Positions 1 to 45,281 of a DNA stretch of 45,281 nt are shown in pieces. The notes under the pieces are model-generated. The model was not told where the DNA came from. It made no database searches and saw nothing but the letters and a program-made list of their open reading frames with translations. The position numbers were made by a program, and so were the translations under genes. Location of the stretch: the NCBI GenBank assembly GCA_016288695.1, contig JAEELD010000026.1, positions 81,774 to 127,054 of the forward strand, read 5' to 3'. Origin of the DNA: Mycoplasmataceae bacterium (lineage in GTDB: Bacteria > Bacillota_I > Bacilli_A > Mycoplasmatales > Mycoplasmoidaceae). Position 1 is the first letter of the stretch. Each line of letters opens with the position of its first letter.

Positions 1-198
1 ATTGCATGGGAACCCATACAATTTAAAAAATGTCGGAATCGCTCCGAATGACTTAATTAATTTTTTAGCTTTTTTATCTAATTGTTTTGTTGTTATACCA
101 GGTTTAATATATCCAACTAACTCTGAACGAACTTTCTTTCATATAGAGCATGCTTCTTTTATGCCAGATATTTGCGATTCATTTTTAATAATTATCAT
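1..198 (-). CDS. map: Methionine aminopeptidase, N-terminal part (cut by window edge)
   Basis: The minus-strand frame starts at ATG 198 and runs off the left edge, giving about 66 residues. It begins MIIIKNESQISGIKEACSIW and continues with GYIKPGITTKQLD, the usual start of type I methionine aminopeptidases, which remove the initiator Met from nascent proteins. The metal-binding residues lie outside the window. The start overlaps the end of adk by 14 bases. The order secY-adk-map is the classic end of the spc operon in Firmicutes and mollicutes, which supports the call despite truncation. One TGA is read as Trp (SIW). Confidence 0.85.
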
Positions 199-853
199 TT
201 CTATTTTGAATAATTTTATCTACTTTACTACAAAATTCATTAATTGATTCATCTGATGAAAACACCCGAAACAATTTATGTTGCTTTTCGTAAAAATCTA
301 ATAATGGGAGTGTATTTTTTGAATATTCTAAAAAACGCTGTTTTACTGTGTTTTCATTATCATCAGATCTTTTTATTAATTGTCCACCACAAACATCACA
401 AATATTTTCTTTTTTTGGTGGAAAAAAATATAAATTATAACCTTTATTACATTTTGAACAAGACACCCTTCCAATTATTCTTTTGATAGCTAAATCTTGA
501 TCAATTTTTATAAAAATCACTTTATCAATGTCACATATCGATTTTAGAAAATTTGCTTGATTAATTGTTCGAGGATATCCATCTAAAATGAAATGCTTGT
601 TTGCTATTAGCAAATCTTTAATCTTAATTTCAATCAAATCATTAGTAATAAAATCAGGTATCAACTTACCTTGTTTGACTAAATCAGTAATTAATTTAGA
701 ATGAGTACTGTTTTTTTTAATTGCTTCTCTAAATAAGTTTCCTGTAGATAAATGAACATAATTAAATTTATTTATTAAGTAATCTGATAATGTTCCTTTA
801 CCAGCACCTGGCGCTCCTAAAAGTATCAAATTAGGAAAATTATTTTTTATCAT
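185..853 (-). CDS. adk: Adenylate kinase
   Basis: A 222-residue protein that converts ATP + AMP to 2 ADP in the cytosol. The P-loop GAPGAGKGT lies at residues 13-21 and the NMP-binding segment (STGNLFREAI) follows. LDGYPRT marks the conserved core. The LID carries a zinc-binding pattern CSKC...CDVC, typical of Gram-positive-type enzymes. Length is normal for the long form. ATG 853 overlaps the end of secY by 7 bases and the stop overlaps map, so the three genes are translationally coupled at the end of the ribosomal operon. Confidence 0.96.
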   Translation of the reverse strand: MIKNNFPNLILLGAPGAGKGTLSDYLINKFNYVHLSTGNLFREAIKKNSTHSKLITDLVKQGKLIPDFITNDLIEIKIKDLLIANKHFILDGYPRTINQANFLKSICDIDKVIFIKIDQDLAIKRIIGRVSCSKCNKGYNLYFFPPKKENICDVCGGQLIKRSDDNENTVKQRFLEYSKNTLPLLDFYEKQHKLFRVFSSDESINEFCSKVDKIIQNRNDNY

Positions 854-2571
854 AATTCCTCAACTTGTTGATTGCTTGAATCACTTGTACTAGCATAAAA
901 ACTTGATTGAATTTTTGTCTTAGTGATTTCATAACCTGTATTTGTTGCTGCAGATTTAATAGAATTTCAAATTTCAATTGTTGATGAAACAATAATAATG
1001 ACACCAGTTCCCCCTAATGCAACACCACTTGGTATTGTTGTTAATTTACTTACCAAATAAGGAAGGGTTGCAATAATTGCAAGGAATGGACCACCTAATC
1101 AATTGACACGATTCAAAATCTTTGTAATATATTTAGCAGTATTTGATGATTTAACTCCAGGAATAAATTTACCTGATTTAGCAAAATTTTCTTCTAGTAA
1201 AGGTGGATTCAACTGAATATATGAATAAAAGAAACTAAATAATATTATCAATATAAAGTAAAATGACATACCAAATCATGACTCTAAAGTTAAGTAATCA
1301 TTTATAAACCATTTTGCCTCACCTTCTTGCAAAAATTGACTAATAATATTTGGGATAGTCGAAATTGAAGAGGCAAAAATGACTGGAATAACCCCACCAG
1401 AATTAAACTTGATTGGTAAATACGGTAAACTATTAGCACTTGTTGCTAGACCTTCACCTGTTTGCTGAATTGGTATTTTTCTTATTGAGTCATTTATAAA
1501 TGTAACAACAAGCAAAACAAGAAAATAAAAAAGTATATAAATGCCAAATAAAAAAGTAATTGTTAACATAACACCTGTTGTATCAGATGAAAATTGCTTG
1601 CCAATATAATTGTAAACCATTTGGAAATTACCAAAAATATTAGACAAAATACCTGCCAAAATTATTACAGTAATCCCATTACCTACACCTCTTTTTGTAA
1701 TCATATCACCAAAAAATATTGCAACATAACTGCCGCCAGTAAGTATTGACATTAATGCAACTATTTCTCCAAATGACAACTCATATAAATGTGAATGACC
1801 AAAAATTGTAAATTGTCCTGCAGATGATTCACTACTGCTATTATTCATATTCAAAATTAATGCAATGACTGCATAAGATTGTATTACACAAAATGGTAAA
1901 TTTAAAATACGTGTGACAATTTCTAATTTTCTTTTCCCAATTTCACCTTGCTTAGCCATTCTTGTCAAAGGAGGCACTAAGTCTGATGAAAGCAATTGGA
2001 CTATAATTTGGCTTGTAATATAAGGCCCTACTCCAACAGCAAAAATACTCATTCTAGTTAATCCGCCACCTGCTAGTAAATTTAACATCCCTGCAAAATC
2101 ATTCCCAGGATTATAAACCTTTGGTATCGAAATCCCTGGAATTGTAATTATGCTCGCTATGTGAAATATTATTAACAGAAATAATGTAAAAAAAATACCT
2201 GACAATACTTTCTTATTTAAAAAAATAGTTAATATTTTTTTTAATAAATTTTCATTTTGTGTAAGTTTAAACTTATTGTGTTTAAATTTTTCAATATTGG
2301 AAGAATTATTCCTAAAAAGTTTAACTTTTGAATACAAAGTTTTTATATCAGAAACATATGCTTTATATTGATTTTCAATTTTTGAAATATTTTTTTGACA
2401 TTCATCAAAAAAATGGCCTTTTTGTTCTGCAGTTAAATTATCTTGATTGCATAAATTTTTATATGATAATTTATTTCTACTAATTTCATTTTTATATCAA
2501 ATCTTACAAGCTTTTAAAGCTTCATTTTTACTTTTATAATTTGAAATATTAAATTTTGATAAATCTTCCAT
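847..2571 (-). CDS. secY: Protein translocase subunit SecY with long N-terminal extension
   Basis: Central channel subunit of the Sec translocon in the membrane. From about residue 105 the protein follows the SecY pattern: a first membrane helix, a plug region with ITIPGISIPKVY, then multiple helices with NPP and GVIPVIFASS motifs. Several TGA codons encode Trp, and reading them as stops would split the gene. The family normally starts at about the LKKILTIFLNKK segment. Here the frame continues upstream to ATG 2571, two bases past the rplO stop, giving about 105 extra hydrophilic, Lys- and Asn-rich, partly helical residues. Total is 574 residues. A TTG at 2337 would give a shorter product, but the coupled ATG is favoured. 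Confidence 0.93.
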
Positions 2572-2572
2572 T

Positions 2573-3043
2573 TTATTTTTTAAATTTAACAATTTTAATA
2601 GTAGAACCATTCTTTTCTAAAAATGATTTTAAAGGTTTACTTATCTCATTTACTTCAATCTCGTATTTATTTTTATCTTTTAAAAGATCATAATTACGTG
2701 GGCCAATTAACTTTATCGGATTTTTTTTCTTCCCTATAAGTTTCTTTGCTAGCAAGCTATCATGAGTTATCTTATCCAGCTTAGCTTTAACAATCATATC
2801 CATTGAAATTAAGTACTTATTTGTTTTAAAATTGAATGAATTAAAACCAACTTTTGGTATTTTACGATATATTGGTGTTTGACCACCTTCAAATCCAATT
2901 CTTACATTACCTGACTTTCGTGAATGCTGTCCTTTTTGGCCTCTACTAGATGTTTTACCCAATCCAGAAGAAAAACCACGACCATAAGTTTTTTTCTTGT
3001 GATGTCTTGCACCTTTATTGTATTTAAGATTATTTAATTCCAT
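2573..3043 (-). CDS. rplO: 50S ribosomal protein L15
   Basis: A 156-residue large-subunit protein that binds 23S rRNA late in assembly. The N-terminal Gly/Arg/Lys-rich part ([22 protein letters not shown]) and the [17 protein letters not shown] segment are diagnostic of bacterial L15. It sits between rpsE and secY as in most bacteria (rpmD is absent between rpsE and rplO). The ATG directly follows the rpsE stop. Confidence 0.96.
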
Positions 3044-3748
3044 TTACTTACTTTCTCCTTTTTTTTCATTAAAAGATTGTTTGCTACTACTGCTTGTTCT
3101 ATATAAATCACGAGCTTTCATAACATTTGAATAATTTAATTGATTAAGAAGACCTTCAACAACCGCTGAAGCCATATTTAATGAAGTATTTGAACCTAAA
3201 TTTTTTGAATACAAGTTTTTATAACCAGCAAGTTCAATAACATCACGAATTACACCACCAGCAATAATACCTGTACCGTCCTTTGCAGGTTTTAATAAAA
3301 CTTTAGTAGCCCCATTATGACATAAAATTTCATGATGTATGGTGTATTTTTTTGTCATTGGTACATTCACAAGATTCTTTCTGGCATTTTTAACTGCTTT
3401 TTTAATCGCGCCTGGTACTTCAATAGATTTACCTATCCCATATCCTACACGACCATTTTTATTACCAACAATAACTAATGCAGAAAAACGCATTCTTCTA
3501 CCACCTTTTGTGGTTTTATTAATTCGTTTTATCTTAACAACTCTTTCCTCAAAATTGTCCCCTAATGAATTTTTTCTCCTAGAAGAAAATATACGCTGTG
3601 ATGAAACTTGTTTTGATTCCCCACCAAAATTCCTTTTTTGCAAATTGCCAACTACTTGTTTAGTTTCAGTTGTTTTATTTTCTTTATTTTCAACACTTGC
3701 ACTTGTTGGTTGTTTATTAATTTCTTCAGTTTTAATTTTATCAGCCAT
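3044..3748 (-). CDS. rpsE: 30S ribosomal protein S5 with N-terminal tail
   Basis: A 234-residue small-subunit protein near the mRNA entry channel, involved in decoding accuracy. The double-stranded-RNA-binding fold is visible from about residue 68 ([29 protein letters not shown]) through [16 protein letters not shown]. About 60 hydrophilic residues rich in Lys, Glu, Asn and Thr precede it. Such N-terminal tails are known in mollicute S5. There is no L30 gene between rpsE and rplO. Confidence 0.96.
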
Positions 3749-3765
3749 AATTCCTACACCTCAAA

Positions 3766-4125
3766 TTAAAATGATAATCCATTCTCGCGTGCTGCATCTG
3801 CTAATGCTTTTATTTTACCATGATATAAATTCCCACCACGATCAAATGCAACTGCTTTAATTTTTAATGCAACTGCTTTTTTAGCAATATCTTGACCAAC
3901 CATTTTGGAATTTTGGATATTTAATTTTTTCAATTTCAAGATAAGAGTAGAACTTGATGCTAAAACTTTACCTTTAGAATCATCTATTATTTGTGCATAG
4001 ATATGATGATCAGTCTTCGTCACTACTAATCTTGGGAATGCATTCTCACATCTTTTTAATGTGGCTGTTATTCTTTTATGTCGCAATTTTCTTTGTTTTT
4101 TACGATTAAAATTAATTTTTTTCAT
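3766..4125 (-). CDS. rplR: 50S ribosomal protein L18
   Basis: A 119-residue 5S-rRNA-binding protein. The Lys/Arg-rich N-terminus (RKKQRKLRHKRI), LVVTKTDHHIYAQIIDD and the C-terminal FDRGGNLYHGKIKALADAAREN GL segments are the L18 signature. Length is normal. It lies between rplF and rpsE in the standard spc order. Confidence 0.96.
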   Translation of the reverse strand: MKKINFNRKKQRKLRHKRITATLKRCENAFPRLVVTKTDHHIYAQIIDDSKGKVLASSSTLILKLKKLNIQNSKMVGQDIAKKAVALKIKAVAFDRGGNLYHGKIKALADAARENGLSF

Positions 4126-4137
4126 AACCTAACTCCT

Positions 4138-4686
4138 TTATTTTTTAGCAGTTTCAGCAGTTTTACCAACTTTACGTATTATATGTTCACCAACATACAT
4201 AATCCCTTTACCATTATATGGTTCAGGTTTTCTAATTGATCTGATGTTTGATGCAAATTCACCAACTTTTATCTTATCAAAACCAGAAATTGTGATACTT
4301 GTAGGATTTGCACATTGAACATCTAAACCATCGGGAATGTCAAAAACTACAGGATGTGAAAAACCAATAGCTAAATTAAGTTTTTTTCCTGAGACATTTG
4401 CTTTATAACCAACACCTTCTATATGCAATTCAATTTTAAAACCTGTGCTTAAGCCAATTAATGCATTATTTATTAACGAATTAATAGTTCCATGGAATGC
4501 TTTAGATTTTTTTTCATCATTCGAACGTGATACTTTAATTTGATTATTTATTTGCTCGACTTTAATAAAATTAGGAAAATCAATTTGCATTTTTCCTTTC
4601 GCATTAAAAATCTCAACTAAATTTTGTTTTATTGCAACATTTACTCCTGTTGGAATATTTAATAACTTATTACCTTTTCGTGACAT
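4138..4686 (-). CDS. rplF: 50S ribosomal protein L6
   Basis: A large-subunit protein near the factor-binding centre. The canonical beginning MSRKGNKLLNIPTGV at ATG 4686 follows a strong GGAGGGG ribosome-binding site. That start is preferred over an in-frame TTG 24 bases upstream, which would lie in the rpsH stop region. The C-terminal motif KIKVGEFASNIRSIRKPEPYNGKGI is the L6 signature. 182 residues, normal length. Confidence 0.96.
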   Translation of the reverse strand: MSRKGNKLLNIPTGVNVAIKQNLVEIFNAKGKMQIDFPNFIKVEQINNQIKVSRSNDEKKSKAFHGTINSLINNALIGLSTGFKIELHIEGVGYKANVSGKKLNLAIGFSHPVVFDIPDGLDVQCANPTSITISGFDKIKVGEFASNIRSIRKPEPYNGKGIMYVGEHIIRKVGKTAETAKK

Positions 4687-4703
4687 ATTTTCCTTTCCCC
4701 TCC

Positions 4704-5093
4704 TTACCAAACATACAATAGTATTTCACCACCAATTTTCAATTTACGTGCTTCTTGATCAGTCATTAATCCTTTTGAAGTTGAAATGATAGCAATACCT
4801 AAACCATTTAAAACATAAGGTAGTTTTTTTGATTCTTGGTATACTCTTAAACCTGGCTTAGATATTTGTCGAATACCATTTATAGGAGAAATTGAATTTT
4901 TATATTTTAAATTAACAATAGTAGATTTATGCTTATTTTCGACCAACACTTTATAATCATCAATATAACCTTGTCGTTTTAAAACATCAACAATCGAATT
5001 TGTCAAATTACTACTATTAAACTTAATCGATTGTAAGTGCGCCTTACTAGCGTTTTTTATTCTTATAATTAAATCTGCAATTGGATCTATCAT
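4704..5093 (-). CDS. rpsH: 30S ribosomal protein S8
   Basis: A 129-residue primary 16S-rRNA-binding protein that often autoregulates spc operons. It begins MIDPIADLIIRIKNASKAH, and its C-terminal half shows ISKPGLRVY, LNGLGIAIISTSKGLMTDQEARK and GGEILLYVW. Length is normal. Confidence 0.96.
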   Translation of the reverse strand: MIDPIADLIIRIKNASKAHLQSIKFNSSNLTNSIVDVLKRQGYIDDYKVLVENKHKSTIVNLKYKNSISPINGIRQISKPGLRVYQESKKLPYVLNGLGIAIISTSKGLMTDQEARKLKIGGEILLYVW

Positions 5094-5113
5094 TTATTTG
5101 TACTCCTTAATTA

Positions 5114-5296
5114 TCATGATGATTTTTTTAGACCAGGAATTGCTCCCTTATATGCCAATTCTCTCATGCATATCCTACATAAACCAAATTTTCCATAAAC
5201 AGCATGTGGTCTCCCACATCTAACACATCGGTGGTACTTTCTTGTTGAAAATTTTGGAACTCTTTTTTGCTTTGCGATTAATGATTTTTTTGCCAT
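5114..5296 (-). CDS. rpsN: 30S ribosomal protein S14, zinc-binding short form
   Basis: A 60-residue S14 of the type Z class. The zinc ribbon is [20 protein letters not shown] (two C-x2-C pairs). It begins [19 protein letters not shown]. The short zinc form is normal in Gram-positive bacteria and mollicutes. It lies between rplE and rpsH. Confidence 0.96.
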
Positions 5297-5299
5297 ATA

Positions 5300-5857
5300 C
5301 TATATTCCTTTCCTACCTTTTACTATTGGCAAGCCAATTGCTCTTAATAAAACAAGAGCCTCTTCTTGGCTATTAGATGATGTTGAAATAACAAATGTAA
5401 CATTGAATCCTCTTATCTTTTTAACATTTTCAAAATTTATTTCAGTAAAAATAATTTGTTCTTTAATACCTAATGTGTAATTTGTTTGTTTATCAAATGA
5501 ACCAATTGGTAAACCTTTAAAATCCCTAACACGAGGCAATGCTACATTACATAAATTCTCAACAAAATTTCACATCCTCTCTCCTCTTAATGTAACTTTA
5601 ACACCTATTGGTTGACCTTCTCTAATTTTAAATGCTGCAATAGCCTTTTTTGCATAAGTTAAAATGGGTTTTTGCCCTGTTATAGCCTCAATTTCTTTTG
5701 CACATGCTTCGACTTGCTTAGCATCGTTAGCAACATCGCCTATGCCTGAATTAATACAAATTTTTTCAAGTTTAGGGACTTGATTAACATTTTTATATTT
5801 AAATTTAAGCATTGCTGCATCAAAAATCTTCTTTTTATAAGTGCTTGCTTTGTTCAT
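5300..5857 (-). CDS. rplE: 50S ribosomal protein L5
   Basis: A 185-residue protein binding 5S rRNA at the subunit interface. The N-terminal half shows [18 protein letters not shown] and [33 protein letters not shown]. The C-terminal half shows [16 protein letters not shown] and ends in the normal GLP position. A TGA at the junction near 5570 encodes a Trp in the usual RMW-F segment. Confidence 0.96.
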
Positions 5858-5863
5858 AGTTTA

Positions 5864-6196
5864 TTATTTCTTCCCCTTCTCAATTTCAGTATTAGTTTTT
5901 TTAGAAACTCTGACCTTTTTATTTGATTTATCAAAACGATAAGAAATTTTTGAAATTCCTTGTGGAGCTTTTGCTACAACTAATGCAAGCTTTGAAACAT
6001 GAATTGGTGCTTCGAATGTTTTTATTCCGCCTTTATTTTGATTTTTCTGGCTTGGTTTTGCATGTTTTTTAACAATGTTAAGACCTTCAACTATTGCTGT
6101 GTTATTTTTTCAATTAACACTTAATACAATACCTTCTTTGGTAGCATTTTTACCACTAATTATTCTAACTAAATCACCTTTTTTAATTCTTCTCAT
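5864..6196 (-). CDS. rplX: 50S ribosomal protein L24
   Basis: A 110-residue assembly-initiator protein with a KOW domain: [27 protein letters not shown], then a TGA-encoded Trp. The segment [11 protein letters not shown] and the glycine-rich turn are typical. The gene fills the interval between rplN and rplE exactly. Confidence 0.94.
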
Positions 6197-6216
6197 AATC
6201 CTATCACCTATTTTAC

Positions 6217-6585
6217 CTACAATACCTCAGTCGCTAATGAAATTATCTTCATAAATCCCTTATCTCTCAATTCCCTAGCAACAGGCCCGAAAATACGTGT
6301 ACCTTTAGGTGTTTTATCATCTTTAATTAAAACACAAGCATTATCATCAAATTTTACACAATTCCCATTTGGTCTTTTAATATTCTTTCTCACTCTAATT
6401 ATTACTGCTAATGACATGCTTCCTTTTTTAGCTTGACTTGTAGGTGTTGCTTCTTTTACACTAACTTTAACAATATCACCAACAGATGCATAGCGCTGTC
6501 GTGAATTTCCTAAAACTTTTATAACACCAACTTGTTTTGCACCAGTATTGTCTGCCACTAATAATCGAGACATAAATTGAATCAT
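6217..6585 (-). CDS. rplN: 50S ribosomal protein L14
   Basis: A 122-residue protein of the intersubunit face. [39 protein letters not shown] and [21 protein letters not shown] are strongly conserved L14 segments. Canonical length, standard position between rpsQ and rplX. Confidence 0.97.
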
Positions 6586-6603
6586 AATTCTAACTCCTTC
6601 TAC

Positions 6604-6873
6604 TTATTTTGCATTAACTAGCACCTTTAATACTCGATAAGTTACAGTCTTGCTTAGTGGACGTGTCTCTACAATCCTTACAATATCGCCAACTTTACAA
6701 ATCCCTTTTGGATCGGCAGCATGAAATTTCTTATTAACAACAACTTGTTTTTTATATAAAGGATGTAAAAATTTTCTTTCAACATCAACAGTAACAGTTT
6801 TTGTCATTTTTGTTGAAATAACTGTTCCTTTTAGAAGTTTTCTACGATTTCTAACTATATTATTAATTGACAC
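6604..6873 (-). CDS. rpsQ: 30S ribosomal protein S17
   Basis: An 89-residue OB-fold protein binding 16S rRNA. The segments KLLKGTVISTKMTKTVTVDVERKF LHPLYKK, HAADPKGICKVGDIVRI and ETRPLSKTVTYRV are the S17 signature. Its start at 6873 abuts the rpmC stop. Confidence 0.96.
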   Translation of the reverse strand: MSINNIVRNRRKLLKGTVISTKMTKTVTVDVERKFLHPLYKKQVVVNKKFHAADPKGICKVGDIVRIVETRPLSKTVTYRVLKVLVNAK

Positions 6874-7316
6874 TATTTAACCTCCTTTAAAGTATTTTTT
6901 TTATCATCGACTGTATTCTTTTTAATTGATTCTTTTTTAACAATATTTTCTTTTACTGCCACTGTTTTTTTTGTGCTATTTGTTGTTGCACTTTTATCCT
7001 TACTAGAATTTTTATTAGAAGCATTTTTATTTTCCAAAATTTTTGTTACATTATCGGTAACAGATTTAACTTTATTGTTCTTTTTATCAATCAAATATAT
7101 ACCGTGACTACCTATAGAAACATCATAATCACGTTGGTTTAAAATAAACATACATCTTGCAATTGTTTGACGTATTTGTGAAATTATGTGAGTTTTTTGT
7201 ACTTCGCCCATTGCCATCTTGAAACGTGATTCTAATAACTGAGAATTTAATCTTGTTACTAGTGCACACAATTCTTCATTAGATTTACTTTGTAATTCTT
7301 TCACTTCTTTATTCAT
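6873..7316 (-). CDS. rpmC: 50S ribosomal protein L29 with long C-terminal tail
   Basis: Residues 1-65 form the L29 core at the exit tunnel ([47 protein letters not shown]). The protein then continues for about 75 residues rich in Lys, Asn, Ser and Thr with no recognisable fold, to 147 residues in all (the usual length is 60-70). ATG 7316 is chosen over an in-frame TTG at 7355 because L29 begins there and because it overlaps the rplP stop by 8 bases. Confidence 0.92.
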
Positions 7317-7728
7317 GTGGTATCTCACCTTTCTTAACAATCTTTGTTTTAACATTTAATTTGTTGCCAGCTTTTCGCAAAGCTTCTCTTGCTTGAAATT
7401 CTGGTATCCCTGCAATTTCAGCTATTATTGTTCCTCTTTTAACAACTGCTACTCACATTTCTGGATTACCCTTACCAGAACCCATTCGAACTTCAAGAGG
7501 TTTACGTGTAAGCGAAAGTTGAGGAAATACACGTATTCAAATCTTGCCAATAGTTCCAATTGCTTTTGATAAAACAACACGAAGTGCTTCTAATTGCTTA
7601 TCAGTTACTCAATTACCTTCTAATGCTAATAAACCATATTCTCCAAATGCAACATACTTATTGCCTTTTGCCTTACCATCATATTTGGTTCTATGAGGTT
7701 TACGATATTTAACACGCTTTGGCTGCAT
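7309..7728 (-). CDS. rplP: 50S ribosomal protein L16
   Basis: About 139 residues; this protein organises the A-site region. It begins [20 protein letters not shown] and carries [21 protein letters not shown], the L16 signature. Three TGA-encoded Trp codons split the frame if code 11 is assumed. A second ATG three bases upstream (7731) is equally possible. The 3' end overlaps rpmC. Confidence 0.95.
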
Positions 7729-7739
7729 CATAATCTATC

Positions 7740-8519
7740 CTATTTAACCTCCTCTTTTTTATTTGAAACATTTACATTTGCACTATTTTTTGGGTTAGAT
7801 TCTATAAATGCTTTTTTACTAACATTAGTATGTGTATCCCTAGCAAAAGTTGGTTTTGGTTCAATTTGATTATTCAAACCTTTCTTGAATATTTCACCTC
7901 TATTGATCCACACTTTGACACCAATTAAACCATATGTTGTGTGTGCTTCTTCAACAGCATAATCTAAGTCACTTCGAATGGTATTCATAGGAATAACTCC
8001 TTCTGAATAACCTTCTTCTCTTGCCATTTCCACTCCACCAAGCCTACCACTCACATTTGTTTTAATACCTAATGCTCGTGATTGCATAACCTTTTTAATT
8101 GCTTTTTTTTGTGCAGTTCTGAAACTAACTCGATTTTCTATAGCATCAGCTATTTCTCTAGCTATAACTTTAGCACTCCAAGCAACATTTGCATAAGGCA
8201 AGCAATTGATGTTAACAACGATCTTTCTTCCAACAATTTTATTAACTAACAAAACTAAATCCTTGATGTTTTCACCATTTTTGCCAATAATCAATCCGGG
8301 TTGACCACAATAAACAAATAAATCTATATTTTTTTGGGTTCTTTCAATTTCGATCCGATCAATTTGTGCTTGTTTGAATTTTTTATAAAACAAATTTCGA
8401 ATCTTTTCATCCTGAACTAATCATTGACTCATCTGAACCTGGTTATTAGGTATTCATCTTGATTGCCAATTCTTATTAATTCCAAATCTTAAACCATTAG
8501 GATTAACTTTTTGTCCCAT
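7740..8519 (-). CDS. rpsC: 30S ribosomal protein S3
   Basis: A 259-residue protein with an N-terminal KH domain ([20 protein letters not shown]) and the C-terminal S3 domain ([28 protein letters not shown]-type, [12 protein letters not shown]). It begins [18 protein letters not shown], with two TGA Trp codons near the N-terminus. The last 45 residues are a low-complexity Asn/Ser/Lys tail. The start overlaps the rplV stop by one base (TAATG). Confidence 0.96.
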
Positions 8520-8962
8520 TATTTTTTTTCTCCTTTTAAGAAATTTGATTGATTACTTTTTTTAGAAGCGCTTTTCTTTTTTTGCCTTAGCTTTAATTTG
8601 ATATCAGCTAAATCTTTTTGCTTTTGATTAACATCATCGCTTAGTGTTATGCAAATTGTAGCAAATCTTTTCCTTATTGGTGAACTACTACCTTTTGCTC
8701 TTGGTATTGCTCTTTTGATAGTCTTAGATTGATTAGCTGTTATAGCATATATATATAACTTATTTGCAATCATGTTATGATTGTTAGTTGCATTAGCAAT
8801 AGCTGAATTCATTAATTTTTTTATAATTCTTGCAGTTTTATTTGGAATATTATCCAAAATCCGTGCAGCTTTAACAACATCTAACCCTCTAACCAAATCA
8901 CAAACCAAATTTGCTTTCTGACTAGATACATGAATTTTCCCTTGTTTAGCTGTAGTTTTCAT
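8519..8962 (-). CDS. rplV: 50S ribosomal protein L22
   Basis: A 147-residue protein lining the exit tunnel. [26 protein letters not shown] and the beta-hairpin [24 protein letters not shown] are diagnostic. Beyond the normal end it adds about 35 residues rich in Lys, Gln and Ser. Confidence 0.95.
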
Positions 8963-8984
8963 TTTTGCCCTTCCCTATCTTATA

Positions 8985-9299
8985 TTATTTTGTATCAGTA
9001 ACACCTGTTGCAGCAGCGGCTTTGCTATCAGCGGCTTTATTGTTAGAAGAGTGTTCTTTAAATACACGTGTTGGGACAAACTCACCTAATTTATGACCAA
9101 CCATATCAGAAGTAACAAAAACAGGTTCAAATTTTCTTCCATTGTAAACATCAAACGTTAAACCGACAAACTCTGGGAAAATTGCACTTTTCCTACTTCA
9201 AGTTTTTATGCTTTTTTTCTTTTCTTGTTTGCTCATAAAAATAACTTTTTTCATTAATGAGTTTTCAACATACAATCCTTTTTTATTACTTCGTGACAT
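8985..9299 (-). CDS. rpsS: 30S ribosomal protein S19
   Basis: A 104-residue head protein: [45 protein letters not shown] (Trp from TGA), [22 protein letters not shown] short Ala/Asp/Thr tail follows. It sits between rplB and rplV as usual. Confidence 0.95.
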
Positions 9300-9319
9300 A
9301 ATACCTCCAACTATATTTT

Positions 9320-10162
9320 CTACTTACCATTACGTCTTCTAACAATTAAAAAATTAGATGATTTCTTTGGATTACGTGTCTTTATTCCCATATGACGCTT
9401 ACCTCAAGGAGTTCTTGGTGCATCATAACCAATTGGTTGGCGTCCTTCACCACCACCATGTGGGTGGTCGTTAGGGTTCATAGCACTACCACGAACTGTA
9501 GGTCGTATCCCCATCATTCTACTTCTACCTGCCTTGCCTAAATTAACCAAATTATGATCAACATTGGAAACTATTCCAATGGTTGCACGAGCTGTAATTG
9601 AAATTTTTCTATCCTCGCCAGATGGTAATTTAATAATTACAAATTTGCCAGTTTCATCTTTTCCAAGTACTTGTGCACCATTACCTGCTGAACGAACTAA
9701 TTGCCCACCTTTATTTGGACTCAACTCAATGTTATGTATAAAAGTACCTTCAGGAATATTCCCTACTTGTGTACAATTACCTACTTTAATATCAACTTTT
9801 TCACCAGAAATAATTTTGTCACCAACTTTAAGGCTTGAAGGTGTCAATATATAATTTTTTGTTCCATCTTCATAAACAATTAATGAAATGAAAGATGTTC
9901 TATTTGGATCATATTCTATAGTTTTAACTAATGCATACATATTATCTTTTTTGCGCTTAAAATCAATAATTCGATAAAACCTTTTATGTCTTCCGCCTTT
10001 ATGTCGAGTGGTGATTGAACCATACATTCCTCGCCCTGATTTGTTTTGCAAAATTTTCAATAATGGTTTATGAGGTTTATCATTAGTTAACTCTTTTTTA
10101 TAATCAACTAATGCAACAAAATGTTTTCCACTACTTCGTGTTTTTGTATACTTTATAGCCAT
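9320..10162 (-). CDS. rplB: 50S ribosomal protein L2
   Basis: A 280-residue protein required for peptidyl transferase assembly. The frame reads through one TGA Trp near 9404 ([16 protein letters not shown]). Signature segments are [44 protein letters not shown] and [23 protein letters not shown] with the essential His. Full length. Confidence 0.97.
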
Positions 10163-10164
10163 AA

Positions 10165-10701
10165 TTATTTTTGCTGTTCCTTTTTATTAATTTCATTTAA
10201 ATCTTTAGTAGGAGAAATTTTAGCAATTGATTTATCAGATTTAATATCATTATTTTTCTTAACTTCTTTGATAGAAGATAAATCTTTTTTCGAACTAGAA
10301 GTACTAGCACTTTTTTTACTGTTTTGATTGCTACTAGTAATTTCTTTTAACACGCCTTTTGTATTTAAATCATCTGCTGGTTTTTGCAATTTGGTATTAT
10401 CAGCATTTTTTGTATCATTATCAACATTAATATCTTTACCTGGTGGTAATGTTATGTATGCAATCTTTTCTAGTTTAGAATAGCCAGGGTGAAAAGTACC
10501 CATTCCAACCCTAACTGATTTTTTAATATGTGTATTAATTTTTAATGGTGAAAAATTGTAAAGGGCAACAAAAGCATTAAAAATTTCATGTTTATTAGCC
10601 TTTGGATTAACTAAAAAAACATATTGCTTAATGTCACCACGATTAAGACTATATGACTTTTCTGTTAAAATAGGTTTAATCAATATTTGAGTAATATTCA
10701 T
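10165..10701 (-). CDS. rplW: 50S ribosomal protein L23 with long C-terminal tail
   Basis: Residues 1-95 are the L23 core near the tunnel exit, where SRP and trigger factor dock ([45 protein letters not shown]). About 80 further residues, rich in Lys, Ser, Asn and Asp, follow without a recognisable domain. The total of 178 is nearly double the family norm. Its start lies two bases from rplD. Confidence 0.92.
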
Positions 10702-10702
10702 A

Positions 10703-11338
10703 TTATTTATAAACCTCCTCTAGCTTTTTCAAAATCAATTGTTGTATAAAAACAAAATTAGCATTCATAATATCTTTTGTCGAAATTTGATCAAAAAATT
10801 TAATCACTACTTTATTAATATTACGAGCAGATTTAATCAATACTTCCTGATTTTTATCACAAACAAATAATATTTTCTTACCATAAAGATTTAGTTTTTT
10901 TAGCATTGAAACAAAAATCTTAGTTGATGGCTTGATAATCTTATCAAATGTAAATAAGTAGATGCTCCCTTTATTCATTTTCTCAGTTATTGAAGACTTA
11001 AAAGCAAGATGTGTGGCTTTGCTATTCAATTTAATTTTGTAATTCCTATTAGGTTTAGGACCAAAAACTACACCACCACCAACTCATTGTGGGTTACGTC
11101 TTGAACCTTGACGAGCATTACCAGTATGTTTTTGCATCCATGGTTTTTTTCCACCACCACGTACCTCAGCTTTTGTTAAAGTAGAATGAGTACCTTGTCT
11201 ATTACCAGATAATTCTGCATTAACTGCATCAAACATTGCTTGCTTGTTAATCTTCTCAATTAAAAGAGAAGATATAAAAGGCACATCTTTAGTAACTGAA
11301 TTTTGCAAATGAACTAATTTAACTAATTTATCAGACAT
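10703..11338 (-). CDS. rplD: 50S ribosomal protein L4
   Basis: A 211-residue protein with an extended loop into the exit tunnel. The segment [37 protein letters not shown] carries the conserved L4 loop, followed by [16 protein letters not shown] with one TGA Trp. In several bacteria L4 also regulates its operon by binding the leader; a structured leader lies ahead of rpsJ here. Confidence 0.95.
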
Positions 11339-11344
11339 AATACA

Positions 11345-12133
11345 CTACTTCCCTTTAGCAGAATCACTTTTTTGTTCTTTATTTTCTTTATTTGCTTCTT
11401 TTTCAGCTTTTATATTCGCATCATGTAAAGCATCTTTGTTTTCTAAATTTTCATTTGATTTCAAAATTTCTTCTTTAATTTCTTTTGAAATAATTTTGTA
11501 TTCTTTTTTAATACCAATGCATTTATTTGAATTCTTGATACAAACTATTGAATTTTTAGGTCCAGGGATAGATCCTAAGATTAACAATGAATTATATTTA
11601 ACCATTACATCAAGAATAACTAGATTTTGAATTGTCACTAATTCATTTCCATAATGACCTGACATCTTTTTTCCTTTTGGAACTCTTTGTCCCTGACTAC
11701 CACCACGACCAAAAGCAACTGAACCTTGGTAACGATGTGGGTAACCAGCACCATGGGATTTTGGACCGACTTTAAAATTTCATCTTACAATGGCTCCTGT
11801 GAAACCACGTCCCTTTGTTAATCCTTGTACATCAACATACTCACCTTTTTTGAATGTAGAAACATCGATTTTATTCCCATTTTTATATTCGGGATTGGTA
11901 CCTGATAATTCATAAATAATCTTATAAGGTTTAGAATTATTTTTTTTAAAAAAACCTAATAATGGTTTATTTACTTTTTTCTCTTCCAATTCATGGTAAC
12001 CAATAATAGTTTTATTTGCTGAAGACTTAATTACTAAGTTTGGCTCACAATAAATTATTGATGCTGGTAACAATTTACCATTTACATCAAAAACCTGAAC
12101 CATACCAATTTTTTTTCCAACAATATATCTCAT
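11345..12133 (-). CDS. rplC: 50S ribosomal protein L3 with C-terminal tail
   Basis: A 262-residue protein near the peptidyl transferase centre. It begins [21 protein letters not shown] and shows [41 protein letters not shown]-type conserved sequence with two TGA Trp codons, then [17 protein letters not shown]. After the normal end, about 45 charged residues (Glu, Lys, Asn) are added. Confidence 0.95.
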
Positions 12134-12150
12134 TGCACCACTCTTAATAA

Positions 12151-12462
12151 CTAAATTTTCAATTGAATTTGAACACTTGTTGGGATAGATAAACGTTTAA
12201 TAGCATCAATAACTTTGGCATTTGTATTAAGCAAAATAATTAATCGCTTGTGTGTTCTAATCTCAAATTGTTCCATACTTGGTTTATTAACATGAACACT
12301 TCGACAAATTGTAAATTTCTCACATTTGGTTGGTAAAGGAATAGGACCTTTCAGTTCGCAATTATTATCTTTAGAAATTTCAATTATCTTCCTAACTGAT
12401 TTGTCTAGTAAATCAGGGTCATAGGATAATAATTTTATTCTTAATTCATTACTACTACTCAT
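12151..12462 (-). CDS. rpsJ: 30S ribosomal protein S10
   Basis: A 103-residue protein; first gene of the superoperon. LRIKLLSYDPDLLDKSVRKIIE, IPLPTKCEKFTICRSVHVNKPS and SMEQFEIRTHKRLIIL are S10 signatures. A promoter and a leader of about 85 bases precede it. As first gene, its leader is the natural place for operon control. Confidence 0.96.
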   Translation of the reverse strand: MSSSNELRIKLLSYDPDLLDKSVRKIIEISKDNNCELKGPIPLPTKCEKFTICRSVHVNKPSMEQFEIRTHKRLIILLNTNAKVIDAIKRLSIPTSVQIQLKI

Positions 12463-12489
12463 ATTTACGATGCTTTAAGTTTATTTATT

Positions 12490-12540
12490 AATACTGATAC
12501 TACCAACGCTTGTTACAACTCGTATTGGTGTATCAATATT
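12490..12540 (-). promoter_or_regulatory. Large hairpin in the S10 operon leader
   Basis: Read on the minus strand, AATATTGATAC (12540-12530) pairs with GTATCAGTATT (12500-12490) over 11 positions with one G-U pair. Inside it, ACCAA pairs with TTGGT, leaving an apical region of about 18 bases. The element lies between the promoter and rpsJ. Such leaders often bind a ribosomal protein encoded in the operon; L4 does so in some bacteria. Whether L4 is the ligand here is inference. Confidence 0.6.
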
Positions 12541-12554
12541 GGATAATATTGTAT

Positions 12555-12560
12555 ATTATA
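12555..12560 (-). promoter_or_regulatory. Promoter -10 box of the S10-spc superoperon
   Basis: A perfect TATAAT on the minus strand, about 95 bases upstream of rpsJ. No good -35 hexamer is visible at the usual distance, which is common in mollicutes. Predicted start is near 12548, just before the leader hairpin. Confidence 0.55.
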
Positions 12561-12591
12561 TTTCCTAAGTTTTTATTAAAATTTGCTAATT

Positions 12592-13773
12592 TTAAAAATT
12601 TAGTAGTTTCTTAACATCTTGTTCTATCATCAATTCTTCATTTGTCCTAACTTGAAAAATTTTAATTTTTGATAAGTTATTTGACACCAATTTATAATCA
12701 TCATATTTTTCAAAAATTCGCTTCTCATCACATGATAATGACAGAATAGGCAACTTTTTAACAACATTTAATATTGTTTCAGCTGAATTCTCCCCAATTC
12801 CACCAGTGAAAACAATACCATCTAAGTTTCCACCTATCTCATTTACATAAGTAACAATGTATTTTGCTACTCTATTTTCAAACATATCGATTGCTAATTT
12901 TGCATTCTTATCACCTTTTTCTGCAAGTATTGATACATCTCTACAATCATTGTTGCCAGTCATTCCTTTAAAACCGGATTCCTTATTCAACAAATTATCA
13001 ACTTGCTGAACTGAAAAACCTTGTTTTATCAAAAATAAAGGAATTGTTGGATCTATATCTCCACATCTAGAACCCATTAATAAACCTTCAATAGGTGTAA
13101 AGCCCATAGTTGTGTTCATACTTTTTGAATTCTTAACTGCACAAATACTTGCGCCATTCCCTAAGTGACAAATAACAAGATTGACATCTTGCTTATTAAG
13201 TATTTTTTGCATTCGTCATGTTATATATCGGTAAGATATACCATGCATCCCATACCTATAAATCCCATATTTCTTCTTTATTTCATCATTAATTGCATAC
13301 CCATTAACTTCAGGTATTGTAGTATGAAAAGATGTATCAAAAACAGCAACATTTTTAGCATGAGGGATCAACCTCATGAACTCCTTAATTGTAGTTGCTT
13401 GTGGAGGGTTATGAAGAGGACATAATGGTGAATAATCAATTATGGCCTTCAAAACATCTTGATCTATAATTACAGAACTGTTATATTTTTTCCCTCCCAT
13501 AACTACTCTATGGCCTATCCCTACAATATCATTGAAAGAAGAAATAATTTTCTCATTTAATAATGTATTCAAAATTAGTTTGATTCCTTGTTGATGATTA
13601 GGTATTGGCAAATTTTGAACTTTTTTTTGGTTATTGATATTAATTGAAAAAATACCACTTTCATTACCAATTTTTTCACATTGTCCATTGGTAATTACAT
13701 TATTGGTTGACACATCAAATAATTTATATTTTATAGAACTACTGCCTGCATTAATTACTAATATCATTTTCAT
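12592..13773 (-). CDS. ackA: Acetate kinase
   Basis: A 393-residue enzyme making ATP from acetyl phosphate, the usual last step of pyruvate-derived energy generation in mollicutes. The ASKHA motifs are present: MILVINAGSSSIKYKLF at the N-terminus, FDTSFHTTIPE (catalytic Asp region), CHLGNGASICAV and VFTGGIGENSAE. ATG 13773 after GGGGGTAAGG is preferred to a TTG 15 bases upstream. One TGA Trp lies near 13213. Confidence 0.96.
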
Positions 13774-13804
13774 AAACCTTACCCCCAATTAACAAAATTT
13801 CAAT

Positions 13805-14050
13805 TTATCTAATAAAAATAACCTCTTTAACTTGTTTAATTTCTTGCATTATTATGTGTTTTACTCCAACATCGAATGTATCATTATTATAAGGACATTT
13901 AACACATTTACCAAGAATTTTTAATTTTAACTTCCCATTATTAAATCCAACAAAATCAACATCTCCACCCTCACTATGTAAATAAATTTTTATAGTTTCA
14001 AGCATATCTAAAATTTTTTTAATAATTTTCTTATCTTGATTTTTTATCAT
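13805..14050 (-). CDS. NifU-like C-terminal domain protein (Fe-S scaffold)
   Basis: An 81-residue protein matching the NifU C-terminal domain: IKIYLHSEGGDVDFVGFNNGKLKLKI-type beta strands, then CVKCP, the paired-cysteine motif that transiently holds an Fe-S cluster. As a stand-alone domain it resembles YutI-type proteins of Firmicutes. It lies upstream of ackA on the same strand. Confidence 0.8.
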   Translation of the reverse strand: MIKNQDKKIIKKILDMLETIKIYLHSEGGDVDFVGFNNGKLKLKILGKCVKCPYNNDTFDVGVKHIIMQEIKQVKEVIFIR

Positions 14051-14166
14051 TACCCTATATCTAATCTTTACTATTATTTTAAAATTAACTAATTAATCTT
14101 ATAGATTAATAACCTATTAAATATCAATTTTTTAATAGACACATGGATATAAAAATGAATTAAAAA

Positions 14167-14871
14167 CTAATAATAATTTGAAAATAATTGAATCCCAGCA
14201 TTGTCTTTTATAAAAATTAAAATCAACTTAATTGCTAAATCAAATTCATTTAAAAATTCATCTATCTTAGAATACTTTGAATTAAATAAATAGAATATTA
14301 ACTTCGAGAAATGCAATGAATAATTAACTTGTGGTTTTATTTTCTTGAAACACTCATTACATATCATACCCATATTCTTGAAACTAATTGTTTTAACAAT
14401 CTTATTCCCACATAAAACACATTTATTTACTTCTAAATTTAAGCCTTCAACCAAGCAAAATTTATGTAAAAGAATTAAAATTAACTTTTTTTCTGAATAT
14501 TTTTTAGTCTTGTAAAGTTTTAAAATAAACTCGAAAAAATAAAATAATTTTTTACCTTCAGACGAAGATTTTATAATGCACTCGCATAAAATATTAAATC
14601 AGTTTGAAATTTGAATAGACCACTGAATTTGTCTTATTGTAGAGCATTTTTTTAGCTTACTTATTTTATTTTTTTCTCTTGCAAGAAATAATTCAAATGT
14701 GCAAAAATTTCCTACAAATAAATTTCTTCCATTTTTTGAATTTACTTTTCGACTACCTAGTGAAATACATGATATTTTTTTACCTGATTCAGTCAATATC
14801 AATATTATCTCATCGTTATCTTGATATTCAATTTTATTAATTACATAACCATTGATAAATGAAGCAGACAT
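14167..14871 (-). CDS. recO: DNA repair protein RecO
   Basis: A 234-residue protein mediating RecA loading with RecR. The N-terminal OB fold (GYVINKIEYQDNDEIILILTESGKKI, LGSRKVNSKNGRNLFVG) is followed by a helical domain with a C4 zinc motif (CVLCGNK and CNECF). Two TGA Trp codons lie in the OB fold. Start ATG 14871 overlaps the era stop by one base, and era-recO is a common pair in Firmicutes. The frame uses Leu/Ile-rich sequence typical of mollicute RecO. Confidence 0.85.
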
Positions 14872-15743
14872 TAATAATATCCATGTTCTTTAATTAATTT
14901 TTTATTAGATCGTCAATTTTTTGAAACAATGACAAATAATTTTAACATTACTTTGCAATTGTAATATTTTTCTAATTCTTTTCTTGCAATAGTACCAATT
15001 TTTTTTATCATCACTCCATTTTTACCAATAACTATAGGTTTTTGTGACTCTCTTTCAACAATTATGTCTAAATATGTTTCCAATTTTTTTTTATTCTCAC
15101 TATATTTAATTCCCCTTAATACAACACATGATGAATAAGGCAATTCTTGTCGCAAATTAAAAATAATTTGCTTTCTTACTATTTCACTAATAATAAAAGC
15201 ATCAGAATTTGTTTCATTAACACAAATCGGATTATTAGCAATACTATCACTAATACTATTCAACAATAAATCAATATTTTTATTTTTAAGTGCTGATATT
15301 TGAATGGTTTTAACTAATTTGATATATTTCTCGATTTCTTTTTCAACAATGTTATGATTAACTTTATTAATTAAATCCATTTTATTTAAAACAAGAATTG
15401 TCTTTTTAATATTAAAACTACTAATCAATTTTAGTACTTGTAAATCTAAAGAATCAAATTTTTTGGATAGATCATAAACAAAAAGTGCAATATCAGCATA
15501 TTTGTATGCATTCTTAATCTTAGAATTCATATAGATGCCAAAATCATTATGAGGAATGTGAAAACCTGGAGTGTCAATAAAAGCTATTTGCGAACCATTT
15601 ATTTTAACAATGCAATTAATTTGACTTCTTGTTGTTTGTGATTTATGAGAAACAATAGAAATTTCACGTTTAGCTATTGCGTTCATTAAGGTTGATTTAC
15701 CAACATTTGATTTTCCTGTTATTACAACAGTACCTTCACGCAT
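14871..15743 (-). CDS. era: GTPase Era
   Basis: A 290-residue GTPase that binds the 3' end of 16S rRNA in 30S maturation. The G motifs are GKSNVGKST (G1), DTPGFH (G3), NKMD (G4) and SALK (G5). The C-terminal KH domain shows VIGKNGVMIKKIGTIARKELE. One TGA Trp near 14915 extends the protein by 14 residues to TAA at 14871. Confidence 0.96.
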
Positions 15744-15746
15744 AAA

Positions 15747-16184
15747 TTACAATATAATTTTCCCCATTATTTTTTTTTGGACTAAAAGCATTTTATTATA
15801 AGAATCTTTATCATTATGATCATAACCGAGCAAATGCAAAATTCCATGGACAAAACTATTTACAAAATCATAATTAAAAGATTTGATTCGATTTTTTTTT
15901 ATAAATCTTGGAGACAAGAATATCTCTCCTAAAAGATCTGTTTTTATTGATTTTTTACTATCATGAAGAGCAAAAGTTAGCACATCTGTTGAATGATTAT
16001 TTTGTCTATATTTAAAATTTATTGTTTTCATTTTATGATTAGAAATAATAACAACATCAAAAAACAATTTTTTTGTTATTTTAAACTCATCATTTACTAC
16101 TCTAATACATTGCTGAAGTAATTTTTTAATTTTGTATTTTCGAATAACAAAACAACTTTTATAACAAATTGAAAAATTTAGCAT
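15747..16184 (-). CDS. ybeY: Endoribonuclease YbeY
   Basis: A 145-residue metal-dependent RNase in rRNA maturation. The zinc motif HGILHLLGYDH (HxxxHxxxxxH) is intact, preceded by STDVLTFAL and LGEIFLS, which are conserved in the family. It sits directly upstream of era, a standard pairing. Confidence 0.94.
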   Translation of the reverse strand: MLNFSICYKSCFVIRKYKIKKLLQQCIRVVNDEFKITKKLFFDVVIISNHKMKTINFKYRQNNHSTDVLTFALHDSKKSIKTDLLGEIFLSPRFIKKNRIKSFNYDFVNSFVHGILHLLGYDHNDKDSYNKMLLVQKKIMGKIIL

Positions 16185-16211
16185 TGGTGTTTTGTATTAT
16201 ATTTTAACTTT

Positions 16212-16592
16212 TTAACTGAAATACATTAAGTATTGATAAAAATATATGTCTCCGAAGTCAAAGATGATTTGATATGTGCCAAGTTCCATGTATTCACCTT
16301 CAGTGAATTCACAATAATACATATAGTTATTGTTGTCAACTTGTTGTTTGAAATTTAAATAACACTTGTGCCATTTATCCTCATATAAATCTTTAAGAAA
16401 AAAATTATTTACTAACTTATTTTGATTAATAAAATTGTTAATTTTTTTATTAATTATCATAGTTGTCTTGTCAACTGTAGAATAAATGGTCATAATTTTA
16501 TTACAGCTAATTTTGGATAAAAAAATAAAAGAAAACAATAATGCAAGACAAACAATTATTGAAATTAATAAGTCAAATATTTTATTTCGCAT
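16212..16592 (-). CDS. Hypothetical membrane-anchored protein
   Basis: A 126-residue product not recognised by family. From ATG 16592 it has one hydrophobic segment (residues 6-26, LLISIIVCLALLFSFIFL) that would anchor it. About 95 polar, aromatic-rich residues follow, ending QYLMYFS. An upstream in-frame TTG would add six residues. It is co-directional with engB and ybeY. I infer no function. Confidence 0.6.
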   Translation of the reverse strand: MRNKIFDLLISIIVCLALLFSFIFLSKISCNKIMTIYSTVDKTTMIINKKINNFINQNKLVNNFFLKDLYEDKWHKCYLNFKQQVDNNNYMYYCEFTEGEYMELGTYQIIFDFGDIYFYQYLMYFS

Positions 16593-16622
16593 ATTTTCAT
16601 CTAATATCAATAATATGCAAAA

Positions 16623-17192
16623 TTAAATAACTTCATTTATTATTTTCTTCATATGAGAAAAAAGATATTTAATATTTGTCCCTTTTTTTGCGCTTATAAA
16701 AATAGCTTCATCATTTTTTATACCTAAAAAACCAATAGTTTTTTTAAGTGAATCCATATATCTTTTTAATGGCATCTTATCAGATTTATTTAAACAAACA
16801 TAGACATTAACAAATTTAGATTTTAAATATTTATTTACTTGTGTGTCTTCATTCGATAGCACATTGGAATCAACAATTTGGTATATGGCATATAAATTTT
16901 TTCTCTTTGCAAGAATAGAATCAATAATATTCAATAAACTAGTTTGATTTTTTTTGCTTTGTCTTGCATACCCATACCCAGGCAAATCGATAATTCTAAA
17001 TTTGCCAAAATTATAAAAATTTACAAGTTTTGTACAACCTTGTTTTTTTGATGAAATTGCTATTTTTTTATTTGCAAGTGCATTTATTAATGAAGATTTA
17101 CCAGAATTACTACGTCCTATAAATGCTATCTCTAATTTATCATCATTTATTCAATCCTTTTCTTCTTTTGCTGATTTTATAAAAAAAGGCAT
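16623..17192 (-). CDS. engB: Ribosome biogenesis GTP-binding protein EngB (YsxC)
   Basis: A 189-residue GTPase for 50S assembly. G1 is GRSNSGKSS, G3 is DLPGYGYA, G4 is NKSDK and G5 is SAKKGT. Thr of the switch I region is in QGCTKLVNFY. One TGA Trp lies near the N-terminus. ATG 17192 gives the normal family start shortly before the first G motif. Confidence 0.94.
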
Positions 17193-17203
17193 ATTTGAAA
17201 AGA

Positions 17204-17434
17204 TTAAAACTTAGACTTCTTTTTAAAATTATTAATAACTGCCCGGATTTGTGATTCAGATGGTTTCCTTCCCATTTGAGCATACAATGAACGTATTTGG
17301 TCTTCATTAATTGGTGGATTTTCTTCAATTTGTTTGTTAAATATTTTTTTAGAGATAAAAAAACCTACAACAATACCAATAATGAAAAAAACTATTGGTA
17401 ACAAAATCATTAATGCTATTTGTCAACCTTCCAT
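17204..17434 (-). CDS. UPF0154 (YneF-type) small membrane protein
   Basis: 76 residues: one membrane helix (ILLPIVFFIIGIVVGFFIS) then a polar helix with EENPPINEDQIRSLYAQMGRKPSESQI, the hallmark of UPF0154. The start at ATG 17434 follows a good AAAGGGG site and includes one TGA Trp. The function of the family is not established. Confidence 0.85.
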
Positions 17435-17461
17435 TGAAATATATCCCCTTTCTAAAATAAT

Positions 17462-19453
17462 CTATTTTGTAATTTTTTTATGATTAAGTTTCGCTAATAT
17501 TATTTTAGAAATACTAATGTCATCTAACTTAAAATATTTGATTACATCATTTGCTTTACCTGATTTCCCAAATACGTTTATTCCAAATTGAATGTCTGAT
17601 ATATTTTCCCATAACCTTGTTGAACCATATTCAATACTAACAACTAACTTTTTGCCTAATATTTTATTTCTATAATCCTGAGGCTGTTCATTAAATAATT
17701 CCAAGCATGGAATAGAAATTATTCGTGAAAAAATTTTTTTCGATAATAATATTTTGCTTACAGAAATGGCTAAAGCAACTTCACTTCCTGTCGCCAAAAT
17801 AGTAACCATGTATTTGCTATTATCTTGGAAAATATAAGCACCTTTTGAAATATCAATACTTTTTACACTGTTGACTTGTAAAAAATCACCACGAGAAGTA
17901 ATTATTGTTATTGGTGTTTGCGAAGAATTAAAAGCAAATTTGAATGATTCTAAAGTCTCTGTAAAATTATAGGGTCTAAATAAGTAGTGATTTGGAATTA
18001 ATCGTAATGAGTTAATTTGTTCTATTGGTTGATGAGTTGGTCCATCTTCACCAACAGTAATAGAATCATGACTAAAAATATTTATTGATGGAATTTTGCT
18101 TATAGCAGCTAATCTAATTGCAGATTTCAAATAATCAGAAAAAGCTAAAAATGTAGAGCCTATGGCTTTAAGCCCTCCATGAAGACAAATTCCATTAATT
18201 ATTGAACTCATTGCAAACTCTCTAACACCAAAATTAATATTTTGTATGTTCTTTCAACATTTATTTTCTTTAGAAAAACTAATTAAATGTGAACCACCTA
18301 TTTTTGTTGAAGATGACACATCAGCAGAACCAACCAATATATTTGAATTATTTTTTAATATTGTGTTCAATACATCACCACTTATAGCGCGTGTTGAATT
18401 TTTATTATCTGAAAAATTTTGTTGCTTGAATCAATCATCATGTATTTCAAACTTATTATTAAAACATTGAATAAATTGATTGTAAAGTTTGACATCAATT
18501 TTTTCAAGTTCATTTAATTTTTCATTAAATTGTAAAGTCAATGCTTTACCACGGATGCATATTTTATTTGCAAAAGAAGTTTTGACAAATGAAGGAACAA
18601 AAAAATCTTTTATGTCATTCATCCCTAACTTATTTTTAATTTGCTTTATTTCCTCTTCATTAAATGGTGTACCATGACACTTATTTGAATTAGCTTTATT
18701 AGAACCATATCCAATAACTGTTTTAATTTCAATCAATGTTGGTTTTAAAGAATGCTTAGCCTTTGAAATCGCTTTTGATATTTTGTGAAAATTGTTACCA
18801 TCTTCAACATGTAGATAATTCCAACCAAGAGACTTAACAAACTTTTTAATATTTATTTTCGTTGAATCGGTTACTTCCCCATCTAATTGAATACCATTAG
18901 AATCATAAAGTAATATCAACTTATTAAGATTCAATTTTCCAGCTATTGACATTGCTTCATATGCTATTCCTTCTTGTAAACAGCCATCGCCATGAAAGCA
19001 ATAAGTGTAATGATTGATCAAATCACTATATAAATTAAATACTGAAGACAACTTCCTTTCTGCAATAGCTAAACCAACTGCCATAGCAATCCCTTGCCCT
19101 AAAGGACCTGTTGATGCATCTACACCTGGTAAATTAAAATTTTCCGGATGTCCAGATGTCTTTGCATTTAGCTGTCTAAATTTTTCTAAATCTTCAATTT
19201 TTATACTTTTAAAATTAGCAGCAATAAGAGTGGAATATAATAAAGAACTTGCGTGGCCTGCGCTAACAACAAATCTATCTCTATTAAAAAAATTAGGTTG
19301 ATTAGGATCAACATTTAAATGATCATAAAATAATGCATAAAATATAGGGGCAGCCCCCAAAGCAACACCTGGATGTCCAGATTTTGCTTTTAAAATTGCT
19401 TGTATGGATAAAATTCTTAAATAATTTATTACTTTTTTTGAATTTGAAAACAT
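17462..19453 (-). CDS. tkt: Transketolase
   Basis: A 663-residue thiamine-diphosphate enzyme of the pentose phosphate pathway. The pyrophosphate site has SGHPGVALGAAP, SAGHASSLLYS, GPLGQGIAMAVGLA and GDGCLQEGIAYEAMS. The pyrimidine domain has FGVREFAM and VGEDGPTHQPIEQ. In-frame TGA codons (e.g. DDWFKQ, NKCWKN) encode Trp. Full length. Its promoter should lie in the 89-base divergent gap shared with the ald-like gene. Confidence 0.96.
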
Positions 19454-19527
19454 AAATTGATATATTCCTAAATAAATTTTGACTAATCTACATTAATTTA
19501 ATGTTTTAGTAAAACTTTTATGAATTA

Positions 19528-19533
19528 TATAAT
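19528..19533 (+). promoter_or_regulatory. Promoter -10 box of the ald-like gene
   Basis: A perfect TATAAT nine bases before the ATG at 19543. Transcription would begin at or within a few bases of the start codon, so the mRNA would be leaderless or nearly so. No Shine-Dalgarno sequence is present. Confidence 0.5.
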
Positions 19534-19542
19534 TTTTGTTAT

Positions 19543-20673
19543 ATGAACATTTTAGTTTTGAAAGCAAAAAAACAATCTGTTGTTCCATTAATTCCTTCAG
19601 ATGTCAAACATCTAATCAAGAACAAAAATAAAATTTTTTTTCAAAAAAATCTTGGGATAGATATTGGATATAACGATAATGAATACATAGCAAATGGAGC
19701 AAAAGCAGTAAAAAATATTAATAAATCATTTATAAGAGAAATTGACCTAATCTTAATGGAGAAATTTGAATGAAAAAAAATTTTTAAATTTCTTAATCCT
19801 AATCAAATTATCTTGTCAAGAATGAACATAACAAATAACCCAAACCACTTGCTTAAACTTTTAAAAAACAACATAACATCATTATCAGCTGAAAACATTA
19901 AAGATGGTGAGAAATTTGGTTATATTGAAGTTATTGAAAAAATTAAGGGTTATTACTCAATTATTTTGTCAGGTAATTTATTATTAAAAACTAATAAAAA
20001 AACTATTGGCATGAGTCTTGCTTCACTTGGAAGTGAAACTGAAAAAGCAAACTTGACAATCTTCAATTATTCACTAATGTCAGAATATGTAATAAAGACA
20101 GCCATAAGTTTAGGAACCAATATTACACTTTTTGACAAAAACACTAATAATTTAAAAAAAATAGAAAATAATGAAACCTTTAAAAAAATATGTAATTTAA
20201 CTGGATCATCAATTGTTTGTAAAGAAGCAAAATATGAAAAAATAAAAGATCACCTTATAAAAACTAATGTTTTAATTATTGGAAGTGCTCAATTTAGTAA
20301 CCAAATAAAACTAACAAAAGAACTACTAGAAAAAATGCCAAGTGGATCAGTAGTAATTGATGCTTCACTAGACTCAAGTTATGCATTGGAAATTGATATT
20401 AACATTAACAAGAAAAACAACTACTATAAAAATGTTCATATTTTTGGTTTCAATGATGCTATTAATTTATTTCCAAATAGTGCAAGTAAACTTATAAGCA
20501 ATTTTAATAAAAACATTCTTTCTAAACTTGATACTAATATGAATGTTTCAGAAATATTAAAAAATGACAAAAACTTACGAAATGCATTAATGACATACAA
20601 GGGAAACGTTGTCAACATAGAAGTGGCTAGAGCATTAAAACTTAAATATACAAATTTTGACTCTATTTTATAA
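19543..20673 (+). CDS. Divergent alanine dehydrogenase-like protein
   Basis: A 376-residue protein that follows the length and order of the alanine dehydrogenase/transhydrogenase-alpha family: VVPLIPSDVKHLI at the N-terminus (family RVALTPxxV), GYNDNEYIANGAKAV, a central Rossmann-like part with an Asp-ending strand (NITLFDKN), MPSGSVVIDASLDSS (family GSVIVDVAIDQGG) and LFPNSASK (family NMPGAVP). Key features are eroded. The Arg of RVALTP is Val, the His-bearing motif (YLHLA) is replaced by SRMNITN, and the GGGxVG nucleotide loop is SLASLGSE. It may be inactive or repurposed. One TGA Trp at 19771. Neighbours give no metabolic clue. Confidence 0.65.
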
Positions 20674-20798
20674 AAGGTTAATGTAAAATGAAAGAAGTAA
20701 ATACAAATATTGATATTTGAATAGCTAAATCAATATGTTTGTTATTAATTGATCTAAATAAGTAGAATCAAATTTTAAATAAAGGAGGTGATGATAAA

Positions 20799-20981
20799 AT
20801 GGCAAAAGTTGAAGTTGTTGATGGAAATTTAAGTATAGCAATGAAAAAATTTACACGAATTATGTCTGAAACACGAAAAACAGCTCGAAATTATACTTTT
20901 TATCTTCGGCCTGGACTAAAAGCAAAAGAAAAACAAAAAATGGCTGCTAGACATAAAGCCAAAAGGCGTTATTATTATTAA
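20799..20981 (+). CDS. rpsU: 30S ribosomal protein S21
   Basis: 60 residues: MAKVEVVDGNLSIAMKKFTR, then a basic helix ending KMAARHKAKRRYYY. This is the S21 family. A strong AAAGGAGG site precedes the ATG. Confidence 0.93.
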   Translation: MAKVEVVDGNLSIAMKKFTRIMSETRKTARNYTFYLRPGLKAKEKQKMAARHKAKRRYYY

Positions 20982-21012
20982 ATTCAAGTAATATTTTAAA
21001 TAGTTTTTATTT

Positions 21013-21474
21013 ATGGAATATATTTTAAGCCCTTGTGATGGTGAAATAATAAAATCAGAAAAAATAAATGATGAAACATTTAGCAAAGAAATGTTAGGTC
21101 CATGTTTTGGAGTTGACCCTTCATCAAATAATATCTATGCTCCCATTAATGGAAAAATAATGGTAGCTGAGAAACATGCTGTTGCCATAAAATCTGAAGT
21201 TAATGGAATTGAAATAATAATTCACTGTGGAATTAATACTGTTGAGATTTCAGAAGAAATATCAAAAAAAATTTTCATCCAAAAACATTCTGTAGGTGAC
21301 ATTGTTAAACAAGGTGAATTACTTCTTGTTATTGATGTTGACAAAATTAAAAAATTGAATTTTGATCCTGTAGTTGTTGTTATAGTTACAAGAGAATCAA
21401 TAAAAGGCAAAGATGTGAAATTAATAACTGAAGGAAATAAATTAGCAAAAGACAAAATTATGAGTATTTCATAG
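21013..21474 (+). CDS. crr: PTS glucose-type IIA protein (Crr-like)
   Basis: A 153-residue single-domain EIIA of the glucose family. It shows SPCDGEIIKSE, MLGPCFGVDPSSNNIYAPINGKI, and the active site region IEIIIHCGINTVEI, where the His accepts phosphate from HPr. VGDIVKQGELLLVIDVD is also typical. It passes phosphate to a sugar EIIBC that is not in this window. Stand-alone EIIA-Glc proteins are common in mollicutes. Confidence 0.88.
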   Translation: MEYILSPCDGEIIKSEKINDETFSKEMLGPCFGVDPSSNNIYAPINGKIMVAEKHAVAIKSEVNGIEIIIHCGINTVEISEEISKKIFIQKHSVGDIVKQGELLLVIDVDKIKKLNFDPVVVVIVTRESIKGKDVKLITEGNKLAKDKIMSIS

Positions 21475-21501
21475 AAATATAATTTTACTCACTTTATTTG
21501 C

Positions 21502-21507
21502 TATAAT
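21502..21507 (+). promoter_or_regulatory. Extended -10 promoter of the L10 leader and rplJL
   Basis: TGCTATAAT, a perfect extended -10, lies about 145 bases upstream of rplJ. A start near 21514 would produce the L10 leader RNA. Confidence 0.65.
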
Positions 21508-21513
21508 GCTAAG

Positions 21514-21645
21514 TAGCAATACACCAAAGAAAGTAACGGGTTTTGCCTTAATAATGTTACCGAGGTTATTTTCAAAATTCTGATTTTTATTCTCAGATCT
21601 CGCATTAGTTTGTTTAGTATATTGCTAATAAAAGTATTGAAATAC
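21514..21645 (+). ncRNA. Ribosomal protein L10 leader
   Basis: The region has the elements of the Firmicutes-type L10 leader: CACCAAAGAAAGTAAC, a short loop, then GTTACCGAGGT, which pairs back and forms the kink-turn bound by the L10-L12 complex. Downstream, AAGTATTGAAATACTT forms a second hairpin near the rplJ start. Excess L10-L12 would bind the leader and reduce rplJL expression. The match is by motif and position, not by model search. Confidence 0.8.
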
Positions 21646-21652
21646 TTAATTT

Positions 21653-22141
21653 ATGAAAATTTCTACTCAAAATAAAATAAATGCAGTTAATGAATTATCA
21701 TCAAATCTTAAAGATGCAACATCTATCTTAATTTTTGAATATCATGGTGTTCCTACAAGCATAATTGCAAAAACAAGAAAAAGATTACATGATGCTAAAG
21801 CAACCATTTTTGTTGCAAAAAATAATATATTCAATAGGGCATTAAAAGAAAACAACTTATATGATAAGCTTGGAGAACTATCTGGTCCAAATGCTATGAT
21901 AATTTCTCATGGCGATGAAATACTCCCATTCAAAGAAGTATTTAATTTATCTACTGAATATAAATTAGTAACTTATAAAAATGGTTTGATAAATAATGAT
22001 TTAATTGGCCAAGATAAGCTAAAAGAATTATCATCTATCCCATCACGAGATGCACTTTTTGCAACTCTACTAGGGTGCTTACAATTTAGCATAAAAAAAT
22101 TCTTACTTGATTGTGTAGAAATTTCAAAAGCAAAAAATTAA
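21653..22141 (+). CDS. rplJ: 50S ribosomal protein L10
   Basis: A 162-residue stalk base protein. LKDATSILIFEYHGVPTSIIAKTRKRLHDAKATIFVAKNN and LSGPNAMIIS segments match L10, and SIPSRDALFATLLGCLQ is the conserved end that precedes the L12-binding helix. It follows the L10 leader and precedes rplL. Confidence 0.94.
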   Translation: MKISTQNKINAVNELSSNLKDATSILIFEYHGVPTSIIAKTRKRLHDAKATIFVAKNNIFNRALKENNLYDKLGELSGPNAMIISHGDEILPFKEVFNLSTEYKLVTYKNGLINNDLIGQDKLKELSSIPSRDALFATLLGCLQFSIKKFLLDCVEISKAKN

Positions 22142-22160
22142 ATTTAAGAAAGGATAAATT

Positions 22161-22529
22161 ATGGCAAAAATATCTAAAGAAGAAATAATTAATGCACTAA
22201 AAGAAATGACATTACTAGAAATTAATGATCTAGTTAAATCAATAGAAAAAGAATTCAATGTATCTGCTGTTATGCAAGCTGCACCAGCTGCTGCGGCTAA
22301 AACTGATGCACCTGAAACTGTTAATGTAATTTTAACTAAAATTGATCAAACAAAAAAAATTCAAGCAATTAAGATTTATCGTGAAATTACAGGTGTAGGG
22401 TTGGGAGAAGCTAAAACAGCTGTTGAATCATCTTCTGCAAAAATAAAAGAAGGTATAAAACCAGCTGAGGCGGAAGAAATTAAAAAGAAATTTGCTGAAA
22501 TAGGCGCTGAAGTTAAAATTGAAGCATAA
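22161..22529 (+). CDS. rplL: 50S ribosomal protein L7/L12
   Basis: A 122-residue stalk protein with N-terminal dimerisation helix, Ala-rich hinge (QAAPAAAAK) and C-terminal factor-binding domain (KIQAIKIYREITGVGLGEAKTAVE). Typical length. AGAAAGGA precedes its ATG. Confidence 0.96.
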   Translation: MAKISKEEIINALKEMTLLEINDLVKSIEKEFNVSAVMQAAPAAAAKTDAPETVNVILTKIDQTKKIQAIKIYREITGVGLGEAKTAVESSSAKIKEGIKPAEAEEIKKKFAEIGAEVKIEA

Positions 22530-22534
22530 TTTTC

Positions 22535-22804
22535 ATGGCAATATCAAGTGATTTCAAAAAAAAATTAATTATCCAATTTGGTCATAATGAAAAAAATACT
22601 GGATCTTCTGCAAGTCAGATTGCAATTTTGACTGCTGAAATTAATTCAATTACTAATCATGTTAAAAATCACAAAAAAGACTTTAGTTCAAAACGTGGTT
22701 TATATAAAAAAGTACAAAAAAGAACAAGACTTTTATCATACTTACAAAAACATGATATAGATCAATATAGAACAATTATTAAAGAACTAAAGATTAGAAA
22801 ATAA
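22535..22804 (+). CDS. rpsO: 30S ribosomal protein S15
   Basis: 89 residues; primary binder of the 16S central domain. NEKNTGSSASQIAILTAEINSITNHVKNHKKDFSSKRGL and LLSYLQKHDIDQYR are the S15 signature. It is five bases after rplL, an unusual coupling to the stalk genes. Confidence 0.95.
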   Translation: MAISSDFKKKLIIQFGHNEKNTGSSASQIAILTAEINSITNHVKNHKKDFSSKRGLYKKVQKRTRLLSYLQKHDIDQYRTIIKELKIRK

Positions 22805-22902
22805 TTTATCTAATAAAATTAATTAAATAAATAGCAATTAAAAAAAACCAAACAAAGTTTATTTTAAACATTTGTTTAACTATCACTATATAACTAAATT
22901 TA

Positions 22903-22986
22903 TGGTGCACATGAAGGGACTTGAACCCCCACTCAAAAGAATTAGATCCTAAGTCTAACGCGTCTGCCAGTTCCGCCACATGTGCA
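22903..22986 (-). tRNA. tRNA-Leu (anticodon TAG)
   Basis: On the minus strand the gene begins TGCACATGTGGCGGAAC, has the anticodon loop CTTAGGA (anticodon TAG, reads CUN), a long variable arm as expected for Leu, a TTCAAGT T loop and an encoded CCA end. The acceptor stem TGCACAT/ATGTGCA pairs fully. Confidence 0.93.
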
Positions 22987-22988
22987 AA

Positions 22989-23067
22989 TGGGGCGTTTAG
23001 TGGGATTCGAACCCACGAATGACTGATTCACAGTCAGCTGTGTTAACCAGGCTTCACCATAAACGCC
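22989..23067 (-). tRNA. tRNA-His (anticodon GTG)
   Basis: The minus strand folds with acceptor GCGTTTA/TAAACGC preceded by an encoded G at position -1, opposite C73. That extra G is the histidine identity element. The anticodon loop is CTGTGAA (GTG), the T loop TTCGAAT, and the CCA end is encoded. It is two bases from tRNA-Leu, so the two are probably co-transcribed. Confidence 0.93.
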
Positions 23068-23148
23068 ATTAATAGACAAAAATTATAACATATACAATAG
23101 TAATTTTTTTAATTAACTAATGATACATTTTATTAAAATATATTAAAT

Positions 23149-23225
23149 GCCGACTTAGCTCAACCTGGCAGAGCAACTGACTTGTAATCAGTGGGTTGTA
23201 GGTTCGACTCCTATAGTCGGCACCA
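23149..23225 (+). tRNA. tRNA-Thr (anticodon TGT)
   Basis: GCCGACT pairs with AGTCGGC. The D arm is GCTC..GAGC, the anticodon loop CTTGTAA gives anticodon TGT, the T loop is TTCGACT, and CCA is encoded. It is on the strand opposite the Leu and His genes. Confidence 0.93.
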
Positions 23226-23264
23226 TAATAGAAAACCACAAATAACTTGACAAACATTGTTTGT

Positions 23265-24131
23265 CTATTTTTGTTGTTTATGTCGCAACAAACTAATTTC
23301 CTCTTTATAAATTGGCATCCCATTTTTCCATGGCGTTTCCAAAATTTTTGGAATCTTAGTTAATTTTATATGATGTGAAATTTTATATAAAATATCAAAA
23401 CCAATAGTCCCGCAACCTATATTCTCATGTCTGTCTTTTTTTGAACCCAATATATTCTTTGAATCATTTAAATGAATAACATGTAAATAATTCAAGCCAA
23501 TTACATTATCAAATAATCATAAAAGTTTATCAAAATTGTCTAATTTATAGCCAGCATCATTTAAATGACATGTATCTAAACAGACACCAATTCTTGTTTT
23601 GTCTTTAACCAAACTAATAATGCTTGAAATTTCTTCAAAAGTCTTTCCAATCTCAGAACCCTTACCACTCATTGTTTCTAAGCAAACAACAACTTTAGAC
23701 TTATCAATACTAAATAATCTATTCAGAAAATTGCCAACATTTGAAATTGATTCCTCAATAGATAAATTTAATGAATTGCCAGGATGAATGACAAAATATT
23801 TAGAACCTATCTTAGATGATCGACTTAACTCACTTTGGATAAAATTTAAATTAAAATTTATTTTCTCTAAGACATTTGTACACAAATTTATTATATATGG
23901 AGCATGAACTATTATATTTTCTGGAGATATGTTTGTTCTTTTTAACTTTGAATGAAATTCCTCAATTTTTAAATCTTTTATACCAACACGGATGCTTGTT
24001 TGTGGTGAACCAGTATATATCATGAAACAATTAGCACCATATTTTTGTGCTAATTCCAAGCTGCCAACTAAATAATTCGGTTTTGACATAGGAATATGAC
24101 AACCAATTAAAAAATGTTCAAACTCAACCAT
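23265..24131 (-). CDS. nfo: Endonuclease IV (AP endonuclease)
   Basis: A 288-residue TIM-barrel enzyme that cuts DNA at abasic sites in base excision repair. Zinc-ligand motifs are present in order: [50 protein letters not shown] and [12 protein letters not shown]. One TGA Trp lies near 23517. Full length. Confidence 0.96.
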
Positions 24132-24184
24132 AAAATCTTAGTCTTGCTAATGTTTATATTTATAATATAAATATTGTTTTATTT

Positions 24185-25366
24185 ATGCTTTTAACACTTA
24201 CACAAACTTCAAATAAGCCATTATTTAAATCAAATCAAATAATTATTATTTTCCTTGTATTCATCGGGCTTATTACAATCATGTTATTTGCTAAAAAAAT
24301 ATATTTAAAAGTTTATCGCCAAAAAAAGTATTACATTTTTCCAAAATTAACCATAAAAGGAATAACTAGTATTGCAATGACAATTTCATTGTCAACAAGT
24401 ATTATCTTGCTACTTACAATAATAACTTCTGGTGCATTAGGAGTAATATTTAAAGCATATCCTGGTTGGAGAGTAGTTATTGAAGGAATATTGATCCAAC
24501 TGGGCGGATTGCTTTTTGGGCCAATTATAGGTTTATTTATTGGTGGTGTGACTGATTTACTCACAATAAGTTTAACTGCAGGAATGTTTCATTATGGGTA
24601 TTTTTTTGTAAGTATCGCCTATGGATTTTTTTCAGGCGTTGTTAGATCAGTAATGAATTCAACTAATAACAATATGTTTAAATCAAATATTTATCTATCA
24701 TTTTTAACACTAATTGTTGGCGCAATGAATTTTATTTTTATCCTTATACAAGACTATCAAGAATTTGTTATTTCAATATTATCTTTTGACATAAAAATAA
24801 ATAAAGAATTATTAGGCATTTTCTCATTATCATCTGTAATATTTCTTATTGGATTAATGTGGGCTTTCTTCTTTTTTTTCAATACAGAGCGCATGATTTT
24901 CTCAATTAAAAAAATTAAGTATGAAATTCTTATCAACAACAAAAATAATCACTATTTAAAAAAAATAATGCTATCAAATAACAAAAATAAATATGCTTAC
25001 AAGCATTTAATTTGATATACAAAAAAAATGACAAAAATCAAGCATCTTCGTGACACACTAATGGAAAAACAAAAAAAGAATTTTCAAATTTATAGTAAAC
25101 GAAATTGATTTGATTATTTATGTCCTGCAATTTATGCAATTGCTATTGCAAATATGATTGGCAACAATATTATGCTTCCATTTTTTGATATTGAATTTTC
25201 ATCATTTGGTTATGATTATTGATTAGCATTAAGAAATATAATGTTTATTTTCTTAGTTGTTACTAATTTGATAGTTATCTATCCAACATTCAAGATTACA
25301 TCATCAATAATCAAATATGATTATCGTATAGATAAAATAGAAAATTTAAATTTACAAAATCATTAA
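24185..25366 (+). CDS. ECF-transporter S-component-like membrane protein with C-terminal extension
   Basis: 393 residues. The N-terminal half has the S-component pattern: helices around GVIFKAYPGWRVVIEGILIQ, then LGGLLFGPIIGLFIGGVTDLL, which fits the LxGPxxGxxxGxxxD motif of folate- or vitamin-type S components. These bind a substrate and dock with EcfT and the EcfA ATPases. After about residue 255 a Lys/Asn-rich cytosolic stretch and two more hydrophobic segments follow, so it is about twice the usual length. Three TGA Trp codons. It precedes gatC by one base. The substrate is unknown. Confidence 0.65.
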
Positions 25367-25367
25367 A

Positions 25368-25652
25368 ATGAAAAAAATAACAAAAGAAGAAATTTTAAAT
25401 TTATCAAGTAGTATAGGCATAAACATTAATGATAAGCTATTAGATAAAATGCTAAATGAATTTAATAATTATCTGTTGCCTGAACTAGAATGCATTCAAA
25501 AAATTGATATATCACAATTAGAGCCAACTGATTTTGGCTCAGAATTATCATTTAATTCATTAAGAGACGATAAATATCAAAAATATGATAGTAATGAAAT
25601 TTTATTAAATTCTGAAAATAAAAATGACAAATATATCAAAATAAAAAAATAA
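25368..25652 (+). CDS. gatC: Asp/Glu-tRNA amidotransferase subunit C
   Basis: 94 residues: ITKEEILNLSSSIGININDKLL, then LECIQKIDISQLEPTDFGSELSFNSLRDD, the GatC pattern that wraps around GatA. First gene of gatCAB, with gatA two bases downstream. Together they amidate Glu-tRNA(Gln) and possibly Asp-tRNA(Asn). Confidence 0.88.
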   Translation: MKKITKEEILNLSSSIGININDKLLDKMLNEFNNYLLPELECIQKIDISQLEPTDFGSELSFNSLRDDKYQKYDSNEILLNSENKNDKYIKIKK

Positions 25653-25653
25653 T

Positions 25654-27090
25654 ATGCAAAAATCAAGAATCATTGAAATTCATAATAGGTTATTGGCAAA
25701 AGAAATTAATCCTTCTCAAATTATTGCAAAATCTAAAGAAATCATTAATAATAACTCAAATTTAAATAGTCTTATAACTGAAAATATAGATAGCATTAAT
25801 GCAGCTGATCTAGAAAAAAAATTAAAAGATAATGAAAATAATTTACTTTACTGTATCCCATACAGTTTAAAGGATAATATTTGCACAAAAGATATACGCA
25901 CAACAGGAGCAAGTTTATTCCTTGAAAATTATGTTCCAAAATATGACTCATATGTGTATTCATTAATTAAAGAAAAAAATGCAATTTTGATAGGTAAAGA
26001 AAATTTGGATGAATTTGGTTTTGGAGGAACTGGACTAAATTCATTTATTGGACATGCAAAAAATTTGTATGATCCTTATAGGATATGTGGAGGTTCGTCA
26101 TCAGGTGTAGCTATTAATGTTGCATCTGGTAGTTCTATATTTAGTATATGGGCTGAGACTGGTGATTCCATTAGAAAACCTGCAAGTTATCTTGGAATTG
26201 TGGGGTTCAAACCCACATATGGATTAATTTCAAGACAGGGAGTACTTCCATTTGCGCCAAGTTTAGACACTGTAGGAATTCTAACCCAATATGTTAGTGA
26301 TGTTGCAATTGTTGCAGATACAATCATAAAATTTGATAAATCAGATTATTCAAGTCAAATTTCAAAAGAAAAAAATTATTTTAACAATTTACATACATTG
26401 AATTCAATGACTATAAATGTAATTAATGGGTTAGAGGAATTTATGTCTACTCAAATACGTAGTGCATACTTAGATTCATTAAATTTGATTAAAGAAAATG
26501 GTCATAAAATTGTCAAAATTAATGTGGATATGGATATGCTTAGAATGTTAGGAACAATTTATAAAATAATTAGCTATTCAGAAGGAACTAGTTGTTATTT
26601 CTCATACTCTGGAATTCCATTTGGAAGATGCAATAAATCAATGTCTGGATATAAAAATATATTATTTGAAAACCGTTCCAATTTTTTTGGCGATGAAATA
26701 AAAAGAAGATTCATTATTGGCTCATACATCCTTAATGGAGAAAATTATGAAAAAATATTTATTAAAAGTAATAAATATAGAACATTAATAAAAAATATTA
26801 CAAAAGAATTATTTGAAAATTGTGATGCTTTTTTAATTCCTGGATCAAGTTCAATTGCGCCATTAATCAATGATGTAATTGAAAATAAAATGCAAAAATC
26901 AATAATTGATGATTTATTATTGATTGCCAATTTTACTAGTTGTCCTTCAATAACAATTCCTTTTACAAAAATAAATAATCTACCATTTGGAATTAATTTA
27001 AACTGTAAAAAATTTAATGAGCAACAACTACTTAATGTGGCTTTAACAATTGAAAATATATTTAAATTTGAAAGGTCCAAAAATGACTAA
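25654..27090 (+). CDS. gatA: Asp/Glu-tRNA amidotransferase subunit A
   Basis: A 478-residue amidase-signature enzyme that releases ammonia from glutamine. The catalytic Lys is in PYSLKDNI, and the Ser-cis-Ser pair is in GGSSSGVAINVASGS and TGDSIRKPASYLGIVGFKPTYG. The second Gly of the usual GGSSGG motif is Ser. The C-terminus has LLIANFTSCPSITIP. Full length; its end overlaps gatB by 8 bases. Confidence 0.95.
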   Translation: MQKSRIIEIHNRLLAKEINPSQIIAKSKEIINNNSNLNSLITENIDSINAADLEKKLKDNENNLLYCIPYSLKDNICTKDIRTTGASLFLENYVPKYDSYVYSLIKEKNAILIGKENLDEFGFGGTGLNSFIGHAKNLYDPYRICGGSSSGVAINVASGSSIFSIWAETGDSIRKPASYLGIVGFKPTYGLISRQGVLPFAPSLDTVGILTQYVSDVAIVADTIIKFDKSDYSSQISKEKNYFNNLHTLNSMTINVINGLEEFMSTQIRSAYLDSLNLIKENGHKIVKINVDMDMLRMLGTIYKIISYSEGTSCYFSYSGIPFGRCNKSMSGYKNILFENRSNFFGDEIKRRFIIGSYILNGENYEKIFIKSNKYRTLIKNITKELFENCDAFLIPGSSSIAPLINDVIENKMQKSIIDDLLLIANFTSCPSITIPFTKINNLPFGINLNCKKFNEQQLLNVALTIENIFKFERSKND

Positions 27091-28519
27091 TAATTTTTTA
27101 CCAACAATTGGGTTAGAAATACATTGTGTCTTAAATACTGAATCAAAAATGTTTTCAGATGCAAAAAATCAATTTAACTTGGAACCAAATGTAAATATTG
27201 CTCCGCTTGATCTAGCCTTACCAGGAATATTACCTTCAGTTAATAAAGAAGCTGTCAAAAAAAGCATAGTTTTAGCAAATTCATTAAATATGGAAATTGA
27301 TTCTTTATTAAGATTTGACCGAAAAAACTATTTTTATCAAGATCTTCCTAAAGGATATCAAATAACACAAAAATTTTTCCCAATTGGAAAAAATGGATAT
27401 ATCAAGATTGATGATGATAAAAAGATACTAATTAAAGAAATTCATATCGAAGAAGACACAGCAAAAGAAATTTATGATAATGAAGGAAATATTTTATTAG
27501 ACTACAACAGGTCTGGCGCTCCATTAATTGAAATCGTTACTGAACCTGTCATCCATTCACCAAGTGATGCAACTAATTTCTTAAACAAGCTAAAACAAAT
27601 ACTTACTTTTATGAACATTTCAGATGGGAAAATGGAAAATGGTTCTCTAAGAGTTGATCTTAACATTTCCATTTCTCCTCAAGATTCTAATAACTATGGA
27701 ACGAAAGTTGAAATAAAAAATTTAAATTCATTTACTAACATAGAAAGCGCAATTAAATACGAAATTGAACGTCAATCAGAAATAATTCAGAAAAACCAAG
27801 AAGTAAAACAAGAAACAAGAAAATGAAATGAACAAACAAATAAAACAGAATTCATGCGTTTAAAATCTAATGAAACAAAATACACATATTTTCGTGAGCC
27901 TAATATTATTGCGATCCAATTACCAAAGGAATTTATTACAAAAACAATTAATGATGCTAATAAACATCCAGATCAGATTGAAAACGAACTTGCTAAACTC
28001 AATATTAAACCAGAAATTATTCATTTATTACTTAATGATTTTGAACTTTATAAAATCTTTATCTATGTCTATAACAACACTCATGATGTAAATCTAACAT
28101 TATCATGAGTTGCAAATGAACTAGTTTCCTATTTGAAAGACAAAAAAATACCTTATAGCAAAATTGATAATAAAATACTGGATCTAATTATTAAAATGAT
28201 TAATTTAATTTCTCAAAATAAACTAAACAAAAAGCAAGCTAAATTACTTTTCCCAGAAATGATTGAAACACTAAAAGATCCCGAATTATTAATGGAAGAA
28301 AAGGGATTTATTCAAATAGTAGATAAGTCAATAATAACTGAATTATTGAAAAAAATTATTAATGAGAATAAATCTATGTTAGATCAATATAATTCAAGAA
28401 AAGAGAGAGTACTAAAATTTTATATGGGGCTATTAATGAGCAAAACCAAAGGTCAAGCTAATCCTATAATTGCAAATGAAATTCTTACTCAAATAATTCA
28501 AGAATTTATTAAAAAATAA
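27083..28519 (+). CDS. gatB: Asp/Glu-tRNA amidotransferase subunit B
   Basis: A 478-residue kinase-like subunit that activates the mischarged tRNA. TIGLEIHCVLNTESKMFSDA, ALPGILPSVNKEAV, FDRKNYFYQDLPKGYQITQ and IHIEEDTAK are GatB signatures, and the C-terminal YqeY-like domain ends with KTKGQANPIIANEIL. ATG 27083 overlaps gatA. TGA Trp codons at 27823 and 28106. Confidence 0.96.
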
Positions 28520-28524
28520 TACAT

Positions 28525-29697
28525 ATGGAAAATAAGAATAATCCTAATGAACAAAATCTTATCCAAAAAGGAGAAATTTTTCTCAATCGGTACAAAATTA
28601 TCAAGCAAATTGATAAAGGTGGAATGAATTCTGATATATATCTTGCTGAAGATATTGATTGAAAAAATAATCTAGACATTGAAAAACATAAATATTTCAC
28701 TATTAAGGTAATCAAAAGAAGTAAAAGCCTTGATATAGAAAGCTGAAAAAAAATATGTGATGAGTGCGTTTCATTATTACGATGTACACAAATTGAAAAC
28801 ATTGTAAAAACATACCAAGTCAAAGAAATTAATCAAAACGGGAATAATTACATAGTTATTGTCATGGAATATATTCAAGGAGAAACGCTTCGTTCAATAA
28901 TTAACCGTCAAGGTACATTAGGAATTGAACAAACACTTTTTTTGTTCAAGAAAATTCTTATTGCTGTAAGAGGTTTACATAACTTTAGACAAAAAATAAT
29001 TCATCGTGATCTAAAACCAGAAAATATAATAATTTCAAGAGATTTAACTTCATTAAAAATTATTGATTTTGGAATATCTACTGTTTTATTAACTGCTAGA
29101 GATAACAATTCTAAAGAAAACAAAATTCTAACTTCTGAAAATGAATTGTATGGCACATTCCCATATATCTCTCCGCTTTTATATAAAGCATGAGAATCAA
29201 AGAAAAGCAATGATAAAATACTTGCTCTAAATGAAAAATGTGATTTTTTTTCATTAGGAATAATTTTGTATGAAATGTTAATTGGTAATAAACCGTTTTT
29301 AGCAGATGATTATTCCGATCAAAGTGTATTACTTTTACCACTTACTTACGATTTACCAGCAATAACGAAATTTAATCCAAAAATTCCTACTTTGTTGGAA
29401 AACATTATTTTTAGGTGTATTGCTTGTAAAGACGAGGATATAAAATTTCAATACAATCATGTAGATGAAATTATAAATGATATTAATAAAGTGATAAATG
29501 ATCCAATAGGCTCTAATGCTAAACACTTATTAAAACCATATAACAAAAGAACTATGCAAAATACAACATTTAATCTAACTAAAGAAAAAGAAAAATTAAA
29601 AATTTACAATCATCCATGATTTTTCTGATTATTTTTTTTAATCGGTATTATATTAATTTTTGCTAGCTTTATTACTATACATATTAGTACTAAATAA
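28525..29697 (+). CDS. Ser/Thr protein kinase with a C-terminal membrane anchor and no sensor domain
   Basis: A 390-residue Hanks-type kinase. Visible are the glycine loop (IDKGGMNSDIYLA), the VIK Lys, the catalytic loop HRDLKPENI, the DFG motif (IIDFGIS), the activation segment end GTFPYISP and FFSLGIILYEML. Four TGA Trp codons. After the kinase fold and about 60 linker residues there is a single membrane helix (FLIGIILIFASFITI) and only about 7 residues beyond it. PrkC-type kinases normally carry PASTA repeats there, which bind peptidoglycan; a wall-less mollicute would have no use for them. No PP2C phosphatase gene is next to it. Confidence 0.88.
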
Positions 29698-29699
29698 AA

Positions 29700-30689
29700 T
29701 TAGTGATTAATATCAGGACTCTGAAATTTTAAACATTCATCTTTAACTTTCTCAAATAAATCAATATTACTAATTAAAAAACTTCTTGTTGAGTCTTTAC
29801 CTTGACCTAATTTTTCATCTTTGAAATAATATCATGGACCTTTTTTTCGAATAATATTATTTTCTATTGCAAAATTTATTAATTCATTAGTGTGATCAAT
29901 GCCACAACTAAAATTAATATCAATAGCAGCCTTAAACATTGGTGGAGCTACTTTATTTTTAATAATTTTTGCCATAGTTTTGATCCCAATACATGTGTTG
30001 CCATTCTTTAATAATTCAACTCTTTTAAGTTCAATTCGTACAGATGCATAAAATCTTAATGCTCTACCGCCAGTTGTGATTTCATTATTTCCATAAAATA
30101 CTCCAACCTTTTCACGAAGCTGATTGATAAAAATTATTGTTGTTTGATATTTGGAAATAAGTGGTTGTAAAACTCTTAGACCTTTTGACATTAATCTTGC
30201 TTGCAAACCAATTGTTTGATCTGATGATTTTGCATCAATTTCAGCTTCTGGCACGATAGCTGCTACAGAATCAACAACAATTAAATCTATCATTCCAGTT
30301 TTAACTAAAGCTGAAATTAAATCAAAAGCTTGCTCTCCAGAATCTGGTTGTGCTAAAAGTAATTTTGATAAATCAATTCCATTATTTTCGCAATATTTTG
30401 CATCAAGTGCATGTTCTAAATCTATATATGCACATTTACCATTTAATTTTTGGCAACTTGCTATTGCTTGTAATGCTAAAGTTGTTTTCCCAGATGATTC
30501 ATTCCCATATATTTCAATAATTCGGCCTTTTGGATAACCACCAACACCTAAAGCCTTGTCTAACTGAATGCTTCCAGTTGGAATGACATCAATTGTATTA
30601 TTATCATTTTTTATGTTAGTTATATAACCTTTACCAAATTGTAATTCTATTTGTTTAAGAGCTTGCTCAAATAATTTTTGTTCATTCAT
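29700..30689 (-). CDS. recA: Recombinase RecA
   Basis: A 329-residue recombinase: Walker A GNESSGKTT, YIDLEHALD, Walker B LIVVDSVAA, the loops QARLMSKGLR and NQLREKVGVFYGNNEITTGGRALRFYASVR. The TGA Trp near 29832 (GPWYYF) is the conserved Trp-Tyr of the C-terminal domain. The stop is two bases from the end of the convergent kinase gene, leaving no room for a terminator between them. Confidence 0.96.
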
Positions 30690-30733
30690 ATCTATTAAAA
30701 CCTTGCATTAAAATAATATGTAAAAATATTTTT

Positions 30734-31420
30734 TTAAATCATTTTTTTTAATTTATCAACTAAATTTACAAACAATGATAAAGCAATTTTTTTTCTTTTT
30801 AATGATATGCATTCAGTAAATGTTTGTTCAAATTGAACTAACTCAATATACAAAAGATCTAAAGTTTTTTTAAATTCATCCTTTTTTAACTGTTTTAGTG
30901 ATAATATTCCTTTTTCAAGACCAAAAAAACTAATTTTGATTTTCGAAGCTCATTTATCATTTGAATTTAATAAATTAAAATCAAAATTTATATATTTTTC
31001 CAATTTAAATTTTCTTAAAATCTCATTTAATGGTAATTTTGATAAATCACTTTGATCATATTTATTTTTATTTAAAAATTTAATAAATGCAAATTTAAAC
31101 AAAAAAGAAAAAATAAATAAAAAAATAGTCAGTGACCAAGTAATTAACAAAAATAATTTTGATTTATCCTCAGCATCGAAGAAATGTATCAATAAAATAG
31201 CTAAAACTAATATGGATAAGCAAATAATAGCCAAATTAATTAAAATTGTTTTTAAATCAAATGATTTCTTTTTAAAAAGAGAAAATTTTTGATTTATACA
31301 AAAAATTATAAATTCAAGTAATGAAAAAAATAATAGTGTTATTGAAGAAACCAACAATATTATAAATACAGGTTTATTGATAGAACTATTAGAATTACTA
31401 TCAAGTAAAATATTAAGCAT
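30734..31420 (-). CDS. Hypothetical four-helix membrane protein
   Basis: 228 residues, not recognised. Four hydrophobic segments are visible (residues about 18-42, 58-80, 90-110 and possibly a boundary stretch), followed by a polar Lys/Leu/Phe-rich cytosolic region of about 110 residues that may form helices. One TGA Trp near 30950. Its start overlaps the end of the cinA-like gene by 8 bases, so the two are likely co-translated. No function is inferred. Confidence 0.6.
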
Positions 31421-31904
31421 TTTTAATCACTTCCTTTAATAAATCTAATAAATGAATATATGTCATGCTGGCAAAATCAATGCGTATATCATTTCTGTTT
31501 TTTTTACTAGAAATCAATTTATATGAATATATTTTATCAATTAAACAAATTGATAAATATGCTAAACCTATTGGCTTATTCTCATCTGGAATAGGCCCGG
31601 CATTCCCTGTTATAGCAATTGATATATCTGTGTTCAATATTTTATTAGTATTAATTGCTAGTGAATTGGCAGTTTCTTCACTAATGGCACCATACTCATC
31701 TAATATTTTTTTGCTCACATTAGCAATTGTTTGTTTGGCATGATTAGAATATACTACTAATCCCCCTTTAAAAACACTACTTGCTCCTGGAACTGAAGCA
31801 AGAAAAGATGAAATCATTCCAGCAGTAACTGATTCACATGTAGAAATTGTTAATTTAGCATCTTTAGCTAAATTTATAATTTTTTCATAAAGCTGATCAC
31901 TCAT
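31413..31904 (-). CDS. CinA C-terminal domain protein (nicotinamide-nucleotide amidase, PncC-like)
   Basis: 163 residues matching the CinA C-terminal domain: STCESVTAGMISSFLASVPGASSVFKGG, VVYSNHAKQ, YGAISEETA and SIAITGNAGPIP (family GxAGPxGG). Stand-alone forms deamidate nicotinamide mononucleotide in NAD recycling. The N-terminal MoaB-like half of full CinA is absent. In many bacteria cinA lies next to recA; here one gene separates them. Confidence 0.85.
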   Translation of the reverse strand: MSDQLYEKIINLAKDAKLTISTCESVTAGMISSFLASVPGASSVFKGGLVVYSNHAKQTIANVSKKILDEYGAISEETANSLAINTNKILNTDISIAITGNAGPIPDENKPIGLAYLSICLIDKIYSYKLISSKKNRNDIRIDFASMTYIHLLDLLKEVIKNA

Positions 31905-31978
31905 AAAATTATTAATTAACTAATTTTACAACACTATGTATGAAAAAATAAATAATAAATATGATTGAATAAAAATAA

Positions 31979-32431
31979 TTATTTATACACTTTTTGTCAA
32001 TTTGATCTTATTGAATATCATTTATTCCATTCTCTCTTAGCAGTAATTAAGTTTAAATTTTTAAAATTTCCACATGATTTAGCATCACTTCCAGGAATTT
32101 GTTTTGATCTAATAATAAATTTGTTTAGCTTTTCTAATGATTGATTTAATCAATCTAAACTCTTTTTGCCATAAACTACTAAGTAAAAACCTGTTTGACA
32201 ACCCATGGGACCAAAATAAATTTTGTCCTTTGGATAATATTTTGAATAAAAATGTGCAATTAAATGTTCTAGTGAATGCATTGCACTATTTAACAAATAA
32301 GTGCCTTTATTTGGTATTTTAAAACGTAAATCGTATGTAGTTATAAATGTATTACCAAACTTTTGGATATCATTAATATATATACCAGGTTTTAACTTTT
32401 TATGATCAATTTTAAATGATTTGATTAGCAT
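31979..32431 (-). CDS. luxS: S-ribosylhomocysteine lyase LuxS
   Basis: 150 residues. The metal-binding HSLEHLIAH (HxxEH), the GPMGCQTGFYLVVYG segment with the catalytic Cys and a downstream Cys in AKSCGNFKNLNL are present. The enzyme splits S-ribosylhomocysteine to homocysteine and the AI-2 precursor, detoxifying methylation by-products. Two or more TGA Trp codons in the last third. It borders the defence island. Confidence 0.93.
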
Positions 32432-32538
32432 TTATTCCTTTATTTAACCTTTATATTTAAATAATATTATTGATTATGTAAATTTATTAATCACAGCTTA
32501 GTAAATTTAAATTATTCGAAATTAATCTATTAAATTGA

Positions 32539-32544
32539 TATAAT
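32539..32544 (+). promoter_or_regulatory. Promoter -10 box of the tracrRNA
   Basis: A perfect TATAAT followed seven bases later by the predicted tracrRNA 5' end at about 32551. A poor -35 candidate TTCGAA lies 18 bases upstream. Confidence 0.6.
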
Positions 32545-32550
32545 ATTAAT

Positions 32551-32662
32551 GCTAATTTTTTTAGTATCAAAATTAGCTTTGCTTACAGAATAATGATACT
32601 AAATTACAATAAGGCTTTATGCCGTATCCGCCTGACCTCTTCATGAATGTCAGGTTTTTTTA
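32551..32662 (+). ncRNA. tracrRNA of the type II CRISPR system
   Basis: The segment from 32578 (TTTGCTTACAGAATAATGAT and the following AC) is 22 bases exactly complementary to the CRISPR repeat, then continues with wobble pairs through CTAAATTA. AAGGCTTTATGCC forms the short nexus hairpin seen in many tracrRNAs, and CCTGAC...GTCAGG with a run of T ends the molecule. The 5' part forms a 9-bp hairpin (GCTAATTTT/AAAATTAGC). Ends are predicted, not measured. It guides RNase III processing of crRNA and binds Cas9. It lies upstream of cas1, not next to cas9. Confidence 0.92.
32632..32660 (+). terminator. Rho-independent terminator of the tracrRNA
   Basis: CCTGAC (32631-32636) pairs with GTCAGG (32649-32654), with an inner TTCATGAA palindrome, and seven T follow. 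cas1 begins about 25 bases later, so cas1 expression may depend on read-through. Confidence 0.75.
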
Positions 32663-32685
32663 TTTTATATGTAGTGGAGGTATAT

Positions 32686-33558
32686 GTGGGATTTAAGACA
32701 TTAGAGATAGTTGATGGGGACACATTAAAACTATATCTCAATAATCTATTGATATATAAGAATGAACACAAACTAATTATTCCAATTGATTCAATTGACG
32801 CATTAGTTATTGATAATTGTAGATCGAATATTTCAATCCAATTGTTAAATAAGTTATCTGAAAACAATATCTTAATAATTATTTGTGACAAAAAGCATTT
32901 GCCAGTATCACAAGTATTGCCGTTAAGTGGAAATTATAATTCTCTAAAAATCATTCAAAATCAAATCAAATGAACTAATCAAGAAAAAGGATTTATATGA
33001 AAACAAATAATAAATGAAAAAATTAAAAATCAAATTGAGCTATTAAATTTTTTAAATATTGATATAGATGAATTAAAAATATTAAAAAATCAAATTGAAT
33101 TTTTTGATATTTCAAATAGAGAAGGACATGCTTCAAAAATATATTGGCATAAACTATTTGGGAAGGATTTCAATAGAAATGATGAAAATGATATTAACAT
33201 ATTGCTAAATTATGGTTATGCAATATTACTTAGTTATTTATCAAGATCAATAGTAAAAAAGGGGCTCGATAATAGAATTTCAATATTCCATAAATCATTT
33301 AATAATCATTTTGCTCTAGCATGTGATTTGATGGAACCATTTAGACCAATGGTTGATTACTTGGTACACAAATTTTATTTAGAAAATAAATGCCTTCTTT
33401 TAACAACCCTGAAAGATGAAATAATTAAATTATTTACCAAAAAAATCAAAATAAATGATCAATTCGATTATTTTAATAATGCGATTGATAAAACAATTGA
33501 CTCAGTTATTAAAAATATGAATATTCCAAACATACATATAGATTATGATAAATTCTAG
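32686..33558 (+). CDS. cas1: CRISPR adaptation endonuclease Cas1
   Basis: 290 residues. GTG 32686 with GGAGG five bases upstream is chosen. An ATG at 32647 lies inside the tracrRNA terminator and is rejected. The N-terminal beta domain (LEIVDGDTLKLYLNNLLIY, IPIDSIDALVIDN) and the helical catalytic domain are complete: NREGHASKIYWHKLFG with Glu, NYGYAILLSYLSRSIVKKGLD, IFHKSFNNHFALACDLMEPFRPMVD with His and Glu-Asp residues. TGA Trp at about 32971 and 32998. With Cas2 it integrates new spacers. Confidence 0.95.
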
Positions 33559-33871
33559 ATTTATGAGAATTATGATTATTTTTGATTTACCAACTGTAGA
33601 GTCTTACGAAAAAAAAGAATATAGACAATTCAGAAAAGAATTAATAAAAAATGGGTATATAATGATTCAATTTTCAGTTTATCTAAAATCATTCAACCAT
33701 CAAATAAAATTAAATGATGAAGTAATTAAAATTAGTAAATATATTCCCAAATCTGGAAATATAAGAGCAATTTTGCTAACTGAACATCAATGGGCAAATG
33801 CGGCATTTATTTGTGGTGATAAACAAATAAATGAATTTGTGAATAATAATGAAAGGTTTAACAAAATATAA
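33545..33871 (+). CDS. cas2: CRISPR adaptation protein Cas2
   Basis: 108 residues. MRIMIIFDLPTVESYEKKEYRQFRKELIKNGYIMIQFSVYLK is the ferredoxin-like Cas2 fold. The family start would be ATG 33563; ATG 33545, overlapping the end of cas1 by 14 bases, adds six residues. Type II Cas2 forms the core of the integrase with Cas1. Confidence 0.94.
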   Translation: MINSRFMRIMIIFDLPTVESYEKKEYRQFRKELIKNGYIMIQFSVYLKSFNHQIKLNDEVIKISKYIPKSGNIRAILLTEHQWANAAFICGDKQINEFVNNNERFNKI

Positions 33872-34644
33872 TGATTAAAATTAAAAACAAAAATATTGAT
33901 GAAACATGAGAATATGAAGGATTAAAAGTTATACAAACAAAATATCCAGATAATTTTAATATTCAAATTCTAGATTCAATGAATAAAGGTGAACTTATCG
34001 TACAAATAGATGATAAGTTATGCAACTATAACAGAATACTAAATATTAATCAATATACAAAAACAAAAGATTTACACAATTTTACAAAAAATAATTCACT
34101 AATTGATGAATTATCAAAAATTATAGATTACGATAATTTGATAAATGTGACAAACATATGTGAAAGAATTTCCAAATTTAATAATGAAGTAAATAGTAAT
34201 TTTTTAAGTCTAAAATTGGATAAGACAAAAATATTATCAGCTATTTTTGATATTGATGGTGATTCATTTATGAATGAAAATGAATTAAATTTATTCTTAG
34301 AAAATAATAAAAATACAAATGATAAAAAGCTTATTGTACTTTGCAACATAAAATGAATCACAATGAACAAAATTTTAAAATATTTAAATTATTATTATTT
34401 TTTGATAATAACATCTGATTTCACTAGTTTTTTTAAAAATTATAAAAATGACAATCTTGATGGAATCTTAGTAATAAACAATGATAATAAATTTACTGAT
34501 TTAATTGATTTTTGCAAGCTTTCGGAATATTTAACTCAAAAAACAGGAAATCCTATATCTGAGGAAGAATTAATAAGGGGAATATGTTTAGATAAAAATG
34601 ATGAAAAAATCGAAAAATTTTGCGATTTAATAAAAAAAATTTAA
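33871..34644 (+). CDS. Putative Csn2-like adaptation protein
   Basis: 257 residues in the csn2 position, directly between cas2 (overlap TAATG) and the array. It begins MIKIKNKNIDETWEYEGL. Its second half has an order like Csn2: LSLKLDKTKILSAIFDIDGDS, NELNLFLENN, KKLIVLCNIKWITMNKILKYL, FLIITSDF, comparable to the helical insertion and final strand and helix of Csn2. Overall similarity by eye is weak and it is longer than the 220-residue S. pyogenes protein. Csn2 tetramers bind free DNA ends during spacer acquisition. The call rests mainly on position and length. Confidence 0.55.
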
Positions 34645-34651
34645 TTTTGAC

Positions 34652-35479
34652 GTTTTAGTTTGGTATCATTATTCTGTAAGCAAAAACAAATACCTCGATA
34701 TTTTTTTAGTTTATATTGTTTTAGTTTGGTATCATTATTCTGTAAGCAAAAACTTAAATCATTTAATAAATCTTTAACATGTAGTTTTAGTTTGGTATCA
34801 TTATTCTGTAAGCAAAAACACAAGGCAAAAACTTATCAAAACTAAAATAGTTTTAGTTTGGTATCATTATTCTGTAAGCAAAAACCCTTTTAAAAGTATC
34901 ATGATTATCCATAATGTTTTAGTTTGGTATCATTATTCTGTAAGCAAAAACTTGCTGCTTTTACTTTATTAGAAGTTCGTAGTTTTAGTTTGGTATCATT
35001 ATTCTGTAAGCAAAAACAATTTAGATTTAATTTTTTCAGTATTCATAGTTTTAGTTTGGTATCATTATTCTGTAAGCAAAAACGTTAATTTTCAAATTGA
35101 CACAACAAATGCTGTTTTAGTTTGGTATCATTATTCTGTAAGCAAAAACCAAAATACTAAATAATAATATCAACTCAATGTTTTAGTTTGGTATCATTAT
35201 TCTGTAAGCAAAAACCCAACTTTCTTTAATGCATACCTAGCAGTAGTTTTAGTTTGGTATCATTATTCTGTAAGCAAAAACATATGAATTTTTTAGAAAA
35301 GTCAAATATTGGTTTTAGTTTGGTATCATTATTCTGTAAGCAAAAACTAGTATATAATATATTAATATATTAATAGGGTTTTAGTTTGGTATCATTATTC
35401 TGTAAGCAAAAACCACAGTCCCCGAATGGTTCATCATCGCCTGGTTTTAGTTTGGTATCATTATTCTGTAAGCAAAAAT
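34652..35479 (+). CRISPR. Type II CRISPR array: 13 repeats of 36 bp, 12 spacers of 30 bp
   Basis: The repeat begins GTTTTAGTTTGGTATC and ends CTGTAAGCAAAAAC. Copies start every 66 bases from 34652 to 35444 without exception. Only the last differs (final C replaced by T, 35479), which marks the right end as the old end and the csn2 side as the leader side. The GTTTTAG 5' end and its pairing with the tracrRNA indicate plus-strand transcription. Only 7 bases separate the csn2-like stop from the first repeat. No spacer has an evident match elsewhere in this window. Confidence 0.98.
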
Positions 35480-35595
35480 AAGAACAAATTAAAGTAATAA
35501 AATAGTAAATTTATAAATTTAATGATTAACTTAATTTTATGTAGAATATTAGCATTTATTGAATTAATTAATAATACATAAAATTGACTAATATA

Positions 35596-38500
35596 TTAAT
35601 TAGACGAGAAACGCTTGTCAAATGACATTCTATTATAAACATTACCTAATATATCAGTTTCTATGTAGTCAAAATCTTCAATTAATCTATCTAAAGCAAT
35701 AGTATATTGACCTTGGCGAACTTTATAGTCAGGATTAATTTCTTTATTGTAAAAATTTAATTTTCGTTGGTAGCACATTATCGGTTTAATTTCAACTCTG
35801 TTTCTACTTGGTACACCTACAATATAGAACATTCCTTTCGAAAGAGGTTGGTTTTTTAAACAAATTAATGTATATTTTGCTACATAAACAAGATTCTTCT
35901 TTTTATTAAAACCAAAATCAATAGTTATAGGCTGTATCTCCCATTTTTGATCTTTTTTCGTTAAATGAAAACCAATATTATTTTTTTCAGTAAAAAATGA
36001 AACATATTTGCTAGATTGTTTTAATTTTGTATTAACAAAATATGAATTAATTTCACTACTATAGTATCTTAATCTTCGAATTTTTATTTCTGAATCCTCT
36101 ACATAAGCTAATAAATTTTCACCTTGTTTGTATTCAGGATTTTTATTTAAATAATTTTGAAATGGGTTAGTATTATCTAAATAGTATTCTTTATATATGT
36201 TGCTCAATGTGTAATAAAGTTTCTTGTCTGAATTAAAAATAAATAAATCATTTTGTTTTTTTGGATTTTCTCCAAAAAACTTGCCAAGCTTTTTAACATC
36301 AGATTTTAACAAATCAAGTTTTTTAATCACTCTAATTTTATTATTATATTGAATACCAGAATAAATTGTTTCTCCAAAGAATTGCACATTAGATCTACAA
36401 TTATTAATTTGTCTACTAAAAGTTGGTGGATTTTCAGATAATTTAATATTGGCATACAAATTAGCAAAATTATTAATTAATTCAGACCTATCAAATCTTA
36501 ACTCACCTGTTTCTTTATCAATAATATAATTTTCAAAATTATTTCTATATTTCGCAAAAAACCTATATGCTTTTAAAATAAAATTTTTTGTTGATAGATA
36601 AGCTAAGACAAGTGCATCATCAGCATGATGTCGGTATAATTCTCTTTGCTTACGTGGTATAAATCTTCATAAATCTTTTCTGACATAATTGGTGACTAAT
36701 CCATTAATTGAAAATAATTCCATTTTCATATCATTTAAATCATGTCCATTTTTATATGCTCTGAATATGTCTAATAAACATGAAGTAGATGCTCTTGTAT
36801 CTGCCAAATTCCTACCAATAAAATTTTCAAAATCTTCTAATGGATCTAATCTATAAGTAAGGTTATTAAATTTATCTTTTTCTTTCTTGCTAAACAATTT
36901 CTTCCATCAGTCATTCAACCTTTCAAAATCTTTTGATTTACCTGATTTTTCAAACCACTGATATGGTGTTTGGTCGCCTTTCTCTTTGTTACGGCTTTTT
37001 CTAGTCAAAACCTTATTGTTTTTATTATCCATAAGGGATTTTGAATATGGAATAATATGATCAACATCAAAATTATTTGGATATTCAAGTACTTCTTCAA
37101 GAGTAATATCATCATTATTATCATAAATATCTTTGTATTCTTGCTGAATCAACAAACATAACTTGTATATAACTTTATCCTTCAAGGAACCATTCCATTT
37201 AGAATTCCTAATCCATTTTTCAACTTCTTTTCTTCTATTTTCATTTAACTTTTGCAAATCATTCACTTTTTTTTGTTCATCACTAGAATTCTTCTCTCTT
37301 GCCATCTCGATCGCAATTGACTTTAATGAAAAATCATTGTGAAGAAATTTAATTATTTTATTAAATACCTCAATTGTTTGTCTAATTGACCTCTTTGCTG
37401 TTGGAGAAACAACTAAATTTTTTAATGCTTTATTAGGATTAATGTAAAGATTTTTAATTTTGTTTTGATTATTTAATGATCTTTTAATTAAAATGTTTTG
37501 CTGGTTTTCACCGCTTTCTGACTTAAATAATTGAGGAATACATTCATTCAAAAATTTTATAGAAAATGCATGAGTTTGTGTATATCCCTTAATTTCATCA
37601 ATCATTCCATCTAATTCATTTGAATCAATTTTTATTCCAAAATTACTAATTTCTTTTCTACATGATTCCCGAAGTTTGTCTTTATTTTTTTCTTTTGATT
37701 TGCATTCAACTAACTTATTCACTATGTTTAATTTTTCTGGTTCTTGTCATGGATTAAAATTTTCTAATTTTAATGAATGAAAAATAGTTCTTATATTGCT
37801 AAGGTCTTCAATAATAAATTTTTTATTTTTATCTATCCTATAACCAAAAATTTCATCTATATCACATTTAATAATTTTTGAAAGTCCTTTTTTTGTTAGT
37901 TTACCTTTTTCTATACAATATTTAACAATTTCTTCTTTTAATTTTTGATTAATTCTTCAATCAGGTTCTTTCCTCAAACGTAAATTATTCAAATCATTTA
38001 ATAAATTAAATAATTCAGCTGAACCTGATTTTTTAACTGATCTAAATTCATTTTCATAAACTGTGCATTTACCGATAGTTGTTTCTCATAAAGATTCGCC
38101 TTTTTTCTCAATTTTACCATCTTTATTTTTTATAAATAAACCATATTTTGTTGGTGATTTTTCTGAACCTGGGCCTTTACTATAATCTCGTACACGTGTA
38201 AATAAATGAATATATTTCTCTTTAAAATCATCATCTAACTGTTGATTTGACAAAAATAATCGAATCTCACTTTCTCAACATTTATTACTAAAACATAAAT
38301 TACATGGGTGACCAACATAATAACCATCTTTACTATAGAATTCCTTTTGAATCTCAGATGGTTTCTTTCCACTCTTAATTGAATTATTTACTATTTCCTC
38401 TATAGATTTATCTAATTTTGTTTTTTCTTGTTCATTATCATCGTTTACTTGCTCATCTGGAATATCATAAAAAAAACCACGGTGTTGAAGATAATTAAAT

Positions 38501-38887
38501 AATGCAACACATAATTCAGAATTCGACAATTTCTCTTTTAGACCTTTGATTCTTAAGTCTAATGGGATAGTACTATTGTTTTTTATTAGTTCATAAAACT
38601 TAGTTTTACTTTCTACTAACTGCTTGTTAACAATTAAATCAATAAAGTCATTATTTCTTAAAGCACGTCTTCTAACCAAACGTCGAAAATGTCTTGCATT
38701 TCTTCTTGATAAATTTTTTGGTTTACCATTTTTTTCTTCTGCTGCATCTTCGAATAACCTAACACCATATCAATATCTATTTTTAAAATTTAATAATTTT
38801 CCTTCATCATCTACAACTGCTCAACCCACTGATGCCACACCAACGTCAAAAGCAATATGTATATTTTTTTTTTTTTTTTAATTCCAT
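35596..38887 (-). CDS. cas9: CRISPR nuclease Cas9, start out of frame across a poly-A tract
   Basis: The frame from 38877 down to 35596 is open under code 4, with all interruptions being TGA Trp, and encodes about 1,090 residues. Catalytic motifs are complete: RuvC-I IAFDVGVASVGWAVVD, Arg-rich bridge helix (ARHFRRLVRRRAL), RuvC-II SIAIEMARE, HNH DVDHIIPYSKSL with NNKVLT, RuvC-III RHHADDALVLAYL. If the poly-A run were 15, the residues would be Asp14, Glu527, His610, His754 and Asp757 of 1,096. The only suitable ATG (38887, MEL then Lys) is one base out of frame because the run is 16 A. In the Cas9 frame a TAA stands at 38880-38878, and no ATG, GTG or TTG occurs before RuvC-I. Small-Cas9 size suits type II-A or II-C. 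It is convergent with the array. Confidence 0.93.
38864..38879 (-). repeat. Homopolymer tract (16 A on the coding strand) at the cas9 start
   Basis: Sixteen T on the plus strand, so sixteen A in cas9, begin eight bases after the A of the ATG. Lengths of 15 or 18 join the ATG to the RuvC-I frame; 16 or 17 do not. Long A runs are prone to replication and transcription slippage. Confidence 0.95.
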
Positions 38888-38984
38888 AATTAAATACCAA
38901 CTTAAACAAATGTTTGAATATATTATTTTACCATTTTATTCATATTTTGATAATGGATGGTTATTTGGGTTAAAGGAGTATTAA

Positions 38985-38990
38985 TATAAT
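38985..38990 (+). promoter_or_regulatory. Promoter -10 box of first coiled-coil gene
   Basis: A perfect TATAAT ends six bases before ATG 38997, so transcription would start at the ATG. The upstream sequence TTTATTCATATT(T/C)TGATA is shared with the second copy at about 40890. Confidence 0.55.
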
Positions 38991-38996
38991 AAAAAT

Positions 38997-39254
38997 ATGA
39001 TCAAAAGCGCTAAAGTTATTAAATTTAAAGTAGTAAATACTAATATAGATAAGAAATTTATTGGTAAAGATTTGGATTTGCAAAAAGTTAGGACCAAAGA
39101 TAGCCCTACAACAAAGCCAAGAGCTAAAGCTCCAGCTTGGTTTGCTAGTTTCAGAGATGAAGTTATACAAAGATTTGATAGACAAGATAAACGTTTTAAT
39201 AGATTAGAAAATAGAATTGATGGGATAGTTAATGTTAATAACTTAAAAGAGTAA
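38997..39254 (+). CDS. Small coiled-coil protein, cassette 1
   Basis: 85 residues. It begins MIKSAKVIKFKVVNTNIDKK FIGKDLDLQKV, which is almost identical to the start of the 40953-41408 protein. It ends in heptad-like sequence (VIQRFDRQDKRFNRLENRIDGIV) and a shared NVNNLKE terminus. The charged helical tail resembles DUF16-type coiled-coil proteins of mycoplasmas, but that link is only by pattern. It appears leaderless. The ToxN-like gene follows after 200 bases with its own promoter. Function unknown. Confidence 0.7.
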   Translation: MIKSAKVIKFKVVNTNIDKKFIGKDLDLQKVRTKDSPTTKPRAKAPAWFASFRDEVIQRFDRQDKRFNRLENRIDGIVNVNNLKE

Positions 39255-39278
39255 TCTATTAATATAAAAACATAATTG

Positions 39279-39302
39279 TGGAATTACTCATTCCAATTTT
39301 TA
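39279..39302 (+). terminator. Terminator after first coiled-coil gene
   Basis: TGGAAT (39279-39284) pairs with ATTCCA (39290-39295), followed by a T-rich run. A degenerate equivalent lies after the second copy (around 41430). It separates the coiled-coil gene from the RNA-toxin unit. Confidence 0.5.
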
Positions 39303-39380
39303 ATAAAGTAATGTTGAACCTTAGAAACAAAAAATAATTTTACCAATTTCATGACTAAACAAAATATATATAATAATAAT

Positions 39381-39447
39381 GTTCAACTAATAAACATGAA
39401 CTGGTTGCCCAAACCAATTAGCTTGACTAATTCGAATTGGGACTTCT
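39381..39447 (+). ncRNA. Candidate type III antitoxin RNA (pseudoknot), cassette 1
   Basis: A TATAAT at 39369-39374 predicts a start near 39381. The RNA can form GGTT/AACC (39403-39406 with 39412-39415), a second hairpin AATTAG/CTAATT (39416-39421 with 39427-39432), and a pseudoknot in which loop CCCA (39408-39411) pairs with TGGG (39438-39441). It ends 10 bases before the ToxN-like ATG. The second cassette preserves all pairs, with a compensatory change in the first stem. It could instead be an attenuator or terminator controlling the toxin gene. Confidence 0.5.
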
Positions 39448-39456
39448 AAATCATTA

Positions 39457-40056
39457 ATGAACAATAAATTTAAAATCTATGAAGTAGATCAACATCTTAT
39501 TGATTATTTACGTGGTGATGGCGAATTTGCTGATCGTCCAAGTAAAGAAGTAGATAAACAAGTATATTCACACTACGGATTAGACAGAAGAAATTCTGAT
39601 AAGTATTTTGGCGTAATTATTAAATATAAAAATTTTTCAATGTTTGCTCCTATCACTCATGATGGAGATAAAAAATGATTTAATCGAGATGATACATATG
39701 ATATTGAAAAAGTATATGATGGTTTTGGTAAGTATTCAGGTGCACTGTTATTGTGCAAAGCTTTATCTTTAGACAAAATATTAACAAAAAATGTTAATTT
39801 TCATAAACTCATTCAAACCAATTACCAATATGCACGTTTATGTATTGATGAATTAAAATATTTAAATCAACCTGAAATTCATGAAAGAGTTGTTAAGAAA
39901 ATGGCAGCATGTTTGGGAAACAAACCATCTAAATGTCAACATTTAAGAGTTAACTATCAGTTATGTGTTAATAATATTCCACCTTATCTCAAATTAATTA
40001 AATCTGAAAAAACAAAAGAACTAAAGAAAGAGCAAAAAGATGAACTAGTGAAATAA
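39457..40056 (+). CDS. ToxN/AbiQ-like type III toxin, cassette 1
   Basis: 199 residues with one TGA Trp at 39676. The N-terminal pattern FKIYEVDQHLIDYLRG, then KYFGVIIKYKNFSMFAPITHDGDKKW, matches the ToxN/AbiQ layout (Y..I...YI.YL, then GIVLEI...YLAPLTSPK.W). A strand (SGALLLCKALSLD) and C-terminal helices with a regular Tyr-Leu spacing follow. ToxN proteins are endoribonucleases held inactive by a cognate RNA encoded just upstream. The catalytic Thr of the PLTSPK region has a counterpart in APITHDG. Call is by pattern, without a database search. Confidence 0.65.
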
Positions 40057-40058
40057 AA

Positions 40059-40655
40059 TTACAATCTATGTAATTTTTCAAACAAATCTTTATCTTTTTC
40101 TTTTGATCAATAATTGATTGGATATCGCTCAGTTAAACTTCTATATAAACATTTTTCATATCTAGGGAAATTTGTTTTAAATCTTTTTATTAATTCTAGA
40201 TAAACATCCAAATCACTAATAATAACTTTATGAGTATTTAATCTCCACATTTGTTTAGTTTTTCAGCCAGAATAAACATCATTTAATTCAGGCACTAAAA
40301 AATTTATAACTCCACCAAAACCAACACTTTGATCTTGCTTTTTATCTTTGTGTGGATTTTCACAAATTAAAATATGAAGGAACAAATGTTCTAGCAAATC
40401 ACAATATACTAACTTATCAGCATATTGCCATTCATAAGGTGATTGCATAGCATATATTTTTTTTCCCAACATAATTGCATGATCTTCCATTATGTGGTGT
40501 ATATTAAGTCCCTCATTCGTCCTTTTGATTTTTGGGTTTGGGCTTCAATTCGGAGTAAAGAAATTACCTTGTGGCATACCATATTTTTTATGCAAATAAT
40601 TACAATAATTTAAATAGTTAAATTCTTTAATTTTTTTTCATTCTTTTAAATTCAT
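40059..40655 (-). CDS. Unknown protein with His-rich motif (HHxxED, EHLxLH)
   Basis: 198 residues from ATG 40655 to TAA 40059, with four TGA Trp codons. Conserved-looking elements are YGMPQGNFFTPNW, EGLNIHHIMEDHAI, SPYEWQYADKLVYCDLLEHLFLHI and VGFGGVINFLVPELN. The paired His and acidic residues suggest metal binding, perhaps an HNH-like or other nuclease fold. I do not recognise the family. It is convergent with and only two bases from the ToxN-like gene, between the two cassettes. Confidence 0.7.
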
Positions 40656-40952
40656 ATTTTCATTATAAATTTTTAAATTTCAAAAAGCAGAGTTTTACAA
40701 GAATAGGAGTAAATGAAAATCTTTATAATTTAACTTATCAAATGTTAAGAAAAAGCTATAAAACAAGCAAAAATCACCAAGCTCACTAGTTCATTTCATT
40801 GATAGTTTGGGTGCTGTAGCTAATATACTATTAACAATACGAATTCGACAATTTCAATAAATTTAACTTGATTTTTTTGAAACATTGCTCATTTATTCAT
40901 ATTCTGATATGGGTGATTATTTAAGCAAAAAGAGTAATAATATAATAAATGT
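40656..40952. other. Intergenic stretch with possible gene remnant and promoter of second cassette
   Basis: Plus-strand frames here contain protein-like fragments (around 40679-40786: NENLYNLTYQMLRKSYKTSK; and, in another frame, 40795-40860: LVHFIDSLGAVANILL) but no complete open frame, which may be a decayed gene. The right part (about 40888-40946) holds the promoter region shared with the first coiled-coil gene, ending in TATAAT at 40941-40946. Nothing else is clear. Confidence 0.3.
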
Positions 40953-41408
40953 ATGAGCAAAAGTGCTAGGGTTGTTAAATATAAAGTAATTAATACTAAT
41001 ATAGATAAGAAATTTATTGGTAAAGATTTAGATTTACAAAAAGTTGAATCTAAAGATGGTTATGATGAAGGTGAAAGAAAGCCAAGCATCAACAATAAAA
41101 TTACTTTGTCTAAACTCTCTAATAAAGTTGATAGTTTATCAAATGATTTAAATAGAGTATCAACTAATTTAAATAAACTATCAAATGATTTAAATGTTTT
41201 AACTAATAATTTAAATGTTTTAACTAATAATTTTAATGTTTTAACTAATAATTTGGATAATGTAACTAATAATTTAAATAAGTTATCTAAGATTGTTACT
41301 GATGGTTTTGCAGAACAAGCCAAATTTAATAAACAACAGTTAGAATTTAATAAAACTATTATCAATAGAATTGATAATTTAGTTAAAGTTAATAACCTAA
41401 AAGAATAA
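40953..41408 (+). CDS. Coiled-coil protein with heptad repeats, cassette 2
   Basis: 151 residues. The N-terminal 30 residues (MSKSARVVKYKVINTNIDKK and IGKDLDLQKV) and the C-terminal VNNLKE match the 85-residue paralogue at 38997. Between them is a long heptad array, including four 7-residue units of the type LNVLTNN, predicted to be a continuous oligomeric coiled coil. TATAAT ends six bases before the ATG, as in the first copy. Function unknown; resembles mycoplasma DUF16-like proteins in pattern. Confidence 0.72.
   Translation: MSKSARVVKYKVINTNIDKKFIGKDLDLQKVESKDGYDEGERKPSINNKITLSKLSNKVDSLSNDLNRVSTNLNKLSNDLNVLTNNLNVLTNNFNVLTNNLDNVTNNLNKLSKIVTDGFAEQAKFNKQQLEFNKTIINRIDNLVKVNNLKE
41190..41273 (+). 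repeat. Four 21-bp tandem repeats inside the coiled-coil gene
   Basis: Units of the type TTAAATGTTTTAACTAATAA plus T start at 41190, 41211, 41232 and 41253; the first three are nearly identical and the fourth has diverged. Each encodes one heptad, so unit gain or loss would change coiled-coil length without a frameshift. Confidence 0.85.
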
Positions 41409-41531
41409 TCTATTAATTTAAAAACATAATTGTGGAATTTCTTATTTCCATTCTTAATAGCATGAGGTTAAAACTAAGATGCAAAACAATTTTGCCAATT
41501 TTGAGATTAAATAAAATATATATAATAAAAA

Positions 41532-41597
41532 TGTTCGACAAAAAAGGAGAACTGGCTACCCAAGCCAATTAGTCTAACTAATTCGAATTGGGCTTTT
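41532..41597 (+). ncRNA. Candidate type III antitoxin RNA (pseudoknot), cassette 2
   Basis: TATAAT at 41520-41525 predicts a start near 41532. Stem 1 is GGCT/AGCC (41553-41556 with 41562-41565), stem 2 AATTAG/CTAATT (41566-41571 with 41577-41582), and loop CCCA can pair with TGGG (41588-41591). Compared with cassette 1, a T-A pair in stem 1 is replaced by C-G and the stem 2 loop has changed, while the stems are kept. A T-rich run follows, so terminator function is also possible. Confidence 0.5.
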
Positions 41598-41607
41598 AAA
41601 TTGAATA

Positions 41608-42195
41608 ATGTCTAATAATAAATTTAAAATCTATGAAGTAGATCAGCATCTTATTAATTATTTAAGGGGAGATGGAGAATTTGTTAACCGACAAAGCAAC
41701 AAAGTAGATAAGCAAGTATATTCACATTATCGATTAAATAAAAAAAATTCTGATAAGTATTTTGGTGTGATTATTGAATATAAAGGTTTTTCGATGTTTG
41801 CACCTATCACACATGATGGAAATAAGAATTGATATAACCGTGATGACACATATGATTTTGAAAAAGTATATGATAATATGAACAAATATGCAGGTTCACT
41901 ATTATTGTGTAAAGCCATACCTTTAAATAAAACTTTAACAAAAAATGTTAATTTTAGTGAATTAGCTAAAATTGATTTAAAGTATGTCAGATTGTGTCTT
42001 AATGAATTAAAATATTTAAATCAACCAGAAGTTCATCAAAGAGTTATTAAGAAAATGATAGCTTGTTTAGAAAACAAACCATCTGAATGTCAACATCTGA
42101 GAGTTAACTATCAGTTATGTGCTCATAATGTTTTGCTTTATCTCGAATTAATTAAATCTGAAAAAGCAAAAGAATTTAAGTTATCAAAAAGATAA
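41608..42195 (+). CDS. ToxN/AbiQ-like type III toxin, cassette 2
   Basis: 195 residues, paralogue of 39457-40056 along its whole length (FKIYEVDQHLINYLRGDGEF, SDKYFGVIIEYKGFSMFAPI, CQHLRVNYQLC). One TGA Trp near 41830. The core shared by the two copies gives the likely essential residues: Tyr in KIYE, the Lys-Tyr-Phe-Gly strand, and THDG followed by Lys and Trp. No Shine-Dalgarno site precedes either start. Confidence 0.65.
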
Positions 42196-42247
42196 GAAAA
42201 AAGAAAAAACTATATAGAAAAAGAAGAATCAGTGCGATAAATTTAAT

Positions 42248-43581
42248 TTAAAAATATAGTTTTAATAATTCTTCAAAATCCCGTAACAATTCGTTTTTTG
42301 TTATTTTTCTCATAAAATTTCATAAAAAAGCAAAAGGTTTGAGTATTAGATCTCTTAAATATGTGATTATTTGTTTAGTATCAATTTTAATATTATAAAG
42401 TGATTGTAAGTCAATTTGTTGGGCTATTAATACATCTTCTTCGTAACTTAGAACATCTTTTTTTTCTTTGTTTAAATGAAATGTACTTAATCGGATTTTG
42501 TTAAGGCGTACAAAACGAATAAACTCGTTTAAAAAATCATTTTCAAATTCTAGGTTTTCTTTATCTTTTTTTACAAATTTAAAAGGATTATCAATATTAC
42601 AAATGATTTTGTTTTTTTCTAACAGATTAATTGTCTCGTTTAATATTTTTGGTAATGGACTATCATTCTTCAAATATAAAAATTCATAAATAATTGAATA
42701 TATATGATTAAGATATATATATATTTTTTAATATTAAGTTTAAAATTTTCATCATTATCTTTAATTTGCTCTTGTTGTTCAATTAAGTTGACTATGAGAT
42801 CATAAAATTCTAATAAATTAAATATATTTATTTTTTTTGTAATTAGTCAATCATATAAAAAATAAAATTCAGCGGCAATATTAAATGAGTTTAATCTTTT
42901 CATATGTTCAGAATTAAATTTACTTAGATATTGTTCAAAATTATTAATTTGCAAAATTAATGAATTTTCTTTATTTAAACGCAAAATAAATTTATTACGA
43001 AACGCTTCTCCCATGGAGGGGCAGAATGTAAGATGCAGTCCGGAAATTTTCAAATCAATATTATGATCACAACAATATTCTTTTATGGAAGCATCAATAT
43101 CCTCGCTAAATAATGGAAGCTGAGATTTACTTTTTTTATATTTTTCTAAATCAATATTTTTCCATAACAATTGAAGTAAATAAAAATTTGCATATAATTC
43201 CATATTAATTGTTTTAACATCGCTGTCATATCAATCATAACTATCAATTATTATTTTTACTGATTCTTTTAATTTTTGTTTTAATGCTTCCTCATCCTTG
43301 AAATTAAATTTTTTTCTTATTAAACCACCAGGAGGATATGTTACACAATAATTCGGATTTCACATATATAAATTACTAATATCAGTTCATAATTCTGCAT
43401 ATGTCTCTCTATATTTTTTTTTAAGATTTAAATCATTTACCTCTTTCTTAATCTTTTTGATTTTGTCTTTTGATTCACTTTCAATTTTTGACAAATCAAT
43501 TTTAAGTTCTCAAAAACGTACATTTAATTCCTTTTGCTTAATTTCATTTTTCATAATTTCATTTTCATAAATGTTATACAT
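42248..43581 (-). pseudogene. Unknown gene split by a frameshift at an (AT)6 tract
   Basis: From ATG 43581 an open frame (TGA as Trp) encodes about 285 residues: a Lys/Glu-rich helical start, WNPNYCVTYPPGGLIRKKF, MELYANFYLLQLLWKN, LHLTFCPSMGEAFRNKF, and reaches LNIKK near 42728. In that frame it ends at TAA 42640 after a low-quality tail. The -1 or +2 frame continues naturally as HIYSIIYEFLYLKNDSPLPKI to TAA 42248. Joined, the product would be about 440 residues. The switch point coincides with ATATATATATAT plus six T. The family is not recognised. It may be phase-variable, truncated, or a sequencing error. Confidence 0.6.
42713..42724 (-). repeat. (AT)6 dinucleotide tract at the frameshift point
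   Basis: Six AT units, followed on the plus strand by further T bases, lie where the two frames of the 42248-43581 gene meet. Loss of one AT unit would join the frames. Confidence 0.85.
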
Positions 43582-43769
43582 AATCCCAAAAAAATAGAGC
43601 TTTTATGTGGAAAGAATAAAATGTATCCATTTTAACATATTAGTGTTTAATATAATTAAACTTTGGATAAATTTCCTGCCATTTCACCACTTACCCTTAA
43701 AAATAATTTACTACATTCAAACTCATAATAAATAAACAAATAAATACATAAACCAATAATAATAAAAAA

Positions 43770-43803
43770 AGTAGCTAAACTAATTGAAGCTTAACTACTT
43801 TTT
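43770..43803 (-). terminator. Terminator after 5S rRNA
   Basis: On the minus strand, GTAGTTAAGCT pairs with AGTTTAGCTAC around a short loop, with A-rich and T-rich flanks on both sides. It lies about 12 bases beyond the 5S 3' end and could work in both directions. Confidence 0.75.
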
Positions 43804-43814
43804 TAATTTATTGC

Positions 43815-43924
43815 GTGGCATTTTTCTATTCTCAGATTAAATTCATCCTACCTTCGACTCCATGGTGCTTAACTGCTGTGTTCGGGATGGGAACAGGTGT
43901 TACCACACACGATATCTACACCAC
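43815..43924 (-). rRNA. rrf: 5S ribosomal RNA
   Basis: The minus strand reads GTGGTAACACCTGTTCCCATC, then CCGAACACAGCAGTTAAGC and a loop E region, with closing ends GTGTGGTG/TGCCACGC. This is the conserved 5S core. Ends are estimated to within a few bases. It lies downstream of 23S on the same strand. Confidence 0.92.
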
Positions 43925-43997
43925 ACAATGGTTGTTTATTAAAGTTTTTATAAAACCAACAAAACTTAAATCAATTAAACAAATTATGAAACATAAT

Positions 43998-45281
<1,284 letters not shown>

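Follow-up and report, generated by a model that had tools for sequence, protein, structure and literature searches.

Long simple-sequence tracts at cas9 starts in a mycoplasma family point to a candidate contingency locus in CRISPR-Cas9 immunity

The CRISPR-Cas locus and the reading frame of cas9

The window (the whole stretch of DNA that was analysed, 45,281 nt) contains a type II-A CRISPR-Cas locus, in which a tracrRNA anti-repeat, cas1, cas2, csn2 and a CRISPR array are followed by cas9, inverted on the opposite strand. The features of the locus, including those at the start of cas9, were as follows.

32573-32605, plus strand: tracrRNA anti-repeat, ends approximate; pairing with the repeat at -40 kcal/mol, best alternative site in the window -25
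32593-33558, plus strand: cas1 (type II), TIGR03639, E 6e-90 from residue 34
33545-33871, plus strand: cas2
33871-34644, plus strand: csn2, PADLOC Csn2, E 1e-24
34653-35480, plus strand: CRISPR array; of its 13 repeats (36 nt) the first 12 are identical and the last differs by a single change; 12 distinct spacers of 30 nt
35596-38877, minus strand: Cas9 reading frame, 1,093 codons (code 4), TIGR01865, 486 bits, E 2e-145
38783-38887, minus strand: predicted OFF product, the ORF open from the ATG at 38887 with 16 A, 34 aa, MELKKKKKYTYCFWRWCGISGLSSCRWWRKIIKF, from frame reading
38864-38879, minus strand: tract of 16 A, candidate switch by slippage, with its first base in codon 3 of the open frame
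38878-38880, minus strand: TAA at the 5' edge of the tract, in frame with Cas9, blocking any earlier start in that frame
38885-38887, minus strand: probable cas9 start codon ATG, in agreement with the position of homologue starts; product MEL-Lys(n)-NIHIAFDVG if the number of A is divisible by 3

A catalytic Cas9, cas1 together with cas2 and csn2, and an array together with a tracrRNA anti-repeat were all identified at this locus. The true start of cas1 probably lies about 30 codons inside the annotated ORF, because position 32593 falls within the anti-repeat. The RuvC and HNH catalytic residues of Cas9 (D11, E524, D606/H607, N630, H751 and D754), which are invariant in the family alignment, are kept and no other lesion was found in the 1,093 codons, which bears out the argument of the original prediction that the rest of the gene is intact and not in decay. 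The frame at the tract is the sole sign of decay at the locus, and apart from it the sequence describes what looks like a complete and functional type II-A system. The protospacer search returned one weak match, of 26 nt, to a staphylococcal phage, and no exact protospacer for four of the spacers was found in viral_contigs.

Several genes beside cas9 were recorded as well. A small coiled-coil protein is encoded divergently and directly upstream of cas9 (38997-39254, plus strand), with a paralogue 2 kb off (40953-41408) and a relative near the cas9 of genome G002 (L249, 14023-14274, E 6e-8). Two ToxN/AbiQ-like genes (39457-40056 and 41608-42195, plus strand) may belong to modules of type III toxin-antitoxin or abortive infection, and a SAV1803-related domain protein (40059-40655, minus strand; NF053682, E 2e-38) sits between them; a tandem-repeat scan revealed no clear repeat antitoxin adjoining the ToxN-like genes.

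On the minus strand, the ATG at 38887-38885 is followed by GAATT, by the 16 A (38879-38864) and then by TATACATATTGC / TATACATATTGCTTTTGACGTTGG, and the Cas9 frame is one base off this ATG. The tract is a long simple repeat with a length that sets the reading frame: when the frame was computed for each length, whole Cas9 was obtained from 9, 12, 15, 18 and 21 A, the 34-aa peptide from 16 A and a 25-aa peptide from 17 A. Reading of the Cas9 frame from 38877 onward under code 4 revealed no usable start before the RuvC-I motif, and the only near-cognate starts close by are GTG codons 14 and 17, both of which lie past the catalytic Asp 11. The original prediction had described the motif as one base out of frame behind the ATG and 16 A, had pointed to the TAA at 38880-38878 and to the lack of any start before RuvC-I, and had held that 15 or 18 A would make the gene whole; re-reading of the minus strand agreed with it in all details re-checked.

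Long tracts in the discovery genome and in its family

The longest other A/T run in the window has 9 nt. In the assembly of the discovery genome (G000; 607 kb in 27 contigs), 15 A/T runs of at least 10 nt were counted, 11 of them exactly 10 nt long, and only the 16-A tract and one 15-nt run exceed 12 nt (the same two being all the runs of at least 14 nt), these counts resting on pattern searches and retrieved stretches. The second long run, T15 (C2:356-370), is located in front of a gene for a typical surface lipoprotein (MKKSKLFKTLLIPSLGILSLGSIVTLVASCG), six bases 5' of a TATAAT, and this T15-TATAAT-lipoprotein layout in the genome that bears the cas9 under study is a classical mycoplasma contingency arrangement. 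This T15 (L021, G000:C2:356) and a T12 (L166/L033, G000:C8:62783) share a common upstream motif, AAAAGTTTTGTT, and both lie close to contig ends; they may represent a family of repeated, phase-variable lipoprotein promoters at which the assembly breaks.

A scan of genome contigs with a single Cas9 protein as query gave no match, and an alignment was the query that retrieved relatives. Cas9 above the family cut-off was found in 36 of the 95 genomes of the family. The other readable cas9 starts of the family are ATG in all but two cases and GTG in those two, and are located about 6-15 codons before the motif, the distance at which ATG 38887 also falls. A tract was defined as an A or T run of at least 14 nt or a TA run of at least 18 nt within -150 to +30 of the cas9 start, and by this definition 8 of the 36 start regions that could be read have a tract, that of the discovery genome among them.

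G000 (discovery genome): A16, in the coding frame
G002: TA, 28 nt, from the TATAAT box to the ATG; longest TA tract of G002
G035: TA, 20-21 nt at -32; only TA tract of at least 18 nt in the G035 assembly
G056: TA, 19 nt at -66
G118: T17 at -95, adjoining a -10-like box (T17-ACAATA)
G132: T15 at -92, at a contig end; weaker case
G112: T19 at -120, after a stem-loop; weaker case
G036: A17 at -28 (L260, G036:C1:592000-608000), cas9 in several broken frames; weaker case

The T19 of G112 may be the terminator of the upstream gene, and the cas9 of G036 may once have been a contingency locus and now be decaying. In all seven of the other tract-bearing genes the tract is upstream of the start codon, and none of the other readable start regions of the family shares the A tract inside the frame. 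The eight genes occupy eight separate branches of the Cas9 tree, which indicates that the repeats either arose separately in each lineage or are replaced rapidly. The A tract as such is not conserved among orthologues; L002, the closest Cas9 at about 40% identity, starts with an ordinary ATG and lacks a tract. The comparison of orthologues that the original prediction had proposed was answered in two ways, the same A tract not being kept and some long tract recurring at cas9 starts. No second copy of the cas9 start of the discovery genome was found in viral_contigs, and the comparison covers one genome per species.

Recurrence at the same gene, on eight branches, goes beyond chance: 8 tract-bearing starts among the 36 were seen against 0.42 expected (p = 4e-9), or 7 against 0.41 without the discovery genome (p = 1e-7), these and the following p values being a guide and not an exact test because the thresholds (14, 18 and -150 to +30) were chosen after the first cases had been seen. 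The null was deliberately conservative, with tracts counted per genome and each assumed to lie at the 5' end of a different gene. Among the other genes near cas9 in the family, only 1 of 254 carried a tract (Fisher p = 2e-7 against cas9), a count that excludes the broken cas9 of G036 and becomes 2 of 255 if it is taken as a neighbour; the 434 kb around the family cas9 genes contain ten such tracts, eight of which are at cas9. Removal of G112, G036 and G132 left 5 of 33 (Fisher p = 8e-5). A wide scan of bacterial genomes yielded 80 readable cas9 starts, of which three have a tract, namely those of G132, G056 and G112 themselves, and none of the 68 non-family starts carried one, which is a weaker comparison since those genomes are mostly less AT-rich.

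As for the other genes that carry such tracts, about one third of 32 tracts sampled in the genus were located where a gene for a lipoprotein or an exported protein begins, and the layout of ATG, 3-6 nt and A14-A17 was found at three other loci of the genus (L096, L088 and L112). The cas9 promoter of G118 (T17-ACAATA) and a lipoprotein promoter on the same contig (T16-ACAATA) are built alike. An in-frame A15 that encodes five lysines was found in atpD of G007 (L102, G007:C36:11970; ATP synthase beta subunit), where, the gene being essential, so long a tract would be unusual and may instead be an artefact of the assembly; a long tract alone is thus no proof of adaptive switching.

A proposed switch at the cas9 start and its alternatives

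We consider it likely that the run of 16 A at the start of cas9 is a contingency tract, hypermutable by strand slippage, and the best reading of the genome comparisons is that cas9 may serve as a recurrent slipped-strand contingency locus in this mycoplasma family. Replication slippage would lengthen or shorten the tract. Ribosomes that start at ATG 38887 would make whole Cas9 if the tract has 12, 15 or 18 A (ON) and would stop within a few dozen codons if it has 16 or 17 A (OFF), so that the population would mix cells with and without immunity. The consensus of the sequenced DNA would be an OFF allele, and in that state some Cas9 could leak through by RNA polymerase or ribosome slippage on the tract. 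No self-targeting spacers were found as a reason for an OFF state, the best match outside the array in the genome being 21 nt at 95% and such matches being short and at chance level. We infer that tract length varies in the population, that this variation switches the level of Cas9 and that it is under selection; the benefit would be less autoimmunity or relief from blocked DNA uptake, while part of the population stays immune. The phase-variable Cas9 that had been proposed at the outset gains support from the recurrence at cas9 starts, from its spread over separate branches and from the like tracts at lipoprotein genes.

A miscounted homopolymer, the real tract having 15 (or 18) A and cas9 being simply ON in the sequenced population, is a serious contender to which we assign somewhat less than an even chance. 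Errors of one base in either direction are common for runs of about 16 nt in PCR-amplified short reads, this 16-nt homopolymer stands in what is apparently a metagenome assembly and may be off by one, and public assemblies of the same family bear short-read style contig names. Against this, the 9-10-nt A/T runs that could be placed in genes of the same assembly all keep the frame, which suggests that length errors are not general in it, though such runs are far easier to read than those of 16 nt. A miscount would also alter the reported state, not the existence of a tract of about 15-16 A nor the recurrence of tracts at the cas9 genes of relatives, and so is compatible with a contingency tract. 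Slippage on the tract during transcription or translation, by which every cell would hold a fixed fraction of in-frame Cas9 as a constant dimmer and no heritable switch would exist, we regard as rather doubtful. Work on E. coli and Buchnera has shown that insertions by bacterial RNA polymerase at A/T runs rise exponentially with run length and that deletions are much rarer than insertions (PMC5574713); the cas9 of the discovery genome needs -1 or +2 nt to restore its frame. In the other seven cas9 genes, however, the tract precedes the start codon, where a slipped transcript would restore no frame; this position fits an output of the promoter or 5'UTR that depends on tract length in the DNA. 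Slippage on DNA and on RNA are compatible, and transcriptional slippage possibly provides a low level of Cas9 in the OFF state.

Recent inactivation, in which cas9 has just been lost by a frameshift at a weak spot and decay is beginning, appears improbable. Decay of mycoplasma cas9 by stop codons and frameshifts is known, as described in M. gallisepticum from house finches (PMC11893278) and in M. arthritidis (PMC6882279), and the cas9 of G036 combines a 5' tract with a broken gene. The absence of any other lesion in the 1,093 codons, the retained tracrRNA pairing and the identity of 12 of the 13 repeats nevertheless argue against it, and among the other seven tract-bearing cas9 genes that of G036 alone is visibly broken. 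Even less credence, and very little of it, is given to a non-AUG start past the tract (ATA at codon 6 or ATT at codon 8 of the Cas9 frame), which would make the tract irrelevant: both codons are possible starts in code table 4, but the ordinary ATG and GTG starts of the family homologues, and the fact that ATG 38887 stands at their distance from the motif, weaken this alternative, which had been raised in the original prediction.

Known systems and meaning for the family

The closest known system to the proposed contingency tract is the phase variation of mycoplasma surface lipoproteins by homopolymer slippage (Vlp-type promoters). As in those genes, a single long simple repeat is located at the 5' end of the gene, and the same type of tract is found at lipoprotein genes of the discovery genome and its relatives. 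The methyltransferase (RM) genes of M. agalactiae, which are phase-variable via poly(G) or poly(GA) frameshifts, are a precedent for phase-variable defence-type genes in mollicutes (PMC9465063). Here, by contrast, the target is the CRISPR effector Cas9, the tract of this species is inside the coding frame, and the switching is proposed from sequence. The frameshift-prone poly(A) at the 5' end of Listeria inlA, which varies about 1,000 times as often as an average point mutation occurs, resembles the present one in that a poly(A) lies near the start codon and a length change leads to a very short peptide, and differs from it in the gene, in belonging to a cultured species and in that frame restoration was measured (PMC2831843). 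The locus shares cas9, cas1, cas2, csn2, a tracrRNA and 36-nt repeats with the mollicute type II-A systems (PMC6882279; M. gallisepticum, PMC11893278), and a term search of the text of these two papers revealed no mention of phase variation or repeats at cas9 starts. A keyword search of the open-access literature found no report of phase-variable Cas9, which is no proof of absence; the kind of mechanism is known, and its use on a CRISPR effector, repeatedly in one family, appears to be new.

We lean towards the view that CRISPR-Cas9 immunity in this family is a bet-hedged, phase-variable trait, for which independent lineages have repeatedly evolved different slippery repeats (A within the frame, T next to the -10 box, TA from the -10 box to the ATG), so that each population would keep ON and OFF cells. 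Gene loss or regulators are the usual answers to the question of how bacteria weigh the benefit of CRISPR immunity against its costs, autoimmunity and a block to DNA uptake. If the proposed contingency locus is real, a switch that acts on cas9 itself and is heritable, reversible and stochastic would add another answer, with the mixture of immune and non-immune cells built in, and an out-of-frame cas9 in a mycoplasma genome would not necessarily be a pseudogene.
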